64,000 nt of DNA from Pseudooceanicola nitratireducens (lineage in GTDB: Bacteria; Pseudomonadota; Alphaproteobacteria; Rhodobacterales; Rhodobacteraceae). The notes under the pieces are model-generated. The model was not told where the DNA came from, made no database searches, and saw only the letters and a list, made by a program, of their open reading frames with translations. How positions within the stretch are numbered: the stretch's first letter is position 1; each line of letters starts with the position of its first letter. Location of the stretch: positions 442,191-506,190 of the forward strand of contig NZ_FNZG01000002.1 in NCBI RefSeq assembly GCF_900109195.1. The letters run 5' to 3'. Made by a program: the position numbers and the translations under genes. Of the stretch, positions 1 through 64,000 are shown piece by piece.

Positions 1-1498
1 GGTGATCGCGCACCTCGTCAAGCGAGGGGGCTTCCGCCCCTTCGGCCAGGACGGCAACCAGGATCGGGCGTTCATCCCATCTGGGATGTTTGACGCCAAT
101 CGCGGCGGCCTGGGCAATGGCGGGATGCGCCATGGCCATGTTTTCCAGGTCGATGGACGAAATCCATTCGCCGCCCGATTTGATCAGGTCCTTGGCGCGG
201 TCCTGGATGGTCATGAAGCCATCGGTGTCGATCGAGGCCACGTCGCCGGTGCCAAACCAGCCCTCGGCGTCCAGCGCCTTGGCGGTGGCTTCCTCGTTGC
301 GGAAATAGCCCGAGACGATGGTGTTGCCGCGCACGAACAATTCGCCCACGGCCTTGCCGTCATGGGGCTGGCGGTTGCCGTCCTCGTCAACGATCTTCAG
401 TTCCACACCAAAGCAGCGGCGGCCCTGTTTCGACTTGTAGTCGATGCGGGTGTCGAAGGGTTCGTCGTCCATCCACTTGGGCATGATGCCATGGGTGCCA
501 ACGGGGGACATTTCGGTCATGCCCCAGGCGTGGCCCACGCAGACGTCCATCTTTTCAAATGCTTCGATCATGGAGCGCGGCGCGGCGGATCCGCCGATGA
601 CGACGTCTCCGAAGCCCTCGGGCTTGCGGCCCTGCTTCTTGATCTCGCCCAGAAGGCCCTGCCAGATGGTCGGAACGCCCCAGGCCGAGAAGACCTTTTC
701 CTGGTCCATCAGCTTGAAAAGGCTGGGGCCGTCCATCGCCGGCCCGGGCATCACCATGTTCATGCCGACCAGCAGCGAGGCATAGGGCAGGCCCCAGGCG
801 TTGACGTGGAACAGCGGCACGACCGGCAGGACAGACCGGCCTTCGCCGAAAGTCGTGGACTGCATCACCGCCATCATCATCGCATGCAGCGTGGTCGAGC
901 GGTGCGTGTACAGAGCACCCTTGGGATTGCCGGTGGTGCCCGAGGTGTAGCAAAGCCCGCAGGCGGTATCTTCCGCGAACTGGGGCCATTCGATCTCGGT
1001 CGGCTGGCCTTCCAGCAGCTCTTCGTAGCAGAGCGCGCCGAAGGAATTGTCGGGCATATGCGCCCGGTCGGTCATGATGACGTAAGCCAGGTCTTTCGGC
1101 AGGTGATCCTTCACCGCCTCGATGATCGGAACAAAGCTGGTGTCGAGGAACAGGACCTTATCCTCGGCATGGTTCACGATATAGATGAACTGTTCGGCCG
1201 ACAGGCGCGGGTTGATCGTGTGGCAGACGGCCCCGATCCCCGAAATGGCGTAGTACAGCTCCATGTGGCGGTAGCCGTTCCAGGCCAGCGTCGCGACCCG
1301 GTCGCCCAGTTCCACGCCCAGTTTCGATTGCAGGGCATGGGCCAGCTGCACCGTGCGGTCGCGAAATTCGACATAGGTTTCGCGGTGAATGTCACCCTCG
1401 GTTCGGACCGAGACGATTTCGGCACGCGGATAAGCGCCCGCGCCGAATTCCAATATTTCCGACACCAGCAAAGGCTGGTGCATCATCATGCCTTTCAT
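1..1498 (-). CDS. Acyl-CoA synthetase (AMP-forming), DmdB/medium-long-chain type, 3' end cut by window
   Basis: Activates a carboxylic acid to its acyl-CoA with ATP in the cytoplasm. About 499 codons are visible. The start at 1498 gives [19 protein letters not shown] and is preceded by GGGAGGAA at a good distance. The ATP/AMP signature [11 protein letters not shown] lies near residue 185, followed by WGMTEMSP (adenylation loop), the FGTGDV-like [11 protein letters not shown], and the hinge [13 protein letters not shown]. The C-terminal lid with the catalytic lysine lies outside the window. The protein looks like the DmdB/long-chain fatty acid ligase group of roseobacters; the actual substrate cannot be read. 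It is transcribed divergently from the quinone oxidoreductase at 1741, and the shared gap carries two IclR-like palindromes. Confidence 0.9.
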
Positions 1499-1582
1499 GG
1501 CAATTCCTCCCGTTTTATGGCACGAACTTAACGAGCAAGCCGCGTTGGTGGAAGGAAATTCCGCGAGAGAAACGTTGCGTCC

Positions 1583-1619
1583 TTCCGTCCTGCGGAATGC
1601 CATTTTTCGCATCGCGGAA
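1583..1619. promoter_or_regulatory. Paired palindromes TTCCG-N5-CGGAA, putative IclR operator (site A)
   Basis: Two 15-bp inverted repeats lie in the divergent gap between the acyl-CoA ligase (start 1498) and the quinone oxidoreductase (start 1741). TTCCGTCCTGCGGAA is at 1583-1597 and TTTCGCATCGCGGAA at 1605-1619, offset by 22 bp, about two helical turns. The same motif occurs in the other regulatory gaps of this cluster (3635, 6224, 7861), next to an IclR gene. IclR-family regulators commonly bind as paired dimers to such elements. Assignment to the local IclR is inference. Confidence 0.6.
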
Positions 1620-1740
1620 CGCCGCCGGGGCAGGGGCGAAAAATCTGTGAAACCAGCTTGAATTCAATGGTATAGCGCCGAGAGCTTGGTACAAGAAAAG
1701 CAAGGCTGCGCCATGTCGGCACAGCATCAGGGAGGTTGAG

Positions 1741-2706
1741 ATGAAAGCAATTGTCTGTGAGGAATTCGGACCGCTGGAGGAGCTGCAGTTCAAGGAGGTC
1801 GCGGACCCCACGCCGGGCAAGGGCCAGGTGCTGATCCGCACCCAGGCGGCCGGGGTAAACTACCCCGACGGGCTGACCGTCCAGGGCCTGTACCAGGTGA
1901 AACCGGAGCGTCCCTTTACACCGGGCAGCGAAGTCGCGGGCGAGATCGTGGCCCTGGGCGAAGGCGTCAACCGGTTCAGCGTTGGTGACCGGGTCGTGAC
2001 CTATTGCTCGGGCGGGTATGCCGAACTGGCCGTGGCGAGCGAGGCGACCTGCTTTGCCCTGCCCGAGGGCATGGACGCGGCGGATGCCTGCGCGATGATC
2101 ATCGCCTGGGGGACCTCTCATCACGCGCTGAAGCAGCGGGCCAACATCCAGCCGGGCGAGACGCTGGTCGTTTTCGGTGCGGCGGGGGCAACGGGCACGG
2201 CGGCTATCCAGATCGGCAAGGTCATGGGCGCAACCGTCATCGCGGTCTGTTCCTCGGACGCGAAGAAGCAGATCGCGAAAGAGCAGGGGGCGGATCACGT
2301 CATCGGCTATGACAACCTCAAGGACGAGGTGAAGGCCCTGACCGGCGGCAAGGGCGCGGATGTGGTTTACGATTCCGTGGGCGGCGATGCCTTCAAGGCG
2401 GCATCGCGTTTCATGGCCCCGGACGGGCGGCTGCTGATCATCGGTTTCGCCAGCGGTGAGATCCCGCAGCTGCCGGTGAACCTGACGCTGGTGAAGGAAT
2501 ATTCGGTCGTGGGCGTTTTCTGGGGCAACTGGACCCGGCGCGATCCGGCCGCCTACCTGGCGAACATGAAGGAACTGTTCGGCTGGTACACCGACGGCAA
2601 GATCAAGCCGCTGATCGAGGGACGCTATCCGCTGGCGGATGCGGCGAAGGTGCTGGACCGGGTGATGAACCGCGGTGCGGTTGGCAAGATCGCCCTGGTG
2701 CCCTGA
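1741..2706 (+). CDS. NADPH:quinone oxidoreductase family protein (zinc-independent MDR)
   Basis: A 321-residue medium-chain reductase that would reduce a quinone or an activated enone/enoyl substrate with NADPH. The N-terminal GroES-like part contains GVNYPDGLTVQG, with none of the catalytic or structural zinc cysteines of alcohol dehydrogenases. The Rossmann part has the nucleotide loop VFGAAGATGTAAIQIGK near residue 145, then VYDSVGGD, and the typical C-terminus RGAVGKIALV. The start is supported by GGGAGG a few bases upstream. It is divergent from the acyl-CoA ligase and faces the paired palindromes at 1583-1619. In this context it may reduce an unsaturated acyl-CoA rather than a quinone; that is inference. 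Confidence 0.88.
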   Translation: MKAIVCEEFGPLEELQFKEVADPTPGKGQVLIRTQAAGVNYPDGLTVQGLYQVKPERPFTPGSEVAGEIVALGEGVNRFSVGDRVVTYCSGGYAELAVASEATCFALPEGMDAADACAMIIAWGTSHHALKQRANIQPGETLVVFGAAGATGTAAIQIGKVMGATVIAVCSSDAKKQIAKEQGADHVIGYDNLKDEVKALTGGKGADVVYDSVGGDAFKAASRFMAPDGRLLIIGFASGEIPQLPVNLTLVKEYSVVGVFWGNWTRRDPAAYLANMKELFGWYTDGKIKPLIEGRYPLADAAKVLDRVMNRGAVGKIALVP

Positions 2707-2784
2707 TCTGAGATTTCGCGGGGGCGCTTGTCGCGCCCTCGCGTGCGCGCCTCGCCTGTCGGGGCGGCGCGAACCGGTCGGGCG

Positions 2785-3609
2785 TCAATAGCCGACGCGG
2801 TTCACCATATGCACCAGTTCCACAAGCTGCGGACCAAGGTCGTCTTCCAGCCGTTCCTTGGGCAGGGCAAAGCTGTAGCCGCCCAGGTTGAAGGCCAGCA
2901 TCGGCGTGTCGGGCTGCTGGCTGCGATAGGGCACGGCCACCGCGTTCACATCGCGCTGCCAGCCGCCAACCATGGTGTAGAAGCCCTTTTTCAGGACCTG
3001 TTCACGGGCATCGTCCAGACCGTCGAGGATTTCGTTCAACTTGTCGGGGTCATAGCGGGTGCGGATGCGGTCGATGATTTCGCTGCGCTCGGCCTCATCC
3101 GTGCCGGCGATATAGGCCTGACCGATCGCCGAGCGGGCCAGCGAGATCCGCGAACCAACCGAAAGCTGGAGGGAGATCACGCCCTTGGACCGGGCCGCCG
3201 CGAGGTAGGTCAACGACATGTCGTCGCGGCCGCCCAGGGCAACCAGCACGCCGTCGCCGGCCTTGTCGGCCAGTTCCTGCATGTAGACCTGCGCGGTTTC
3301 GCGGACCTGCATGCCGGCCAGGCAGGCATAGCCAAGCGACAGAACGGGCACACCCATACGGTAGCGTCCGGTGCCGTCGTCATAGACCAGGTAGCCGGAT
3401 TTCAGCAGGGTGAAGGTCAGGCGGGAGACCGTGGAATTGGGCAGGCCGGTGCGGTCGGCCAGCTCGGAATTGCCCAGGCCGGCCTTGTCGGATGGTCGGA
3501 AGGCCCGCAGGATTTCAAGCCCCCGATGCAGGGCGGTTACGAATTGGCGATCGCTGTCGGGCTTGTCTGCCACGTCGACCGCATTGTCCGTCGTTCTCTT
3601 GCGCACCAT
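2785..3609 (-). CDS. IclR-family transcriptional regulator
   Basis: A 274-residue regulator. An N-terminal winged helix (FVTALHRGLEILRAF through LPNSTVSRLTFTLLKSGYL, residues about 22-75) is followed by the IclR ligand-binding domain (from about residue 95), which contains GQAYIAG and AVAVPYRS, conserved in the family. The start ATG has GGAG six bases upstream. It is the last gene of a minus-strand run SDR - acyl-CoA ligase - iclR, with 67 bases separating it from the ligase. That gap contains its own palindromic site (3635), so it is probably autoregulated and also made from an internal promoter. It is the obvious candidate to bind the palindromes found across the cluster; the ligand is unknown, probably an acyl or aromatic acid. 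Confidence 0.93.
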   Translation of the reverse strand: MVRKRTTDNAVDVADKPDSDRQFVTALHRGLEILRAFRPSDKAGLGNSELADRTGLPNSTVSRLTFTLLKSGYLVYDDGTGRYRMGVPVLSLGYACLAGMQVRETAQVYMQELADKAGDGVLVALGGRDDMSLTYLAAARSKGVISLQLSVGSRISLARSAIGQAYIAGTDEAERSEIIDRIRTRYDPDKLNEILDGLDDAREQVLKKGFYTMVGGWQRDVNAVAVPYRSQQPDTPMLAFNLGGYSFALPKERLEDDLGPQLVELVHMVNRVGY

Positions 3610-3634
3610 AAATCTCCGCCTTCGAAACTTACAC

Positions 3635-3668
3635 TTCCGCTATGCGAAATTTGTTCCGCAGTGCCAAC
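3635..3668. promoter_or_regulatory. Putative IclR operator pair (site B) in front of iclR
   Basis: TTCCGCTATGCGAAA at 3635-3649 has nine of ten arm bases of TTCCG-N5-CGGAA. A weaker copy, TTCCGCAGTGCCAAC, starts 19 bp later at 3654. Its reverse complement, TTTCGCATAGCGGAA, differs by only one base from the second copy at site A (1605). It lies between the ligase stop (3677) and the IclR start (3609), which suggests autoregulation. Confidence 0.55.
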
Positions 3669-3676
3669 CCCTACGT

Positions 3677-5377
3677 TCAGGTAAGTTGCGCTGCGTGATC
3701 TTTTTCCCGCTCTGCCAGTTCCTTCCACATTACCTTGCCCGAACCCGATTTCGGAAGCGTGTCCACGAAGACCACGCTGCGAGGGCATTTGTAGGCCGCC
3801 ATCGTGTCATGGCACCAGGCGATCACATCGGCCTCGGTCGGGGTCGCGCCCGCGCGGGGCACCACGTAGGCCTTGACCGTTTCGCCGCGGCGCGGATCGG
3901 GGGCCCCGATCACGCAGGCCTCGACGATATCGGGGTGGCGGTGCATCAGCGCTTCGACCTCGGCCGGCCAGACCTTGAAACCGCTGGCGTTGATCATCCG
4001 CTTCACCCGGTCGGTCATGAAGAAATACCCGCCGTCGTCATAATAGCCGATATCGCCGGTGCGGAAGAACCGCTTGCCTTCGATCTCGATAAAGACGGCG
4101 TCGGTGGCGTCCTGGTTGCGCCAGTAGCCGTCGAAGATCTGCGGCCCGTGGGTCACGATTTCACCGGCTTCGTTCGGGCCCAGTTCGGCCCCGGTTTCCA
4201 GGTCGAGGATCCGGCAGTCCACGTCGAAGATCGGAATGCCGAGGCATTGCATCTTGGGCGCATCCGGCGGGTTGATATGGGTCGCGGCCATGGCTTCGGA
4301 CAGGCCGTAGCCTTCGATAAACTCAAGCCCGGTGACCTGTTTCAGCTTGTCGGCCACGGCTTCGGGCATGGCGGCCCCGCCGCCGCCCATGGAGGTCAGC
4401 GAGGACAGGTCGTAGCTGGCGAAATTGGGCGCGTTCAGGATGTCGATCACCATGGTGGTGATGGACCGGAACATGGTCACCCTGTGGCGTTCGATCAGGC
4501 GGGCGGCGGTGTCGCGGTCCCATCTGGTCATCAGCACGATGCTGGTGCCCGCGGCCAGCGGCGCGTTCATCGAATTCTGCATGCCGGTGACATGGAAGAA
4601 GGGCAGCACCGCCAGAAGGGTTTCGTCCTCGGTGAAGGTGCTCCAGTGGATATAGGCCTGGATCGTCGCCTGGACCGAGCGGTGGCGATGCGTGCAGCCC
4701 TTGGGATTGCCCGTGGTGCCGGACGAATAGGGAATCACCGCCAGGTCGTCGGACCCGGCCAGATGCGGCCCGGGCGCGGGGGCCTCGGTCAGGGCGTCGC
4801 GCCAGCGGGTCACGCCCGCGCCACCGACGCCCGCGCCACCGACGCCCGCGCCACCAACGTCGGTGTCCGACAGGGTGGCCAGGGCCTCGGGCAGGCGGAT
4901 GTCGCTGCCGGGGTCGGCCATGTCGGCATAGGCCCCGGCCAGGATGTGATCCAGGTGGCCCGATCCGATCAGCGGCTGGATATGGTCGACCAGTTCCGAT
5001 CCCGTGATGGCGACGCGGGCGTCGGTATCGGTCGCCAGATGCTCAAGCTCGGCCTCGCGGTTCATCGGGTTCACGGGGATCACGGCGGCATCGGCGCGCA
5101 GGATGGCGTAATAGCCGATGATCCACTGCGGAGAGTTCTGCAGATACAGCAGGACCCGGTCGCCGCGTGTCACGCCGCGGGACTGAAGCCAACCCGCGAC
5201 GCGTTCGACCTGATCCAGAAGCTGGCCATAGGTGATCTGCGCCCCGTAGTAGTGCAGCGCCACCTTGTCAGGCAGGCGCGTGGCGGTGTCGATCAGGTTC
5301 TGAGCCACGGATTGCGCCGGCACCTCAAGGTGATGGGGCAATCCATGGGGCCAGTTCTGGTAGTGCAGGGTCGTCAT
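3677..5377 (-). CDS. Acyl-CoA synthetase (AMP-forming), 566 aa
   Basis: An ANL-superfamily ligase forming an acyl-CoA from acid, ATP and CoA. The signature [16 protein letters not shown] is near residue 215, with YGLSEAMA as the adenylation loop, FFRTGDIGYYDDGG, and the hinge DRVKRMINASGFKVWP. The terminal domain carries the catalytic lysine in LPKSGSGKVMWKEL. It starts 7 bases after the SDR stop (5385), so translation is probably coupled, and iclR follows. A low-complexity stretch of three VGGAG units (residues about 173-188) sits between the N-terminal half and the ATP signature; it is encoded by a perfect in-frame 15-bp tandem repeat and is not a family feature. Substrate unknown. Confidence 0.9.
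   Translation of the reverse strand: MTTLHYQNWPHGLPHHLEVPAQSVAQNLIDTATRLPDKVALHYYGAQITYGQLLDQVERVAGWLQSRGVTRGDRVLLYLQNSPQWIIGYYAILRADAAVIPVNPMNREAELEHLATDTDARVAITGSELVDHIQPLIGSGHLDHILAGAYADMADPGSDIRLPEALATLSDTDVGGAGVGGAGVGGAGVTRWRDALTEAPAPGPHLAGSDDLAVIPYSSGTTGNPKGCTHRHRSVQATIQAYIHWSTFTEDETLLAVLPFFHVTGMQNSMNAPLAAGTSIVLMTRWDRDTAARLIERHRVTMFRSITTMVIDILNAPNFASYDLSSLTSMGGGGAAMPEAVADKLKQVTGLEFIEGYGLSEAMAATHINPPDAPKMQCLGIPIFDVDCRILDLETGAELGPNEAGEIVTHGPQIFDGYWRNQDATDAVFIEIEGKRFFRTGDIGYYDDGGYFFMTDRVKRMINASGFKVWPAEVEALMHRHPDIVEACVIGAPDPRRGETVKAYVVPRAGATPTEADVIAWCHDTMAAYKCPRSVVFVDTLPKSGSGKVMWKELAEREKDHAAQLT
4812..4856. repeat. In-frame 15-bp tandem repeat, three units
   Basis: The unit ACGCCCGCGCCACCG occurs at 4812-4826, 4827-4841 and, with a change in the last base, at 4842-4856. 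On the minus strand it encodes VGGAG repeated inside the acyl-CoA ligase. Because the unit is a multiple of three, copy-number change would alter loop length without a frameshift. Confidence 0.9.
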
Positions 5378-5384
5378 TCGGAGG

Positions 5385-6155
5385 TCAGACTTTCATTCCG
5401 GGTAGGTTCAGAGAGGCGGTGTTGCCGCCGTCGACGGGCAGCGCCTGCCCGGTGATATAAGAGGCGTCGTCGGAGGCGAGGAAGCAGATCGCCGCGGCAA
5501 TCTCCTCGGGGCGGCCATAGCGGCGCAATTCGCAGCGAGAGCCAAGCTTCTCTTCCTTGCCCTTGTCGCGGGCGATGTCGAAGATCGGCTTGGTCATGCC
5601 TGTCTCGATCAGGCCGGGACAGACCGCGTTGACGCGGACGTTGAAACCGCCCAGGTCACAGGCCGCCGTCTGGGTCAGGTTGATGACTCCGGCCTTCGAC
5701 GCGGAATAGGCGTTGCCGCCCGCGCCCGACCGGATGCCGGCAACGGACGCGGTGTTGACGATGGCGCCGCTGCCCTGGTCGCACATGACCCGGCCCGCGT
5801 GCTTGATGAAGTTCGCCACGCCGATCAGGTTCACGCCCAGCACCTTGGGCCAGACCGCCATGTCGTTATCCATGATCGCCTCTTTGGTGCAGGCGATCCC
5901 GGCGTTGTTGGCGACCGCATCGATGCGGCCCCACTTGTCCATGACCGCCTTGACCACGCCTTCGACCTGCGTCTCGTCCGAGACATCGCAGGTCAGGATC
6001 ATGTGATCGCCCTCGGGCAGGCTGCCCTGCAACCCGTCCTCGTTCACGTCAACAAGGCAGACACGTGCCCCTTCTGATGCAAACCGGTTGGCGGTGGCAC
6101 GTCCGATGCCACTGCCGGCCCCGGTCACGATAGCGACCTTGCCTTCAAATCTCAC
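5385..6155 (-). CDS. SDR family NAD(P)-dependent oxidoreductase
   Basis: A classical short-chain dehydrogenase, about 256 residues, oxidising or reducing a hydroxyl/keto group, possibly the 3-hydroxyacyl-CoA step. The cofactor motif TGAGSGIG is near residue 12, with NNAG near 84, catalytic Ser in NTASVAG and YSASK near 155. After TGAGSGIGRATA the sequence CLVDVN, with an acidic residue at the end of beta-2, favours NAD. I prefer the GTG at 6155 because GGGAGGA sits 7 bases before it; an ATG five codons upstream at 6170 overlaps that Shine-Dalgarno. It is the first gene of the SDR - ligase - iclR operon, with palindromic site C upstream. Confidence 0.9.
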   Translation of the reverse strand: MRFEGKVAIVTGAGSGIGRATANRFASEGARVCLVDVNEDGLQGSLPEGDHMILTCDVSDETQVEGVVKAVMDKWGRIDAVANNAGIACTKEAIMDNDMAVWPKVLGVNLIGVANFIKHAGRVMCDQGSGAIVNTASVAGIRSGAGGNAYSASKAGVINLTQTAACDLGGFNVRVNAVCPGLIETGMTKPIFDIARDKGKEEKLGSRCELRRYGRPEEIAAAICFLASDDASYITGQALPVDGGNTASLNLPGMKV

Positions 6156-6223
6156 TATATGTCCTCCCATTTCCGGAAACGATTACACAGGCGGGCGCGG
6201 CAAGCAACTTCTTTGGAATACGT

Positions 6224-6238
6224 TTCCGCAATGCGGAC
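6224..6238. promoter_or_regulatory. Putative IclR operator (site C)
   Basis: TTCCGCAATGCGGAC matches TTCCG-N5-CGGAA at nine of ten arm positions. It overlaps the last base of the stop codon of the upstream ligase (stop at 6238-6240) and lies about 70 bp before the SDR start, so it would control the SDR - ligase - iclR operon. No clear second copy was found, although a TTTCCGGAAA palindrome is present at 6172-6181. Confidence 0.5.
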
Positions 6239-7794
6239 TATGCGTCCTGCTTGGCCCAGTAGGGTTCGCGCAGCTCCCGCTTGAGGATCTTGCCGATCTC
6301 GGACCGGGGCAGCTCGTCCCGGACCTCTACGGCCGACAGGCGCTGCGTCTTGCCCAGCTGGTCGTTGGTCCACTGGCGGATCGCCTCGGGGTCGGCATCC
6401 TTGCGGTTCACGACCACCAGGCCCAGGGGCGTTTCACCCCAGTCGCGCGACGGGATGGCGATCACGGCCACGTCAGAGACGTCGGGGTGCTTGCGCAGCA
6501 CGGCCTCCAGATCGGCGGCATAGATGTTGAACCCGCCCGAGATGATCATGTCCTTCTTGCGGTCCAGCAGGTGCAGGAAGCCGTCATCGTCGAACCGCCC
6601 CATGTCCCCGGTGCGCACGAAGTGGTCGCCATCGGCCGACACCCAGGTCGCTTCGCGGGTCTTCTCGGGGTTGTTGTGATAGCCCGGCATCATCGAGCCC
6701 GAGCGGCCGACGACCTCGCCAAAGCTGCCGGCGGGCAGTTCATTGCCGTCCTCGTCAATGACGCGCATGTCGGCGCCGGGCTGGGGTTTGCCGACGGTGT
6801 CCCACTTGTCGGGATAGGCGGCGCAATCCAGCACGGTGGCCGGTCCGCCTTCGGTCATGCCATAGAATTCCATGACGTTGCCGGGCCAGCGCTTCATGAC
6901 CTGTTCGATCACGATGCCGGGCAGCGGGGCCGAGGTCGACATCTTGTTCTGATAGGAGGACAGGTCGAATTCGTCGAAGCGCGGTTCGTCCATCAGGCGG
7001 GTGTATTGCACGGGCACCAGCATGGCATGGGTCGCGCGGTGCTTTTCGCTGAGTTCAAGGAACTTGACCGTGTTGAAGCGCGACATGCTGACGATGGTCG
7101 CGCCGCGCACCAGGCCCGCGATGGCGGCCACCAGGGTGGTGTTGGAATACAGCGGGGTTGAGATCATCAGCACGCCGTCTTCTTCCAGGCCATACGACGC
7201 CGTCCGCGAAAACTGGCGCGCGCGGAAGCGGTGGTCATGCACGATCCCCTTGGGCGACCCGGTGGTGCCGCTGGAATAGATCATGTCGAACAGGTCGTCC
7301 TGCTGGATCTCGACAGGGTCGATCGCGGGGGCGTCGCCGATCCAGGCCTCGATCTCGGCCAGGTCGACAATCGTCTCGGCCCCCAGTTTCTCGGCGGTTT
7401 CGCGGAACTTCTCGTTGGTGAACAGCAGGGTCGCGCCACAGTCGGCCCGTTCCTTGATCAACGCAGGCTCGGTGGCCGAGAAGGGCAGGGGCACCATGCA
7501 GGCCCCGGCGTAGACGACGCCGGCATACATCGCGACATTGTTGGCCGAGTTTTCGGCCAGCGAGGCAACCATGGATCCGCGACCGATTCCCATGGATTGA
7601 AGCTTGCCGGCGATCCGCGCGACCAGGTTGCCGAAGTCGGCCCAGGTCAGGGTGCCGGTCTCGTCGATGACGCAGGGCTTGTCCCCGAAACGCTTGGCAT
7701 TTTCGATCATGCGCGGGCCGAACGCCACCAGCTCTTCGCCTTCGATAACCTTGGGGGTAAGGCGGTCTACACCGGTCAGCTCTGCCTTGCTCAT
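6238..7794 (-). CDS. Acyl-CoA synthetase (AMP-forming), 518 aa
   Basis: The third AMP-forming ligase of the cluster. The ATP signature YSSGTTGSPKGIVHDH is near residue 172, with YGMTEGGPAT as the adenylation loop, HFVRTGDMGRFDDDG, the hinge DRKKDMIISGGFNIY, and the catalytic lysine in LPRSEIGKILKREL close to the C-terminus. Overall it resembles benzoate/cyclohexanecarboxylate-type or 4-coumarate-like ligases as much as fatty acid ligases, so an aromatic or alicyclic acid is possible. It is divergent from the acyl-CoA dehydrogenase at 7946; the 150-bp gap has palindromic site D. Its stop overlaps palindromic site C of the next operon. Confidence 0.9.
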   Translation of the reverse strand: MSKAELTGVDRLTPKVIEGEELVAFGPRMIENAKRFGDKPCVIDETGTLTWADFGNLVARIAGKLQSMGIGRGSMVASLAENSANNVAMYAGVVYAGACMVPLPFSATEPALIKERADCGATLLFTNEKFRETAEKLGAETIVDLAEIEAWIGDAPAIDPVEIQQDDLFDMIYSSGTTGSPKGIVHDHRFRARQFSRTASYGLEEDGVLMISTPLYSNTTLVAAIAGLVRGATIVSMSRFNTVKFLELSEKHRATHAMLVPVQYTRLMDEPRFDEFDLSSYQNKMSTSAPLPGIVIEQVMKRWPGNVMEFYGMTEGGPATVLDCAAYPDKWDTVGKPQPGADMRVIDEDGNELPAGSFGEVVGRSGSMMPGYHNNPEKTREATWVSADGDHFVRTGDMGRFDDDGFLHLLDRKKDMIISGGFNIYAADLEAVLRKHPDVSDVAVIAIPSRDWGETPLGLVVVNRKDADPEAIRQWTNDQLGKTQRLSAVEVRDELPRSEIGKILKRELREPYWAKQDA

Positions 7795-7860
7795 GATCGT
7801 CTCCTCTGTACTCGATCCGTAGTTGCGCGCATCTTACCGCTCGGAAAGTTGCGGTCAATA

Positions 7861-7895
7861 TTCCGCTTTACGGAATGTTGTTCCGCATGTTGACA
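7861..7895. promoter_or_regulatory. Putative IclR operator pair (site D)
   Basis: TTCCGCTTTACGGAA at 7861-7875 is an exact TTCCG-N5-CGGAA element. A half-conserved copy, TTCCGCATGTTGACA, follows 20 bp later at 7881-7895. It lies in the divergent promoter region between the ligase (start 7794) and the acyl-CoA dehydrogenase (start 7946), so it could control both directions. Confidence 0.6.
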
Positions 7896-7945
7896 TGCCC
7901 GTGAAAGCGGTGTCCATTACCGCCAACGTGGAGGAGGATAATTCA

Positions 7946-9166
7946 ATGTATGACCATTTTCCGATTTCGGATCGCGCCAAGAAGATGCGCGAAACGCTGC
8001 TGAAATTCATGGACGATCACGTCTACCCGGCGGAAAAGACCTATTACGAACAGGTGGCCGAGGGCGACCGCTGGCAGCCCGTTCCGATCATGGAAGAGCT
8101 GAAGGCCAAGGGGCGCGAGTCGGGCCTGTGGAACATGTTCCTGACCCATGAGGCCGGTGGCTACAAGGGCGCGGGCCTGACCCAGCTGGAATATGGTACC
8201 ATGTGCGAAATCATGGGCCGGTCCTCGATCGGGTCGGAACCCTTCAACTGTTCCGCCCCCGATACCGGCAACATGGAAACGATCTTCATGTACGGTACGG
8301 ACGATCACAAGGCCAAGTGGCTGCAGCCGCTGCTGGATGGTGAAATCCGCTCCTGCTTTGCGATGACCGAACCGGCCGTTGCCTCCTCTGACGCGACGAA
8401 CATCGAAACCCGGATCGTGCGTGAAGGCGACGAATACGTGATCAACGGCACCAAGTGGTGGTCCTCGGGCGCGATGGACCCGCGCTGCAAGATCGCGATC
8501 CTGATGGGCAAGACCGACCCGGACGCCGAGACCCACAAGCAGCAGTCGATGATCCTGGTGCCCTTCGACACCCCCGGCGTCGAGGTGATCCGCCCGCTGT
8601 CCGTGATCGGCTACGACCACGCGCCGCACGGCCATGCCGAGGTGAAATACACCAACGTGCGCGTGCCGGTGTCCAACATCCTGCTGGGCGAAGGCCGCGG
8701 TTTCGAAATCGCGCAAGGCCGCCTCGGGCCGGGCCGCATCCACCACGCCATGCGCTCGGTTGGCCAGGCGGAACGTGCGCTGCAGATGATGTGCGAACGC
8801 GGCATGGCCCGCACGGCCTTTGGCAAACGGATCGCCGACATGGGCGTGACCAAGCACTGGATCGCCGAAAGCCGGATGGAAATCGAACAGGCCCGCCTGC
8901 TGGTTCTGCACGCCGCCTATATGATGGACACCGTCGGCAACAAGGTCGCCCGCCGCGAGATCGCGATGATCAAGGTGGTCGCCGCCAACCTGTCGCAGCG
9001 CGTCATCGACCGCGCCATGCAGGTGCACGGGGCCCAGGGCGTCAGCCAGGACACCACGCTGGCCGCGTCCTTTGCCAATGCGCGGACCATGCGCCTGGTG
9101 GACGGCCCCGACGAGGTGCACCGCGAAACCATCGCCAAGCTGGAACTCAAGCAGTACCGGAACTGA
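7946..9166 (+). CDS. Acyl-CoA dehydrogenase family protein
   Basis: A FAD enzyme of 406 residues that introduces the alpha,beta double bond into an acyl-CoA and passes electrons to ETF. It starts [18 protein letters not shown] after GAGGAGG; an in-frame extension upstream to 7823 lacks a ribosome site and covers the operator, so it is rejected. FAD-binding [15 protein letters not shown] lies near residue 140, and [21 protein letters not shown] and the C-terminal [11 protein letters not shown] and [15 protein letters not shown] blocks are intact. The layout and length match the ACAD10/11-like group. It is followed after 4 bases by an SDR, forming a two-gene operon. Confidence 0.93.
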
Positions 9167-9170
9167 GCCA

Positions 9171-9935
9171 ATGACCGACCTGCTCGATCTCAAGGGCAAG
9201 GTCGTTCTCATCACCGGGTCATCGCGCGGCATTGGTCGCGCGATGGCGGAAATGTTCGCAGAGGCGGGCGCGCGCGTCGTCGTCTCCTCGCGCAAACGCG
9301 AGGCCTGCGAACCGGTGGCCGAGGCGATCCGCGCCAAGGGCGGGGAGGCGCTGGTCGTCCCCTGTCACATCGGCAATGCCGATGACCTGCAAAACCTTGT
9401 CGACACCACGATCCGCGAATGGGGCCGCATCGACGTGCTGGTGCCCAATGCCGCGATCAACCCCGTCTACGGTCCGATGCAGGACCTTGATGACGCGGTC
9501 TTCGACAAGATGCTGGTGACCAACGTCCGCACCATCAACACCATGTGCAAGATGGTGCTGCCCGGCATGGCCGAAAACGGCGGCGGCTCGGTCGTCATCA
9601 TTTCTTCCGTGGCGGCGATCAAGGGCTCCGTGACGCTTGGTGCCTATGGGGTGACCAAGGCGGCGGATGCCGCCATAGCCCGGGCGCTTGCGCTGGAATG
9701 GGGCCCGAAGAACATCCGCGTCAACGCCATCGGGCCGGGGCTGATCAAGACCGACTTCGCCCGCGCCCTCTGGGAAGACCCCGAGAGGATCGAGAAGATC
9801 AACTCGGCCAACCCGCTGCGCCGCATGGGCACGGTTGAGGAAATCGCCGGCACCGCGCTCTGGCTGGCCTCGCCCATGTCGGGCTACGTCAACGGCCAGC
9901 TGATCATCGCGGACGGTGGCCAGTCGCTCGCCTGA
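9171..9935 (+). CDS. SDR family oxidoreductase
   Basis: A short-chain dehydrogenase of 254 residues, second gene of the acyl-CoA dehydrogenase operon (4-base spacing). The glycine motif TGSSRGIG is near residue 16; the VVSSRK that follows, with Ser-Arg-Lys, indicates NADPH preference. The catalytic Ser is in IISSVAA and YGVTK provides Tyr and Lys. The usual NNAG is PNAA here (VLVPNAAINP), an uncommon variant. The C-terminus ADGGQSLA is typical. It may act as a 3-hydroxyacyl-CoA dehydrogenase or 3-oxoacyl reductase next to the acyl-CoA dehydrogenase; substrate unknown. Confidence 0.9.
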   Translation: MTDLLDLKGKVVLITGSSRGIGRAMAEMFAEAGARVVVSSRKREACEPVAEAIRAKGGEALVVPCHIGNADDLQNLVDTTIREWGRIDVLVPNAAINPVYGPMQDLDDAVFDKMLVTNVRTINTMCKMVLPGMAENGGGSVVIISSVAAIKGSVTLGAYGVTKAADAAIARALALEWGPKNIRVNAIGPGLIKTDFARALWEDPERIEKINSANPLRRMGTVEEIAGTALWLASPMSGYVNGQLIIADGGQSLA

Positions 9936-9936
9936 T

Positions 9937-10023
9937 CCTCTTTGGTTTTTGAAAATATCCTTGGGGGGCAGCCGGGCCTGCCCCGCAGGGCCGGCGCAGG
10001 GGGGCAAACAGCCCCCCTTTTTT
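9937..10023 (+). repeat. Dispersed intergenic repeat, copy 1 (TTTGGTTTTTGAAAATATCC family)
   Basis: Immediately after the SDR stop, CTCTTTGGTTTTTGAAAA is followed by ATATCC and a G-rich run, then GC-rich inverted repeats. The same order (CTCTT, GAAAATATCC, GGGGG, GGGGGC/GCCCCC hairpin) recurs at 30635-30709 and, inverted, at 56421-56490. All three copies lie just downstream of a stop codon. Confidence 0.7.
9999..10023 (+). terminator. Rho-independent terminator after the acyl-CoA dehydrogenase-SDR operon
   Basis: A perfect stem GGGGGGC / GCCCCCC with loop AAACA (9999-10017) is followed directly by six T. It sits at the end of dispersed repeat copy 1 and before fbp, and ends the catabolic cluster. 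Confidence 0.9.
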
Positions 10024-10129
10024 CCACCTATCCCGCCCTACGCTCCGGCGGGATGCCGCAGCTGCGGAATCCGGTTTTGCCGGGGGGCGGAATGGGGCAT
10101 AACCGGGCCGACCACAGCCGGAGTCTGCC

Positions 10130-11071
10130 ATGACCACCATTGATCCCGCCCGTATTCCCGAAAACCTGCGCCCCGTGATCGAGGCGATGTGCGCCACCGG
10201 GGCCCAGCTGTCGCGGGTGATCGCGCGCGGCCCGCTGGCAGGCAAGCTTGGGGCCGGGGTCGGGGAAAACAGCGACGGCGACCAGCAGAAGGCGCTCGAC
10301 GTGATGGCGGACGAGATGTTCGAGGCTGCGCTGCGCGGCACCGGCGTCAAATACTACGCCTCCGAAGAACAGGAAGACGTGCTGACCCTGGACGAAGGCG
10401 GCACCTTCGCCCTGGCGACCGATCCGCTGGACGGGTCGTCGAACATCGACGTGAACGTCACCATCGGCACGATCTTCTCGATCTTTCCCGTGGCCGACAG
10501 CGCGACGGCCAGCTTCCTGCGCCCCGCCCGCGATCAGATCTGCGCCGGTTACATCGCCTACGGCCCCCAGACCCTGCTGGCCGTGACCTTCGGCGCGGGC
10601 ACCGTGCTTTTTGTGCTCGACCCCGAAACCGGGCGGTTTGAACTGGCGGAAGAAAAGATGGACCTGCCCGTCGCGGCCAAGGAATTCTCGATCAACGCCT
10701 CCAACCGCCGCCACTGGGGTCAGGCGGTCCTGGCCTATGTCGAGGAAAACGAACGCGGCAAGGACGGCCCCAAGGGCAAGGACATGAACTTCCGCTGGGT
10801 CGGGTCGCTGGTGGCGGAAACGCACCGGATCCTGACGCGCGGCGGCACCTTCCTCTATCCGTCTGACAGCCGGAAGGGCTATGAAAACGGACGGCTGCGC
10901 ATGGTCTACGAAGTGGCTCCCATGGCCTATCTCGTGGAACAGGCGGGCGGCAAGGCGACCGACGGGGTCACGCCGATCATGGATCTCACTGCGGAACAGC
11001 TGCACGAACGCCGGCCCTTCGTCTTCGGTTCGGCGGAAGAGGTCGACCGCATCACCGCGCTGCACTGTTAA
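10130..11071 (+). CDS. fbp: Fructose-1,6-bisphosphatase, class I
   Basis: Hydrolyses fructose-1,6-bisphosphate to fructose-6-phosphate for gluconeogenesis or sugar-phosphate regeneration. It has 313 residues, a little short for the family. The metal-binding DPLDGSSNID lies near residue 98, with an upstream acidic cluster SEEQEDV. The substrate-binding region contains GSLVAETHRIL and KGYENGRLRMVYEVAPMAYL, followed by EQAGGKATDG, all diagnostic of class I. Start ATG at 10130 with GGAG about 9 bases upstream. The next gene is rpe, 92 bases downstream, a pairing that recalls cbb operons, but no RuBisCO, phosphoribulokinase or cbbR is nearby, so a general carbon-metabolism role is more likely. Confidence 0.95.
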   Translation: MTTIDPARIPENLRPVIEAMCATGAQLSRVIARGPLAGKLGAGVGENSDGDQQKALDVMADEMFEAALRGTGVKYYASEEQEDVLTLDEGGTFALATDPLDGSSNIDVNVTIGTIFSIFPVADSATASFLRPARDQICAGYIAYGPQTLLAVTFGAGTVLFVLDPETGRFELAEEKMDLPVAAKEFSINASNRRHWGQAVLAYVEENERGKDGPKGKDMNFRWVGSLVAETHRILTRGGTFLYPSDSRKGYENGRLRMVYEVAPMAYLVEQAGGKATDGVTPIMDLTAEQLHERRPFVFGSAEEVDRITALHC

Positions 11072-11163
11072 GACGCGCGCCGCGCACGTCAGGGCGCGGC
11101 AAGCAGGCCGGACACATAGGTCAGAACGCGGGGGCACGGCCCCTGCCCAGATAGGGGGCCGAC

Positions 11164-11850
11164 ATGGCTTTTGACAGAAACCTCAAGATTGCACCCTCGA
11201 TCCTCGCCGCCGATTTCGCGAATTTCGGTGCCGAGATCGAGGCGGTCGAGGCGCAGGGCGCCGACTGGATCCACGTTGACGTGATGGACGGGCATTTCGT
11301 GCCGAACCTCACCTTCGGCCCGCCGCTGGTCAAGGCGATCCGCAAGCACATCACGACCGTCATGGACGTGCATCTGATGATCGCGCCGGTCGATCCCTAT
11401 ATCGATGCCTTCGCCGATGCCGGGGCCGACATCCTGACCGCCCATGTCGAGGCCGGGCCGCATATCCACCGCACGCTTCAGGCGATCCGCGGCGCGGGCA
11501 TGAAGGCCGGCGTGGCGCTGAACCCGGGCACCCCGGCCAGCGCCGTGGAAGAGATCCTGGATCTGGTCGATCTGGTCTGCGTGATGACCGTGAACCCCGG
11601 CTTCGGCGGGCAGAAGTACATCGACATGACCGGCAAGGTGCGCAAACTGCGCAGCATGATCGGCGACCGCCCCGTGCATATCGAGATCGACGGCGGCATG
11701 GACCCCAAGACCGCGCCCGAGATGTGGGCCGCCGGTGCGGATGTGCTGGTTGCCGGATCCGCCGTGTTCCGGGGCGGCTCGGTCAGCGATCCCGCGCCCT
11801 ATGGCGACAATATCCGCGCGATCCGCACCGCCTGCGATACACTGGTCTGA
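11164..11850 (+). CDS. rpe: Ribulose-phosphate 3-epimerase
   Basis: Interconverts ribulose-5-phosphate and xylulose-5-phosphate in the pentose phosphate pathway. It has 228 residues with a complete TIM-barrel motif set: IAPSILAADF at the N-terminus, HVDVMDGHFVPNLTFGP with the metal ligands His and Asp, DVHLMI, MTVNPGFGGQ, and the catalytic Asp region EIDGGM, ending with the phosphate-binding AGSAVF. A GGGGG run precedes the start. It lies downstream of fbp and probably shares its transcript; a strong terminator follows at 11899. Confidence 0.96.
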   Translation: MAFDRNLKIAPSILAADFANFGAEIEAVEAQGADWIHVDVMDGHFVPNLTFGPPLVKAIRKHITTVMDVHLMIAPVDPYIDAFADAGADILTAHVEAGPHIHRTLQAIRGAGMKAGVALNPGTPASAVEEILDLVDLVCVMTVNPGFGGQKYIDMTGKVRKLRSMIGDRPVHIEIDGGMDPKTAPEMWAAGADVLVAGSAVFRGGSVSDPAPYGDNIRAIRTACDTLV

Positions 11851-11898
11851 CGGGGGCCTCGCAGGTCCACGGGGTCTGATCATGGCATGATCGAACGA

Positions 11899-11934
11899 AA
11901 AAGGCCGGTCCCCGCTAGGGCACCGGCCTTTTGT
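11899..11934. terminator. Bidirectional terminator between rpe and the histidine kinase
   Basis: The stem AAAAGGCCGGT / ACCGGCCTTTT has a 12-base loop. The A-tract on the left and T-tract on the right let it act for rpe on the plus strand and for the kinase gene ending at 11968 on the minus strand. Confidence 0.9.
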
Positions 11935-11967
11935 TTGGGGCCTTTTAACCTGTCTGATCGCGCGGGA

Positions 11968-13074
11968 TCAGTCGCCCTCGTCCAGCTTGATCTCGACCGG
12001 CATCTCGATCGTGATCGAAGTGCCCCCAGGCCCGCCCGTCATCTCGGCGTGGCCGCCAAGCTGCTGGGCCGAGGCCTCGATGATCCGCAGACCCAGACCC
12101 GAGGCCGCCGGCGCCTTGTCGGGCATGCCCACGCCATCGTCCTTGCAGATCAGCTGCACGCGGTCCTCGCCCAATGCGGTCAGCGCAAGGGTGACGCGCC
12201 CCTGCCGTCCGTCGGGATAGGCGTGTTTGGCCACATTGGCGGCAAATTCGTTGATGATCACCCCGACCGCCGCCGCGCGCGTGGCCGACAGCCACAGGTC
12301 GTCGACCTGTGTTTCGATCCGGATGTGATCGGGCATCGAGCCCTGCAGCAGCTGCGCGACCCGCGGCAGGAAGGCACGCATGTCGACACGTCCGGCGTTG
12401 TGCGCGGCATAAAGTTGCTGGTGCAGAAGGGCGACAGTTTCGATCCGGCGGCGGGTCAGGTCCAGGGCCTCGCGCGCCTCGGGCGAGGTGACGGACCGCG
12501 CCTGCATCCGCGTCAGCGCCGACACCGACTGGAGAGAGTTCTTGACCCGGTGGTCGACCTCCTGGCGCAGCAGCTCGGCCTCTTTCAGGGCGCGGCGCAG
12601 TTCCATCTGGCTCATCACCTGGCGGGCGAGGACGCGCAGGGTTTCCCGTTGCAGGGCGTTCAGCGCATTGGGCTTGTTGTCCAGAACACACAGCGTGCCG
12701 ACCGGATTGCCCCGGCGGCTGCGCAGCACGGCCCCGGCGTAAAAGCGCAGGTTCTCGTCGCCCGTGACCAGGGGGTTGTCGGCGGTGCGCGGGTCGGTGC
12801 GGGTGTCGCGGATTTCCAGGAAGTCGTCTTCCAGGATCGCATGGGCGCAGATCGCCTGTTCGATCGGGGTCTCGGCAGCCTCCATCCCGACCGAGGACTT
12901 GAACCACTGCCGGTCATCGCTGACGAGGGAGATAAGGGAAATCGGCATGCCGCAGATCTTCGATGCCAGGTTGACGACATCGTCGAATTTCTCTTCCGGA
13001 TCGGTGTCCAGAATATTCAGGTCCTGCAGATCCTTCAGCCGATCTTTCTGATCCGAAGGTGTGCGTGCGATCAT
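11968..13074 (-). CDS. GAF-domain sensor histidine kinase, HisKA_2/HWE type
   Basis: A cytoplasmic 368-residue sensor kinase without membrane segments. An N-terminal GAF domain (about 20-165) contains VSDDRQWFKS, TPIEQAICAHAI and GTLCVLD. The phosphoacceptor box EVDHRVKNSLQSVSALTRMQ near residue 180 is of the HisKA_2 type. The ATPase part (about 270-360) has INEFAANVAKHAYPDG (N box), DDGVGMP and GLGLRIIEA. This kinase family often drives general stress or light responses in alphaproteobacteria. The PAS-LuxR gene lies 189 bases upstream on the same strand; no receiver gene is adjacent. Signal and partner unknown. Confidence 0.9.
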   Translation of the reverse strand: MIARTPSDQKDRLKDLQDLNILDTDPEEKFDDVVNLASKICGMPISLISLVSDDRQWFKSSVGMEAAETPIEQAICAHAILEDDFLEIRDTRTDPRTADNPLVTGDENLRFYAGAVLRSRRGNPVGTLCVLDNKPNALNALQRETLRVLARQVMSQMELRRALKEAELLRQEVDHRVKNSLQSVSALTRMQARSVTSPEAREALDLTRRRIETVALLHQQLYAAHNAGRVDMRAFLPRVAQLLQGSMPDHIRIETQVDDLWLSATRAAAVGVIINEFAANVAKHAYPDGRQGRVTLALTALGEDRVQLICKDDGVGMPDKAPAASGLGLRIIEASAQQLGGHAEMTGGPGGTSITIEMPVEIKLDEGD

Positions 13075-13263
13075 CCCCGCCTCCTTTGTCCGAAGAGCGA
13101 GGTATGCACGAATTCACCGTTGAAACAATATCTTCCGTTTACCTTTACGTGCGATCATCCCGGCATCGTGACTATGGGTGAGCCGTGCTTGATCCAGGGC
13201 GGCCCGGGAAGGGCGGCAATTGGCGGATATGCGCCGAAAACGCTTGAAAATTGGGCAGTGGGT

Positions 13264-13857
13264 CTAGAAGGCCGGGCCGGCCAGCCGGGCCAGAAGTTCT
13301 GCCGCATTGCGCACTTTGAACCGTTTCAGCAGCCGTGCCCGCACGTCTTCGACGGTGCGCGGCGACAGGTTCAGATCGCGGGCGATTTCCTTGCTGGTCT
13401 GGCCGCGCGTCAGCCCGGCCACCACCGTACGTTCGCGCGGGGTCAGGATCGGCTTGGGCGCGTCACCGGTCAGGGGATTGGCCAGTGGCGTAAAGCTCAT
13501 CACCAGGTTGGCCAGGGGATCGTCGGGCGTCAGGGTGTGGGCATGGAACCGCACAAGGATCGCGCGCCCGGTGGCGTGGCGCAGAAGCCGTTCGTCGGAA
13601 TAGGTCTGACCGTCCCGCAGCGGTTGCAACCCGATGTCGCGCGTATCCCGGAAGGCCCGGTCGCTGTCATAGAACATCCGGAAACTTTGCCCCTGAAGGG
13701 TGGCGGGCTCGTGGCCGGTCATCTGCGCGAAGCTGTGGTTGGCGGCGCGGATCACCCGGGACGAGGTCAGCACGATCCCGACGGGCGCATGAAGAAAGGC
13801 AAGGGCATCAATGCCTTCGGCGGGTGTCGGCGGGGGTGTCTGATCCGGGGTCTGCAT
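13264..13857 (-). CDS. PAS domain LuxR-family transcriptional regulator
   Basis: A 197-residue regulator. A PAS fold occupies roughly residues 18-125 (APVGIVLTSSRVIRAANHSFAQMTGH). A LuxR/GerE helix-turn-helix occupies about 138-195: LTPRERTVVAGLTRGQTSKE, then IARDLNLSPRTVEDVRARLL. The PAS segment GQSFRMFYD lacks the flavin-binding cysteine motif of LOV domains, so a LOV photoreceptor role is not supported. It lies upstream of, and in the same direction as, the GAF histidine kinase and is divergent from the M20 peptidase. The two could form one signalling unit, which is inference. Confidence 0.85.
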   Translation of the reverse strand: MQTPDQTPPPTPAEGIDALAFLHAPVGIVLTSSRVIRAANHSFAQMTGHEPATLQGQSFRMFYDSDRAFRDTRDIGLQPLRDGQTYSDERLLRHATGRAILVRFHAHTLTPDDPLANLVMSFTPLANPLTGDAPKPILTPRERTVVAGLTRGQTSKEIARDLNLSPRTVEDVRARLLKRFKVRNAAELLARLAGPAF

Positions 13858-13889
13858 GGGGGCCTGCCATTCGGGGATTCCCGTATAAC

Positions 13890-13907
13890 TACGGTATTGA
13901 TACCGTA
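13890..13907. promoter_or_regulatory. Perfect 8+8 inverted repeat upstream of the M20/ABC operon
   Basis: TACGGTAT-TG-ATACCGTA is a perfect palindrome of 8-bp arms with a 2-bp centre, 25 bases before the M20 peptidase start and 33 bases before the divergent PAS-LuxR start. Its shape fits a dimeric repressor of the GntR/FadR or LacI type. No such regulator is encoded next to it, so the binding protein is unknown. Confidence 0.6.
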
Positions 13908-13931
13908 ACCGGCTTTTCGCAAGCTGTCGTC

Positions 13932-15239
13932 ATGGAACTGACACAACCCCTGACCGACATGCAGACACGCCTCGCCGCCGAGATCGACGCGCGCCGTGAT
14001 GACCTGACCCTGCTGACGCAGGAGCTGATCCGCATTCCGACCCTGAACCCGCCCGGAGAGAACTATCGCGATATCTGCGATTTCCTGGACCGGCGGCTGT
14101 CGAAGGTCGGCTTCCAAACCGAACTGGTGCGCGCCCATTGGGCCCCCGGCGACTGCGAAGCCTATCCGCGCTGGAACATCGTCGCCCGCCGCGAAGGCAA
14201 CCGCCCCGGTGAATGCGTGCATTTCAATTCGCATATCGACGTTGTGGACGTGGGCAAGGGCTGGACCACCGATCCCTTCGGAGGAGAGCTGAAGGACGGC
14301 AAGGTCTATGGCCGCGGGGCCTGTGACATGAAAGGCGGGCTTGCCGCGTCGATCGTCGCGGCCGAGGCCTTCCTGGCCGTGGTTCCCGACTGGCAGGGCG
14401 CGATCGAGATCTCGGGCACGGCGGACGAGGAATCCGGCGGCTTCGGCGGCGTCGCCTACCTGGCCGAGAAGGGCTATTTCAAACGGGTCGATCACGTGAT
14501 CATTCCCGAACCGCTGAACGTCGACCGGATCTGCCTGGGCCATCGTGGCGTCTGGTGGGCCGAGATCGAGACCCATGGCGAGATCGCCCATGGCTCCATG
14601 CCGTTCCTCGGCGATTGTGCGGTGCGCCACATGGGTGCGGTCCTGCACGAGATGGAGCAGACGCTGTTCCCCGCGCTGGCCCAGAAACGCACCGACATGC
14701 CGGTGGTGCCCGAGGGGGCGAAGCAATCCACGCTCAACATCAACTCGCTTCACGGCGGCCAGGAAGAGATCCCGCGCGACAGCACCGGGCTGCCCAGCCC
14801 CTGCGTGCCCGACAGCGCCCGCATGGTCATCGATCGCCGCTTCCTGATCGAAGAAAACATCGACGAGGTCCAGGCCGAGATCACCGGCGTTCTGGAGCGC
14901 GTGAAGGCCGGCCGCGAAGGCTTTTCCTATGACATCCGGGAAATGCACCGGGTGCTTCCGACGATGACCGACAAATCCGCACCGGTGGTGACGACCGTCA
15001 GCCAGGCGATTCGCGAAACCCTTGGGAAAGACCCCGATTATGTCGTTTCCCCAGGCACTTACGACCAGAAGCACATCGACCGTATCGGAAAGTTGAAAAA
15101 TTGCGTGGCTTATGGTCCGGGAATTCTGGACCTTGCGCATAAACCGGATGAATATGTCGGCGTGGATGACATGGTGGCCTCGGCCAAGGTCATGGCTTTC
15201 AGCCTGCTGACGTTGCTTGGGCCGCCCCAAACCCCGTGA
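13932..15239 (+). CDS. M20 family metallopeptidase (ArgE/DapE-like deacylase)
   Basis: A zinc hydrolase of 435 residues cleaving an N-acyl amino acid or small peptide. Start at 13932 gives MELTQPLTDMQTRLAAE; the in-frame extension upstream would cross the palindrome at 13890. Zinc ligands are visible in HFNSHIDVVDVG (near 95), YGRGACDMKGGLA (near 127), and the catalytic Glu in DEESGGFGG (near 162). PEPLNVDRICLGHRG and the C-terminal TYDQKHIDR complete the set. It directly precedes a complete peptide-type ABC importer, which suggests that the imported compound is hydrolysed in the cytoplasm. ArgE-like arginine biosynthesis is less likely in this context. Confidence 0.88.
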   Translation: MELTQPLTDMQTRLAAEIDARRDDLTLLTQELIRIPTLNPPGENYRDICDFLDRRLSKVGFQTELVRAHWAPGDCEAYPRWNIVARREGNRPGECVHFNSHIDVVDVGKGWTTDPFGGELKDGKVYGRGACDMKGGLAASIVAAEAFLAVVPDWQGAIEISGTADEESGGFGGVAYLAEKGYFKRVDHVIIPEPLNVDRICLGHRGVWWAEIETHGEIAHGSMPFLGDCAVRHMGAVLHEMEQTLFPALAQKRTDMPVVPEGAKQSTLNINSLHGGQEEIPRDSTGLPSPCVPDSARMVIDRRFLIEENIDEVQAEITGVLERVKAGREGFSYDIREMHRVLPTMTDKSAPVVTTVSQAIRETLGKDPDYVVSPGTYDQKHIDRIGKLKNCVAYGPGILDLAHKPDEYVGVDDMVASAKVMAFSLLTLLGPPQTP

Positions 15240-15262
15240 AAAAGGGGAACAGGGAGATAACG

Positions 15263-16744
15263 ATGACCAACAGATTTACGACAGTCGGCCTGGCCGGGGG
15301 GCTGATCTTCGGCGCCTCCGTCGCCTTCGCCCAGCAGGCTGATATCACCATCGGTCAGCAGCTGGAGCCGCCGCACCTGGATCCGACTTCGGCCGCGGCC
15401 GGGGCGATCGACCAGGTGGTCTATTCGAACATCTTCGAAGGCCTCACCCGCTTTGGTCCCGACGGGTCCGTCGGCCCGGGCCTGGCGCGCAGCTGGGACG
15501 TGTCCGAGGACGGCCTGACCTATACCTTCCACCTGGCCGAAGGCGTTAAGTTCCACGATGGCACCACCATGGATGCCGAGGATGTGGTCTTTTCGCTGAA
15601 CCGCGCCCGGGCTGAAGACAGCGCCAACGCGCAGAAGGCGCTGTTTGCCGGCATCACCGATGTCGTGGCGACCGATGCGGCGACCGTGACCGTGACGCTG
15701 TCGAACCCCGACGGGGCCTTCCCCTTCAAGATGGCCTGGGGCGACGCCGTGATCGTCGCACCGGAAAGCATCGACGGCATCAAGACGACGCCGATCGGCA
15801 CCGGGGCCTTCATGTTCGACAACTGGGTCGAAGGCGACCGGATCGAGCTGAAGAAGAACCCCGAGTACTGGGGGGAGCCGGCGATGCTGGACGCGGTGAC
15901 CTTCAAGTTCATCAGCGATCCGACCGCCGCCTTTGCCTCGATGATGGCCGAGGACGTGGACGTCTTTGCCGCCTTCCCCGCGCCCGAGAACCTGCCGCAG
16001 TTCGACGCCGATCCGCGTTTCAAGGTGCTTGTCGGCTCGACCGAGGGTGAAACGATCCTGGCGATCAACAACAAGCAGGCCCCCTTCGACAACGTGAAGG
16101 TGCGCGAAGCTGTCGCCCATGCGATCAACCGTCAGGAAATCATCGACGGCGCGCAGTTCGGATATGGCACGCCGATCGGCACCCATTTCGCACCGCACAA
16201 CCCCGATTACGTCGATCTGACCGGGCAGTCCGGCTATGACCCGGAAAAGGCCAAGATGCTGCTGGAAGAGGCCGGGGTGACCCTGCCGCTGAAGGTCAAG
16301 ATGACCCTGCCGCCGCCGTCCTACGCCCGTCGTGGCGGGGAAATCATCGCCGCCCAGCTGCGCCAGGTCGGCATCGAGGCCCAGATCGAAAATGTCGAAT
16401 GGGCGCAGTGGCTTGAAGGTACCTTCCGAGGCAAGGACTACGCTCTGACCATCGTCAGCCACACCGAACCGATGGACATCAACATCTACGCCCGGCCGGA
16501 TTACTACTTCCAGTATGACAACGCCGATTTCCAGGCGCTGATTGCCAAGATCGACGTGGAAAGCGATCCCGCAGCACGGTCCGAGATGTTCAAGCAGGCG
16601 CAGCAGGTCATCGCCGATGACTACGTGAACGCCTACCTGTTCCAGCTGCCGCTGATCACCGTCGCCAAGGCGGGTGTCGAGGGCCTGTGGGAAAATGCGC
16701 CGACGCAGGCTGCGGACATGACCGCAGTGCACTGGGCCGAATGA
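15263..16744 (+). CDS. Peptide/opine-type ABC transporter substrate-binding protein
   Basis: A periplasmic SBP_bac_5 protein of 493 residues. The signal peptide MTNRFTTVGLAGGLIFGASV ends with AFA before QQADITIG; no lipobox cysteine. The family hallmarks SNIFEGLTRFGPDG, GLARSWDVSEDGLTYTFHL, GVKFHDGTTMDAEDVVFSLNR and PIGTGAFMFDNWVEGD are present. GGGAGATAACG precedes the start at 15263; an upstream ATG-like start at 15236 overlaps the peptidase stop and lacks support. It delivers its ligand to the permeases at 16884 and 17841. An intercistronic hairpin downstream could raise its level over the membrane components. Confidence 0.93.
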   Translation: MTNRFTTVGLAGGLIFGASVAFAQQADITIGQQLEPPHLDPTSAAAGAIDQVVYSNIFEGLTRFGPDGSVGPGLARSWDVSEDGLTYTFHLAEGVKFHDGTTMDAEDVVFSLNRARAEDSANAQKALFAGITDVVATDAATVTVTLSNPDGAFPFKMAWGDAVIVAPESIDGIKTTPIGTGAFMFDNWVEGDRIELKKNPEYWGEPAMLDAVTFKFISDPTAAFASMMAEDVDVFAAFPAPENLPQFDADPRFKVLVGSTEGETILAINNKQAPFDNVKVREAVAHAINRQEIIDGAQFGYGTPIGTHFAPHNPDYVDLTGQSGYDPEKAKMLLEEAGVTLPLKVKMTLPPPSYARRGGEIIAAQLRQVGIEAQIENVEWAQWLEGTFRGKDYALTIVSHTEPMDINIYARPDYYFQYDNADFQALIAKIDVESDPAARSEMFKQAQQVIADDYVNAYLFQLPLITVAKAGVEGLWENAPTQAADMTAVHWAE

Positions 16745-16749
16745 CCTTC

Positions 16750-16799
16750 GGGGTGCCGGATACCTGTCCGCCGCATGTCGGCCGGACCTTCGGCACCCC
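16750..16799 (+). other. Intercistronic stem-loop between the binding protein and permease genes
   Basis: GGGGTGCCG at 16750-16758 pairs with CGGCACCCC at 16791-16799 across a 32-base loop. There is no T-run, so this looks like an mRNA-stabilising or attenuating hairpin, as is common after ABC binding-protein genes. The whole gap 16745-16883 is 139 bases with no convincing gene. Confidence 0.6.
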
Positions 16800-16883
16800 T
16801 GCCACGCGCCGGGGTGGGATTCCCCATGCCGCGCGCCTCGGGGCCGTCATTTTGGCAGCAACCGTCTGGGGTGATCCCGACTG

Positions 16884-17831
16884 ATGCTGCGCTACACCCT
16901 GACACGACTTCTATCGCTGGCGGTCAGCCTTGCCGTGGCCTCGGTCGTCATCTTCATGGCGGTCGAGATCCTGCCCGGTGACCCCGCGACGCTGATGCTG
17001 GGCGTCAACGCCCAGGAGGACACGCTGGCCGCGCTGCGCGAACAGCTGGGCCTGAACGGATCCCTCTGGTCGCGGTACCTGTCCTGGGTGGGCGGCATGC
17101 TGACCGGGGATTTCGGCACCTCTTATACCTATCGCACCCCTGTGGCCGAGATGGTCGGCGAACGGCTGTGGATCTCTCTTCCGCTGGCGATCTATGCGCT
17201 GACGCTGTCGACGCTGATCGCCTTTCCCGCCGGGATCTGGGCCGCGTCGAAACGCGGATCGGCGGCGGATGTGGGCGTCATGGGCGTGACCCAGCTGGGC
17301 GTTGCGATCCCGAACTTCTGGTTCGCCATGCTGATGGTGGTGGTCTTTGCCATCAACCTGCGCTGGTTCTCGGCCGGGGGCTTCCCGGGATGGGACAAGG
17401 GGTTCTGGCTGTCCATGAAATCCCTGACCCTGCCGGCCATCGCATTGGCACTGCCGCAGGCCTCGATCCTTGCACGGGTCATGCGGTCATCGCTTCTGGA
17501 CACGCTGAGCGAGGATTTCGTGCGCACCGCCCGCGCCAAGGGCCTGTCCAAACGGCAGGCGCTGTGGCGGCATGCGCTGCGCAATGCGCTGATCCCGGTG
17601 CTGACCATCATCGGGCTGCAGTTCTCCTTTCTGCTGGCCGGCGGCATCATCATCGAAAACGTCTTCTACCTGCCCGGCCTGGGGCGGATGATCTTTCAGG
17701 CGGTGTCCGCGCGCGATCTGATCGTGGTGGAATCCGTTGTCATGCTGCTGGTCTTCGCCGTGATCGCGGTGAATTTCCTGGTCGAGATTTCCTATGCCCT
17801 GGTCGATCCCAGGCTGCGGCATGGACGGTAA
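16884..17831 (+). CDS. ABC transporter permease, DppB type
   Basis: Inner-membrane subunit of the peptide importer, 315 residues with about six membrane helices. The N-terminal helix MLRYTLTRLLSLAVSLAVAS with FMAVEILPGDPA is typical of DppB/OppB. The coupling EAA-like segment TARAKGLSKRQALWRHALRN near residue 220 contacts the ATPases. The C-terminal FYLPGLGRMIFQAVSARD is a standard family block. It is followed 9 bases later by the partner permease. Confidence 0.94.
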   Translation: MLRYTLTRLLSLAVSLAVASVVIFMAVEILPGDPATLMLGVNAQEDTLAALREQLGLNGSLWSRYLSWVGGMLTGDFGTSYTYRTPVAEMVGERLWISLPLAIYALTLSTLIAFPAGIWAASKRGSAADVGVMGVTQLGVAIPNFWFAMLMVVVFAINLRWFSAGGFPGWDKGFWLSMKSLTLPAIALALPQASILARVMRSSLLDTLSEDFVRTARAKGLSKRQALWRHALRNALIPVLTIIGLQFSFLLAGGIIIENVFYLPGLGRMIFQAVSARDLIVVESVVMLLVFAVIAVNFLVEISYALVDPRLRHGR

Positions 17832-17840
17832 GGGGGCGCT

Positions 17841-18722
17841 ATGACCGATCTTCGGGCTGACCACCTGCCCCCTTCGGGCGCGCCTGTCCGGCTGTGGGGC
17901 CGGGCGCTGAAGTCGCGCAGTCTTGTTCTGGGCGCGGCGCTGACGCTGATCTTCGTGCTGGCGGCGCTGGTGTCCTTCCTGTGGACGCCCTTCGACGTGA
18001 CCGGCATCGACATCGCCAACAAGATCAAGGGCCCGTCCGCGCGCAATCCGCTTGGCACTGATCATTTCGGGCGGGACATCCTGTCGATGATCATGGTGGG
18101 CGCGCGGGTGTCCATCGCCGTGGCCTTCGTGGCGGTCGGCATCGGCATGGCCTTCGGGGTGCCGCTTGGGCTTTGGGCGGCAGCGCGCAAGGGATCGCTT
18201 CTGGACGAGGTCATCATGCGCGGCAACGACCTGGTCTTTGCCTTCCCCTCGCTCGTCATCGCGATCCTGATCACCGCGATCTTCGGGCCCTCGGCGGTGA
18301 ATGCCATCGTGGCCATCGGCATCTTCAACATTCCCGTCTTCGCGCGTCTGACCCGGTCCGGCGCGCTGACGCTGTGGCAGAAGGATTACGTTCTGGCTGC
18401 GCGGGTGGCGGGCAAGGGCGCGGCGCGGATTTCCGTCGAACACATCCTGCCCAATGTCACCAACCTGCTGATCGTGCAGGGCACGATCCAGTTCTCGCTT
18501 GGTATCCTGGCCGAGGCCGGGCTGTCCTATGTGGGTCTTGGGGCGCAGCCGCCGACACCGTCCTGGGGGCGGATGCTGGCGGAAAGCCAGACGATGATTT
18601 CCTTTGCGCCGCATATGGCGCTGTTCCCGGGCCTTGCGATCCTGCTGACCGTGCTGGGGCTGAACCTGATGGGCGACGGGCTGCGGGACCTGTTCGATCC
18701 CAAGCTGCGGGGCCGGTCATGA
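17841..18722 (+). CDS. ABC transporter permease, DppC type
   Basis: Second inner-membrane subunit, 293 residues. It has an N-terminal cytoplasmic stretch, a first helix (LVLGAALTLIFVLAALVSFL), the family block NPLGTDHFGRDILSMIMVGA near residue 73, and the coupling loop YVLAARVAGKGAARISVEHI followed by LPNVTN. The C-terminus GLGAQPPTPSWGRMLAE and LNLMGDGLRDLFDPKLRG is diagnostic of DppC/OppC. Its stop overlaps the start of the ATPase gene (ATGA at 18719). Confidence 0.94.
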   Translation: MTDLRADHLPPSGAPVRLWGRALKSRSLVLGAALTLIFVLAALVSFLWTPFDVTGIDIANKIKGPSARNPLGTDHFGRDILSMIMVGARVSIAVAFVAVGIGMAFGVPLGLWAAARKGSLLDEVIMRGNDLVFAFPSLVIAILITAIFGPSAVNAIVAIGIFNIPVFARLTRSGALTLWQKDYVLAARVAGKGAARISVEHILPNVTNLLIVQGTIQFSLGILAEAGLSYVGLGAQPPTPSWGRMLAESQTMISFAPHMALFPGLAILLTVLGLNLMGDGLRDLFDPKLRGRS

Positions 18723-20305
18723 GCCTGTTGCGGATCGAAAAGCTGGACCTGGACATCGGCAAACGGCCGATCCTGCGCGACGTGTCGCTGTCGGTCGATC
18801 CCGGCCAGATCGTTGGCGTGATCGGTGAATCCGGGTCCGGAAAGTCGATGACGGCCTTCACCGTGATGCAACTGCTGCCCGAGGGCGCGGTGGCGCGCGG
18901 CTCCGTCACGCTGGACGGCCACGACATCCTGACCCTGAGCGAGCCCGAGCTTTGCGCCCTGCGCGGCAATAAGGTCGGCATGGTCTTCCAGGAACCGATG
19001 ACGGCACTGAACCCGATCCGCAGCATCGGCGACCAGGTGGCCGAGACGATCCTGATCCACGAACGGGTGTCCAAGACCGAGGCGCTGAACCGCGCGCGTG
19101 AGGCGCTGGCGCGGGTCGAGCTGCCCGAGGACCGTTTCCCGCTGACCCGCTACCCGCACGAGCTTTCGGGTGGGCAGCGGCAGCGCGTAGTGATCGCCAT
19201 GGCCATCGCGCTGCGGCCTAAGCTGCTGATCGCGGATGAACCGACGACCGCGCTGGACGTAACGACCCAGGCGCAGATCCTCAAGCTGCTGGAACGGCTG
19301 GTGCGAGAGGACGGCATGGGCATGCTTATGATCTCTCACGATCTGGCGGTGGTGTCGGATCTGGCAGATGAGATTGTCATCATGCGCTCGGGCGAGGTGG
19401 TGGAGCGCGGCCCCTGTCCGGTGATCTTCAGCGCGCTGCAGCACCCCTATTCGATCTCGCTTCTGGCGGCGTCCACGCATGCACCGGACCGATCGGTCCA
19501 GGTCGAGGATACGCCCCTGCTGCGTGTCAGCGAGGTACGGCGCAGCTATCGCACCCCGCGCAAGACACTGTTCGGCAAACCGGGGGCGTTCGAGGCCGTC
19601 AAAGGCGTGTCCTTTGATCTTAAGAAGGGCGAAAGCCTTGGTCTTGTTGGTGAATCCGGTTGCGGAAAGTCGACGCTGACCCGCGCGATCCTGGGTCTGG
19701 AAGAGGTCCAGGGAGGAGAGATCCTTCTGGCCGGAGAACCGGTATTCACAGGCCACAGCCCGAACCGCGATGTGCGCCGCAAGATGCAGGTGGTGTTTCA
19801 GGATCCCTATGGGTCCTTCAACCCGCGTCACCGGGTGGACCGATTGGTCTGTGAGCCGTTTCACCTGCTGGACACCCCGCCCACAGGCAAGGCCCGCGAC
19901 CGCGCCATCGAAGAGGCGCTGACCTCGGTCGGGCTGACGGCGGCGGACCGCTACAAGTACATTCACGAATTCTCGGGCGGGCAGCGTCAGCGCATCGCCA
20001 TCGCCCGCGCGCTGATCATCAAACCCGAACTGATCCTGCTGGACGAAGCCGTTTCCGCGCTGGACGTGCAAGTGCGGGCGCAGATCCTTGATTTGCTTGC
20101 CGATCTCTCGGACCAGTTCGGGCTGAGCTACCTGTTCATCAGCCATGACCTGAGCGTGGTGCGGGTGATCACCGACCGCTGCCTTGTCATGAAGGCGGGC
20201 GAGATCGTCGAACAGGGGCCGACCGAACAGGTCTTTTCGAACCCGCAGCACCCCTATACCCGCGAATTGATCGCCGCCGCCCCGGACCTGCCGGAACTGG
20301 CCTAA
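18719..20305 (+). CDS. Dual ATPase subunit of peptide ABC transporter (DppD-DppF fusion)
   Basis: A 528-residue protein with two ABC cassettes in tandem, powering the importer. Cassette 1: Walker A GESGSGKS near residue 38, signature LSGGQRQR near 150, Walker B LLIADEP and switch His in MISHDLAVV. Cassette 2: Walker A GESGCGKS near 312, signature FSGGQRQR near 420, Walker B LILLDEA and FISHDLSVV. Each ends with the oligopeptide-family motif QHPY.S/T. The start at 18719 overlaps the DppC stop by four bases, indicating coupling. Such fused DppDF proteins are common in Rhodobacterales peptide and glutathione-type importers. Confidence 0.95.
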
Positions 20306-20364
20306 GAGCCCTTCGGGGGTGGCCCGGTACGGTGCTTTGCGCCCCGGGGCCAAAGCCCTGCACT

Positions 20365-20379
20365 TTCCATATTGCGGAA
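20365..20379. promoter_or_regulatory. Possible IclR-like palindrome upstream of the MFS gene
   Basis: TTCCATATTGCGGAA matches TTCCG-N5-CGGAA at nine of ten arm positions and lies about 110 bases before the MFS start at 20488. It is a single copy with no partner at 20 bp, in a region otherwise unrelated to the catabolic cluster, so it may be chance. Confidence 0.3.
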
Positions 20380-20487
20380 ATCGCCGCTGCGGGCGCTGGA
20401 CTTTGCCCGGCCTGCAGGGTCTTTTGCCCCGGTTGGCTGGCGTCGGACAGTGATCCGTCCCGCCTGCAAGCCTTTGGGAGGAGGCCC

Positions 20488-21639
20488 ATGCGTATCGATC
20501 TGTTCCTGCTGGTGATTGCCTATGTGCTCAGCCAGTTCTTCCGGTCTTTCCTGCCGGTCCTGACCAATGTTCTCGAGACGGACATCGGCGCGGATGCGGC
20601 CGACCTGTCGCTGGCTTCGGGCATGTGGTTTCTGGTCTTTGCCGCCATGCAGATCCCCGTGGGCTGGGCGCTGGATCAGCTGGGGCCGCGACGGACGTCT
20701 GGCTGGCTTCTTCTGATCGGCGGGGGCGGGGGCGCGGCCCTCTTCGCCCTGGCGCAGGCCCCCTGGCAGATCGTCGTCGCCATGGGGCTGATCGGAGTCG
20801 GCTGTTCGCCGGTGCTGATGGCGTCCTACTACATCCTGGCACGGGTCTATCCGGCGGCGATGTTCGCCACTTTCGCGGCGCTGATCATCGCCTTCGGACA
20901 GGCGGGCAACCTGGCGGGATCGCTGCCGCTTGCCCTGGCGGTCGAGCTTCTGGGATGGCGTCTGTCGCTTGGGGTGCTGGCGCTGGCCTCGGTCCTGGTG
21001 GCGCTTCTGCTGCTGCGGCTGGTGATCGACCCGCCGCCGGTCCAGGACGCGCCGCGCGGCAGCCTGCTGGATGTGCTGAAGATCCGCGGGCTGTGGCTGA
21101 TCCTGCCGCTGACCATGGTGAACTACGCCCCCGCCGCCGGCATGCGCGGCATGTGGGCGGGGCCCTTCTTTGCGGAAACCTATGGCGCGGATGCCCGGCT
21201 GATCGGCTATGCCACGCTGATCATGGCGACCGCGATGATCCTGGGCACATTCGTCTATGGCCCGCTGGACCGGATCTTCGGCACGCGGAAGTGGATCAAC
21301 GTGACGGGGGCCACGATCTCGGTCGGGCTGGTGTGCTGGCTGGCCGTCGCGCCGCCTTCGGGGCTGTGGTATGCTGCCGCGCTTTTTGCCGTGATCGGCA
21401 TGGTGCTTAGCAATTATCCCATGCTGATGGCCCATGGCCGCGCCTTCCTGCCGCCGCATCTGGTCGGGCGGGGGGTGACGCTGATGAACCTGTTCTCGAT
21501 CGGCGGGGCAGGGCTGGCGCAGGTCATCACCGGGCCGATCTATGCCGGCGGCGGGTTTGTTCCGGTCTTCCTGTTCTACGCAGGGGCCCAAAGCATCGGG
21601 TTGCTGATCTACCTGATGTCGCGCGACCGGATGGATTGA
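20488..21639 (+). CDS. MFS transporter
   Basis: A 383-residue inner-membrane carrier with roughly 11-12 helices. It starts MRIDLFLLVIAYVLSQFFRS after GGGAGGAGG. The MFS loop 2-3 motif is recognisable as GWALDQLGPRRTSG near residue 60. The segment SYYILARVYPAAMFATFAAL resembles nitrate/sugar-type carriers, but no substrate can be read. It is separated from the ABC operon by 182 bases and from asd by a promoter-containing gap, so it is probably transcribed alone. Confidence 0.85.
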   Translation: MRIDLFLLVIAYVLSQFFRSFLPVLTNVLETDIGADAADLSLASGMWFLVFAAMQIPVGWALDQLGPRRTSGWLLLIGGGGGAALFALAQAPWQIVVAMGLIGVGCSPVLMASYYILARVYPAAMFATFAALIIAFGQAGNLAGSLPLALAVELLGWRLSLGVLALASVLVALLLLRLVIDPPPVQDAPRGSLLDVLKIRGLWLILPLTMVNYAPAAGMRGMWAGPFFAETYGADARLIGYATLIMATAMILGTFVYGPLDRIFGTRKWINVTGATISVGLVCWLAVAPPSGLWYAAALFAVIGMVLSNYPMLMAHGRAFLPPHLVGRGVTLMNLFSIGGAGLAQVITGPIYAGGGFVPVFLFYAGAQSIGLLIYLMSRDRMD

Positions 21640-21805
21640 TCCAATGGGGCGGTGCCGGTGCGGCCCATGCCAGGGGCCCATGCCTGGGGGCCGTGACAGC
21701 CGCGCCGCATCCGCGCCCTTGATATAAGGTATCACCGCATTACGCTTTGCACCGGGCCGTGGCTGCGGTATAGCCGCGCGACCCAATGTGAAAGGAGCTT
21801 TTCTA

Positions 21806-22828
21806 ATGGGCTATAAAGTCGTCGTCGCGGGTGCCACGGGTAACGTGGGTCGCGAAATGCTGAACATCCTCGCGGAACGCCAGTTCCCGGTGGACGAGAT
21901 CGCCGCGCTGGCGTCGCGCCGGTCCCTTGGGACCGAAGTCAGCTTTGGCGACAAGACCCTGAAGACCCAGGACCTGGATACCTTCGATTTCTCGGGCTGG
22001 GACATTGCCCTGTTTGCCGTCGGCTCGGGTCCGACGAAGGAATATGCGCCCAAGGCCGCGGCCGCGGGCTGTGTCGTGATCGACAACTCCTCGCTCTATC
22101 GCTACGACCCGGACGTGCCGCTGGTGGTGCCCGAGTGCAACCCCGAGGCGGTCGAGGGCTATGCCAAGAAGAACATCATCGCCAACCCCAACTGCTCGAC
22201 CGCGCAGATGGTCGTGGCGCTGAAGCCGCTGCATGACCGCGCCAAGATCAAGCGCGTCGTGGTCTCGACCTACCAGTCCGTCTCGGGCTCGGGGAAAGAG
22301 GCGATCGACGAGCTCTGGGATCAGACCAAGGCGATTTACAACCCGACCGATGACCGCGAACCTAAGGTCTATACCAAGCAGATCGCCTTCAACGTGATTC
22401 CGCACATCGACGTCTTCATGGAAGACGGGTCGACCAAGGAAGAATGGAAGATGGTCGTCGAGACCAAGAAGATCATCGACCCCGCGATCAAGGTTTCGGC
22501 AACCTGCGTGCGCGTGCCGGTCTTCGTCGGCCATTCGGAATCGATCAACATCGAATTCGAAGACCACCTGGACGAGGAAGAGGCCCGCGACATCCTGCGT
22601 GAAGCGCCGGGGATCATGGTGATCGACAAGCGCGAAGACGGCGGCTACGTCACCCCGATCGAATGCGTCGGCGACTACGCCACCTTCATCTCGCGCATCC
22701 GTCAGGACAGCACGATCGACAACGGTCTGAACCTGTGGTGCGTGTCGGACAACCTGCGCAAGGGCGCGGCGCTGAACGCGGTTCAGATTGCCGAGACCCT
22801 AGGCAAGCGGGTGCTGAAGAAGGGCTAA
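21806..22828 (+). CDS. asd: Aspartate-semialdehyde dehydrogenase
   Basis: Reduces L-aspartyl-4-phosphate to aspartate semialdehyde for lysine, diaminopimelate, threonine and methionine synthesis. It has 340 residues with the NADP motif VAGATGNVGREML at the N-terminus, the catalytic Cys in NPNCSTAQM near residue 130, and the acid/base region RVPVFVGHSESINIEF near 240. AAAGGAG precedes the ATG at 21806; an ATG six codons upstream is unsupported. Its TAA stop overlaps the stop of the convergent gene at 22825 by two bases. Confidence 0.96.
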   Translation: MGYKVVVAGATGNVGREMLNILAERQFPVDEIAALASRRSLGTEVSFGDKTLKTQDLDTFDFSGWDIALFAVGSGPTKEYAPKAAAAGCVVIDNSSLYRYDPDVPLVVPECNPEAVEGYAKKNIIANPNCSTAQMVVALKPLHDRAKIKRVVVSTYQSVSGSGKEAIDELWDQTKAIYNPTDDREPKVYTKQIAFNVIPHIDVFMEDGSTKEEWKMVVETKKIIDPAIKVSATCVRVPVFVGHSESINIEFEDHLDEEEARDILREAPGIMVIDKREDGGYVTPIECVGDYATFISRIRQDSTIDNGLNLWCVSDNLRKGAALNAVQIAETLGKRVLKKG

Positions 22829-23343
22829 TCGTCCTCGATCAGAACGGGATCTTCATGGGGCGGGCCTTCGGGTCCGCCCTTTTGCGTCAGGATGCGGTCG
22901 GCCACCCAGCTATGGGCATGACCGGGAAACCCGGCGCGGAACCGCTGAACCAGCCGGGCGTAGGAATACCCCAGCTCGGACGCCTTGCAGAGCCTGTCAC
23001 CCCCGGGAAAGCGGTGAAGTGTAAGGCCGCCACCGGCGGGGCGGAACTCGACGCCCTGCGCCCGCAGGCGGGTCTGCAGGTCGCGCCAACTGCCGGCATG
23101 GGCGAGGTCCCGGGCGAGGCGCGCGCGCAAGGGCGCGAGGAGCTGCTCATCCGCCCTGACAGGCGTCTTCGCGCGTTGCGTTTCATAGCGGATGCCATCG
23201 GCGATCATCTGGCGCACGATCTGACCGGCGGTCACGTCGCGCCGCCGCGCCAGGTCATCGACCACGCGCAGCATGTCGGGGGGCAGTTTCAGGTGCAGGG
23301 CGATCATCTCCATCCCGTCAGCTTGCGGGTTCAAGGTTAACAT
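22825..23343 (-). CDS. Conserved hypothetical protein with ribbon-helix-helix-like N-terminus
   Basis: About 172 residues. The start is uncertain: ATG at 23343 (MLTLNPQADG) has AGGGG close by, and a second ATG ten codons later begins MEMIALHLKLPPDMLRVVDD. The segment MIALHLKLPPDMLRVVDDLA plus the following RRRDVTAGQIVRQMIADGIRY resembles a CopG/Arc ribbon-helix-helix (beta strand, two helices). The remaining 115 residues hold no motif I recognise. Stop codons of this gene and asd overlap tail to tail. Function not assigned; a DNA-binding role is only a guess from the N-terminal pattern. Confidence 0.7.
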   Translation of the reverse strand: MLTLNPQADGMEMIALHLKLPPDMLRVVDDLARRRDVTAGQIVRQMIADGIRYETQRAKTPVRADEQLLAPLRARLARDLAHAGSWRDLQTRLRAQGVEFRPAGGGLTLHRFPGGDRLCKASELGYSYARLVQRFRAGFPGHAHSWVADRILTQKGGPEGPPHEDPVLIEDD

Positions 23344-23451
23344 TCCCCTAGCATCCGCTGCGGCCACTTCCCGCCCATGCCGGGATTGCCCCTTGGCCTT
23401 CCGCTGCGCTTTGGCGACAGTCGCGCGGAAGACTTGATCCAGGAGGTCGCC

Positions 23452-25089
23452 ATGCGCCTGTCGCCACTTGCTTTTTCCCTTGCCCTGATGCCCGGCCTTG
23501 CGCTGGCCGATGATTTTGCCGTGGACAGCCGCATCGCCAGCGCGACGGTCTTTCCCCAAGGGGCCAGCCTGACCCGCGTGGCCCGGGTGCAGCTGCCCGA
23601 GGGGCGGCACCGTCTGCTTTTGTCGGACATGCCAGCGATTGATCCCTCGGGGCTGCGGCTGACGGCCTCGGGCCTGACCCTTGGCGCTGTCAGCTATCGC
23701 GATGATCTTGTTCCCCCGCGCAATGCCGAGGAGACCGCCCAGATCGAAGCCGCCCGCAACGAGGTCGAGGCCCGCGAGGCGGCGCTGCTTGAGGCGCAGG
23801 ATGCCTTGGCGGCGATCCGGGATGAGGTCGAAGCGGCAAAAGCGCGGATCACCTTTCTGGAAGGCCTGGGGCAGTCGAGCGGTGTCGCCCAATCCTCGCC
23901 CGAGCAGCTGCGCGCCCTGCTGGAGCTGATCGGAGAAGAAGGGCTGGCCGCACGCCGCGCCGTTCAGGCCGCCGAAACCCGCGCCCGCCCCGCCAAAGAC
24001 GCGGTGAGCGAGGCCAAGAAGGATCTGGCGGATGCCGAACAGGCGCTAGCCGCCCTGCTGACCGCCAATGACGACCGCGCCTATCTGGTGGTCGAGGTCG
24101 ACGCCGCCGCCCCCTTCGACGGAGAGCTGGAGTTGCAATACACGACCGAGGCGGCCTCGTGGCAGCCGGCTTATGACCTGCGCCTGACCACCGGGGACGC
24201 CCCCGGCCTGACGATGCAGCGCGGGGCCTTCGTGCGGCAGGCGACGGGCGAGGATTGGGATGATGTTGCGCTGACGCTCTCGACCCTGCGCCCCGCGGAT
24301 CAGGCCGCCCCGGGCGAGGTCTGGCCCTGGCTGCGCCGCATCCTTGACCCCGATCAGATGCCGCGCCCGGTGCCCCTGGCGCAGCGCAGCTTCAAGGCCG
24401 AGGCCGACACGCTGGCCGACACCATGGTCGCCGAACCGGTGATGGAGGAAGCCGCCGGGGCCAGTTTCGACGGTATCTCGGTCACTTACGACTATGCCCA
24501 GCCGGTCGACATCGCCAACGGGGCCGACGCCCTGCGCATTGCCCTGGGCGAGGTCACCTTCGCCCCAGAGGTCTTTGCCCGTGCCACCCCGCTAAGCGAC
24601 GCCACCGCCTTTGTCGCCGCCGAATTCACCAACGACAGCAAAGAGCTGATCCTGGGCTCTGGCGATGCGCGGTTCTATCTGGACGGCACCTTCGTCGGGC
24701 AGCGGTACCTTGACCTGATCGCCGAGGGCGACAAGGCCGAGCTGTCCTTTGGCCCGATCGAAGGTCTGCGCCTGGAACGGATCGTGCAGGACCGTCAGGA
24801 AGGCGATCGCGGCGTGATCTCGCGCTCGAACGAACAGGTCGAGGCGGTCGAGATCACCCTGCGCAACCTGACCGACCGTGCCTGGGACGTCCGCCTGCGC
24901 GACCGGGTGCCCTATTCGGAACAGGAGGATCTGCAGATCACCTGGGAGGCCACCCCGGCCCCGAGCGAAGAGGCCGTGGACGGGCGGCGCGGCGTGCTGG
25001 AATGGCGCTTTGCCATGGACCCCCGGTCCGAGCAGGTCATCACCCTGAACCACCGTCTGCGCTGGCCCGAGGGGCAGGTGCTGCGCTGA
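23452..25089 (+). CDS. DUF4139 domain-containing secreted protein (MuiA-like)
   Basis: A 545-residue exported protein. The signal peptide MRLSPLAFSLALMPGLALA is followed by DDFAVDSRI. The N-terminal part is a beta domain starting SATVFPQGASLTRVARV. A long Ala/Glu-rich coiled coil covers about 100-220. The C-terminal DUF4139 domain has SWQPAYDLRL near 240, and closes with LRDRVPYSEQEDLQITWEA and GVLEWRFAMDP. Start chosen at 23452 because AGGAGG precedes it. Proteins of this group are known as mucoidy inhibitor A-like, but their molecular function is not established. It ends before a clear terminator at 25121. Confidence 0.85.
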   Translation: MRLSPLAFSLALMPGLALADDFAVDSRIASATVFPQGASLTRVARVQLPEGRHRLLLSDMPAIDPSGLRLTASGLTLGAVSYRDDLVPPRNAEETAQIEAARNEVEAREAALLEAQDALAAIRDEVEAAKARITFLEGLGQSSGVAQSSPEQLRALLELIGEEGLAARRAVQAAETRARPAKDAVSEAKKDLADAEQALAALLTANDDRAYLVVEVDAAAPFDGELELQYTTEAASWQPAYDLRLTTGDAPGLTMQRGAFVRQATGEDWDDVALTLSTLRPADQAAPGEVWPWLRRILDPDQMPRPVPLAQRSFKAEADTLADTMVAEPVMEEAAGASFDGISVTYDYAQPVDIANGADALRIALGEVTFAPEVFARATPLSDATAFVAAEFTNDSKELILGSGDARFYLDGTFVGQRYLDLIAEGDKAELSFGPIEGLRLERIVQDRQEGDRGVISRSNEQVEAVEITLRNLTDRAWDVRLRDRVPYSEQEDLQITWEATPAPSEEAVDGRRGVLEWRFAMDPRSEQVITLNHRLRWPEGQVLR

Positions 25090-25120
25090 GCGCAGCACGC
25101 CAGCCACCCCGCAACAAAAG

Positions 25121-25149
25121 AAGGCCCGGGAGGAGATCCCGGGCCTTTT
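25121..25149. terminator. Bidirectional terminator between the DUF4139 gene and carbonic anhydrase
   Basis: The stem AAGGCCCGGGA / TCCCGGGCCTT with loop GGAGA is followed by TTCC on the plus strand and preceded by an A-rich stretch that serves the minus strand. It separates convergent genes. Confidence 0.85.
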
Positions 25150-25184
25150 CCTGTTCTTGAAGCCAATAAGCCGAATTCCGGGGG

Positions 25185-25835
25185 TCAGACCGCCTGAAAG
25201 GTGCCGGTTTCGGGCATGAACTGCTCCAGCCCGCCGTCACCGATGTCGTTCCACAGCCCGTGCAGCGACAGCTTGCCGCTTTTGACCGCCTCTTCGACGT
25301 AGGGGAAGGTCATCAGGTTATCCAGCGACACCAGGATGGCCTGTTTTTCCAGGGCGCGGGCGCGCTCGGTCTCGCCTTCGATGTCCTTGATGCGCTCGTA
25401 TCCCGGGCGCAGCAGGTCCATCCAGCGGCCGACAAAGCTGGTCTTTTCCTCAAGCTCGGGCGCATGGCCGGAGCACATGTCCAGGCAGCCCTTCACGCCG
25501 CCACAGTTGGAATGGCCGACGATCACGATATGGGCGACCTTCAGCGCGGTCACCGCGTATTCGATCGCGGCCGAGGTGCCGTGCTGGTTGCCATCGGGCT
25601 CGTAGGGGGGAACCAGGTTGGCGATATTGCGGTGGATGAAGAATTCCCCCTGGTCGGCCCCGAAGATCGCGGTGACATGCACGCGGGAATCGCAGCACGA
25701 GATGACCATGGCACGGGGGCGCTGGCCTTCGTCGGCCAGGCGGCGGTACCAGGCCTTGTTTTCCGAAAAGGTCGTCGCTTTCCAGCCGTGGAACCGTTGC
25801 ACCAGATAGGCCGGCAGAGGTTTGGCAAGCTTCAT
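25185..25835 (-). CDS. Beta-class carbonic anhydrase
   Basis: A zinc enzyme of 216 residues hydrating CO2 to bicarbonate. Zinc ligands are visible: Cys in ISCCDSRV near residue 46, Asp of the same motif, and His and Cys in VGHSNCGGVKG near 106-109. FFIHRNIANLVPPY is the conserved second block. Start at 25835 gives MKLAKPLPAYL after AAAGGAAAG; an upstream ATG at 25850 is less well placed. It is likely cytoplasmic, supplying bicarbonate for carboxylases such as acetyl-CoA carboxylase. Confidence 0.94.
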   Translation of the reverse strand: MKLAKPLPAYLVQRFHGWKATTFSENKAWYRRLADEGQRPRAMVISCCDSRVHVTAIFGADQGEFFIHRNIANLVPPYEPDGNQHGTSAAIEYAVTALKVAHIVIVGHSNCGGVKGCLDMCSGHAPELEEKTSFVGRWMDLLRPGYERIKDIEGETERARALEKQAILVSLDNLMTFPYVEEAVKSGKLSLHGLWNDIGDGGLEQFMPETGTFQAV

Positions 25836-26025
25836 GATCTTTCCTTTCATCGCACTGGGTAAGGCGCCATGGCGCCCGGGCTAGGCGGGGTTATAGCGCG
25901 AACCGGATCGGTTTGAAGTGAATTTGATGCATTTTTCCTGCGGAAAGGCCTTTGCAGGAAAGGATTTGGGAAGGGTCAGCCGCGATTATCCCGGGCTGTG
26001 GGAAAGAAAAACGAGGGTGAGAACC

Positions 26026-26406
26026 GTGATAGAGGTGCGTGTATTGTCGCAGGATGAAACCGTGCGGCTTGATCCGGACCGGCTGCAGGCGCTGTATGAT
26101 CAGCTGGGCGAAGCCGGGGCCGAAGATGTGGTCTGCCGCGCGATGGAAGAACTGGCCGTCCGATTGTCGATGACCGAACGGTTCTTCCGCCAGGATCGCC
26201 TGGACGACATGCGCAAGGCCGCGCGATCCCTGACCGGCATCGCCGAACAGATCGGCATGAATTGCCTGGCGCGGGTGGCGGGCGACGTGACCGCCTGTAT
26301 CGATTGCCGCGATGCCGTGGCGCTTTCGGCGACGCTGTCGCGGCTGCTGCGGATCGGGGAACGGTCCCTGACCGAGATCTGGGATATGCAGAACGTGCAG
26401 GTGTGA
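26026..26406 (+). CDS. Conserved hypothetical protein, degenerate HPt-like helical domain
   Basis: About 126 residues from a GTG start at 26026, preceded by GAGGGTGAG; ATGs further upstream at 25918 and 25927 remain possible. The protein is entirely helical by composition. The segment MRKAARSLTGIAEQIGMNCL near the middle lines up with the HPt phosphotransfer helix (AHSLKGxAxxLG), but Arg occupies the phosphoacceptor His position, so phosphotransfer is not expected by that route. No partner kinase is adjacent. Function unknown; a scaffold or sensor role is speculative. Confidence 0.65.
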   Translation: MIEVRVLSQDETVRLDPDRLQALYDQLGEAGAEDVVCRAMEELAVRLSMTERFFRQDRLDDMRKAARSLTGIAEQIGMNCLARVAGDVTACIDCRDAVALSATLSRLLRIGERSLTEIWDMQNVQV

Positions 26407-26552
26407 TCCGGCGGGGTGGGTCAGCCCCGGTCGACAGGCAGGCGTAGGGCCGGGGGTGCCCATGCCCCGAAGGGTTTGCGCAGTTGCAGCGAAAGCCCTT
26501 GCAGCGGCGGGGCCACGGGCTAGGCTCTGCCGCAACTGCCAGGAGTACCCCC

Positions 26553-27938
26553 ATGCCGATGCGTTTCGCTGCCGCTGATGATGCGGCCCTTCCCCTTCAC
26601 CTTGTCGATGCCGCTGCGCTGGATGGCTGGCTTTCGGATCAGGGCGGGGCTGTTGCCACCTGGCTGAAGGCCCTGGGGTTCAGCGCCGGGATCGGATCGG
26701 CGGTGGTGGTGCCCGATGGCAATGGCGCTCCGATGATGGCCGTGGCGGGCCATGGCACGGCGGATCAGCGCGCCCGGGGCCGGTTTGCCCTGGCCGCCGC
26801 CGCAGCCGCACTGCCTGCCGGAACCTATCGCCTGATCACCGACCTGACCGGCCCGGCGCTCGAGCAAGAGGCGCTTGGCTGGCTGCTGGCCGGCTACAGT
26901 TTCGACCGCTACCGCGACCAACCTGGCGCGTCCGCGCAGCTGGTCGCGCCCGAGGGTGTGAACGCCGCGCGGATTGAGGCGATCGCAGAGGGCGAGGCGC
27001 TGACCCGCGATCTGATCAACACCCCCGCCGGTGACATGGGCCCGCAGGAGCTTGCCGATGCGGCCACCGGGCTGGCCACCGAATTCGGGGCCGAGATCGA
27101 GGTGATCGAGGGCGATGACTTGCTGACCCGCAACTTCCCTATGATCCACGCGGTTGGCCGCGCCTCGACCGGGGCGCCGCGCCTGATCGACATGCACTGG
27201 GGCGATACGGGCCCCAAACTGACGCTTGTCGGCAAGGGGGTCTGTTTTGACACCGGCGGGCTGAACATCAAGCCGGGCGCCTCGATGGGCCTGATGAAGA
27301 AGGACATGGGCGGGTCGGCCACGGTGCTGGGGCTGGCGCGGATGATCATGGCGCTGGATCTTCCGCTGCGCCTGCGGGTGCTGATCCCGGCGGTGGAAAA
27401 TTCGATCTCGGGCAATGCCTTCCGGCCGCAGGACATCCTGACCGCGCGCAACGGGCTGACGGTCGAGATCAACAATACCGATGCCGAAGGGCGGCTGGTC
27501 CTGGCCGATGCGCTGGCCTATGGGGCCGAGGATGCGCCCGACCTGATGCTGTCGATGGCGACGCTGACGGGGGCTGCGCGGGTGGCCGTGGGGCCGGATC
27601 TTGCGCCCTTCTATTCGGATGATGCGGATATCGTCGCCGCGCTGACCCGTGCGGGCGATACGGTGGCGGATCCGGTCTGGCGGATGCCCTTCCACGCGCC
27701 CTACGAGGCGATGATCGAACCGGGGATTGCGGATCTGGATAATGCGCCCAAGGGTGGTTTTGCCGGGTCGATCACCGCCGCGCTGTTCCTGCGCCGTTTC
27801 GCGGGCGAGGGCACGCGCTATACCCATTTCGACATCTACGGTTGGCAGCCCGCCGCCGCGCCCGCCCGCCCCAAGGGTGGCGTCGGTCAGGGCGCGCGGG
27901 CGCTGCTGGATGCGCTGCCCGAGATTCTGGGGCTCTGA
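26553..27938 (+). CDS. Leucyl aminopeptidase family protein (M17)
   Basis: A cytosolic dinuclear-metal exopeptidase of 461 residues releasing N-terminal amino acids. The N-terminal macro-like domain is poorly conserved, as usual. The catalytic domain contains LVGKGVCFDTGGLNIKPG near residue 230, MKKDMGGSATVLG near 250, NTDAEGRLVLADAL near 310 and SMATLTGAARVAVG near 335: all metal ligands (Lys, Asp, Asp, Asp, Glu) and the catalytic Arg are present. AGGAG precedes the start. The NlpC/P60 gene starts 4 bases after its stop, so the two form an operon. Confidence 0.94.
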   Translation: MPMRFAAADDAALPLHLVDAAALDGWLSDQGGAVATWLKALGFSAGIGSAVVVPDGNGAPMMAVAGHGTADQRARGRFALAAAAAALPAGTYRLITDLTGPALEQEALGWLLAGYSFDRYRDQPGASAQLVAPEGVNAARIEAIAEGEALTRDLINTPAGDMGPQELADAATGLATEFGAEIEVIEGDDLLTRNFPMIHAVGRASTGAPRLIDMHWGDTGPKLTLVGKGVCFDTGGLNIKPGASMGLMKKDMGGSATVLGLARMIMALDLPLRLRVLIPAVENSISGNAFRPQDILTARNGLTVEINNTDAEGRLVLADALAYGAEDAPDLMLSMATLTGAARVAVGPDLAPFYSDDADIVAALTRAGDTVADPVWRMPFHAPYEAMIEPGIADLDNAPKGGFAGSITAALFLRRFAGEGTRYTHFDIYGWQPAAAPARPKGGVGQGARALLDALPEILGL

Positions 27939-27941
27939 CCT

Positions 27942-28808
27942 GTGGTGGACCGCCGGGTGCTGAAGTCGAACGGGCGGGTCGCGGACCTGTCCCTGCGCGG
28001 ACAGGTCGAGGCCGAGCGGTTCACCGCCCCCCTGCGTCACCGGGTCGTGCGCCCGGTGACCCGGATCCTGTCGCGCCCCGATGCGACGCTTCCGCGGGAG
28101 AGGGAACTGGCCTTTGGTGAGGCCTTCGAGGTGCTTGAGACCCAGGACGGCTTTGCCTTCGGCTATGCCGCGCGCGACGGCTATGTCGGCTATGTGCCCT
28201 TGCCGGATCTGTCCGACGATCCTGTCACCCCGACGCATCGGGTGATCGCCAACAGCTATTGCGCGGCAGAGCCTGCGTTGAAGCGCCCCGATCCGGCGGA
28301 TCCGATGCCGATCGGCAGCCTGGTCCGCGTGACGGGCACGCAATTCGACAATTGCGACTGGGCGGCCTTTCCCCATGCGGGGGCGGTGCGGCATATGCCC
28401 TTGCCACATCTGGCCCCGATCGCTGCTGTGGATCCGCCCACGGATCCGGTGGCAGAAGGCGCGCGTTATCTGGGTGTGCCCTACCTCTGGGGCGGAAATT
28501 CGGGCTTGGGCATCGACTGTTCGGGTCTGGTGCAGGCGGGCTGCCTGGCCTGCGGGATCGCCTGTCCCGGCGACAGCGATCAGCAGGCGGCCGGCCTGGG
28601 TGATCCGCTGCCCGACGATGCCGCATTGCAACGGGGTGATCTGATCTTCTGGAAGGGTCATGTGGCCATGGTCGTCGGCGACGGGAGGATCCTGCACGCC
28701 AATGCCCATCACATGCAGGTGGTCTACGAGGACATGCAGGGCGCCATCGCGCGGATCGCCGCCAAGGACGGCGCGGTGACGGGCCGGCGGCGGCTTCCTC
28801 GGCCCTGA
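27942..28808 (+). CDS. NlpC/P60 family peptidase with SH3b-like domain
   Basis: A 288-residue cysteine peptidase for gamma-D-glutamyl-diamino-acid bonds in peptidoglycan fragments. Start is GTG at 27942, 4 bases after the M17 stop. SH3-like repeats fill the N-terminal two thirds (EAFEVLETQDGFAFGYAARD, GYVGYVPL). The catalytic domain starts near 165: LGVPYLWGGNSGLGIDCSGL has the nucleophile Cys, and GHVAMVVGDGRILHANAHH has the His residues. There is no signal peptide, so it probably acts on imported muropeptides in the cytoplasm, in line with the aminopeptidase upstream. Confidence 0.92.
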   Translation: MVDRRVLKSNGRVADLSLRGQVEAERFTAPLRHRVVRPVTRILSRPDATLPRERELAFGEAFEVLETQDGFAFGYAARDGYVGYVPLPDLSDDPVTPTHRVIANSYCAAEPALKRPDPADPMPIGSLVRVTGTQFDNCDWAAFPHAGAVRHMPLPHLAPIAAVDPPTDPVAEGARYLGVPYLWGGNSGLGIDCSGLVQAGCLACGIACPGDSDQQAAGLGDPLPDDAALQRGDLIFWKGHVAMVVGDGRILHANAHHMQVVYEDMQGAIARIAAKDGAVTGRRRLPRP

Positions 28809-28849
28809 ACAGGCCTCCTCAGCCGCGGCCCCCCTGAAGGACCGTTGCC

Positions 28850-29191
28850 TTAGTCCACCGCGCGGATCAACTTGCGCTCCAACACCCGCAGCACCGTCTT
28901 CAGGTCATGCCCGCGTTTGAGGATCTGGCCATCCATGCCGACCACCGCATACATGCCCTGGCGATTGCGCAGCGCGGGGCGCTTTTCGATGCGGTACAGC
29001 GGATGTTCCGCAGTGCGCCGGAAAACCGAAAACACCGCCACTTCCGACAGCGAGGAAATCCCGTAGTCCCGCCATTCCCCAGCCGCGACCATGCGCCCAT
29101 ACAGCGACAGAATCACGGCCAGTTCCGTCCGGTGAAATGCCACGCATTCCTTGGTCATTTTCGGGAAGGGCGTCGGTGGTTGAACCGTCAT
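28850..29191 (-). CDS. DUF2794 domain-containing protein
   Basis: A small basic protein of 113 residues, conserved across alphaproteobacteria. The family core is evident: LAVILSLYGRMVAAGEWRDY, FSVFRRTAEHPLYRIEKRP and ILKRGHDLKTVLRVLERKL. Start at 29191 (MTVQPPTPFP) has GAGG three to four bases upstream, rather close; an in-frame ATG about 20 codons earlier is possible. It is divergent from the thiolase, so the gap 29192-29335 contains promoters for both. Biochemical function is not known. Confidence 0.88.
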   Translation of the reverse strand: MTVQPPTPFPKMTKECVAFHRTELAVILSLYGRMVAAGEWRDYGISSLSEVAVFSVFRRTAEHPLYRIEKRPALRNRQGMYAVVGMDGQILKRGHDLKTVLRVLERKLIRAVD

Positions 29192-29246
29192 GACCTCAGA
29201 CTTGCGCCGAACGCTCCGGAAATCAAGAGAGTTCCCGGTTTTTCGC

Positions 29247-29281
29247 ATCCGCCATGCGGAAGCTTCTTCCACATCTCTTGA
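29247..29281. promoter_or_regulatory. Putative IclR operator upstream of the thiolase (site E)
   Basis: ATCCGCCATGCGGAA at 29247-29261 matches TTCCG-N5-CGGAA at nine of ten arm bases. TTCCACATCTCTTGA starts 20 bp later at 29267, the same two-turn spacing and degeneracy as seen at sites B and D. It lies between the DUF2794 start (29191) and the pcaF-like start (29336). Confidence 0.45.
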
Positions 29282-29292
29282 CCGCGCGGTCA
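29279..29292. promoter_or_regulatory. Perfect 14-bp palindrome TGACCGCGCGGTCA
   Basis: Located 43 bases before the thiolase start, this exact palindrome has the size and symmetry of a TetR-family operator. It could overlap the transcription start. The binding protein is not identifiable from the window; the TetR gene at 53355 is far away and no link can be shown. Confidence 0.5.
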
Positions 29293-29335
29293 GTTCCGCG
29301 CAGTTTGCCGCAAAACCACTATCAGAGGATCCGAC

Positions 29336-30529
29336 ATGACCGAAGCTTTCCTGTGCGATGGCCTGAGAACCCCGATCGGACGCTACGGCGGGGCCCTGTC
29401 CTCGGTGCGTCCCGATGACATGCTGGCCCAGGTGATGCGCGACCTGGCCGCGCGCAACCCCGGCATCAAGGTCGACGAGGTCATGATGGGCTGCGCCAAC
29501 CAGGCGGGCGAGGACAACCGCAACGTCGCGCGCATGGCCGCACTTCTGTCGGGGATCGGCGAAGACGTGCCGGGCATGACGATCAACCGTCTCTGCGGCT
29601 CGGGCCTGGATGCCGTGGGCACCGCCGCGCGCGCCGTGAAGGCGGGCGAGGTCGAGCTGGTGATCGCGGGCGGTGTGGAATCCATGTCGCGCGCGCCGCT
29701 GGTGATGCCCAAGGCGGACAGCGCCTTTTCCCGCAAGGCCGAGATCTACGACACCACCATCGGCTGGCGCTTCGTGAACAAGGCAATGCACAAGCATTTC
29801 GGCACCCATTCCATGCCCGAGACGGCGGAAAACGTGGCCGAGGATTTCAACATCGACCGCGCCTCCCAGGATGCCTTCGCCCTGCGCTCGCAGGAACGCG
29901 CCGCGGCTGCCATCGCTTCGGGCCGTCTGGCAGAAGAAATCACGCCGGTGACCATCCCGCAGCGCAAGGGCGATGCGATCGTGGTCGACACCGACGAACA
30001 CCCCCGCGCCACCACGCTGGAAAAGCTCGGGAAACTGCCGACGCCCTTCCGTGAAAACGGTACGGTGACGGCGGGCAATGCCTCGGGCGTGAACGACGGC
30101 GCCTGCGCGGTCATCGTCGCCTCGGCCGAAGCGGTGAAGAAATACGGCCTGACCCCGCGCGCGCGGATCACGGCCATGGCCACCGCCGGCGTGCCGCCGC
30201 GCATCATGGGCATCGGCCCGGCCCCGGCGACGGAAAAGCTGCTGGCGATGACCGGCACCACCATCGGCGACATCGACCTGATCGAGCTGAACGAAGCCTT
30301 TGCCGCCCAAGGCCTCGCCGTCACCCGCCAACTTGGTCTGCCCGATGATGCGGCACATGTGAACCCGAACGGCGGCGCGATTGCCCTGGGTCACCCTCTT
30401 GGCATGTCCGGTGCGCGCCTGGCGCTGACCGCGGGCCTGTCGATGGGCCACATGGGCGCAAAACGCGCCATCTGTACCATGTGCATCGGCGTCGGCCAGG
30501 GCATCGCCCTGATGCTCGAAGCGGTCTGA
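29336..30529 (+). CDS. pcaF: 3-oxoadipyl-CoA thiolase-like acetyl-CoA acyltransferase
   Basis: A thiolase of 397 residues cleaving a 3-oxoacyl-CoA with CoA. The nucleophile Cys is in NRLCGSGLDAVGTAARA near residue 90, with NPNGGAIALGHPLG near 350 and the second catalytic Cys in TMCIGVGQGIALM near 385. GCANQAGEDNRNVARMAALL, TIGWRFVNKAM and SMPETAENVA are features of the PcaF/PaaJ subgroup rather than PhaA or FadA. That predicts a role in the beta-ketoadipate or phenylacetate pathway, but no other pca or paa gene lies in the window. The promoter carries an IclR-like site and a TetR-like palindrome. Confidence 0.85.
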   Translation: MTEAFLCDGLRTPIGRYGGALSSVRPDDMLAQVMRDLAARNPGIKVDEVMMGCANQAGEDNRNVARMAALLSGIGEDVPGMTINRLCGSGLDAVGTAARAVKAGEVELVIAGGVESMSRAPLVMPKADSAFSRKAEIYDTTIGWRFVNKAMHKHFGTHSMPETAENVAEDFNIDRASQDAFALRSQERAAAAIASGRLAEEITPVTIPQRKGDAIVVDTDEHPRATTLEKLGKLPTPFRENGTVTAGNASGVNDGACAVIVASAEAVKKYGLTPRARITAMATAGVPPRIMGIGPAPATEKLLAMTGTTIGDIDLIELNEAFAAQGLAVTRQLGLPDDAAHVNPNGGAIALGHPLGMSGARLALTAGLSMGHMGAKRAICTMCIGVGQGIALMLEAV

Positions 30530-30634
30530 TCCGGCCCTTCGACATCGACTCCTCACAACACGCGCGCGGCCGGGCGACCCGTCCCCCCGGCCGCCGCACT
30601 CACCACTCCCCAAATAAAGAAAACCCGCCACCAT

Positions 30635-30709
30635 CCTCTTGCCGAAAATATCCCGGGGGTGCGGGGGCTGGCCCCCGCTACCTGCTACGTGCGGGGGCTG
30701 GCCCCCGCT
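30635..30709 (+). repeat. Dispersed intergenic repeat, copy 2, with duplicated GC hairpin
   Basis: CTCTTGCCGAAAATATCC is followed by CGGGGGT and two copies of GCGGGGGCTGGCCCCCGCT (30661-30679 and 30691-30709), each able to form a hairpin. The rest of the 318-base gap 30530-30847 has no convincing gene. It is related to the elements at 9937 and 56421. Confidence 0.7.
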
Positions 30710-30788
30710 GCCGGCCCTGCGCGAAACGAACCGCCCAGGGCCAGTGTCACGCCGCTCGCAAACCACCTCACAGACGACCCAATCCACA

Positions 30789-30826
30789 CAAAAAAACCGG
30801 GCGCGCCCTCGCGTCGCCCGGGTTTT
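30789..30826 (-). terminator. Terminator for map
   Basis: The stem CCGGGCG (30797-30803) / CGCCCGG (30815-30821) is preceded by eight A and followed by TTTT. On the minus strand this is a hairpin followed by a T-run directly after the map stop at 30848. It may also act for the plus strand. Confidence 0.8.
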
Positions 30827-30847
30827 GCACGGCCCATCGGCCGCAGA

Positions 30848-31669
30848 TCAGGAATAGGTCGGGTGGAACATATCCCCGGGCGAAAGGGTGAAAATCTCCA
30901 CCCCGTCTGCCGTCACGCCGACCGAATGTTCGAACTGTGCCGACAGGGATTTGTCCCGGGTCACTGCCGTCCAGTCGTCGGCCAGCACCTTGGTTTCCGG
31001 CCGGCCAAGGTTCACCATCGGCTCGATCGTGAAGAACATGCCTTCCTCCAGCACCGGACCGGTGCCGGGGCGGCCATAATGCAGCACGTTCGGCGGGGCG
31101 TGGAAAACACGGCCCAGCCCGTGGCCGCAGAAGTCGCGCACGACGGACATGCGGTTCGCCTCGACATAGGTCTGGATGGCGTGGCCGATGTCGCCAAAGG
31201 TGGCGCCGGGGCGCACGGCCTCGATCCCCTTCATCAGGCTGTCGTGGGTCACCTGGATCAGCCGCTCGGATTTGCGCGACAGCTTGCCCGCCACGTACAT
31301 CCGGCTGGTGTCGCCGTACCAGCCATCGACGATCACGGTGACGTCGATGTTCAGGATGTCGCCATCCTTCAGCTTCTTGTCGCCGGGGATGCCATGGCAG
31401 ACCACGTGGTTGATCGAGATGCACGAGGCATGCTGATACCCCTTGTAGCCGATCGTGGCCGAGGTCGCGCCGGCGGCATTCACCTTCTCTTCGATGATGC
31501 GGTCCAGCTCTCCGGTGGTCTGGCCGGGCACGACGTGTTCGGCGATCTCGTCCAGGATGCGGGCGGCCAGGGCTCCGGCCTTGTGCATGCCGGGGAAGTC
31601 CACCTCTTGATAGATGCGGATGCCGTCGCGGGTGATATGGCTTTTCTCGTCCAAGGGGGCCTCGTTCAT
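30848..31669 (-). CDS. map: Type I methionine aminopeptidase
   Basis: Removes the initiator methionine from new proteins. It has 273 residues from ATG at 31669 (MNEAPLDEKSHITRDGIRIY). Metal ligands and catalytic residues are visible: substrate His in NHVVCHGIPGD, Asp in NIDVTV and GDTSRMY, His in GHGLGRVFHAPPN, Glu in FFTIEPMV and Glu in SAQFEHSVGVT. sfsA lies upstream on the same strand after a 207-base gap. Longer in-frame starts are not needed for the fold. Confidence 0.96.
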   Translation of the reverse strand: MNEAPLDEKSHITRDGIRIYQEVDFPGMHKAGALAARILDEIAEHVVPGQTTGELDRIIEEKVNAAGATSATIGYKGYQHASCISINHVVCHGIPGDKKLKDGDILNIDVTVIVDGWYGDTSRMYVAGKLSRKSERLIQVTHDSLMKGIEAVRPGATFGDIGHAIQTYVEANRMSVVRDFCGHGLGRVFHAPPNVLHYGRPGTGPVLEEGMFFTIEPMVNLGRPETKVLADDWTAVTRDKSLSAQFEHSVGVTADGVEIFTLSPGDMFHPTYS

Positions 31670-31876
31670 GTCTTGTCTTCCAGATAAGCGATTTCCGGCC
31701 TGCCTACAATGTCGGCCCGCTGCGGGCGCGGCTTTGCCGCAAGTCCCGGGGTCGTCCGGCGTAAGATCTGCCTGCAGAGTGACCGCGACAGGTAACAACC
31801 CGGTTGCAGGGGCGGTCGGTGCCGGGGCGGATCCGGCTTGATTTGCGGCCGACCTACAGTCGATCGGGGGGCGGGA

Positions 31877-32590
31877 TCAGGCGTCGGGCAGGGCGAAGGG
31901 CAGGGTGGTGCCCACGGTGATACCCCGGGGCGAGATTTCGGCCCCCATGGCAATGATCTCGACCCCCCGGGCCTGGGCGTCGCGCAGGGCGGTGGCATAG
32001 GCCGGGTCGATGTCGGCGGCTACGGTGACCCGCGTGGCATCGCTGCGCTGCACCAGATACAGCAGGACGGCGCGGTGCCCTTCGGCGCGCATCTGGGCCA
32101 GATCCGCCATGTGGCGCGCGCCGCGGGCGGTGACGCTGTCGGGGAATTCCGCAAGGCCCGGCTGGCGCGACAGGGTGACCGATTTCACCTCGACATAGGC
32201 GTCGGGCAGGTCGGGGCCGCGCAGCAGGAAATCGATCCGGCTTTTCTCGGCGTATTTCTGTTCCGGCAGCACTTGGTCATAGCCCTCGAACCCGGCGATC
32301 TGACCAGCGATCAGCGCGTCTTTCACCGCGCGGTTGGCGGTGCCGGTGTCGACGCAGGTGAAACCGCCGTCCTCATGTTCGACCAGCCGCCAGCCGTACT
32401 TCAGCTTTTTCTTCGGATCGTCATTGGGTTCGACCCAGATCCGGCTGTCCGGTTCCGCCAGGCCCAGCATCGATCCGGGGTTGGCGCAGTGGGCCGTCAC
32501 CTCGGTGCCGTCCTCAAGCCTGATATCGGCAAGGAAGCGTTTGTAGCGACACAGCAGGCGGGCGGGGACGAGAGGGGTTTGAAAGCGCAT
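31877..32590 (-). CDS. sfsA: SfsA family DNA/RNA nuclease (sugar fermentation stimulation protein)
   Basis: A 237-residue protein of the SfsA family. It has the N-terminal OB-like part (RLLCRYKRFLADIRLEDG, CANPGSMLGL) and a PD-(D/E)XK-type nuclease core with SRIDFLL and YVEVKSVTL, the Asp and Glu-x-Lys metal/catalytic residues. SfsA was named for a sugar-fermentation phenotype in E. coli; nuclease activity is inferred from the family core. It lies upstream of map on the same strand, a frequent pairing in alphaproteobacteria, and is divergent from the MPT-binding protein with a 51-base gap. Confidence 0.94.
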   Translation of the reverse strand: MRFQTPLVPARLLCRYKRFLADIRLEDGTEVTAHCANPGSMLGLAEPDSRIWVEPNDDPKKKLKYGWRLVEHEDGGFTCVDTGTANRAVKDALIAGQIAGFEGYDQVLPEQKYAEKSRIDFLLRGPDLPDAYVEVKSVTLSRQPGLAEFPDSVTARGARHMADLAQMRAEGHRAVLLYLVQRSDATRVTVAADIDPAYATALRDAQARGVEIIAMGAEISPRGITVGTTLPFALPDA

Positions 32591-32641
32591 GAGCCGGGCC
32601 TATACCCTTATCAAACCAGAAAACAAAGCACCGGAGGTTTC

Positions 32642-33367
32642 ATGTCCAACCCTACTGCCGCCATGCTGGTCATCGGGGATGAAATCCTCTCGGGCCGGAC
32701 ACGGGACGCCAATATGCACCATCTCGCACAAGAGCTGGTGAAGGTCGGGATCGACCTGAAAGAGGTGCGCGTGGTCTCGGATGATGCGCCAGCGATCGTG
32801 GCGGCGGTGCGCGCCCTGTCCGAAGGGTTCGACCAGGTCTTCACCTCGGGCGGGATCGGGCCGACCCATGACGACATCACCGCCGATTGCATCGCCGAGG
32901 CCTTCGGTCGCAACATCGACGTGCGCGACGACGCCCGCGCCCTGCTGGCCAAAGCCTATGGCGCGCGCGGGGTCGAGCTGACCGAGGCGCGGCTGCGCAT
33001 GGCGCGTATCCCGGATGGCGCGGCGCTGATCGACAACCCGGTCTCGACCGCGCCGGGGTTCACGGTGGAAAACGTGCATGTGATGGCCGGTGTGCCAAGC
33101 GTCTTTCAGGCCATGGTCGCTTCGGTCCTGCCGCAGCTGACCGGGGGCACCCCGCTTCTTAGCCAGGCACTGCGCGTGATGCGCCCCGAAAGCGAAATCG
33201 CCGGTCCCCTGCGGGATCTGGCGGGTGTCTATGACGATCTGTCCTTCGGGTCCTATCCCTTCCAGGCCAATGGGGTCTACGGCGCGCAGCTGGTCGTGCG
33301 CGGCACCGACGGCGCGCGCATCGACGCGGCCATGATCGCCCTGCAAGAGGCTTTTCCCGATGCCTGA
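32642..33367 (+). CDS. Molybdopterin-binding (MoCF/CinA N-terminal) domain protein
   Basis: A 241-residue single-domain protein of the MoaB/MogA fold. AMLVIGDEILSGRTRDANMH at the N-terminus and FTSGGIGPTHDDITADCIAE near residue 65 are the pterin-binding blocks shared with CinA. The C-terminal CinA amidase domain is absent. CGGAGG precedes the ATG at 32642. Its stop overlaps the GNAT start by 8 bases, so it heads a four-gene run through 35683. Actual ligand and reaction unknown. Confidence 0.88.
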   Translation: MSNPTAAMLVIGDEILSGRTRDANMHHLAQELVKVGIDLKEVRVVSDDAPAIVAAVRALSEGFDQVFTSGGIGPTHDDITADCIAEAFGRNIDVRDDARALLAKAYGARGVELTEARLRMARIPDGAALIDNPVSTAPGFTVENVHVMAGVPSVFQAMVASVLPQLTGGTPLLSQALRVMRPESEIAGPLRDLAGVYDDLSFGSYPFQANGVYGAQLVVRGTDGARIDAAMIALQEAFPDA

Positions 33368-34106
33368 GACCACGCCCGACATGACCCAAGACCTTGCCCG
33401 CCATTTCACCTGCGCCGATGTCACCTGGCCCGCCGCGCAGAAAACCGACTGTGGCCCCTTCGTGCTGCGATCCTCGCCCGGGGGCGGCAAGCGGGTCACG
33501 GCGGCCACGGCCAATGGTCCGGTGACCTCGGACGACGTGATGGTGGCGGAACGCCGGATGCGCGACATGGGGCAGAAGCCCTTGTTTTCGCTGCGACCGG
33601 GGGATGAGGACCTGGATTCGATCCTGGCCGCGCGTGGCTACGCGGTGGTCGATGAGACGCGCATTCTGACGATCCCTGTCGCGGCGCTGATCGGGGAAGA
33701 CACCGATGTGGAACAGGCCAGTCTGGCCGTCTGGGAACCGCTGGCCATCCAGCTGGAGTTCTGGGCCGCAGGCGGCATTGGCCCCGACCGGATCGCGGTC
33801 ATGGAACGGGCGGCCTGCCCCAAGACCGCGCTGATCGGGCGGCATGACAATTCGCCGGGCGGCACCTGCTATGTCGGCGTCTCGGAAGGGATCGGCATGA
33901 TGCATGCGCTTGAGATCATTCCCGCCGCCCGCCGGTCGGGCATGGGCCGCGCGATGAGCATCCACGCCGCGCAATGGGCGGCCCGCCAGGGTGCGACGGA
34001 CTTCGCGGTGCTCTGCGTGGCGTCGAACATCCCCGCGAACCGGCTGTATGAAAAGCTGGGCATGCGCCAGATCGGCCAGTACCATTACCGCATCAAGGAG
34101 AGCTGA
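33360..34106 (+). CDS. GNAT family N-acetyltransferase
   Basis: A 248-residue protein with a C-terminal acetyl-CoA-binding domain. EIIPAARRSGMGRAMSIHAA near residue 190 carries the Q/RxxGxG/A pyrophosphate loop. VASNIPANRLYEKLGM near 225 is the typical last strand-helix. The N-terminal half (about 1-110) looks like a divergent GNAT repeat with RMRDMGQKPLFSL and DSILAARGYAV. It overlaps the preceding gene by 8 bases and the next gene starts 2 bases after its stop region, so it is translated as part of an operon. Substrate unknown. Confidence 0.88.
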   Translation: MPETTPDMTQDLARHFTCADVTWPAAQKTDCGPFVLRSSPGGGKRVTAATANGPVTSDDVMVAERRMRDMGQKPLFSLRPGDEDLDSILAARGYAVVDETRILTIPVAALIGEDTDVEQASLAVWEPLAIQLEFWAAGGIGPDRIAVMERAACPKTALIGRHDNSPGGTCYVGVSEGIGMMHALEIIPAARRSGMGRAMSIHAAQWAARQGATDFAVLCVASNIPANRLYEKLGMRQIGQYHYRIKES

Positions 34107-34107
34107 G

Positions 34108-34680
34108 ATGCCGTCCAAGGACCAGCCCACGGCGCTGGATCTGCCCATGGTGGATCCGCTGCCCGAGAAGACGCAGAAGTATTTCGACATCTGCCAGGAC
34201 AAGCTGGGGATGGTGCCGAACGTGCTGAAGGCCCATGCCTTCGACATCGACAAGCTGAACGCCTTTACCGCGCTGTACAACGACCTGATGCTGGGCGACA
34301 GCGGGCTGACCAAGCTTGAGCGTGAGCTGATCGCGGTCGTCGTGTCCTCGATCAACGGGTGCTATTATTGTCTGACGGCGCATGGCGCGGCGGTGCGAGA
34401 GCTGTCGGGCGATCCGAAGCTGGGCGAGATGATGGTGATGAACTACCGCGTCGCCGATCTGGATCCGAAGCAGCGCGTGATGCTGGATTTCGCCGCCAAG
34501 GTGACCGAGGGCTCGCGCAAGATCGAAGAGGCCGACCGCCAGCTGCTGCGCGACCATGGCTGGAGCGACCGGGACAGCTGGGACATCATCAACGTCGCCG
34601 CCTTCTTCAACATGACCAACCGCGTGGCCAGCGCCACCGACATGCGTCCGAATGACGATTACCACGCCCAGGCGCGCTAG
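34108..34680 (+). CDS. Peroxidase-related protein, AhpD/CMD-like
   Basis: A 190-residue helical protein of the carboxymuconolactone decarboxylase/AhpD superfamily, uncharacterised peroxidase-related branch. The redox motif is NGCYYCLTAHGAAV near residue 85 (Cys-x-x-Cys then His). KLERELIAVVVSS upstream of it is the family proton-relay region, and WDIINVAAFFNMTNRVA closes the domain. It starts at 34108 after AAGGAGAG. Probably detoxifies hydroperoxides with a thiol donor; partner unknown. It overlaps the OmpA gene by 29 bases. Confidence 0.88.
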   Translation: MPSKDQPTALDLPMVDPLPEKTQKYFDICQDKLGMVPNVLKAHAFDIDKLNAFTALYNDLMLGDSGLTKLERELIAVVVSSINGCYYCLTAHGAAVRELSGDPKLGEMMVMNYRVADLDPKQRVMLDFAAKVTEGSRKIEEADRQLLRDHGWSDRDSWDIINVAAFFNMTNRVASATDMRPNDDYHAQAR

Positions 34681-35683
34681 GTCGCGGGTCTTTGCCGGGG
34701 CCTGGCTTGGGTTCGGGCTTGGGGTCGGGCTGGCGGCCTGCATCCTGCCGGGCGCGGGCCTGGCCTTCGATCCGGTCAGCCTGCCCGAGGCCGCGCGGCG
34801 GACCTTTGACGACACCGCCGCCACGGCCTCGATCCGGATCCCGGTGGCCCGGCTGGGCGAGACGGGCATGCTGAAAGAGGTCGAGGGCAGTCTGCGCCGC
34901 CGCGCCTGGGCGATCCCCTCGCCGACGCTGCCGACGCTGCGGGTGCTTCAGGGCTTGCGGCAGGACATGGAGGATGCCGGGTATCAGGTCGTGCTGGATT
35001 GCGCGTCCGAGGCCTGTGGCGGGTTCGACTTCCGCTTTGCCTTGCCGGTGCTGCCCGCGCCGGAAATGAACGTCGACATCTTCGACTACCGCGTGCTGGT
35101 CGGGCGCAGGGGCGATGCGGGGCGCGAGGAACATGTCTATGTCCTGGTCAGCAAGGGCCGCGCCAACCGCTTCGTGCAGATCTACGAGGTCGCCCGCCGC
35201 GACGCGGCCCCCCCGTCGACCCAGGCCCCCCCGTCGACCGAGTCCTCGCCTTCGACCCAGGCCCCATTGGCCGCCCCCGCCACGCCGTCCCCTGCCGATC
35301 CGGGCGACACCGACCTGATCAACCGCCTGAAGGCGCGTGGCCACGTGGTGCTGCGCGATCTGGATTTCGCATCCGGTGCCGGCGCACTGAGCGAAAAGGA
35401 TTACCCCTCGCTCGCGGCGCTGGCGGCCTATCTGTCGGAAAAGCCCGAACGCCGGGTCGTGCTGGTCGGCCATACGGACGCGGTCGGGTCTTTGGCGTCG
35501 AACACCGCGCTGTCGCAGACCCGGGCGGATTCGGTGCGCGATCAGCTGGTGTCGGTCTTCGGTGTCACAGGGTCACAGATCACCGCGCGCGGCGTCGGGT
35601 ACCTGTCGCCTATCGCCACCAACCTGACCCCGGAGGGGCGCGACATGAACCGCCGGGTCGAGGTGGTGCTGCTGGTCGACTAG
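34652..35683 (+). CDS. OmpA family protein
   Basis: A 343-residue exported protein. An N-terminal hydrophobic signal (FAGAWLGFGLGVGLAACILP, ending GAGLA before FDPVSL) is followed by an unrecognised domain to about residue 185. A Pro/Ser/Thr linker with repeated PSTQAP units follows. The C-terminal OmpA domain (about 235-343) has VLVGHTDAVGSLASNTALSQ, TRADSVRDQL and GRDMNRRVEV, which bind diaminopimelate of peptidoglycan. The LAAC stretch could be read as a lipobox, but its position fits poorly with the hydrophobic core continuing after it. Last gene of the run started at 32642. Confidence 0.87.
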   Translation: MTITTPRRARSRVFAGAWLGFGLGVGLAACILPGAGLAFDPVSLPEAARRTFDDTAATASIRIPVARLGETGMLKEVEGSLRRRAWAIPSPTLPTLRVLQGLRQDMEDAGYQVVLDCASEACGGFDFRFALPVLPAPEMNVDIFDYRVLVGRRGDAGREEHVYVLVSKGRANRFVQIYEVARRDAAPPSTQAPPSTESSPSTQAPLAAPATPSPADPGDTDLINRLKARGHVVLRDLDFASGAGALSEKDYPSLAALAAYLSEKPERRVVLVGHTDAVGSLASNTALSQTRADSVRDQLVSVFGVTGSQITARGVGYLSPIATNLTPEGRDMNRRVEVVLLVD

Positions 35684-35706
35684 ATCAGACCTGTGAAGAC
35701 GAAAAT

Positions 35707-35733
35707 GCCCGGCGGATCGCCGGGCGAGTGGCC
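35707..35733. terminator. Hairpin between convergent OmpA and LysR genes
   Basis: The stem GCCCGGC / GCCGGGC with loop GGATC (35707-35725) is preceded on the plus strand by GAAAAT, which gives ATTTTC after the stem on the minus strand. A short terminator for the LysR transcript is plausible; it is weaker for the plus strand. Confidence 0.5.
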
Positions 35734-35803
35734 TGATGACAGGCGGGGGGAAGGGGATGCGCCCGGGGTGCCGGGCGCGAAACCTTGGGGCGCTTACCAG
35801 TGT

Positions 35804-36709
35804 TTACCAGGCGTCGGGGCCTTTTTCCGCGAAGGCGCGCACCAGGAAGTCGATGAAGGCGCGGACCTTGGGCTGGGTGAACCGGCCCGGCGGGTAGACG
35901 GCATAGATGCCCTGGGTTTCGACCGGAAGATCGGGGATCGCGTCCTCGACCAGGCCCTGCTGCATCGCTTCGGCATACAGGAAGGACGGCAGGTAGGCGA
36001 TGCCAAGACCGGCGATGGCGGCATTCAGCAGCGATTGCCCGTCGTTCACCGACAGCCAGCCGGCGGTGCGCACCTGGCGTTTCTCGCCCGAGGGGGCGGT
36101 CAGTTTCCAGACGTTGCCCGAGGCCTGCGACGAATAATGCAGAAGCTTGTGTTCATTCAGATCGTCGATCTTCTGCGGCCGGCCGTATTTCTGGAAATAG
36201 CCCGGCGCGGCGATCATGCGTTTCGACGTATCGGTCAGCTTGCGGGCCCGCAGGGTGCTGTCTTCCAGTTCGCCGATGCGGATGGCCATGTCGAAGCCTT
36301 CTGAGATCAGTTCGACGTAGCGGTTGTTCAGCACCATGTTGACCGTGATGTCGGGGAATTCGGACAGGAATTCACCCAGAACCGGCGACAGGTGATTGAC
36401 GCCGAAATCGGTCGCGACGCTGATCCGCAGAAGACCCGAGGGCGCGGATTGCATGGAGGTGACCAGTGCGTCGGCCTCGCCTGCGTCGTTCAGGACGCGG
36501 CGGGCACGGTCGTAATAGGCCAAGCCGATCTCGGTCGGTGACACGCGACGGGTTGTCCGGTTGAGAAGACGTGCGCCCAGACGCGCCTCGAGAGAGGACA
36601 CGTGTTTGGACACGGCGGATTTCGAGATCCCCATCTTCTTGGCCGCGTCGGTGAAACCACCTTGATCCACGACCGTCGCGAATGCTTCCATTTCTGTCAG
36701 ACGGTCCAT
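35804..36709 (-). CDS. LysR family transcriptional regulator
   Basis: A 301-residue regulator. The winged helix at residues 1-60 (MDRLTEMEAFATVVDQGGFT, GISKSAVSKHVSSLEARLGA, LLNRTTRRVSPTEIG) is typical. The substrate-binding domain follows, with ISVATDFGVNHLSPVLGEFL and GLGIAYLPSFL. It belongs to the large CrgA/AaeR-like group. Upstream is a 164-base gap before the next minus-strand gene. No obvious divergent target gene lies beside it, so its regulon is unknown. Confidence 0.93.
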   Translation of the reverse strand: MDRLTEMEAFATVVDQGGFTDAAKKMGISKSAVSKHVSSLEARLGARLLNRTTRRVSPTEIGLAYYDRARRVLNDAGEADALVTSMQSAPSGLLRISVATDFGVNHLSPVLGEFLSEFPDITVNMVLNNRYVELISEGFDMAIRIGELEDSTLRARKLTDTSKRMIAAPGYFQKYGRPQKIDDLNEHKLLHYSSQASGNVWKLTAPSGEKRQVRTAGWLSVNDGQSLLNAAIAGLGIAYLPSFLYAEAMQQGLVEDAIPDLPVETQGIYAVYPPGRFTQPKVRAFIDFLVRAFAEKGPDAW

Positions 36710-36873
36710 TCCTTAACCTTTCTGCCTGCAAGTTACGTTCTGCCTTGGCAAAAGGTTTCACAGGGAAATCGGGCACAATCCGGGCGCGCCATCGTCAATA
36801 CAGGGGTAATGTCGGGATCGTTTATGGGCTGGAAACAGGGAAACGGGTCGTTTCCGGCCTTATTTCGCCAGAT

Positions 36874-37245
36874 TCAGGCGGTTTCGACGCAATGTCGCCG
36901 GAAAGCGCGCTTTAACAGGTCCAGTTCTTCCCGCAGTAGCGCCAGTTCGGCCTGGATTGTTTCGTCGGCGGTGTCGCCGGCGATTATGGCAAGGCTGTCC
37001 AGAACGTCGCCGGTGTTTGCCTCGACGATGGTTATTGTCTGCACACCGTCGCCAATCGCACTGACCGGAACGTCAAAGGTCAGCCGCCAGGTGCCGTCGC
37101 CGGCGGGGCTGATGGACAGATCCTCGATCGATTTGTCGCGGAAGCGGGCGGCGATGCCGGGGCGGATGCCCTCGGGCACGTCCGAGATCACGCCTTCGTA
37201 TCGGCCATTGTTCAGACGGGTGCGTGTCACCTTGAGAATGCTCAT
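36874..37245 (-). CDS. Conserved hypothetical protein with C-terminal coiled coil
   Basis: A 123-residue acidic protein. The first 85 residues look like a small beta-rich domain (GRYEGVISDVPEGIRPGIAA, TWRLTFDVPVSAIGDGVQTI). The tail TIQAELALLREELDLLKRAF has a heptad pattern compatible with a short coiled coil or oligomerisation helix. It starts 12 bases after the stop of the gene at 37258, so the two are co-transcribed. I do not recognise a function. Confidence 0.75.
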   Translation of the reverse strand: MSILKVTRTRLNNGRYEGVISDVPEGIRPGIAARFRDKSIEDLSISPAGDGTWRLTFDVPVSAIGDGVQTITIVEANTGDVLDSLAIIAGDTADETIQAELALLREELDLLKRAFRRHCVETA

Positions 37246-37257
37246 CGGGTCCTCCTG

Positions 37258-38055
37258 TCAGAATTCGGCGCGGGGGCAGCGGGCAAGGGTCAGGTCGCGC
37301 AGGGTGACCTGGTTCATCTCGGGGCCTTCAAAGATCAGGTCCAGCCAGGCGTTTTCCAGCCGGTCCTCGTTCAGGTCGGCATAGGCCAGGTCGAATTCGA
37401 TCATGTTCTCCTCGGCCGGGGTGTGACCCGGGGCCGGGGCGTTGATCGGAAATTCGCGCACGATCTGTTCGGTGTTGGGCCCGTGCTTGATGTTGAGCCG
37501 GGCAAAGATTTCCAGCGGCTTTTCCAGTTCGACCCGCATGGTCAGGCGGATCAGGTGCGAAGCCTTCAGGCCCTGAAGCGCCTCGGGCGGCAGTTCCACC
37601 ACCAGCGACAGGAAGGATCCGTCGAAGGCAAAGACATCCATGCGCAGCCCGAAGGGGGCCAGATCCTCGGCCCGGGTGTTGCGGATCTGGCGAAGGGACA
37701 GTTCCGACCGGATGCAATCGTGGTGCAACGTAATCTCGTGTCCCAGGCGCGATTTCGACGGGGCCGAGGCGATGCCATGTTCGGCGATCGGGCCGCGCCA
37801 GAGCTCGGGCCGCCAGGACCAGTCGGTGCCATGGGGCAGGGGAAAGACGTTGGAACCAATCACCGGCAGAGCCAGCCGGGATTCGGCGGCATGCAGCAGG
37901 TCGTCCAGCGGCTGGCGCAGGCTGCGGGCACGGGCGCGGGTGGCGCGCAGATCGGACAGCGGCATGGTGCGGGCCGCGCGGGCCGTGGTCTTCCAGCGGC
38001 GAAGCTCGGCCTGGGTGCGCCAGCGGTCCAGCAGAAGTTTGAGTGCGTTCACCAT
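37258..38055 (-). CDS. Conserved hypothetical protein (DUF6478-like)
   Basis: A 265-residue protein of a type I associate with Rhodobacterales (possibly the DUF6478 family). The N-terminus is basic and helical (LLLDRWRTQAELRRWKTTAR). The middle has LPLPHGTDWSWRPELWRGP-like text with conserved tryptophans, then a beta-sandwich-like C-terminal half (ITLHHDCIRSELSLRQIRNT through YADLNEDRLENAWLDLIFEG). No signal peptide or catalytic motif is visible. It is co-directional and close to the 123-residue protein downstream. Function unknown. Confidence 0.75.
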   Translation of the reverse strand: MVNALKLLLDRWRTQAELRRWKTTARAARTMPLSDLRATRARARSLRQPLDDLLHAAESRLALPVIGSNVFPLPHGTDWSWRPELWRGPIAEHGIASAPSKSRLGHEITLHHDCIRSELSLRQIRNTRAEDLAPFGLRMDVFAFDGSFLSLVVELPPEALQGLKASHLIRLTMRVELEKPLEIFARLNIKHGPNTEQIVREFPINAPAPGHTPAEENMIEFDLAYADLNEDRLENAWLDLIFEGPEMNQVTLRDLTLARCPRAEF

Positions 38056-38175
38056 GGATGCCCGATGTACTGCCCGAGTTCGGTTTCCAGACCCCGCAAA
38101 AGGCCCGTGTCCCGTGTTCTTGATCCCTGTGACCCTTATAGGTGAATGGTTAACATCCGGCCACAGCTTTGCACG

Positions 38176-38859
38176 TCAGCCGCCGGGGGCGGTCTTGACC
38201 CCGTCTTTCACCCCGTCGCCCGTGGCCGCCAGCGCCCCGCTGTCGTTGCGGATGTTGCGGGCCAGGCGCAGCAGAAGGTTGCGCCCCTCCAGCCCCGCGC
38301 CGGATCCGTCCTGCATGGAATAGGCGGCAAGCCCGATGGCATGGCCGTTGGCATTCAGCACGCCGCGCCAGTGCACCGGGTCGGCCTGATCGGTGGCCGA
38401 GGTGCCGCCGGCGTTCAGCTGCACGATGCGGATGTCGTCGATCACGGCGGAATAAAGAACGGTGGCCGGGCCGAAGGTCTTGGCGATGCTCTCGGCCGAG
38501 GGCAGGGGCGCGTCGGCCTCGGCCCGGACGGCGGTCACCGTGATGAAGGCAAGCGAGGTGACGCCCGCCACCTCGTTCGACCGCAGCAGGTCGCATTGCG
38601 CCAGCAGGGCGAATTGCTTGGGCCCCCGGTCGCGCAGCGACGTGCCATCGACGCAATAGCCCGCAGGTCCCTTGATGCGGATCGACCCTTCGTCCAGCGT
38701 GGCGCTGTCCAGCACCGCGCCGGGGCGGGCACCGGGTGCCCCGAATGAATCGTCGCAGGCCGCCAGACCCAGAAGCGCCAGCGCCGCAAAAAGGGCCGGG
38801 GCGGTTCCTGCCCGCCCGGCCCCTTGCGATGTCGGGATGATACGATCAGAGATCGGCAT
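38176..38859 (-). CDS. Putative lipoprotein
   Basis: A 227-residue exported protein. The signal [14 protein letters not shown] ends in a lipobox (LAAC) with the lipidated Cys followed by DDSFG; Asp at +2 would favour inner-membrane retention by the E. coli rule. The mature part is a beta-rich domain with a pair of cysteines (GYCVDGTSL and LAQCDLL) and no recognised motif. The start overlaps the ilvD stop by 14 bases, which suggests coupling with ilvD although the functions look unrelated. Function unknown. Confidence 0.8.
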
Positions 38860-40603
38860 AGATGTGTTTTTCGGCCTTGCCGCCGGGATGCGTCACGGCA
38901 CCCAGGTAGGTCTTGCCGACCAGCTGGGCGTACTTCCACAGTGCACCGCTGGCATAGATCGTGTCGCGCGGGCCTTTCCAACTGGCCTTGCGGGTCGCCA
39001 TCTCGTCCTCGCTCAGCGCGACCGAGATTTCGCCGCTGACCGCGTCGATGGTGATCATGTCGCCGTTTTCCAACAGGGCGATCGGGCCGCAATGGGCGGC
39101 CTCGGGTCCGACATGGCCAACGCAGAAGCCCCGTGTCGCGCCCGAGAACCGGCCATCGGTGATCAGCGCGACCTTCTTGCCCATGCCCTGACCGGACAGG
39201 GCCGCGGTGGTGGCCAGCATTTCGCGCATGCCGGGGCCGCCTGCGGGGCCTTCGTTGCGGATGACGATGACCTCGCCTTCCTTGTATTCGCGCTTTTGCA
39301 CGGCGGCAAAGGCGTCTTCTTCGCATTCGAAGACGCGGGCGGGGCCGGTGAAGACCTGTTCTTCGGCCTTCATGCCGGCGACCTTCACGATGGCGCCTTC
39401 GGGGGCCAGGTTGCCCTTGAGGCCGACCACACCGCCGGTCTTGGTGATCGGCGTTTCGATCGGGTAGATGACCTTGCCGTCGGCCTTGCGGGTGACGGTG
39501 TCCAGCTCTTCCCCGATGGTCTTGCCAGAGGCGGTGATGCAGTCTTCGTGGATCAGGCCGGCCTTGCGCAGTTCGTTCATGACGACGGGAATGCCGCCCA
39601 CGTCGAAGAGGTCCTTGGCGACGTGATCGCCGCCGGGCTTGAGGTTCACGAAATAGGGCGTGTCGCGGAAGATCTCGCAGACGTCATCCAGGTTGAAGTC
39701 GATGCCGGCCTCATGGGCGATGGCGGGCAGGTGCAGACCGGCGTTGGTCGAGCCGCCGGTGCAGGCCACGACGCGGGCGGCGTTTTCCAGCGATTTGCGG
39801 GTCACGACGTCACGGGCGCGGATGTTCTTTTCGATCAGGTTCATGACAGCGCGGCCCGAGGCCTCGCCATATTGGTCGCGGGATTCGTAGGGCGCGGGCA
39901 TGCCGGACGAGTTCAGCAGCGCCAGGCCGATGGCTTCGGACACGCAGGCCATGGTGTTGGCGGTGAACTGGCCGCCGCAGGCCCCGGAGGACGGGCAGGC
40001 GACGCGTTCCAGGATGTCCAGCGCGGCGTCGGACATGGTGCCGTTCTGGTGGCGGCCGACCGCTTCGAACATGTCCTGCACGGTCAGGTCGCGGGTGCGG
40101 AAATCTTCCGGGATCTCGTCGATCTGGGGCGCTTTGCCCGGCAGGATCGACCCGCCATAGATGAAGACCGAAGGCACGTTCAGACGCACCATTGCCATCA
40201 TCATGCCCGGCAGCGACTTGTCACAGCCCGCAAGGCCCACGATGGCGTCATAGCAATGGCCGCGCATGGTCAGTTCGACCGTATCAGCAATGGCTTCGCG
40301 CGAGGCCAGCGACGACCGCATGCCTTCGTGGCCCATGGCGATGCCGTCGGTCACGGTGATGGTGGTGAATTCGCGCGGCGTGCCGGACGCGGCTTTCACG
40401 CCCAGTTTCACGGCCTGGGCCTGACGGTTCAGCGCGATGTTGCAGGGGGCGGCTTCGTTCCAGCAGGTGGCCACGCCGATCAGCGGCTGGTGGATCTCTT
40501 CCTCGGAAATGCCCATGGCATAGAGGTAGGAGCGGTGCGGCGCGCGCTCTGGCCCTTCGGTGACGTATCGGCTTGGCAGCCGGGACTTGTCGAACTTGGT
40601 CAT
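38846..40603 (-). CDS. ilvD: Dihydroxy-acid dehydratase
   Basis: Dehydrates 2,3-dihydroxyisovalerate and its homologue in valine and isoleucine synthesis. It has 585 residues. The three iron-sulfur cysteines are in [14 protein letters not shown] (near 50), [15 protein letters not shown] (near 123) and [15 protein letters not shown] (near 195). [20 protein letters not shown] and the C-terminal [20 protein letters not shown] are also conserved. The pattern fits the [2Fe-2S] type. The lipoprotein gene overlaps its 3' end. Confidence 0.97.
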
Positions 40604-40792
40604 CTTTGCCCCCCCCGGGATGTCTGGCTGAATTGGGGATAAATGACGCGATCCGACCAGACAAGGCTGTTTGCTGGCGGTTCGTCTGGCGTGCGCATTT
40701 GCGCGCGGCCCGGCAGGGGTGAGGGGGCTTTCGTTGCGGTCGGTCGCGCGGGCATGATTGCGGGCGGCGGCGGCTGCCTATAGCAAGGAGCC

Positions 40793-41662
40793 ATGACCTA
40801 CGCGGCGCAGCAGACCCTTTCCGACCCCGCCCGCCCCCGGAGCGAGCTGTGGCGCACCCTGCTGGGGCTGGCGCTGATCACCGGGCTGAGCCTGGTGTTC
40901 GCGCTGATCTGGCTGCTTGGCCAGCAATGGGCGTCGCGCCACGTGGATCTGAGTTTTCTGCACCCGGCGGCTTCGCCCCAGGGGCTGATCTGGACGCTGT
41001 CGACCTTCCTGTGTCCGACCCTGGCGCTGTGGATCGTGATGCGGCGGCTGCATCGGCGCAGGGTCCGGTCGCTGATCGGGTCTTTTGCCCTGGCGCGGCA
41101 TCAGTTCGTGCGGGTCATGGCGGTGCAGGCGGTGGTGGTCGCGCTGGCCATGCTGCTGCCCACACCGGGCGGGGAGGATCCGGTGCTGCATCTGTCACCG
41201 CTGGTCTGGCTGCGCTGGCTGCCGTTGGCGCTGGTCATGTTGGTCGTGCAGATCGGGATCGAGGAGCTGGTCTTTCGCGGCTATCTGCAATCGCAGCTGG
41301 CGGCGCGGTTCCGGTCGCCTGTGGTCTGGCTGACGGTGCCAGCGGTGATCTTTGCGCTGCTGCACCTTGATCCATCCATCGGCCCGAACCGGTGGCTGGT
41401 GATCGGCGTGACGCTGGCCTTTGCGCTGGCGGCGGGGGACATCACCGCGCGGGCGGGCACGCTTGGCCCGGCCATCGCGATGCACCTGGTGAACAACTTC
41501 ACCTCTCTCTTTCTGGTGGGCGCGGCGGGGCAGATGGAGGGCATGGCGCTGTTCATCGTTGCCATCGACCTGTCGGACCCGACGATCTGGCCCGTCTTCC
41601 TGATTGAAGCGATGCTGATCCTGATCACCTGGCTGGGCGCACGGATCGTGCTGCGGGTCTGA
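40793..41662 (+). CDS. CPBP family intramembrane glutamic endopeptidase (first of two)
   Basis: A 289-residue membrane protein with about eight hydrophobic segments. The CPBP (Abi/CAAX) motifs are intact: motif 1 IEELVFRGYLQSQLAARF (Glu-Glu-x3-Arg) near residue 160, motif 2 FALLHLD near 185, and motif 3 AIAMHLVNNFTSLF near 225. Members are Rce1-like proteases or act in bacteriocin self-immunity; which one applies cannot be read. The second CPBP gene follows after 2 bases. Confidence 0.9.
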   Translation: MTYAAQQTLSDPARPRSELWRTLLGLALITGLSLVFALIWLLGQQWASRHVDLSFLHPAASPQGLIWTLSTFLCPTLALWIVMRRLHRRRVRSLIGSFALARHQFVRVMAVQAVVVALAMLLPTPGGEDPVLHLSPLVWLRWLPLALVMLVVQIGIEELVFRGYLQSQLAARFRSPVVWLTVPAVIFALLHLDPSIGPNRWLVIGVTLAFALAAGDITARAGTLGPAIAMHLVNNFTSLFLVGAAGQMEGMALFIVAIDLSDPTIWPVFLIEAMLILITWLGARIVLRV

Positions 41663-41664
41663 TC

Positions 41665-42582
41665 GTGAAATCCTACGCCCCCCATGATCTGCTGGCGGCC
41701 CCGGCGCTGCGCACGAAGTCGCTGTTCCTGACCCTGGTCGGCTTCATCGCGATCGAATTCATGTACCAGCTGGGCCGCGACCTGCTGGACTACCTTCTGG
41801 TGAACCTGGCCCCGGGCGTCGCCCCGGTGATCTTTGACGGCATCGCGCCGATTGCGGTGCTCTACGATCTGTTCGGCTTTGCCGTCCTGGGGCTGTTGGT
41901 GGTCTTCGTGGCGCGGCGCAATCACGATCGCGGGCTGCGAACCCTGGTCGGGCCATTCGGCCTTGCGAAAGAGGATTTCCGCCGCGCCGTCCTCGCCGCG
42001 GGGGTGATGCACCTGATGCTTCTGGCCATCGTGCCCTGGGGGCTGGACCAGGCCGACATGATCCCGCTGGATCACTGGCTGCGGGTGGCCCCGGTCGCCA
42101 TCGTGGCGCTTCTGGTGCAGACCGGCGCGGAGGAGCTGTTCTATCGTGGCTACCTGCAACAGCAGCTGGCGGCGCGGTTCCGCAATCCGCTGATCTGGAT
42201 GGTGCTGCCGAATATCGCCTTTGCCTGGGTGCATTGGTCCAATGGGGCGGATTTCACCGATTCCGTCTATTACGTCGGATGGGCCTTCATCTTCGGGCTT
42301 GCCGCCAGCGACCTGACCGCGCGCAGCGGATCGCTTGGCGCGGCCATCGGGTTCCACCTGATGAACAATGTCTTTGCCTTCATGGTCGCGGATGTGGCGG
42401 GTTTTCCGGGCAGCGGGCTTGCCCTGTTCCTTTTCCCGGGCGATCCCCTGCCGCTGTCGCCCGACGACGGTGCCGCGCTGGTGCCCGACCTGACCGACAG
42501 CTGGCTGATCTGGCAGATGGCCGTCGATCTGGCGGTGATCGGTGTGACCTGGCTGGCCGTGCGGGTCGCGATCCGCCGTTGA
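41665..42582 (+). CDS. CPBP family intramembrane glutamic endopeptidase (second of two)
   Basis: A 305-residue membrane protein started by GTG at 41665, two bases after its neighbour's stop. Motifs: [18 protein letters not shown] near residue 155, FAWVHWSNG near 185, and [15 protein letters not shown] near 230. The core is clearly related to the first copy (shared [13 protein letters not shown] sequence), while the termini differ, so this looks like an old tandem duplication. accD starts 70 bases downstream. Role unknown; membrane protein maturation is the family theme. Confidence 0.9.
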
Positions 42583-42652
42583 TTGCAATTCACCGGCCAA
42601 GGCCCTATCTGGGGGCGAAGCCCAACGTCCCGGAAAGGTCCCGGAAAGCGAT

Positions 42653-43624
42653 ATGAACTGGATCACCAATTACGTTCGCCCGCGCATCAACTCGATCTTC
42701 TCGCGCCGCGAAGTGCCCGAGAATCTCTGGTCCAAGTGCAGCGAATGCGGCACGATGCTGTTCCACCGGGAACTGGCCGACAATCTGAACGTCTGCACCT
42801 CGTGCGGGCATCACATGGCGATCACGCCGCGTGACCGGTTCAAGGCGCTGTTCGACGGCGGCATCTTCGTCGAGGTGAAGGTGCCGGAACCCGTCACCGA
42901 CCCGCTGCATTTCCGCGACCAGAAGAAATATCCCGACCGGATGAAGGCCGCGCAGAAGAACACCGGCGAACACGAGGCGATGCTGGTCGCCGAAGGCGAA
43001 ATCGGCCAGACCCCGATCGTGGCCGCCGCGCAGGACTTTTCCTTCATGGGCGGGTCCATGGGAATGTACGTGGGCAATGCGATCATCGCCGCCGCGCAGC
43101 GCGCGGTGAAGCTGAAGCGCCCGCTGATCCTGTTCTCGGCCGCCGGTGGCGCGCGGATGCAGGAAGGCATCCTGTCGCTGATGCAGATGCCGCGCACCAC
43201 CGTGGCCGTGCAGATGCTGAAAGAGGCCGGGCTGCCCTATATCGTCGTGCTGACCCATCCCACGACCGGCGGTGTCACCGCCTCCTACGCGATGCTGGGC
43301 GATGTGCAGATCGCCGAACCCAATGCGCTGATCTGTTTTGCCGGGCCGCGCGTGATCGAACAGACGATCCGCGAAAAGCTGCCCGAAGGGTTCCAGCGCG
43401 CAGAATACCTGCTGGATCACGGCATGCTGGACCGGGTGACCAAGCGCACCGACATGCGCGATGAGCTGATCCAGATCACCCGCATGCTGCTGGGCCTGCC
43501 GCCCGTGGTCGTGGGCAACCTGCCCGCGCCCGAACCGGCGGCCGAGGCCGTGGTGGATCCCGCCGCGCCCGAGCCCGCGAAGCCCGCCGCTGGCACCGAG
43601 GCAAAGCCCGGTTCCAAGAAGTGA
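42653..43624 (+). CDS. accD: Acetyl-CoA carboxylase carboxyltransferase subunit beta
   Basis: Transfers the carboxyl group from biotin to acetyl-CoA in fatty acid synthesis, with AccA. It has 323 residues. The N-terminal zinc ribbon is CSECGT...CTSCGHHM (residues about 28-50). The carboxyltransferase core contains [37 protein letters not shown] and [16 protein letters not shown], then [20 protein letters not shown]. The tail after residue 290 is Ala/Pro/Glu rich. folC overlaps its stop by four bases. Confidence 0.97.
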
Positions 43625-44892
43625 GCGCAGGGTCCGACATCATCCTTGACCGGATGATGACGCTGCACCCGAAGGTCATGGACCTGGTCCTTGACCGGGT
43701 CTGGCGGCTGCTGGACGCGCTTGGCAATCCGCAGGACAACCTGCCGCCGGTGATCCATGTCGCGGGCACCAACGGCAAGGGATCGACCCAGGCGATGATC
43801 CGTGCGGGTCTGGAAGGGGCGGGCAAGCGCGTACATGCCTATACCTCGCCGCATCTGGCACGGTTCCACGAACGCATCCGCCTGGGGGGTGAGCTGATTT
43901 CCGAAGAGGCGCTGACCGCGCTGCTGGACGAATGCTATACCGCCAACAAGGGCGAACCGATCACCTATTTCGAGATCACGACCTGCGCGGCCATCCTGGC
44001 CTTTTCGCGGGCCCCTGCGGATTTCACCCTGCTCGAGGTCGGGCTGGGCGGGCGGCTGGATGCGACCAACGTGGTGGCCAATCCGGCGCTGACCCTCATC
44101 ACGCCGGTGTCTCTGGATCACACCCAGTTCCTGGGCGACACGATTGAAGCAATCGCCGGTGAAAAGGCGGGGATCATCAAGCGGGGCGTTCCCTGCGTCG
44201 TCGGCCCGCAGGACGACAGGGCCGAACCCGTGATCGAAGCGCAGGCCGCCCGTCTGGGCGCGCCGCTGATCGCCCAGGGCCAGCACTGGCACGTCTGGGA
44301 AGAGGCCGGGCGGCTGGTCTTCCAGGACGAGGCCGGGCTGCTGGACCTGCCGCTGCCGGCGCTGCCCGGCGCGCATCAGATCGACAACGCCGGGGCCGCG
44401 ATTGCTGCCCTGCGCGCGCTTGGCTTTGGTGAAAACGCGGCCGAGGCAGCGATGCGCAATGTCACCTGGCCCGCGCGGATGCAGCGCCTGCGCTCCGGGC
44501 CGCTGGTCGATCTGGCCGGCGGGGCCGAGCTGTGGCTGGACGGCGGGCACAATGCCGCTGCGGGTGAGGCGCTGGCGAAATACCTGGCCGGGCTGACGGA
44601 CAAGCCGCTGCACCTGATCTGCGGGATGCTGAACACCAAGGACGTGCGCGGCTACATGCGGCCCCTGTCCGGGCTGGTCGGCAGCCTGACGGCCGTCTCG
44701 ATCCCGGGAGAGGCCGCAACCCTGCCCGCGGATGAGACCGCACAGGCCGCCCGCGACGTTGGCATTCCGGCTTTTGAGGCGGGTAATGTGTCAGAAGCGC
44801 TGACCCGGATCGTGACGGAAACGCCACATGCGCGGGTGCTGATCTGCGGGTCGCTGTACCTTGCAGGGCAAATTTTGCGCGAAAACGGCTGA
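43621..44892 (+). CDS. folC: Bifunctional folylpolyglutamate synthase/dihydrofolate synthase
   Basis: Adds glutamate to dihydropteroate/folates using ATP. It has 423 residues from GTG at 43621, overlapping the accD stop. The P-loop [15 protein letters not shown] near residue 45 is diagnostic, followed by [40 protein letters not shown] and [12 protein letters not shown]. The Mur-ligase C-terminal domain has [12 protein letters not shown] and GMLNTKD. The accD-folC order is common in alphaproteobacteria. Confidence 0.96.
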
Positions 44893-45160
44893 TTTTCTTA
44901 ACGCCAGCTTTAAGCAACCCCGCCCTGATCAAAATAAATGACCGATTCGGGATTTTCCGAATCAGCAGGCATTGACCGATTCGGTGTGATTCGCGTACGG
45001 TCGTGGCAGTTGTTGTACAGGCAATACAATCACCTTGGACCTCCGCCCTCCAGTCTTCAGATATGCGGCAGTCCGGACAGGGGTGGTACGCAGCTAAACC
45101 TCGGGCACAAGATGAGGGGACCGCTTCAACGGTCCCCCACTCGGGTGCCCGCCAGGTCGT
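44893..45160. other. Gap between convergent folC and zapE, with small inverted repeats
   Basis: These 268 bases hold no convincing gene. Two copies of GACCGATTCGG lie at 44941 and 44973; the first forms a hairpin GATTCGG...CCGAATC (about 44944-44963). Further on, TTGTA-N7-TACAA occurs near 45015. No T-rich terminator is seen; the AT content is higher than in neighbouring genes. Confidence 0.5.
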
Positions 45161-46237
45161 TCAGCCTTCCGATTTTCCCCAATCCGCGTCCTGCATTTCG
45201 CGCAGGCGGCTGGCGGTGCGTTCGAATTCGAAGACGCCTTCGCCTTCGACATACAGCGATTCGGGCTGGTCGGCGGCAGAGCAGATCAGCCGCACCTTGG
45301 CCTCGTACAGGGCGTCGACCAGGGTGACAAAGCGCTTGGCCTCGTTGAAATTCGACCGGCCAAGGGTGGGGATGTTTTCTAGGATCAGCACGCGCAGCGC
45401 CTCGGCAATGGCCAGGAAGTCGCCCGGGCCCAGCATCTGGCCACATATGTCATGGAAGGACGCCCGCCCGACACCGTTGCGATAGGCGGGGATGGTGACC
45501 TTGCGGCCCTTCACGGTCAGCACCAGTTCTTCGCCCGTGCCGCCGGTGAGGTCGGTCCAGATTTCAGCGATGGCCGCGCGCGCCTCGGCGTTGACCGGGG
45601 TGAAATACACCTGGCTGCCGGACAGGCGGTTCTGGCGATAGTCCCGTGGGCTGGCCAGTTCATGCACCACCAGCCGATCCTTGATCAGTTCGATGAAGGG
45701 CAGGAACAGCTGCCGGTTCAGCCCGTGCTTGTACAGGTCGTCCGGCACCCGGTTCGAGGTGGTGACGATGACGATCCCACGCTTCATCAGTTCTTCGAAC
45801 AGCCGGCCGACGATCATCGCATCGGCGATGTCGGTGATCTGCATTTCGTCAAAGGCCAGGACGCGCAGCCCTTCGGCGACCTTTTCGACAACGGGGGCCA
45901 GGCTGTCCTCGACCCCGGTCTTGCGGGCCTCGTGCAGGCCGTTCTGGATTTCCTGCATGAAGGCGTGGAAGTGCACCCGGCGCACCGGCACGTCCAGGCT
46001 TTCGACAAACAGGTCCATCAGCATCGACTTGCCGCGCCCGACACCGCCCCAGAGGTACAGGCCCTTCGGGGCCTCGGGGGTGGTTTTCTTGCGGAAGAAG
46101 CCGCGTTTCTGAGGGGCCTCGTTCAGGCCGGTCAGGATGCGGTCGAACTCCGGCAGGACGGTTTCCTGTGCCGGGTCTGGATGCAGGTCGCCGCTTTGCA
46201 GGCGTGCGGCGTAAAGGTCGCGCATGGTCTGGCTCAT
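45161..46237 (-). CDS. zapE: Cell division protein ZapE / AFG1 family ATPase
   Basis: A P-loop ATPase of 358 residues. Walker A is LWGGVGRGKSMLMDLF near residue 60, Walker B is VLAFDEMQITD near 125, and the sensor region is VIVTTSNRVPDDLYKHGLNR. HFHAFMQEIQNGLH and the C-terminal RFVTLVDALYEAKVRLICSA are AFG1/ZapE blocks. Start at 46237 (MSQTMRDLYAARLQSG) fits the family; a longer frame upstream would be an extra 50 residues without similarity. In E. coli ZapE acts at the Z ring; the mitochondrial homologue handles membrane protein quality. Confidence 0.94.
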   Translation of the reverse strand: MSQTMRDLYAARLQSGDLHPDPAQETVLPEFDRILTGLNEAPQKRGFFRKKTTPEAPKGLYLWGGVGRGKSMLMDLFVESLDVPVRRVHFHAFMQEIQNGLHEARKTGVEDSLAPVVEKVAEGLRVLAFDEMQITDIADAMIVGRLFEELMKRGIVIVTTSNRVPDDLYKHGLNRQLFLPFIELIKDRLVVHELASPRDYRQNRLSGSQVYFTPVNAEARAAIAEIWTDLTGGTGEELVLTVKGRKVTIPAYRNGVGRASFHDICGQMLGPGDFLAIAEALRVLILENIPTLGRSNFNEAKRFVTLVDALYEAKVRLICSAADQPESLYVEGEGVFEFERTASRLREMQDADWGKSEG

Positions 46238-46368
46238 GCTGCCTGTTACCGCGCGGGCCCGACGGGGGAAAGAGCAGCGATGCAAATGCGCTACATCACA
46301 AACGGTGAATTGCGCCCGGGTCACATTTGCGCAGAATGCGGCGGACCAGAGAAAAGGCCAGATCCGAC

Positions 46369-47610
46369 ATGACCCCGAAGAACGCATTGCTGAACCCCGT
46401 CCTGATCGTGGGTTGTGTCATCATCCTTTTCGGCTTTGCCATTCGGGCGTCCTTTGGGGTGTTCCAGATCCCGATTTCGCAGGAATTCGGCTGGGCCCGG
46501 TCCGAATTTTCGCTGGCTATCGCGATTCAGAACCTGGCCTGGGGCATCGGGCAGCCGCTGTTCGGGGCCTTCGCCGAGAAGCTGGGCGACCGCAAGGCGA
46601 TCCTGCTGGGCGGCGTGGCCTATGCCATCGGCCTGGTCCTGTCTTCGGTCGCGGTGACCCCGGCGCAGCACCAGCTGCTTGAGATCATCGTGGGCTTTGG
46701 CATCGCCGGCACCGGCTTTGGCGTGATCCTTGCGGTGGTGGGCCGGGCGGCCTCGGACGAGAACCGGTCGATGTCGCTGGCCATTGCCACCGCCGCCGGG
46801 TCTGCCGGTCAGGTCTTTGGCGCGCCGCTTGCGGAATACATGCTGGGCCTGATGCCCTGGCAGTCGGTCTTCCTGGTCTTTGCGGCCGCGATCCTTGCCG
46901 TGCTGGTGCTGCTGCCCCTGATGCGCGCGCCGGTTGCGGCGTCCAAGGCCGAGCTTGAGGAAAGCCTGGGTCAGATCCTGGTGCGCGCCGGCAAGGATCC
47001 GTCGTTTTCGCTGATCTTCATCGGGTTCTTTTCCTGCGGCTATCAGCTGGCCTTCATCACCGCGCATTTCCCCGCTTTCGTGACCGAGATGTGCGGCCCG
47101 ATCATGCCCGGCGGCGTGCTGCATTCGCTTGGGATCACCACGACCTCGGCGCTTGGCGCGGTGGCGATTTCGCTGGTCGGCCTGGCCAATATCGGCGGCA
47201 CGCTTCTGGCTGGCTGGCTGGGCAACCGCTATACCAAGAAATACCTGCTGGCGGGGATCTACACGCTGCGGACCATCGCGGCGGGGGCCTTCATCCTGAT
47301 GCCGATCACGCCGATGTCGGTCATCGTCTTCTCGATCGTGATGGGATCGCTCTGGCTGGCCACGGTGCCGCTGACCAGCGGGCTGATCGCGCATATCTAC
47401 GGACTGCGCTACATGGGCACGCTGTATGGGATCATCTTCTTCTCGCACCAGCTGGGCGGCTTCCTGGGCGTCTGGCTGGGGGGACGGCTGTACGACGTCT
47501 ATGGCAACTACAACATGGTGTGGTGGATCGGCGTCGGTGTCGGTGCCCTGTCGGCGCTGGTGCATCTGCCGATCCGGGAAAAGCGCACGCCGATCGCGGT
47601 TCCGGCCTGA
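46369..47610 (+). CDS. MFS transporter (oxalate/formate or monocarboxylate type)
   Basis: A 413-residue carrier with about 12 helices. Start at MTPKNALLNPVLIVG; an ATG 14 codons upstream is possible. ASFGVFQIPISQEFGWARSE and FSLAIAIQNLAWGIGQPLFG, with AEKLGDRKAILLGG as the MFS loop motif, and GLRYMGTLYGIIFFSHQLGG and WLGGRLYDVYGNYN in the C-terminal half, fit the monocarboxylate/oxalate-formate antiporter group. It is divergent from zapE. Substrate is not certain; an organic acid is the reasonable guess. Confidence 0.88.
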   Translation: MTPKNALLNPVLIVGCVIILFGFAIRASFGVFQIPISQEFGWARSEFSLAIAIQNLAWGIGQPLFGAFAEKLGDRKAILLGGVAYAIGLVLSSVAVTPAQHQLLEIIVGFGIAGTGFGVILAVVGRAASDENRSMSLAIATAAGSAGQVFGAPLAEYMLGLMPWQSVFLVFAAAILAVLVLLPLMRAPVAASKAELEESLGQILVRAGKDPSFSLIFIGFFSCGYQLAFITAHFPAFVTEMCGPIMPGGVLHSLGITTTSALGAVAISLVGLANIGGTLLAGWLGNRYTKKYLLAGIYTLRTIAAGAFILMPITPMSVIVFSIVMGSLWLATVPLTSGLIAHIYGLRYMGTLYGIIFFSHQLGGFLGVWLGGRLYDVYGNYNMVWWIGVGVGALSALVHLPIREKRTPIAVPA

Positions 47611-47677
47611 CCGCAGCATCGCGGTATTGCGGCCTGTCGCGGGGCCGCGCAGGGTTCAAACCGGGATCAATCCGGGA

Positions 47678-48598
47678 TCAATCTGCCGCGTCGGCAAAGG
47701 CGCGGCAGACCGCGTCGGGATGGGTCATGGGCAGAAGATGCGTCGCGCCTTCGACCTGAACCTGCACCGCGCGGCGGTTCCACTTGGTCAGGTTGCCCAT
47801 GCCGGCTAGGGGGATGACCTCGTCCGCGGCGGCCCAGATCGAGATCACGTGCATCTCTTCCTTGAACAGCTTGCGGTGCTCGCGCTCCATCTCGTCGCGC
47901 AGGACATAGCGCAGCGAGGACAGGACACCGGGGATGAACCCCTGCCAGGTGACCTGGTCGGCCTGGGCCTGGGCGGCCTCGGCCAGATGGGGGTGTTTCT
48001 GCGCAAGGGCGTCACAGGCGGCGCGGTGCCTGCGCGGGAAAAGCGCATGGGCCAGGCGGTCGCCCAGGGCGGGATAGTCGCGGATCTGCTGCAGAAACCC
48101 CGTGGGAAAGCCGCCGAAGCCCGCGGGTGCCACAAGCACCAGCTGGCGCAGACGGTTGGGATGCTTGGCGGCAAAGCCCGAGGCAATGGCCCCGCCCATG
48201 GAATAGCCAAACAGCGTGATGTCATCGGCTACGGTCTGATCGGCCAGAAGATCTTCGAGCTGGCGAATGAAGAAGGCGTCGTTCTGCCGCCCCGGGGGAC
48301 GGTCGGAATAGCCCCGGCCATAAAGGTCGTAGACCAGCACCCGGAACCCCTGACGGACCAGCCGCAGGGCAATCGCATCCCAGACGAATGACGGTGTCGT
48401 CAGCCCGTGCACACAGACCGCAACCGGCCCGCGATCGCCGCCATACCAGCGGTAATGGGTCGTGCCCTGCGACAGTTCGGCGAAATGCCCCGGCGCGTCC
48501 GAGCGGGCGGCGTCATTCATGACCTTGCGGCTGCGCTCGGCCAGGATCGGGAAGGCCCAGACAAGGACCGCGACCAGCACAAGCAGCCAGAAGATCAT
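47678..48598 (-). CDS. Alpha/beta hydrolase with N-terminal membrane anchor
   Basis: About 306 residues. The first 25 residues (MIFWLLVLVAVLVWAFPILA) form a membrane anchor or uncleaved signal. The hydrolase fold has the oxyanion HGLTTPSF near 70, the nucleophile elbow GYSMGG near 140, a late acid in AAADEVIPL and the catalytic His in GATHLLP near 285. Start at 48598 has GGAGG upstream and overlaps the stop of the ornithine cyclodeaminase-like gene (ATGA). It is the last gene of the six-gene operon starting at 52159. Substrate unknown. Confidence 0.9.
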   Translation of the reverse strand: MIFWLLVLVAVLVWAFPILAERSRKVMNDAARSDAPGHFAELSQGTTHYRWYGGDRGPVAVCVHGLTTPSFVWDAIALRLVRQGFRVLVYDLYGRGYSDRPPGRQNDAFFIRQLEDLLADQTVADDITLFGYSMGGAIASGFAAKHPNRLRQLVLVAPAGFGGFPTGFLQQIRDYPALGDRLAHALFPRRHRAACDALAQKHPHLAEAAQAQADQVTWQGFIPGVLSSLRYVLRDEMEREHRKLFKEEMHVISIWAAADEVIPLAGMGNLTKWNRRAVQVQVEGATHLLPMTHPDAVCRAFADAAD

Positions 48599-49509
48599 TT
48601 GGCATTCCTCCACGCGTTCAGAACATGGCGGGCCGTCATCAGGTCCAGATGTGCCCCGCCGCCGTTCTTGAACAGGGTAATGTCGTCAGGATCGCGGCGA
48701 AACTTCGACAGCTGGTAATAATCGGCAAGAATGTCACTTTCGCGGATCGCCCCGGTGTCCAGCGGAATGGCGATTTCGCCGATGTGGCCGATGGTCGTGT
48801 CGCGGCTGTCGACGAAGATCCGGGCGCGCTGAAGGGCGGTGTCGTCGGCCTCTCTCATGTCGGGGCGATAGGCCCCGATCAGATCGATATGCTGGCCCGG
48901 GCGCAGCCAGTCGCCGCGCAGGATCGGCGCGGTGCCGCTGGTCGAACAGGTGATGATATCCGCCTGCGCCACGGCCGCGCCCAGATCGCCTGCCACCTCG
49001 GTATCGGCAAAGTCGGCGGCCAGGGCCTTGGCCTTGTCAGGGGTGCGGTTCCAGATGGTGAAGCGCGCCTTGGGGAAGGCGGCACCATAGGCCTGACGCA
49101 GGGACCGCGCGACTGCGCCGGCCCCGACGATCAGGATGTGGTCGCTGTCGGGACGGGCCAGGCGACGGGCGGCCAGAAGGCTGTCGCCAGCGGTCTTCCA
49201 CTTGGTCACCAGGTGAAAGTCGATCATCGCCTCAAGCGTGCCGTCACTGTCCGACAGCAGGCTCATCATGCCGTTGACGGTGCCCAGCCCGCGATCTGGA
49301 TTGCCGGGAAAGATCGTTGCCGCCTTGATGGCCAGCCCCAGCCCGTCGATCCAGGCGGATCGGGTCAGCAGCGTGTCCTTGCCGCGATACAGGAAACTGT
49401 CCGCCACCTCGGCCTTGGGCAGGTCGTGCCCCCGGGCCAGGGCGTCGGTCAGGGCGATCCAATCCAGCACGGCCTCGCCAGCCTCGAATGAGATCGTCGG
49501 GATGGTCAT
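48595..49509 (-). CDS. Ornithine cyclodeaminase/mu-crystallin family protein
   Basis: A 304-residue NAD(P)-binding protein. WIDGLGLAIKAATIFPGNPD carries the family Lys, and HILIVGAGAVARSLRQAY near residue 125 is the Rossmann loop; DIITCSTSGTAPIL and HIDLIGAYRPDMREADD complete the family pattern. It may act as a cyclodeaminase, a ketimine reductase or an amino acid dehydrogenase; these cannot be separated by eye. It overlaps both neighbours by four bases, so translation is coupled to the HAD and hydrolase genes. Confidence 0.88.
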   Translation of the reverse strand: MTIPTISFEAGEAVLDWIALTDALARGHDLPKAEVADSFLYRGKDTLLTRSAWIDGLGLAIKAATIFPGNPDRGLGTVNGMMSLLSDSDGTLEAMIDFHLVTKWKTAGDSLLAARRLARPDSDHILIVGAGAVARSLRQAYGAAFPKARFTIWNRTPDKAKALAADFADTEVAGDLGAAVAQADIITCSTSGTAPILRGDWLRPGQHIDLIGAYRPDMREADDTALQRARIFVDSRDTTIGHIGEIAIPLDTGAIRESDILADYYQLSKFRRDPDDITLFKNGGGAHLDLMTARHVLNAWRNAK

Positions 49510-50153
49510 GCGTCAGCCTTGTCTTGCGGAATGGGGGCCATCTGGTCGCGGGTCAGCAGGCCTTCGGCGATCAGCCGGTCGATCCAGCCTTCGGGGCCGT
49601 CGAACAGATGCGTCTGCCAGCCGCGTGCGGCGGCGGCAGCGATATTGTCGGCGCGGTCATCGGCGAACAGCAGCGCGCCGGGCGCTGTGCCGCTGTCGCT
49701 TTCAAGGATCTCGTAGATCCGGGCGTAGGGTTTGATTTCCCGCAGGTGGCCCGAGATATAGGGCCGGTCGAATTCGTGCAGGAAGTCGTAGACCTCTTGC
49801 GCCTGGGCAAAGGTTTCGACGCCGAAATTCGACAGGGCATAGACCGGCACGCCATTGGCACGCAGCGTGCGCAGGGCCTGGACCGATCGGTCTATGGCGG
49901 GTGAGGCCATCTCGATCCAGCGGTCGTGCCAAAGCCGGATGTGGTCGCCATGGTCCGGGTGGCTGTCGGCCGCGTGATAGATCGTCTGGCGGAAGTTCTC
50001 GCCCTGATCGACCCGTTCGTTGATCGCATGCAGGTCGACCGCATCGAACAGCGCGCGGCGGCGTTCGGGCCCGATTTCAGCGTCGTAGAACCGTTCGGGA
50101 TTCCATTCGATCAAGACGTTTCCGATATCAAAAACAACCGCTTCGACTGCCAT
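49506..50153 (-). CDS. HAD family hydrolase
   Basis: A 215-residue haloacid-dehalogenase-like phosphatase. Motif I is VVFDIGNVLIEW, with the nucleophile Asp but Gly in place of the second Asp as in YihX-like and dehalogenase subgroups. Motif II is YALSNFG, motif III the Lys in LREIKPYARIY, and motif IV FADDRADNI. A helical cap lies between about residues 20 and 85. It is embedded in the minus-strand operon and overlaps the next gene by four bases. Substrate unknown. Confidence 0.9.
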   Translation of the reverse strand: MAVEAVVFDIGNVLIEWNPERFYDAEIGPERRRALFDAVDLHAINERVDQGENFRQTIYHAADSHPDHGDHIRLWHDRWIEMASPAIDRSVQALRTLRANGVPVYALSNFGVETFAQAQEVYDFLHEFDRPYISGHLREIKPYARIYEILESDSGTAPGALLFADDRADNIAAAAARGWQTHLFDGPEGWIDRLIAEGLLTRDQMAPIPQDKADA

Positions 50154-50162
50154 TCAGGTGCC

Positions 50163-50618
50163 TCATGTGTCTTTCTGCGCGCCGCGGATTTCGCCTTCCA
50201 GCGCATCCAGAAAACGAGAGCGGTCCGCCTTTGTAAACCCCTTGCCCGAGCCCTGGGTGAAGGGGTCGGCGGCACGGATATCGGCCATCAGGTCGCGCAT
50301 CGCCAGCTGGGCGCCGATATTGGCCTGGGTCAGCTGTTCCCCATTGTGGCGCAGCACCCGCGCGCCGTTTTCCACACAGCGGGCGGCCAGCGGCATGTCG
50401 GATGTGACGACCACGTCCCCGGGGCCGGCATTGTCGGCGATCCACTTGTCGGCCTCGTCCGCGCCTTCGGCTACGATCACCAGCTCGACCAGAGGATTGG
50501 CGGGGGGCCGCAGCCCCCCGTTGCAGACCAGTTTCATCGGCACCTTGTTGCGGGTCGCGACCCGTTCGGCCTCGGCCTTCACGGGGCAGGCGTCGGCGTC
50601 GATGTAAAGAACCGTCAC
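50163..50618 (-). CDS. YaiI/YqxD family protein (UPF0178, DUF188)
   Basis: A 151-residue PIN-like-fold protein. The family core is [20 protein letters not shown] at the N-terminus, [40 protein letters not shown] and a C-terminal GGGP-like region replaced here by [20 protein letters not shown]. Acidic residues in IDADACP and TSDMPLA could bind metal, but no activity is established. Its start overlaps the S-formylglutathione hydrolase stop by four bases. Confidence 0.9.
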
Positions 50619-51445
50619 GCGTAGAGCGCCTCGGCGTGGAAGGCGACGTGGTCTTCCATGAAGCTCGAGACGAAGAAATAGCTGTGGTCATAGCCCGGCT
50701 GCATGCGGAACTGGATCTGCTGACGGCGCTTGGCGGCAGCCGCGGCCAGGGTTTCGGGCTTGAGCAGGTCCAGGAACTGATCCGAGGTGCCGGTGTCGAC
50801 CAGCACAGGCCCGTCAAAGCCGGTCTCGGCCATCAGCAGGCTGGCGTCATGCCGGGCCCAAGTGGTTTCGTCGTCGCCCAGGTAAGCAGTCAGCTGCTTG
50901 CGGCCCCAGTCGGCCCCGGTCGGATTGCAGATCGGCGAAAAGGCCGAAACCGAACGGAAGCGCCCCGGCAGGGACATCGCCAGGGTCAGCGCGCCGTGAC
51001 CGCCCATGGAATGGCCGGTGATCGCCTGACGGTCCATGTCGATGGCAAAATTCTCGGCCAGAAGCGCGGGCAGTTCTTCGGCCACGTAGTCCCACATCTG
51101 GAAATGCCTGGCCCAGGGGTCTTGGGTTGCGTTGACGTAGAAGCCCGCGCCCTTGCCCAGGTCATAGGCCTCGTCATCGGCCACGTCTTCGCCCCGGGGC
51201 GAGGTGTCGGGGAAGCACAGGGCGATGCCCTGTTCGGCGGCCCATTGCTGCGCGCCGGCCTTGGTCATGGCGTTTTCATGGGTGCAGGTCAGACCCGAGA
51301 GATACCACAGGATCGGAACCGGGCCGTCCTGCGCCTCTTCCGGCAGGAACAGACCGAAGGTCATGTCGCAGTTGGTGGTCGTCGCGGCGTGGCTATAGAC
51401 GCCCTGGGTGCCGCCGAAGCAGCGGTTTTCGGAAAGGGTTTGCAT
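50615..51445 (-). CDS. fghA: S-formylglutathione hydrolase
   Basis: Hydrolyses S-formylglutathione to formate and glutathione, the second step of glutathione-dependent formaldehyde oxidation. It has 276 residues with the esterase D hallmarks: [39 protein letters not shown], the nucleophile in [15 protein letters not shown] near residue 145, and the C-terminal His in [17 protein letters not shown]. The enzyme of the first step (class III alcohol dehydrogenase) is at 56579. Its start directly abuts the nitroreductase stop, so the two are coupled. Confidence 0.95.
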
Positions 51446-52159
51446 TCAATTTCCTTGTTGATTGCGGTTTGGGTTGAAACTGAGGATCTGGTCCAGCGGC
51501 TTCTTGACGTTTGCGGCGGCGGGGATCGTCGCGTCCTGGGCGGCATGGCCAACGGCGAGGATCATCAAGGGTTTCTCGTGATCGGGGCGGCCGCAGATCT
51601 GGGTCAGGAACCGCATCGGATTGGGCGTATGGGTCAGGCAGTACAGCCCGGCGTGATGCAGCGCGGCGATCAGGAAGCCGGTGGCGATGCCGGTGCTTTC
51701 GGGCACGTAGTAATTCTTGTAGCGGGCACCATCGTCGGTCAGCCCATAGCGCTGCGCAAAGATGACGACTAGCCAGGGGGCGTCTTCCAGATGCGGTTTC
51801 GACACGCCGGTGCCGATCGGTTCCAGCGCAGCGATCCATTCGTCGCCGCCGCCACCGTCGTAGAAGCGCTGTTCCTCTTCCTCGGCAGCCTGGCGGATCT
51901 GCGCCTTGATCGCGGGGTCCGAGATCGCGACGAAATGCCAGGGCTGGTGGTTCGCCCCCGAAGGCGCAAGCCCGGCGGTGGCAATCGCGGTTTCGATCAC
52001 GTCGCGGGGGACGGGCTGATCGGAAAAATCTCGCACCGTGTGGCGCGTGGCCATCCGGTCATGGAAAGCCTGGCCTCCGGCGCGGCTTTCGACCTCGGTC
52101 AGGTTCTGCCGGTCGGGCAGGGGGATCGGCTGATACCCCATCTTGCGCTTTTCGATCAT
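51446..52159 (-). CDS. Nitroreductase family protein, iodotyrosine deiodinase-like
   Basis: A 237-residue FMN flavoprotein, first gene of the six-gene operon; GGAGGAG precedes ATG 52159. FMN-phosphate binding is RHTVRDF near residue 40, and APSGANHQPWHFV follows near 67. The lid EEEEQRFYDG (near 95), and SKPHLEDAPWLVVIF after it, hold Glu, Tyr and Lys at the spacing of the halotyrosine-binding triad of iodotyrosine deiodinase. HTPNPMRFLTQICGRPDHEK and the C-terminal KKPLDQIL also resemble that enzyme. It may remove halogen from halotyrosines or act on another nitro/halo-aromatic; this is inference from the residue pattern. Confidence 0.85.
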   Translation of the reverse strand: MIEKRKMGYQPIPLPDRQNLTEVESRAGGQAFHDRMATRHTVRDFSDQPVPRDVIETAIATAGLAPSGANHQPWHFVAISDPAIKAQIRQAAEEEEQRFYDGGGGDEWIAALEPIGTGVSKPHLEDAPWLVVIFAQRYGLTDDGARYKNYYVPESTGIATGFLIAALHHAGLYCLTHTPNPMRFLTQICGRPDHEKPLMILAVGHAAQDATIPAAANVKKPLDQILSFNPNRNQQGN

Positions 52160-52243
52160 GTCGGCTCCTCCTTGCACCGGGTTTGGTCCGGGCCCGTGAT
52201 TGATGAAGGCCCGCCGGCACAGGGTCAACCCGTAGGAGAGGCC

Positions 52244-53230
52244 TTAGCCCGATCCGATCAGCACCCCGGCGGCAAAGACCAGCGCACCGCCCAGCACCAC
52301 CTGGAAGGCCGCACGGAAGAAGGGCGTGTCCATGTACCGGTTCTGGATCCAGGCAATCGCCCAGAGTTCCAGGAAGACGACGACGAAGGCGGTGATCGTG
52401 GCGGTCCAGAAATGCGGGATCAGGTAGGGCAGGGCGTGGCCCAGCCCGCCGACGGTGGTCATGACCCCCGCCGCGATACCGCGTTTGACCGGCGACCCCC
52501 GGCCCGACAGTTCCCCGTCGTCCGAGGCCGCTTCGGTGAAGCCCATGGAAATCCCCGCCCCGACCGAGGCCGCGAGCCCCACAAGGAAGGTCGTCCAGGT
52601 GTTCTGCGTGGCAAAGGCGGTGGCAAAGATCGGGGCCAGGGTCGAGACCGAGCCATCCATCAGCCCCGCCAGCCCGGGCTGCACCCAGGTCAGCACGAAT
52701 TGCCGTTTGGCGGAATTTTCTTCGCTCTCGCGGGCGGTGTCAGAGAGGTGTTCGTTTTCCAGATGCTCGGCCGTGGACTGATGCCCGGCCTCGGCGGCGG
52801 CCAGATCCCCCAGCAACTTGCGGGTGTCGGCGTCCTGAGTGCGTTCAGCGGCGGCCAGGTAGAAGCGTTCGGCCTGTTCCTCCATCCCTGCGGCCTCGGC
52901 GCGGATCCGGTCGAGCCCAAGGTTTTCCACCAGCCAGACGGGTTTGCGGGCGTAGAAGCCGGCGACATGTTCGCGGCGGATCAGGGGAATCGTGTCGCCA
53001 AAGCGGCGCTTGTGCAGGTCGATCAGGGCCTGGCGGTGCGTGTCCTCTTCCTCGGCCATGCCGTCGAAGATGCGGGCGGTGTCGGGGAAGTCGCCGCGCA
53101 GCATCTCGGCATAGCTGCGGTAGATGCGGGCGTCGTCTTCCTCGGACGAAATCGCAAGCGCGATGATTTCCTGTTCGGACAGGTCACTGAAGCGGCGGCG
53201 TTGAGCGGAAAGCAAAGTCAAAAAGCGCAT
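52244..53230 (-). CDS. mbfA: Membrane-bound ferritin / iron exporter MbfA
   Basis: A fusion of an N-terminal ferritin-like (erythrin) domain and a C-terminal VIT1/CCC1 transporter domain, about 328 residues. The iron-binding helices show SSEEDDARIYRSYAEML, MAEEEDTHRQAL and LAAAEAGHQSTAEH. The transporter part has FVLTWVQPGLAGLMDGSVST, then about five membrane helices ending LGGALVFAAGVLIGSG. Known homologues export iron in Agrobacterium and Bradyrhizobium and are repressed by Irr. Start chosen at 53230 (MRFLTLLSAQRRR, AGGTG upstream); a longer frame would run over the Irr-type box at 53245. Confidence 0.95.
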   Translation of the reverse strand: MRFLTLLSAQRRRFSDLSEQEIIALAISSEEDDARIYRSYAEMLRGDFPDTARIFDGMAEEEDTHRQALIDLHKRRFGDTIPLIRREHVAGFYARKPVWLVENLGLDRIRAEAAGMEEQAERFYLAAAERTQDADTRKLLGDLAAAEAGHQSTAEHLENEHLSDTARESEENSAKRQFVLTWVQPGLAGLMDGSVSTLAPIFATAFATQNTWTTFLVGLAASVGAGISMGFTEAASDDGELSGRGSPVKRGIAAGVMTTVGGLGHALPYLIPHFWTATITAFVVVFLELWAIAWIQNRYMDTPFFRAAFQVVLGGALVFAAGVLIGSG

Positions 53231-53244
53231 GTTGCACCTATGTT

Positions 53245-53259
53245 TTAGAATTATTCTAA
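53245..53259. promoter_or_regulatory. Irr-type iron box (ICE) upstream of mbfA
   Basis: TTAGAAT-T-ATTCTAA is a perfect palindrome starting 14 bases before the mbfA start codon. It fits the alphaproteobacterial iron-control element, of the form TTTAGAA-N3-TTCTAAA, bound by Irr. Irr repression of mbfA under low iron is established in rhizobia; here it is inferred from position and sequence. Confidence 0.8.
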
Positions 53260-53354
53260 GTATGGGCGCGACATTCCGCAAATGCAATCCGTTCCGCTTG
53301 CTGACTTTCGGGTGCAGCGGCTATGAAGGATCAGGTTCAAACGAAGGGAAGCCC

Positions 53355-53972
53355 ATGGGTGTCACCCGCACAGTGCTGCGGACCGGCCGCAAATTCGACC
53401 AGGTGCTGGAAGGGGCGACGCGTGTCTTCCTGGCGCAGGGGTTCGAAGGGGCCAGTGTCGACGAGATCGCGCGCGAAGCGGGCGTCTCGAAGGCGACGCT
53501 GTACAGCTACTTCCCCGACAAGCGCCTGTTGTTCATGGAGGTCGCGCGCGGCGAATGCCAGCGCCAGGCGGGGCAGGCCATGACCATGGTGCAGCCCGAT
53601 CAGCCGCCGCGCGATGTCTTTCTGGCCGGGGCGCGGCAGATCGTCGATTTCTTCAACTCGCCCATGTCGCTGTCGATCTTCCGGCTTTGCGTGGCCGAGG
53701 CCGAGCGCTTTCCCGAGATGGCCCGCGAATTCTATCGCAACGGCCCGATGATCGCGCGCAACATGCTGGCCGATTACCTGCGCTGTGCAACCGAACGCGG
53801 GATCCTGAAGGTCGAGGACCCGGTGCTTGCCGCCGAACAATTCGCCGAGCTGTGCAAGGCGGGCATTTTCACGCAGCGGCTGTTCGGGATCGAGGACGTG
53901 ATACCCGAGGACCGCTGCGACGAGGTCGCACGATCCGCCGTCGACATGTTCATGGCGCGCTACGGGGTCTGA
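53355..53972 (+). CDS. TetR/AcrR family transcriptional regulator
   Basis: A 205-residue repressor. The helix-turn-helix (residues about 15-60) reads ATRVFLAQGFEGASVDEIAR then EAGVSKATLYSYFPDKRLLF. The C-terminal domain includes FRLCVAEAERFPEMAREFYR and AEQFAELCKAGIFTQRLFG, like the AcrR C-terminal TetR_C_33/YjdC-like group. Start at 53355 (MGVTRTVLRTGRKFDQ) has GGGAA upstream; a longer frame back to 53229 would overlap the mbfA control region. It is divergent from mbfA but a link to iron is not shown. Its own target is unknown. Confidence 0.9.
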   Translation: MGVTRTVLRTGRKFDQVLEGATRVFLAQGFEGASVDEIAREAGVSKATLYSYFPDKRLLFMEVARGECQRQAGQAMTMVQPDQPPRDVFLAGARQIVDFFNSPMSLSIFRLCVAEAERFPEMAREFYRNGPMIARNMLADYLRCATERGILKVEDPVLAAEQFAELCKAGIFTQRLFGIEDVIPEDRCDEVARSAVDMFMARYGV

Positions 53973-53999
53973 CGGCCCCGGGGGCCGCGGGCGCAGCCC

Positions 54000-54713
54000 T
54001 TAATCCAGGCGGCGCACCATCAGCTGATTGCCCGGCCCGCGTTTGGATTCCAGGATCTTCAGGTCGCCGATCAGGTCGGACAGCTTGCGCTTGCCATAGG
54101 ACCGCGTGTCGAAGTCGGGATTCTCGGCCGTGAGGTATTGCCCCAGCTGGCCCATGGTCACCCATTCGTCGTCGGTGTCGATCTTGTCCATGGCGCGCAG
54201 GATCAGTGGCTGGGCCTCGTTCGGTTTCATCTTGCCGTCGGACTTTTCCCGGTTGCGCTGATCGGGGGTGTCATCGTCGATGATGTTCTCGATCAGGATG
54301 AAACGGTTGCAGACGTTGCGCAGGCTTTCGGGGGCCTTGGATTCCCCGATGCCGATGACGTCCAGACCCTGTTCGCGGACCCGGTTTGCCAGGGCGGTGA
54401 AATCACTGTCGGAAGACACCAGCACGAAGCCCGCAAAGCGGCCGGTGTGCAGGATGTCCATGGCGTCGATCACCAGGCCGATGTCGCTGGCGTTTTTGCC
54501 CTTGGTATTGGCGGTTTCCTGATGCGCGACCAGGCCAAGCGCACGGACCTGTTCGGTCCAGGGGCGCAGCCTTTCGCTGCCCCAGTCGCCATAGACGCGG
54601 CGCAGCGCCGGTTCGCCGAAGGTGGTGATCTCCTTCAGGATGGGCTGGGCGTATTTGGCCGGGATATTGTCGGCGTCGATCAGAACGGCGTAGAGCGGGC
54701 GATTTTCTGGCAT
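54000..54713 (-). CDS. NYN domain protein with OST-HTH/LOTUS domain
   Basis: A 237-residue protein. The N-terminal NYN (PIN-like) nuclease domain has LIDADNIPAKYAQPIL near residue 12, YGDWGSERLRPW, NASDIGLVIDAMDIL and LVSSDSDFTALANRVREQG, which supply the acidic metal-binding residues. The C-terminal part (about 165-237) matches an OST-HTH/LOTUS winged helix (EWVTMGQLGQYLTAENPDFD, YGKRKLSDLIGDL). It is predicted to act on RNA. Convergent with the TetR gene. Its target is unknown. Confidence 0.9.
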   Translation of the reverse strand: MPENRPLYAVLIDADNIPAKYAQPILKEITTFGEPALRRVYGDWGSERLRPWTEQVRALGLVAHQETANTKGKNASDIGLVIDAMDILHTGRFAGFVLVSSDSDFTALANRVREQGLDVIGIGESKAPESLRNVCNRFILIENIIDDDTPDQRNREKSDGKMKPNEAQPLILRAMDKIDTDDEWVTMGQLGQYLTAENPDFDTRSYGKRKLSDLIGDLKILESKRGPGNQLMVRRLD

Positions 54714-54782
54714 GGGGCCTCCTGCCGGTCAGATAGCGCCCATTGGGCGGCGGGCCAAGGGCAGACCTTGGCGGATGGGGCA

Positions 54783-55706
54783 TCACGCGGCGGGAAAGCG
54801 GGCGTGGGTGCGGGCGATATGGGCGGTCAGCGCCTCGGCCAGGTGGTCGAAGACCAGACGCATGCGCCGGGCGGAATGCAATTCGCGGTGCGTGACCAGC
54901 CAGATCGGATAGCGAAAGGCCGGGTGGCGCGGGAACAGCAGGTCCACATCGGGGCTGCGCAGGCCCATGTCCGCGCTCATCAGCCCGATGCCCAGGCCCT
55001 GGCGCACCATTTCCCACATCGCCAGCCCGCTGTCCGACCGGTAGCGGATGTTTTCCGCCGGCACCTCGATCCCGAAGTGTGTCAGCTGCGCCACCATCTG
55101 ATCGGCGTCGAGAAAGCCGACCAGGTCGTGGTCCTTCAGGTCGGCGGGGGTCTCGGGCGTGCCGCGGCGGGCCAGGTAGGCGGGCGCGGCGTAGAAATAA
55201 CCCAGCCCCTCGCCCAGCAGGCGGGCCGTCAGATGCGGTTCGGTCGGGCGGACGTGGCGCAGGGCGATGTCGGCCTCGCGGCGCGACAGGTCGCGCAATT
55301 CGTTCGCGGCGATCAGCTCGATGTCGATTTCGGGGGCGCTGCGGGCCAGATCGGCGATGATCGGCGGCAAAAGCAGGGTCGAGAAGATGTCGCTGGCGGT
55401 GATGGAGACGGTGCCGCGCAGCGCCTGGCTCTGGCCGCTGGCGGTCAGGGGGATGCGTGCGGCGGCCTCGGCCATGTCGCGCACGTGCATCAGCAGTTCG
55501 CGGCCCGCGTCGGTCAGGATCAGCCCGCGCCCAGCCCGGTCAAACAGCGCGACGCCCAGATCTTCCTCCAGCGCGGCGACCTGGCGGCCCAGGGTTGGCT
55601 GGGTCTGGCCGAGTTCACGCGCGGCGGCGGACAAGGACCCGTGTTCTGCCGTCGCCAGAAAGGCGCGGGCCTGGTTCCAGTCGAAGGATGCGGCGGACCA
55701 ACTCAT
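54783..55706 (-). CDS. LysR family transcriptional regulator
   Basis: A 307-residue LysR protein. Start at 55706 (MSWSAASFDWNQARAFLATA) fits the usual beginning; an extension to 55805 would cover the methyltransferase start. Winged helix: EHGSLSAAARELGQTQPTLG then RQVAALEEDLGVALFDRAGR. The effector domain has GTVSITASDIFSTLLLPPII and a C-terminal WLVTHRELHSARRMRLVFDH. It is divergent from the methyltransferase (start 55795, 88-base gap), so that gene is a candidate target. Effector unknown. Confidence 0.92.
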   Translation of the reverse strand: MSWSAASFDWNQARAFLATAEHGSLSAAARELGQTQPTLGRQVAALEEDLGVALFDRAGRGLILTDAGRELLMHVRDMAEAAARIPLTASGQSQALRGTVSITASDIFSTLLLPPIIADLARSAPEIDIELIAANELRDLSRREADIALRHVRPTEPHLTARLLGEGLGYFYAAPAYLARRGTPETPADLKDHDLVGFLDADQMVAQLTHFGIEVPAENIRYRSDSGLAMWEMVRQGLGIGLMSADMGLRSPDVDLLFPRHPAFRYPIWLVTHRELHSARRMRLVFDHLAEALTAHIARTHARFPAA

Positions 55707-55794
55707 GCGTTTATGTATGGCATTTCTGCGGAAAGGGGCAATTCTTATGTGATTTCGGTTTGGGTATGGTCGGGTCAGACAATTGGAGCGGGTT

Positions 55795-56415
55795 ATGGAC
55801 AGCAAGACATTCTGGAACGGCGTGGCCGAAAGCTATGCCAAGCGGCCAATCGAGAACATGGATCAGCATGAACGCACGGTGGCGCGGGCGGCGTCCTATC
55901 TGACGCCCGGCGCGCGGGTGCTGGAGGTCGGCTGCGGCACCGGCACCATCGCGATCAAGCTGGCCCCTCATGCGGGCGACGTGCTGGCCACCGATCTGAG
56001 CGACGCGCTGATCGACATTGCAAGGGATCGTGCGGCCGAGGCCGGGGCTAAGAACGTGCGCTTCGAGGTCGCCGATATCGCCGGCCTGCCCGAGGGGCAG
56101 TTCGAGGCGGTCATGGCCTTCAACGTGCTGCACCTGATCCCGGACCGCGCGGCGGCAATCCGGGCGATGGCGGACCGGGTCGCGCCGGGTGGTGTTCTGG
56201 TGACCAAGACCGGCGTGCTGGGCGAGACCTGGAAAAGCCGCCTGCTGCGGCCGGTGATCGGGGCGATGCGTTTGATCGGCAAGGCCCCTTACGTCGGGTT
56301 CTTCCGCATCCGGGATCTGGAGGCCGAGATGGAGGCCGCGGGGCTGGAGATTGTCGAGGCCGAGACCATGGGTGGTCTGGCGGGAGTGCGGTTCCTGGTG
56401 GCGCGCAAGCGGTGA
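55795..56415 (+). CDS. Class I SAM-dependent methyltransferase
   Basis: A 206-residue Rossmann methyltransferase. The SAM loop VLEVGCGTGTIAIKLAPHAG near residue 45 is motif I; ATDLSDALIDIARDRAAEAG follows, with the acidic residue that binds ribose; EAVMAFNVLHLIPDRAAAIR is the post-motif II helix, and GGVLVTKTGVLGE follows. Start ATG at 55795 has GGAGCGGG before it. The small-molecule substrate cannot be read. It is divergent from a LysR gene. Confidence 0.88.
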   Translation: MDSKTFWNGVAESYAKRPIENMDQHERTVARAASYLTPGARVLEVGCGTGTIAIKLAPHAGDVLATDLSDALIDIARDRAAEAGAKNVRFEVADIAGLPEGQFEAVMAFNVLHLIPDRAAAIRAMADRVAPGGVLVTKTGVLGETWKSRLLRPVIGAMRLIGKAPYVGFFRIRDLEAEMEAAGLEIVEAETMGGLAGVRFLVARKR

Positions 56416-56420
56416 GCGGC

Positions 56421-56490
56421 AGGGGGGCTGCCTGCCCCCCTGACCCCCAGGAATCAAATGGTGCGGATATTTTTGAAAACCAAAGAGGGG
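56421..56490 (-). repeat. Dispersed intergenic repeat, copy 3 (inverted)
   Basis: Read on the minus strand: CTCTTTGGTTTTCAAAAATA (TCC follows), an unrelated 15-base insert, GGGGGT, then the hairpin CAGGGGGGC/GCCCCCCTG at 56421-56443. The ends match copy 1 at 9937, with an insert in the middle. It lies between the methyltransferase stop and the terminator. Confidence 0.65.
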
Positions 56491-56525
56491 GGGCGGTTTT
56501 TGGGGAGGGATATGTAGGGAATAGG

Positions 56526-56556
56526 AAAGGGGCGCGGCCGGGTGGCGCGCCCCTTT
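56526..56556. terminator. Bidirectional terminator between methyltransferase and adhC
   Basis: A perfect stem AAAGGGGCGCG / CGCGCCCCTTT with a 9-base loop. It serves both convergent genes: the adhC stop at 56579 on the minus strand and the methyltransferase on the plus strand. Confidence 0.85.
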
Positions 56557-56578
56557 GGTTGTGTGCGGTGCAGATGGT

Positions 56579-57709
56579 TCAGTAGGTGACGACCGAGCGG
56601 ATCGATTCACCGGCGTGCATCAGGTCGAAGCCCTTGTTGATCTCGTCCAGCGACAGTGTGTGGGTGATCATCGGGTCGATCTCGATCTTGCCCTCCATGT
56701 ACCAGTCGACGATCTTGGGCACGTCGGTCCGGCCGCGCGCGCCACCGAAGGCGGTGCCTTTCCAGACGCGGCCGGTGACCAGCTGGAAGGGGCGGGTCGA
56801 GATCTCGGCCCCGGCGGCGGCCACGCCGATGATGATCGATTCACCCCAGCCGCGGTGCGCGCATTCCAGCGCCTGGCGCATGACCGTGGTATTGCCGGTG
56901 CAGTCAAAGGTGTAGTCGGCCCCGCCGATCAGGTCGCCCCGACGTTTCGTCAGGTTGACGAGGTAGGGCACGATGTCTTCGTCCAGCTCGCTCGGGTTGA
57001 CGAAATGGGTCATGCCGAAGCGTTCCGCCATTTCCTTCTTGCCCGGGTTCAGGTCGACGCCGACGATCATCTCGGCCCCCGCAAGGCGCAGGCCCTGGAT
57101 CACGTTCAGACCGATGCCGCCCAGGCCGAAGACCACGGCGGTCGAACCGACCTCGACCTTGGCGGTGTTGATCACGGCACCGATTCCGGTGGTGACGCCG
57201 CAGCCGATGTAGCAGATCTTGTCGAAGGGCGCGTCTTCGCGGACCTTGGCCAGCGCGATTTCCGGCAGAACCGTGTGGTTCGAGAAGGTCGAGCAGCCCA
57301 TGTAGTGCAGGATCGGATCCCCGTCCAAAGTGGTGAAGCGCGAGGTGCCGTCGGGCATCACGCCCTGGCCCTGGGTCGACCGGATCGAGGTGCAGAGGTT
57401 GGTCTTCTGCGATGTGCAGGAATAGCATTCACGGCATTCCGGCGTGTAAAGCGGGATGACGTGATCGCCGGGCTTCAGGCTGGTGACGCCTTCGCCCACT
57501 TCCATCACGACGCCCGCGCCTTCATGGCCCAGGATCGCGGGGAACAGCCCTTCGGGGTCGGCCCCGGACAGGGTGAATTCGTCGGTGTGGCAGATGCCGG
57601 TGGCCTTGATTTCCACCAGGACTTCGCCCGGCTTCGGGCCGGCCAGGTTCACGTCCATCACTTCAAGGGGTTTGCCGGCCTGGGTGGCGACGGCGGCACG
57701 GGTGCGCAT
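56579..57709 (-). CDS. adhC: S-(hydroxymethyl)glutathione dehydrogenase / class III alcohol dehydrogenase
   Basis: Oxidises S-hydroxymethylglutathione (from formaldehyde) to S-formylglutathione with NAD. It has 376 residues. Catalytic-zinc ligands are in [15 protein letters not shown] (near 45) and LGHEGAGVV (near 67), the structural zinc loop is [17 protein letters not shown] (near 100), and the third catalytic-zinc Cys is in [12 protein letters not shown]. The NAD loop is [26 protein letters not shown] precedes the ATG. It works with fghA at 50615, about 6 kb away, so the formaldehyde pathway is encoded at two loci in this window. Also annotated frmA/adhI elsewhere. Confidence 0.96.
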
Positions 57710-57851
57710 CGAATATCCTCCTGCGGAATGGTTGGCGGGACCATGGGCAAGTTTTGGCCTGCGATCAATGGTCAAGCTTGTGCGGGGACTTAATTTTCCT
57801 ACATCTCAACAAGGTTTCCCGCACTCGCATCCTGTTCGGAAAGGTCGGAAC

Positions 57852-58154
57852 ATGACACGTTTTCTACGCACCGCTCCCCTGATGGCCCCCCTCTTTGCCC
57901 TGGCCGTGGTCGGGGGCACATCCGCGACCTGGGCCGAGGCCGCGACCGATCCGACCATGGATCAGTGCAAGGCGTCCGAGTACCAGACCCTGGTCGGTCA
58001 GCAGGTGTCTGCCGCGCTGGAGGCGGGGCTTGAGCCGGGGCCGGATGTGCGGATCTTCCAGTCCGGTGCCGTGCTGACGATGGATCAGCGGATGGACCGG
58101 CTGAACGTCGAATTCGACAGCCTGGACGAGATCATCGGGATCTATTGCGGCTGA
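57852..58154 (+). CDS. I78 family peptidase inhibitor, exported
   Basis: A 100-residue secreted protein. A hydrophobic signal ends near TSATWAEA. The mature part shows the I78 pattern: DQCKASEYQTLVGQQVSAAL with the conserved Cys, then DVRIFQSGAVLTMDQRMDRL, and a terminal Cys in IIGIYCG; the two cysteines can form a disulfide. GGTCGGAA precedes the ATG. The longer frame upstream is a GC-frame artefact covering the adhC promoter. It likely inhibits serine peptidases in the periplasm, by family knowledge. Convergent with cytochrome c'. Confidence 0.87.
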   Translation: MTRFLRTAPLMAPLFALAVVGGTSATWAEAATDPTMDQCKASEYQTLVGQQVSAALEAGLEPGPDVRIFQSGAVLTMDQRMDRLNVEFDSLDEIIGIYCG

Positions 58155-58215
58155 GCGGCGCCGGCTGCGGCCCGCAGGGGCTGACGTCAGCCGCAGCGGG
58201 CCCGCGCAACTTCGG

Positions 58216-58659
58216 TTAGTCGCGATAGGGCTTGTGGCAACCGCCGCAGGCCCCGCCGATCCCGGCCATCCCGGCGGCCACGCCTTGCGGCGACGTGGGG
58301 TCCAGCGCCTCGGCAGCAGTGGTCAGGGCCACGGCGCGGGCGGCGAAATCGTCCCAGTTGTTCCAGATCGCGGGCCGAGCTTCGGATTTCGGATCCATGG
58401 CCTTTGTGGTGAACGAGGGCGCGACCTTCTTTGACAGGCGGATCAGGTCGCTGCGGGCGGCGCGGGCTTCGTCCGCGTCGTGGCTGGCGGGATGCTTGGC
58501 CATGCTGCCCAGGACACCGGTGGCCGCCTTGATCTGCTTCATGATCTGCATTCTTTCCTTCACCTTCGGATCCTTAACGCCGTCATGGGCAAGGCTGGCG
58601 GTGGCGGCGATCAGTGCTAGGGGCAAAGCGAGAGTCAGGCAAAGGCTGTGTCGGGGCAT
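58216..58659 (-). CDS. Cytochrome c' (class II c-type cytochrome)
   Basis: A 147-residue periplasmic haem protein. A signal peptide (LTLALPLALIAATASLAHDG region) is followed by a four-helix bundle and the haem motif CGGCHKPYR at the extreme C-terminus, which is characteristic of class II cytochromes c. The helices KERMQIMKQIKAATGVLGSM and IWNNWDDFAARAVALTTAAE fit the family. Known members bind NO and relieve nitrosative stress; electron transfer is the alternative. It ends convergent to the I78 inhibitor gene across a 61-base GC-rich gap with an exact GGCTGACGTCAGCC palindrome. Confidence 0.9.
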   Translation of the reverse strand: MPRHSLCLTLALPLALIAATASLAHDGVKDPKVKERMQIMKQIKAATGVLGSMAKHPASHDADEARAARSDLIRLSKKVAPSFTTKAMDPKSEARPAIWNNWDDFAARAVALTTAAEALDPTSPQGVAAGMAGIGGACGGCHKPYRD

Positions 58660-58782
58660 CGGGTGTCGGCTCCTTGGTCTGATGTCTGGGTTCGGGTCTG
58701 GGTCCGGGTCTGGGGCAGGATGACAGCTGGAGGATGGGCTGGCCAGCGGACTCGACTCTGGTTCACGGGAAGGTTAGATCTG

Positions 58783-58797
58783 GAACATATGGTGAAC
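58783..58797. promoter_or_regulatory. LexA (SOS) box of alphaproteobacterial type
   Basis: GAAC-ATATGGT-GAAC is an exact GAAC-N7-GAAC, the reverse complement of the direct-repeat GTTC-N7-GTTC bound by alphaproteobacterial LexA. It lies 60 bases before imuB, the expected place for SOS control. Confidence 0.85.
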
Positions 58798-58802
58798 AAG
58801 CT

Positions 58803-58838
58803 CCGCCAATAGTCCCGCCAATAGTCCCGCCAATAGTA
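58803..58838. repeat. 12-bp direct repeat, three units, in the imuB leader
   Basis: CCGCCAATAGTC at 58803-58814 and 58815-58826, and CCGCCAATAGTA at 58827-58838, between the LexA box and the imuB start codon. The repeated TAG closes a 7-codon frame (58789-58812) starting at the ATG inside the LexA box. No role is known. Confidence 0.9.
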
Positions 58839-58857
58839 CCCGTCCAAGGTTCCTGCC

Positions 58858-60534
58858 ATGCCCCCGCCGTCCCGCCGGATCCTGTCGCTGTGGTTTCCCC
58901 GCCTTGGGGCGGAACGCCTGATCCGCCGGTTCCGCCTGGACCCGGAACAGCCCTTTGCCGTGGTCGCCACGCAGGGGGCGGCGCAGATGCTGCATTCGCT
59001 GTCGCCCGGGGCCTCGGCCGCGGGGCTTCAGCCGGGTCAGCCGCTGCGCGATGCCATGGCCATGTGCCCCGACCTGATGACCCGGCTGCGCAACCCCCAG
59101 GCCGAGGCCGGGTTCCTGGGCGTTCTGCGCAGATGGGCCGGGAAATATTCCCCCTGGGTCGGCGAGATGGGGGACGAGGGGCTGAGCCTGGACATCACCG
59201 GCTGCGCCCATCTGTTCGGAGGAGAGGACGGGCTGCTGGAAGCGATCGACGGCGATTGCGCCCACGCCGGGCTAAGCGTGCAGGCGGGGGTGGCAGATAC
59301 GCTTGGCGGGGCCTGGGCGCTGGCGCGCTTTGCCGGGCGCGGCGTGGGCCATCACCGCAGCGGCGATGCCGTGGATCAAGAGGCGCGGGCGACCCGGTCG
59401 CGCGCGGCCAAGCGGCGGCACTGGGAACGCGGCGGGGCGGCCCCGGCGCTGCCTGCGGCCGCCCGCACCCAGGCCGGGATCGAGGCGCGGCGCATCGCCC
59501 CCCGGGATCAGCTGCGCGAGGTTCTGGGCCCGCTGCCGCTGGCCGCGCTGCGGCTGGATCCGGACGTGGTGGCACAGCTGTCGCGGCTGGGGGTGCGCCG
59601 GGTGTCCGAGCTGCTGGACCAGCCGCGCGCGCCGCTGTCGCGCCGCTTTGGTCCCGGGGTGGTGCTGCGGATCGACCAGGCCCTGGGGCAGGTGCCGGAA
59701 CCGGTGTCGCCGGTGGCCGAGGCGCGGCCCTATGCGGTGCGCATGACGCTGCCCGATCCCATTGGCCTGGCCGAGGATGTGCTGGCCGGGCTGGACCGTC
59801 TGCTGCCCCGGCTGTGTGACACGGTGCACAAGGCCGGGCGCGGGGTGCGGCAGATCCGGCTTCAGGCCTTCCGCACCGATCACACGATGCAGTGGATCAG
59901 CGTCGGGCTGGCCCGGCCCTCGGCCGATCCTGAACGGATCCGCCCGCTGCTGGCGATGAAAGTCGATGATCTGGACGCAGGGCATGGCATCGACATGCTG
60001 CGGCTTGAGGCGGTGCAGACCGAACCGGTGTCCGCCCGCCAGCCGGTCGGCCATCTTGAGGCCGGGAAGATCATCGCGGATCGGCTGGCCGCGACCACGG
60101 CGCATGACGATCTGGTGGCGCGGATCGGGGCGCGCGTCGGGATGGATCAGATCACCCGCTGGCACCCGGCCTCGTCCCATATCCCGGAAAAGGCGGTGCA
60201 GGTCATGGCCGCCGCCTGGTCCGAGCCTGCGAAGGACTGGCCCGCGCCCCATGCGCCGCGCCCCCTGATGCTGTGGCGACCCGAACCGGTGATGGCCCCG
60301 GACAAGCCGCGCCTGACCGGGGGGCTGCGCTGGCGCGGGCGGGACTTCACGCCGCATGCCTGTGTCGGCCCGGAACGGATCGCCCCGGAATGGTGGCTGG
60401 ACGATCCCGAATGGCGCAGCGGGGTGCGGGATTACTGGCGGGTCACGATGACCAGCGGGGAAAAGCTGTGGCTGTTCTATGCCCACGGGGGGGCGCTGTC
60501 CTCGGGGTGGTTCTGCCAGGGGCAGTTTGCCTGA
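58858..60534 (+). CDS. imuB: DNA polymerase Y family protein ImuB
   Basis: The 558-residue catalytically degenerate Y-family subunit of damage-induced mutagenesis. RILSLWFPRLGAERLIRRFR at the N-terminus is the ImuB form: the first catalytic Asp of active Y polymerases is missing. GLSLDITGCAHLFGGEDGLL near residue 105 is the family palm block. The finger/little-finger region holds QLSRLGVRRVSELLDQPRAP near 235. The C-terminal TGGLRWRGRDFTPHACVGPE and YWRVTMTSGEKLWLFYAH are typical ImuB tails. Normally imuB sits between imuA and dnaE2; here cytochrome c' and rsmD flank it. An exact LexA box lies upstream. Confidence 0.93.
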   Translation: MPPPSRRILSLWFPRLGAERLIRRFRLDPEQPFAVVATQGAAQMLHSLSPGASAAGLQPGQPLRDAMAMCPDLMTRLRNPQAEAGFLGVLRRWAGKYSPWVGEMGDEGLSLDITGCAHLFGGEDGLLEAIDGDCAHAGLSVQAGVADTLGGAWALARFAGRGVGHHRSGDAVDQEARATRSRAAKRRHWERGGAAPALPAAARTQAGIEARRIAPRDQLREVLGPLPLAALRLDPDVVAQLSRLGVRRVSELLDQPRAPLSRRFGPGVVLRIDQALGQVPEPVSPVAEARPYAVRMTLPDPIGLAEDVLAGLDRLLPRLCDTVHKAGRGVRQIRLQAFRTDHTMQWISVGLARPSADPERIRPLLAMKVDDLDAGHGIDMLRLEAVQTEPVSARQPVGHLEAGKIIADRLAATTAHDDLVARIGARVGMDQITRWHPASSHIPEKAVQVMAAAWSEPAKDWPAPHAPRPLMLWRPEPVMAPDKPRLTGGLRWRGRDFTPHACVGPERIAPEWWLDDPEWRSGVRDYWRVTMTSGEKLWLFYAHGGALSSGWFCQGQFA

Positions 60535-60566
60535 GGTTCGGGGTGCGCGGGCGGCCCCCGCAAGGA

Positions 60567-61121
60567 TCAGCCCCGCAACAGGGTCATCACCGTGTCGCCA
60601 TAGGTCTTGTGTTCCAGCAGGGTGAAGCCCTCGGGCGGGTCCTGGGGCCCGCGTTCTTCCCAGACGATCAGCGCATCGGGGGCAATCCAGCCCTGGGCGC
60701 GGGCGGCGGCCAGCGCCTTGGGGCCAAGGTCCTTGCCATAGGGCGGATCGAGGAAGATCAGCTGCGCCGCATATTCCGCCGGGGGCAGCCGCAGGGCCGA
60801 GGCGCGGATGACGCGGGTCACGTCACGCAGGCCAAGGCTCGCGATATTCTCGGCCAGCAGCTTCTGCGCCACGCGGCCGTCGTCGACAAAGGTAACTTGG
60901 GCAGCACCACGCGACAGGGCCTCCAGCCCAAGCGCGCCGGTGCCGGCAAACAGATCCAGCACGCGGGCCCCGTCGATCGGATCGCCGAACCGCCCGCCCT
61001 CGAGCATCGAGAACAGGCTTTCGCGCACCCGATCCGAGGTGGGGCGCAGATGCGCGCCCGCATCGCCCTTGCCCAGGGCGGCCAGCCGCCGCCCCCGGAA
61101 TGTGCCGCCGACGATCCGCAT
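60567..61121 (-). CDS. rsmD: 16S rRNA (guanine(966)-N(2))-methyltransferase
   Basis: Methylates G966 of 16S rRNA in the 30S subunit. It has 184 residues with the N-terminal MRIVGGTFRGRRLAALG, HLRPTSDRVRESLFSML, the SAM loop VLDLFAGTGALGLEALSRGA near residue 55, and the catalytic motif IFLDPPYGKDLGPKAL near 122. Its start directly abuts the stop of the flavoprotein gene (61122), so the two share a transcript. Confidence 0.96.
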   Translation of the reverse strand: MRIVGGTFRGRRLAALGKGDAGAHLRPTSDRVRESLFSMLEGGRFGDPIDGARVLDLFAGTGALGLEALSRGAAQVTFVDDGRVAQKLLAENIASLGLRDVTRVIRASALRLPPAEYAAQLIFLDPPYGKDLGPKALAAARAQGWIAPDALIVWEERGPQDPPEGFTLLEHKTYGDTVMTLLRG

Positions 61122-62336
61122 TCAGCGCAACAGGGTCTTCAGCTCGGTCGCCGGGTCGGCGATGGCATCGGGGTCGGGCGATTTGCCCGCCGCCAGCAGC
61201 CGCTTGGCGACCATGAAGCCGCGCGGATCGTTCATCGCATCGACGGCCAGCAGGGTGTCGCCGGCGTAGTACCAATGGGACCGGGCGTCTTCGACATGGC
61301 GGATCACCACGCGGTCATAGCCGGTGTTCAGTCCCGCGATCTGCAGTTTCATGTCGTATTGATCCGACCAGAACCAGGGTTCGGGCACGTAGTCCTTGGC
61401 GGCCCCCAGCATGTTGGCGGCGACGCATTCGGCCATGTCGATGGCGTTCGGCACCGATTCCAGCCGCAGACGGTCGCCGGTGTGACGCCCCTGATGCGGA
61501 AAGGACGCGCAATCGCCCGCCGCCCAGATGCCGGGGGCAGAGGTCTGGCCATGGGCATCCACCGCGATGCCGTTGTCGCAGGTCAGCCCGGCGGCCTCGG
61601 CCAGGCGGGTGTCGGGCAGGATGCCGGCACCGACGATGGCGAAATCCACGTCCAGCGTCGATCCATCCGACAGCTCGGCCCCGGTCACGCGGGCGTCGCC
61701 CAGCAGGCGGGTCAGGCCGGTGCCTTCGCGGATGGTCACCCCATGGGCGGCATGGAGATCGCGGAAGAAAGCCGAGGTTTCGGGCGCGGCGACACGTTGC
61801 AGGATGCGGTCGGCCATTTCGACCAGCGTGACCTTCAGCCCCTGTTTGGCGGCCACCGCCGCGGCCTCGAGCCCGATGTAGCCGCCGCCGACGATCAGCA
61901 CGTGGCGACCGGGGCGGAACTCGGGCTCCATCCGGTCGACGTCGGCCAGGGTGCGGACGCAATGCACGCCCTCCAGCCGCCCGCCGATGGCCTCGGGCAG
62001 AAGCCGCGGGATAGATCCGGTGGTCAGGGCCAGCTGATCAAAGGCGATGGTGTCGTCCCCCAGCTGCAGGGTCTTGGCTGCCGGATCGATCGCGGTGACG
62101 GCTGCGCCGGTGCGCAGGGTGATGTCGCGTTCCGCGTAGAAGCTTTCGGGGCGCAGGAACAGGCGGTCGCGCGGCATGTCGCCCAGCAGATAGGCCTTGG
62201 ACAGCGGCGGGCGTTGATAGGGCGGGGCGGTTTCGTCACCGATCAGGGTGATCTGGCCGTCAAACCCCAGCTCGCGCAGCTTGACCACCAGGGAAGATCC
62301 GGCCTGACCGGCCCCCACGATCACGAAATGAGACAT
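61122..62336 (-). CDS. FAD-dependent ferredoxin reductase (putidaredoxin reductase-like)
   Basis: A 404-residue flavoprotein that passes electrons from NAD(P)H to a ferredoxin serving an oxygenase or P450. FAD loop: VIVGAGQAGSSLVVKLRELG at the N-terminus; PYQRPPLSKAYLLG near 45; NAD loop VLIVGGGYIGLEAAAVAAKQ near 145; second FAD block IWAAGDCASFPHQ near 270. The C-terminal domain contains WFWSDQYDMKLQIAG, as in rhodocoxin/putidaredoxin reductases. No ferredoxin or oxygenase gene is adjacent, so its partner is elsewhere. Confidence 0.93.
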   Translation of the reverse strand: MSHFVIVGAGQAGSSLVVKLRELGFDGQITLIGDETAPPYQRPPLSKAYLLGDMPRDRLFLRPESFYAERDITLRTGAAVTAIDPAAKTLQLGDDTIAFDQLALTTGSIPRLLPEAIGGRLEGVHCVRTLADVDRMEPEFRPGRHVLIVGGGYIGLEAAAVAAKQGLKVTLVEMADRILQRVAAPETSAFFRDLHAAHGVTIREGTGLTRLLGDARVTGAELSDGSTLDVDFAIVGAGILPDTRLAEAAGLTCDNGIAVDAHGQTSAPGIWAAGDCASFPHQGRHTGDRLRLESVPNAIDMAECVAANMLGAAKDYVPEPWFWSDQYDMKLQIAGLNTGYDRVVIRHVEDARSHWYYAGDTLLAVDAMNDPRGFMVAKRLLAAGKSPDPDAIADPATELKTLLR

Positions 62337-62421
62337 CTCCTACCCCTCTTTTGCGCTGGCGGCTGCAAATGCGCGCGCTATCCTGCCGTTCGAGCCAATT
62401 GGATAACGAGAGGAACCTTCA

Positions 62422-62910
62422 ATGGCAATTTCGAAAGGCGACCAGCTGCCCGACGCCACCCTGGTCGAACTGACCGACAAGGGCCCAGCCCAGATTTCGC
62501 TGAAAGAGCGTCTGGCCGGCCGCAACGTGGTGATCTTTGCGCTGCCCGGTGCCTATACCGGCACCTGCACCACCGCCCATGTGCCCAGCTTCATCCGCAC
62601 CGCGGACCAGTTCCGCGACAAGGGCGTGGACGAAATCGTCTGCCTGTCGGTGAACGATCCCTTCGTGATGGGGGCCTGGGGCAAGGACACCGGTGCCGAC
62701 AAGGCCGGCATCACGATGATGGGTGACCCGGACGCGGAATTTACCAAGGCCGTCGGCATGGATTTCTCGGCCCCGCCCGTGGGTCTGATCAACCGGTCCA
62801 AGCGCTATGCGATGTACGTTCAGGACGGCACGGTCAGCGTGATCCAGGCCGAGGAAAACCCCGGTCAGTGCGACATCTCGGGCGGCGAAGCGCTGCTGGA
62901 TGCGATCTGA
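62422..62910 (+). CDS. Peroxiredoxin, Prx5 type
   Basis: A 162-residue thiol peroxidase. The peroxidatic Cys is in FALPGAYTGTCTTAHVPSFI near residue 50, with the conserved Thr, and the catalytic Arg region is further on. DEIVCLSVNDPFVMGAWGKD near 78 holds an extra Cys, and ENPGQCDISGGEALLD at the end supplies the resolving Cys, a typical atypical-2-Cys Prx5/glutaredoxin-linked arrangement. The start follows a GAGAGGAA stretch. It is divergent from the flavoprotein gene. Confidence 0.94.
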   Translation: MAISKGDQLPDATLVELTDKGPAQISLKERLAGRNVVIFALPGAYTGTCTTAHVPSFIRTADQFRDKGVDEIVCLSVNDPFVMGAWGKDTGADKAGITMMGDPDAEFTKAVGMDFSAPPVGLINRSKRYAMYVQDGTVSVIQAEENPGQCDISGGEALLDAI

Positions 62911-63148
62911 TCTGCTGATTGGATTGTGATCCGGTCCCGGATCGGATCCGCTTTCCGATCCGTTTTCCGATACGAGGCCCGCAGGACTTCTGTCTCGCGG
63001 GCCTCAGGTCACTCTGGAAGCGACTATCCGACTTCCTGGAACCGATGTGCCTGTCCGAAGCTTCTGCTTCGCGAAGGCCGGTTCCGGTCAATCTGGACCC
63101 ATCGACCCGAGCGAGCCGGGCCGACATAGGCGCACTATGCGAATCATC
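62911..63148. other. Gap with inverted repeats after the peroxiredoxin
   Basis: No gene is supported. GAGGCCCGC / GCGGGCCTC (62974-62982 and 62997-63005) forms a stem with a 14-base loop, and CGAAGC-TTCT-GCTTCG (63056-63071) a second hairpin. Before them is a run of CGGAT/TCCGAT repeats near 62935-62972. No T-run follows either stem, so intrinsic termination is doubtful. Confidence 0.5.
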
Positions 63149-63742
63149 CTATTGCGGGTCAAGATTGTGTGGTTCAAGCTTTAACTCCCCCGAAATCTTT
63201 TGCAGGAAGATGAGCTGATTTTCGCTCTCGACCGCTTCTGAGAAGCCTTCGCGCACCTTTGCGACGGCCTGATCTGCGGTCAGACCCTGTTCGATCAGCA
63301 TCAGCGCGGCCATCGTGCCCGACCGTCCGGCCCCGTGCTGGCAGCAGAAGGCCAGGGTGCCGCCGTCGCGGGGCAGCGTGTCGATCCCATCGGCCAGTCG
63401 GTGCCAGGCGGCAAGGATCGTGGCGTCGGGGGCGTGGTAATCGGGGATCGGCAGATAGGACAGGTTCAGCCCGGCCTGCGCGGCCCCGGCCTGAAGGAAG
63501 GCAAAGGCCCCTTCGGGCAGTTCCGCCTCTTCGGTCAGGACCACAAGCCGCGTGGCCCCTGCGCCCATTATGTCTGAAAGGGTCGCCTCTAGGTTGTGTG
63601 GGTCGAGATAGGGCTCTCCGTCGACGCCGGTGGCAAGGCCGGGGAAGCCGGACATGACACAGGCCCCGGTTTTGGGGCATGAGATCTTGGCGCGGAAAGA
63701 ACTCTCACTGTCGCACATGGGATTTACCGTCTGTTCGTCCAA
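63149..63742 (-). CDS. Cys-based protein phosphatase-like protein (dual-specificity type)
   Basis: A 197-residue protein with a P-loop of the form Cys-x5-Arg: LAFCCQHGAGRSGTMAALML near residue 132. The His that normally precedes the nucleophile Cys is a Cys here, a departure from the HCx5R signature. The preceding general-acid loop may be PDYHAPDATI near 100. The C-terminal helices AVAKVREGFSEAVESENQLI are as in cyclin-like dual-specificity phosphatases. The true start is not certain: an internal ATG (MSGFPGLATGVDGEPY) about 29 codons in could be used. It is divergent from the GntR gene. Confidence 0.8.
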   Translation of the reverse strand: MDEQTVNPMCDSESSFRAKISCPKTGACVMSGFPGLATGVDGEPYLDPHNLEATLSDIMGAGATRLVVLTEEAELPEGAFAFLQAGAAQAGLNLSYLPIPDYHAPDATILAAWHRLADGIDTLPRDGGTLAFCCQHGAGRSGTMAALMLIEQGLTADQAVAKVREGFSEAVESENQLIFLQKISGELKLEPHNLDPQ

Positions 63743-63830
63743 AGGTGACTTGGAAGGGAAGTTTCGTTTTGACGGGCCAGTTTGAATTGGCCATAGTCGG
63801 ACCTGCTCTTCCTAGAGTAGATTTTACACA

Positions 63831-63838
63831 TGTATACA
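63831..63838. promoter_or_regulatory. TGTATACA palindrome before the GntR gene
   Basis: The octamer lies 22 bases before the GntR start, in the divergent gap with the phosphatase. GntR-type operators often have such a core, so autoregulation is possible; eight bases are too few to be sure. Confidence 0.3.
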
Positions 63839-63860
63839 GGCAATGCAAGTCGGAGGACGG

Positions 63861-64000
63861 ATGCTCATTCGTAAGGACGGATCGGAGATCGCAGCCGAGT
63901 TGCGCAATCGCATCTGCATGATGCAGTCGGCGACAGAGACCATCACCCTGCACGAAGGCGCATTGGCCACCGAATTCGGCGTGTCCCGGACCCCGATCCG
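63861..64000 (+). CDS. GntR family transcriptional regulator, 3' end cut by window
   Basis: The first 46 codons are visible from ATG 63861, with GGAGG six bases upstream. MLIRKDGSEIAAELRNRICM and LHEGALATEFGVSRTPI form the start of a GntR winged helix (SRTPI is the recognition helix start). The ligand-binding domain is outside the window, so FadR, HutC or other subfamily cannot be decided. Divergent from the phosphatase. Confidence 0.85.
   Translation, partial: MLIRKDGSEIAAELRNRICMMQSATETITLHEGALATEFGVSRTPI

Follow-up and report, generated by a model that had tools for sequence, protein, structure and literature searches.

A shared palindrome as the predicted operator of an IclR-type regulator in an acyl-CoA gene cluster of Pseudooceanicola nitratireducens, with candidate targets outside the cluster

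IclR-type regulators are standard bacterial gene switches, and their palindromic operator type is itself textbook knowledge. The sites of PcaU and PobR are located upstream of the −35 box. A survey of 181 orthologous groups of the family, which includes repressors, activators and dual regulators, describes in the part considered here a WTT-11-AAW subgroup of the group-1 operators with the consensus WTTYCRYW3RYGRAAW, a group-2 spacing of 5–6 nt between GRAA and TTYC, and the three-box operators of PcaU and PobR (Suvorova and Gelfand 2021, PMC8222616). The open-access literature searched contained no paper on the regulator treated here, nor on Pseudooceanicola in connection with IclR.

The window, i.e. 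the whole stretch of 64,000 nucleotides analysed, contains the following features (strand in brackets where assigned; operators and the extra half-site at 3654 are pattern matches, −35 and −10 boxes were assigned by eye).

2–1498 (minus): acsA, AMP-forming acyl-CoA ligase (PF00501, 239 bits), extending beyond the window
1583–1597: predicted IclR operator in the divergent acsA/qor gap, exact arms
1605–1619: second palindrome of the acsA/qor gap, 22 bp away
1741–2706 (plus): qor, zinc-type NAD(P)H:quinone oxidoreductase-like protein (PF00107, PF08240)
2785–3609 (minus): iclR, regulator of 274 aa with HTH_IclR and IclR_C domains (PF09339, PF01614), proposed ligand of the operators
3635–3649: predicted operator, 25 bp upstream of the iclR start
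3654–3659: extra half-site TTCCGC adjoining the 3635 palindrome
3677–5377 (minus): acsB, acyl-CoA ligase (PF00501; NF006181 above cut-off)
5385–6155 (minus): sdrA, short-chain dehydrogenase (PF13561)
6213–6218 (minus): third half-site of sdrA, TTCCAA, 5 nt downstream of the palindrome on the minus strand
6224–6238: predicted sdrA operator
6238–7794 (minus): acsC, acyl-CoA ligase (PF00501)
7836–7831 (minus): −10-like TAAGAT of acsC, 16 bp after the −35 box
7853–7858 (minus): proposed acsC −35 box TTGACC, 2 bp from the operator
7861–7875: predicted operator with exact arms in the divergent acsC/acad promoter gap
7881–7886 (plus): third half-site of acad, TTCCGC, 5 nt past the palindrome
7890–7895 (plus): proposed acad −35 box TTGACA
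7946–9166 (plus): acad, ACAD11-type acyl-CoA dehydrogenase (PF00441)
9171–9935 (plus): sdrB, short-chain dehydrogenase (PF13561), in one operon with acad (4-bp gap)
29247–29261: sixth predicted operator, ATCCGCCATGCGGAA, intergenic, matrix rank 5 of the window
29267–29272 and 29278–29283: third half-site TTCCAC of the thiolase gene and TTGACC, with the sixth operator
29336–30529 (plus): thiolase of the 3-oxoadipyl-CoA thiolase type (TIGR02430, 647 bits, cut-off 597), proposed regulon member

The best NCBIfam model of the acsA product is 3-(methylthio)propionyl-CoA ligase, with a score under the cut-off, and the closest solved relatives of the acad product are ACAD11 (E 1.9e-135). The locus resembles the WTT-11-AAW systems in its 15–17 bp TTYCRY-N3-RYGRAA palindrome, the nearby IclR gene and the catabolic targets, and the pairs within this cluster are offset by 19–22 bp; in contrast, etfBA, a proposed target here, is not named in the part of the survey considered (PMC8222616). 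A palindrome with a third half-site is also found for PcaU and PobR of Acinetobacter, and the 5-nt spacing fits the group-2 arrangement (PMC8222616). However, the half-site is TTCCGC here and GTTCGAT or GTCCGAT there, and acyl-CoA genes take the place of pca or pob genes. The best NCBIfam model of the local IclR is likewise pcaR_pcaU (TIGR02431), but its score of 98.9 bits lies far under the cut-off of 284.75 and does not place the protein in this subfamily. The operator proposed for the NagR-like IclR of Rhodococcus sp. TFB, TTCTGCACAGCAGAA, is of equal length, spacing and half-site type but differs in one base per arm, and that regulator controls gentisate genes (PMC3937715); in the passages considered, the operator is a proposal only.

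The five palindromes TTCCG-N5-CGGAA and both weaker partners lie exactly where the original prediction had placed them, in four gaps in front of cluster genes: 1499–1740 (acsA/qor), 3610–3676 (upstream of iclR), 6156–6237 (acsC–sdrA) and 7795–7945 (acsC/acad). The arms are exact at 1583 and 7861 and carry one mismatch at 1605, 3635 and 6224, the partner half-sites begin at 3654 and 7881, the offsets within pairs are 22, 19 and 20 bp, and the 6224–6238 palindrome reaches up to and includes the third base of the stop codon of acsC. Within the cluster, no palindrome precedes acsB (8-bp gap) or sdrB (4-bp gap). With at most one mismatch, the pattern occurs at 11 places in the window versus 3.3 expected from dinucleotide shuffles, a count reached in none of 100 shuffles. 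Exact palindromes occur at 12 places in 4.06 Mb, or about 0.2 per 64 kb; the earlier estimate of less than one exact arm match per 64 kb therefore holds. Allowing one mismatch at most, the fuller consensus TTCCGCNNNGCGGAA is found at 51 places in 4.06 Mb versus 23 for the reversed control, and five times in the 6.4-kb interval versus about 0.08 expected by arithmetic from the genome-wide count; two further places located in the window are 290, inside acsA, and 29247, which is intergenic. A position weight matrix trained on 42 sites from relatives only ranked the five cluster palindromes 1–4 and 6 in the window, rank 5 being the site at 29247. Six window sites reach the matrix threshold versus 0.05 per 64 kb in 20 Markov simulations.

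Genome-wide, 46 places lie beyond the five cluster sites, and of 17 that were located with an in-house gene caller nine fall inside genes and eight outside, one of the latter on contig C13, where the caller missed genes. These nine sites and the 51 near matches would suit a functionless G+C-rich palindrome arising by chance, an explanation of practically negligible probability given the Markov expectation and the gap-specific conservation in 22 genomes at constant distances.

The column counts of the 42 relatives' sites agree with WTTYCRYW3RYGRAAW, base by base in the arms; the flanking W is A or T in just 33/42 (left) and 29/42 (right) sites, and the operator flanks are therefore weak. The iclR product exceeds the cut-offs of both family domains (PF09339, 55.3 bits; PF01614, 50.8 bits), and the stretch with its recognition helix, TGLPNSTVSRLT, is identical in 22/22 orthologue rows, a comparison that omitted L060 (26% identity) and in which L129 and L136 gave no row. 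Motif class, conservation before orthologous clusters and an etfB site that tracks the presence of iclR indicate that the palindrome is very likely the binding site of the neighbouring IclR-type regulator, as the original prediction had it. A reader from another family, with IclR as a bystander, would find some backing in the TetR gene adjoining one remote site (C16:256258). Nevertheless, it is very unlikely in view of the base-by-base match of the arms to the group-1 consensus, the tracking of iclR by the etfB site, and the fact that, of the eight genes of the cluster, iclR alone encodes a regulator.

Of 21 same-genus relatives (Pseudooceanicola group), 18 carry an iclR orthologue; the relatives are not independent samples. 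The motif was found in the acad gap of 19/19 genomes (0.2 expected; relatives only, 18/18 versus 0.19 under a dinucleotide null) at a fixed distance of 66–72 bp from the start, the palindrome arms and the third half-site forming conservation islands across the 19 gaps. It is also present before acsC in 16/16 valid rows, a raw count of 17 having included L051, whose contig is cut short so that its 10.8-kb "gap" has no meaning. Sites of at least 10/12 occur in 16/19 acsA/qor gaps. Upstream of sdrA a site is found in 13 of 20 genes, L053 and L054, where sdrA overlaps acsC, being included (n = 18 without them); in all seven misses sdrA lies within 31 bp of acsC, and in four of the 13 positives (L055, L062, L066, L069) acsC is absent, so that the site counted is the one in the acad gap. 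General autoregulation of iclR as a conserved feature was dismissed, the iclR gap having a site in only 6/22 genomes. The shuffle nulls for the iclR/paralogue, cluster-gap, etfB and thiolase counts preserve base composition only; a dinucleotide null rerun for acad, sdrA, acsA and iclR agrees with them. Among eight ACAD loci (41–59% identity) without an adjoining IclR, three of them from G026, whose genome has a 63% IclR elsewhere, seven lack a site of at least 10 upstream of acad and the eighth has one at −191. Upstream of fbp, 4/14 matches were recorded (0.19 expected), located in G+C-rich palindromes.

At acad the layout is constant, the palindrome being followed after 5 nt by the third half-site and then by the −35 box. 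Among the relatives, 17/18 acad sites and 6/9 sdrA sites have TTCC at precisely +5 nt after the palindrome, while no such third box occurs at the acsA sites (0/15). TTGAC stands beside the acad operator in 19/19 rows; at acsC it is 2 bp from the palindrome in 13/16 rows, 4 bp in two and absent in one. The pairs had originally been read as tetramer sites. This reading is only partly supported. The arrangement seen most often at acad and sdrA is a palindrome with one half-site 5 nt on. A second palindrome at 22 bp, within the 18–22 nt expected of tandem sites, occurs in 5/16 acsA/qor gaps having a site, and one at 28 bp is present in 7/19 acad gaps.

We consider it probable that the iclR product (2785–3609) reads this operator as an inducer-dependent activator with the thiolase gene and etfBA as trans targets; activation is the most likely mode, as judged solely from the position of the sites. 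In the three-box layout of acad, sdrA and thiolase, one IclR dimer would sit on the palindrome, with another subunit at the third half-site beside the −35 box. With an acyl-CoA or acid as inducer, IclR would most likely activate the acad–sdrB, acsC, sdrA, acsA and possibly qor promoters, and where a site adjoins the iclR start, as in a few genomes, it would also damp its own gene. It is conceivable but doubtful that IclR is a repressor, blocking the acsC and acad promoters at their −35 boxes until an acyl-CoA inducer releases it. The palindrome is only 2 bp away from the acsC −35 box, several relatives have extra boxes over the −10 region of acsC, and repressors do occur in the family (PMC8222616), but the acad, sdrA and thiolase sites precede the proposed −35 boxes and the etfB site lies further upstream, which is activator-like.

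For the preferred activator, targets beyond the cluster are predicted. The thiolase gene carries the motif (29247) 21 kb from the cluster in the geometry of acad, which is retained in 5/11 close orthologues (own included) with the site at −72 to −75. The motif also lies upstream of etfBA, 310 kb from the cluster, and here it is present in 17/17 iclR-bearing genus genomes having the usual etfB promoter ("usual" as judged by eye). In G012, which has no iclR or acad orthologue, the site is absent although the etfB promoter is similar; loss within the genus is represented by this one genome. The misses in the corrected count of 17/23 (raw 18/24, including L204, whose contig begins inside the gene) are G012, G020, G026, one aberrant G003 copy and second copies in G002 and G009; G018 gave no match, and further second copies without a locus were not among the rows counted. 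G026 has the 63% IclR orthologue, yet no etfB site, and in G020 (66% complete), where no iclR orthologue was found, a perfect site lies at a CoA-transferase gene. In other genera the site occurs in 1/29 genomes (30 of 37 family genomes besides G026 were searched, leaving out G042, G049, G051, G053, G054, G056 and G058, and 29 gave a match). G029 of this set holds an HTH-only IclR fragment, 59% alike.

The idea of a self-contained regulon was abandoned because further intergenic 11/12 sites precede etfBA and a CoA-transferase operon and lie in acyl-CoA ligase/CoA-transferase and TetR/DctP gaps; the motif appears at the window thiolase, etfBA, a second acyl-CoA cluster, the CoA-transferase operon and an IclR paralogue. 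Additional sites were noted before a peptide-binding protein gene (L146), near an ATP synthase delta gene (L148) and at a carboxyltransferase (L153). If IclR acts in trans on thiolase and etfBA, activation, dehydrogenation, thiolysis and electron transfer would therefore be switched together.

Genome-wide motif density is a weak test of the regulon. Mean counts are 41 versus 24 in the control for 19 iclR-bearing genus genomes (own included) and 32 versus 28 for 13 other family genera without an iclR orthologue, averages that exclude 24 genomes of other families. An excess is also seen without an iclR orthologue in G014 (47 versus 28), G020 (33 versus 12) and G025 of another genus (62 versus 22), and is missing in the iclR-bearing G004 (27 versus 31).

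The paralogue, at 19194–19946 of the small contig C13 of the own genome, is 46% identical to the local IclR; among the matches listed, paralogues of 45–46% identity occur within the genus only in this genome, G002 and G009. Its promoter palindrome scores 11/12 here and 12/12 in G002 and G009, followed in all three by the 5-nt spacer, half-site and TTGAC. In the three genomes it lies on a separate contig, probably a plasmid, together with acyl-CoA genes of its own and close to second copies of etfB and of a thiolase gene. This identical layout might suggest the paralogue, or another IclR, as main ligand of the shared operator. We regard this as unlikely, though both proteins may bind it, as genus genomes lacking the listed paralogue retain the cluster and etfB sites and, among the seven stronger IclR loci of the own genome, a palindrome of at least 11/12 within the 3-kb locus is found only at the local iclR and the C13 paralogue.

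For an acyl-CoA pathway of marine Rhodobacterales that is uncharacterised and includes an ACAD11-type dehydrogenase, the analysis provides a concrete predicted operator and regulon, and it joins etfBA, the genes of a shared electron carrier, to the proposed regulon. We tentatively suggest that the cluster IclR was promoted in one genus to control etfBA and distant acyl-CoA genes, and that the C13-type paralogue reads the same operators, so that the regulons would cross-talk; the paralogue with the same operator makes such cross-talk testable. If true, this would clearly exemplify the expansion of a regulon, with an operator placed ahead of the conserved etfBA promoter in the regulator-bearing genus and nearly absent from 29 other genera.

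The cluster comprises eight genes within the window's first 10 kb, followed beyond sdrB by fbp and then rpe; acsA, qor, acsB, sdrA, acsC, acad, sdrB and similar names are working labels chosen in this analysis.

2-1498, minus strand, acsA, acyl-CoA ligase
1741-2706, plus strand, qor
2785-3609, minus strand, iclR, the regulator gene
3677-5377, minus strand, acsB
5385-6155, minus strand, sdrA
6238-7794, minus strand, acsC
7946-9166, plus strand, acad, dehydrogenase of the ACAD11 type
9171-9935, plus strand, sdrB

ACAD11, a type involved in 4-hydroxy acid catabolism, is the nearest solved structure to the acad product; no kinase was found among the eight cluster genes examined. By eye, the acsB interior (4814-4859) contains a 15-bp GCGCCACCGACGCCC-like unit three times.

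All five predicted TTCCG-N5-CGGAA palindromes (1583, 1605, 3635, 6224 and 7861) and both weaker partners (3654 and 7881) were found in the cluster gaps at the positions claimed. With at most one mismatch, the palindrome occurs 11 times in the window versus 3.3 expected, and TTCCGCNNNGCGGAA 51 times in the whole genome versus 23 for the reversed control. A weight matrix made solely from 42 relatives' sites, to avoid circularity, ranked the cluster sites 1-4 and 6 in the window; across 20 simulated sequences the same threshold gave 0.05 hits per 64 kb. A new site, at 29247, takes rank 5; rank 7 is an intergenic TTCCATATTGCGGAA (20365-20379), with the start of an MFS transporter gene (20488) ca. 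110 bp further on.

Of 21 same-genus relatives, 18 have an iclR orthologue, as does, at 63%, one further genus; two additional named genomes with iclR, outside this set of 21, were found by a separate search. The 13 named relatives' loci comprise nine from Pseudooceanicola, one each from Primorskyibacter, Maritimibacter and Thalassovita, and one distant hit, which assigns the window to a Pseudooceanicola-like organism of the Rhodobacterales. In a gap survey of the window and 21 relatives, counting sites with at least 10 of 12 matching arm bases, the motif recurs in front of orthologous clusters: upstream of acad (19/19), of acsC (16/16 valid rows), in the acsA/qor gap (16/19), upstream of sdrA (13/20; in four of these acsC is missing and the gap is that of acad) and of iclR (6/22), with 0.1 to 0.6 sites expected by chance per gap class. 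All seven site-less sdrA genes lie at most 31 bp from the upstream acsC and would need no promoter of their own. Against a dinucleotide null, the relatives alone gave 18/18 for acad (0.19 expected), 15/18 for acsA (0.36), 9/19 for sdrA within 90 bp (0.14) and 5/21 for iclR (0.12), these relatives being non-independent samples (L056/L057 and L064/L065 are near-twin loci). Among eight ACAD loci (41–59% identity) without an adjoining IclR, a site of 10 or more upstream of acad is absent from seven, and the eighth carries one at -191.

At acad the order of promoter elements is palindrome, 5 nt, TTCCGCA, 2-3 nt, TTGAC, with 66-72 bp from palindrome end to start codon. TTGAC is found in 19/19 rows and the third half-site TTCCGCA is exact in 13/19, with close variants in the remainder; when the 19 gaps are aligned on the palindrome, arms and third half-site form conserved islands, while the TTGAC position varies by a base among genomes. 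At sdrA, palindrome, 5 nt and half-site precede TTGA in 8/10 rows, the exceptions being the window, with TTGCTT in its place, and locus L055, without half-site and TTGA. TTCC exactly 5 nt beyond the palindrome occurs in 17/18 acad and 6/9 sdrA relatives and at none of 15 acsA sites. At acsC, the proposed -35, TTGAC, starts 2 bp from the palindrome on the side opposite to that at acad (13/16 rows). The supposed arrangement of pairs for a tetramer spanning two helical turns would match a second full palindrome 22 bp away in 5 of the 16 acsA/qor gaps having a site; the spacing is 28 bp in 7/19 acad gaps, and thus the two-turn tetramer would not be a general rule.

The motif corresponds to the published IclR group-1 consensus, WTT-11-AAW, and the three-box layout is the one that PMC8222616 describes for PcaU, PobR, HmgR and 32 predicted groups. 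The curated PcaR/PcaU/PobR subfamily is the best model for the local IclR, yet at 98.9 bits versus a cut-off of 284.75 the protein is a non-member.

Further sites were detected outside the cluster. The site at 29247 precedes, 21 kb from the cluster, a 3-oxoadipyl-CoA-type thiolase gene (29336-30529; TIGR02430 pcaF, 647 bits, above cut-off) in the order palindrome, 5 nt, half-site, TTGACC, the three-box layout of acad. It is found at -72 to -75 in 5/11 close orthologues, own included, and a site of 10 anywhere within 300 bp in 9 of all 26 thiolase hits. Elsewhere in the own genome, intergenic 11/12 sites lie before etfB (etfA being the next gene), between acyl-CoA ligase and CoA-transferase genes, between TetR and DctP genes, and before another CoA-transferase operon. 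For the CoA-transferase beside the ligase, 7/23 hits carry a site, always between -106 and -112; of the 16 that have none, nine adjoin pcaF-type thiolase hits and therefore look like pca clusters. The other operon has a site in 12/22 (0.4 expected). A second acyl-CoA cluster (L281, G000:C16:243000-262900), with two intergenic operator-like 11/12 sites, encodes two acyl-CoA dehydrogenases, an acyl-CoA ligase, CoA-transferase subunits, TetR and a TRAP-type binding protein; no IclR homologue was found in this 19.9-kb stretch.

The etfBA locus (L282:9586-11431, own-genome contig C18) lies ca. 310 kb from the cluster. Its site is present, at -132 to -166, in 17/17 genomes of the genus, the own one among them, that combine iclR with the usual etfB promoter, and is gone in G012 (best site match 8/12), a genome without iclR and acad orthologues which keeps a similar etfB promoter. 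This within-genus loss is one case; G020 and G014 fall outside the comparison, G003 has only aberrant or partial etfB copies, and for G018 there was no etfB hit. Among 29 other-genus genomes without a full-length iclR orthologue, where visual inspection often picks out the etfB core promoter, a site of 10 occurs in one only (0.56 expected), at the unrelated position -277; G026 has a 63% IclR, yet no etfB site. In several relatives, an additional CGGAA-type box lies ca. 20 bp downstream of the motif in the etfBA promoter.

An IclR paralogue (46% identity) is encoded on contig C13 (19194-19946, in stretch L071, G000:C13:10000-29500, which has short-chain acyl-CoA genes), perhaps a plasmid, among genes for aldehyde dehydrogenase, a FadB-like protein, acyl-CoA dehydrogenase, Fe-alcohol dehydrogenase, CoA-transferase and an AraC-type regulator, near a second etfB copy (C13:28521) and a second thiolase gene (C13:30202). 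The same palindrome lies 69 bp upstream of the paralogue gene, matching 12/12 in G002 and G009, and the palindrome-5-half-site-TTGAC layout is found in all three genomes (own, G002 and G009). After removal of duplicate loci, 34 distinct IclR homologues below 46% identity remain, 19 of them above 34%. A site of at least 10 in the 350 bp upstream was seen for 8 of these 19, including three C13-type paralogues, and for 0/15 of those below 34%.

The palindromes form a genuine operator set, for which the local IclR is the likely ligand, a proposal of the original prediction favoured by the coincidence of etfB site and iclR within the genus. At acad, sdrA, thiolase and etfB the sites precede the proposed -35, a position from which IclR would probably act as an activator, and a start-proximal site, where present, suggests negative autoregulation of iclR; we infer this sign of control from site position. 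The natural guess for the ligand of IclR itself would be one of the pathway's own acids or acyl-CoAs. The operator set belongs to a well-described IclR kind, of which it is a new case, and, with the motif also before thiolase, etfBA, the second acyl-CoA cluster and the CoA-transferase operon, the envisaged self-contained regulon gives way to a distributed acyl-CoA regulon.
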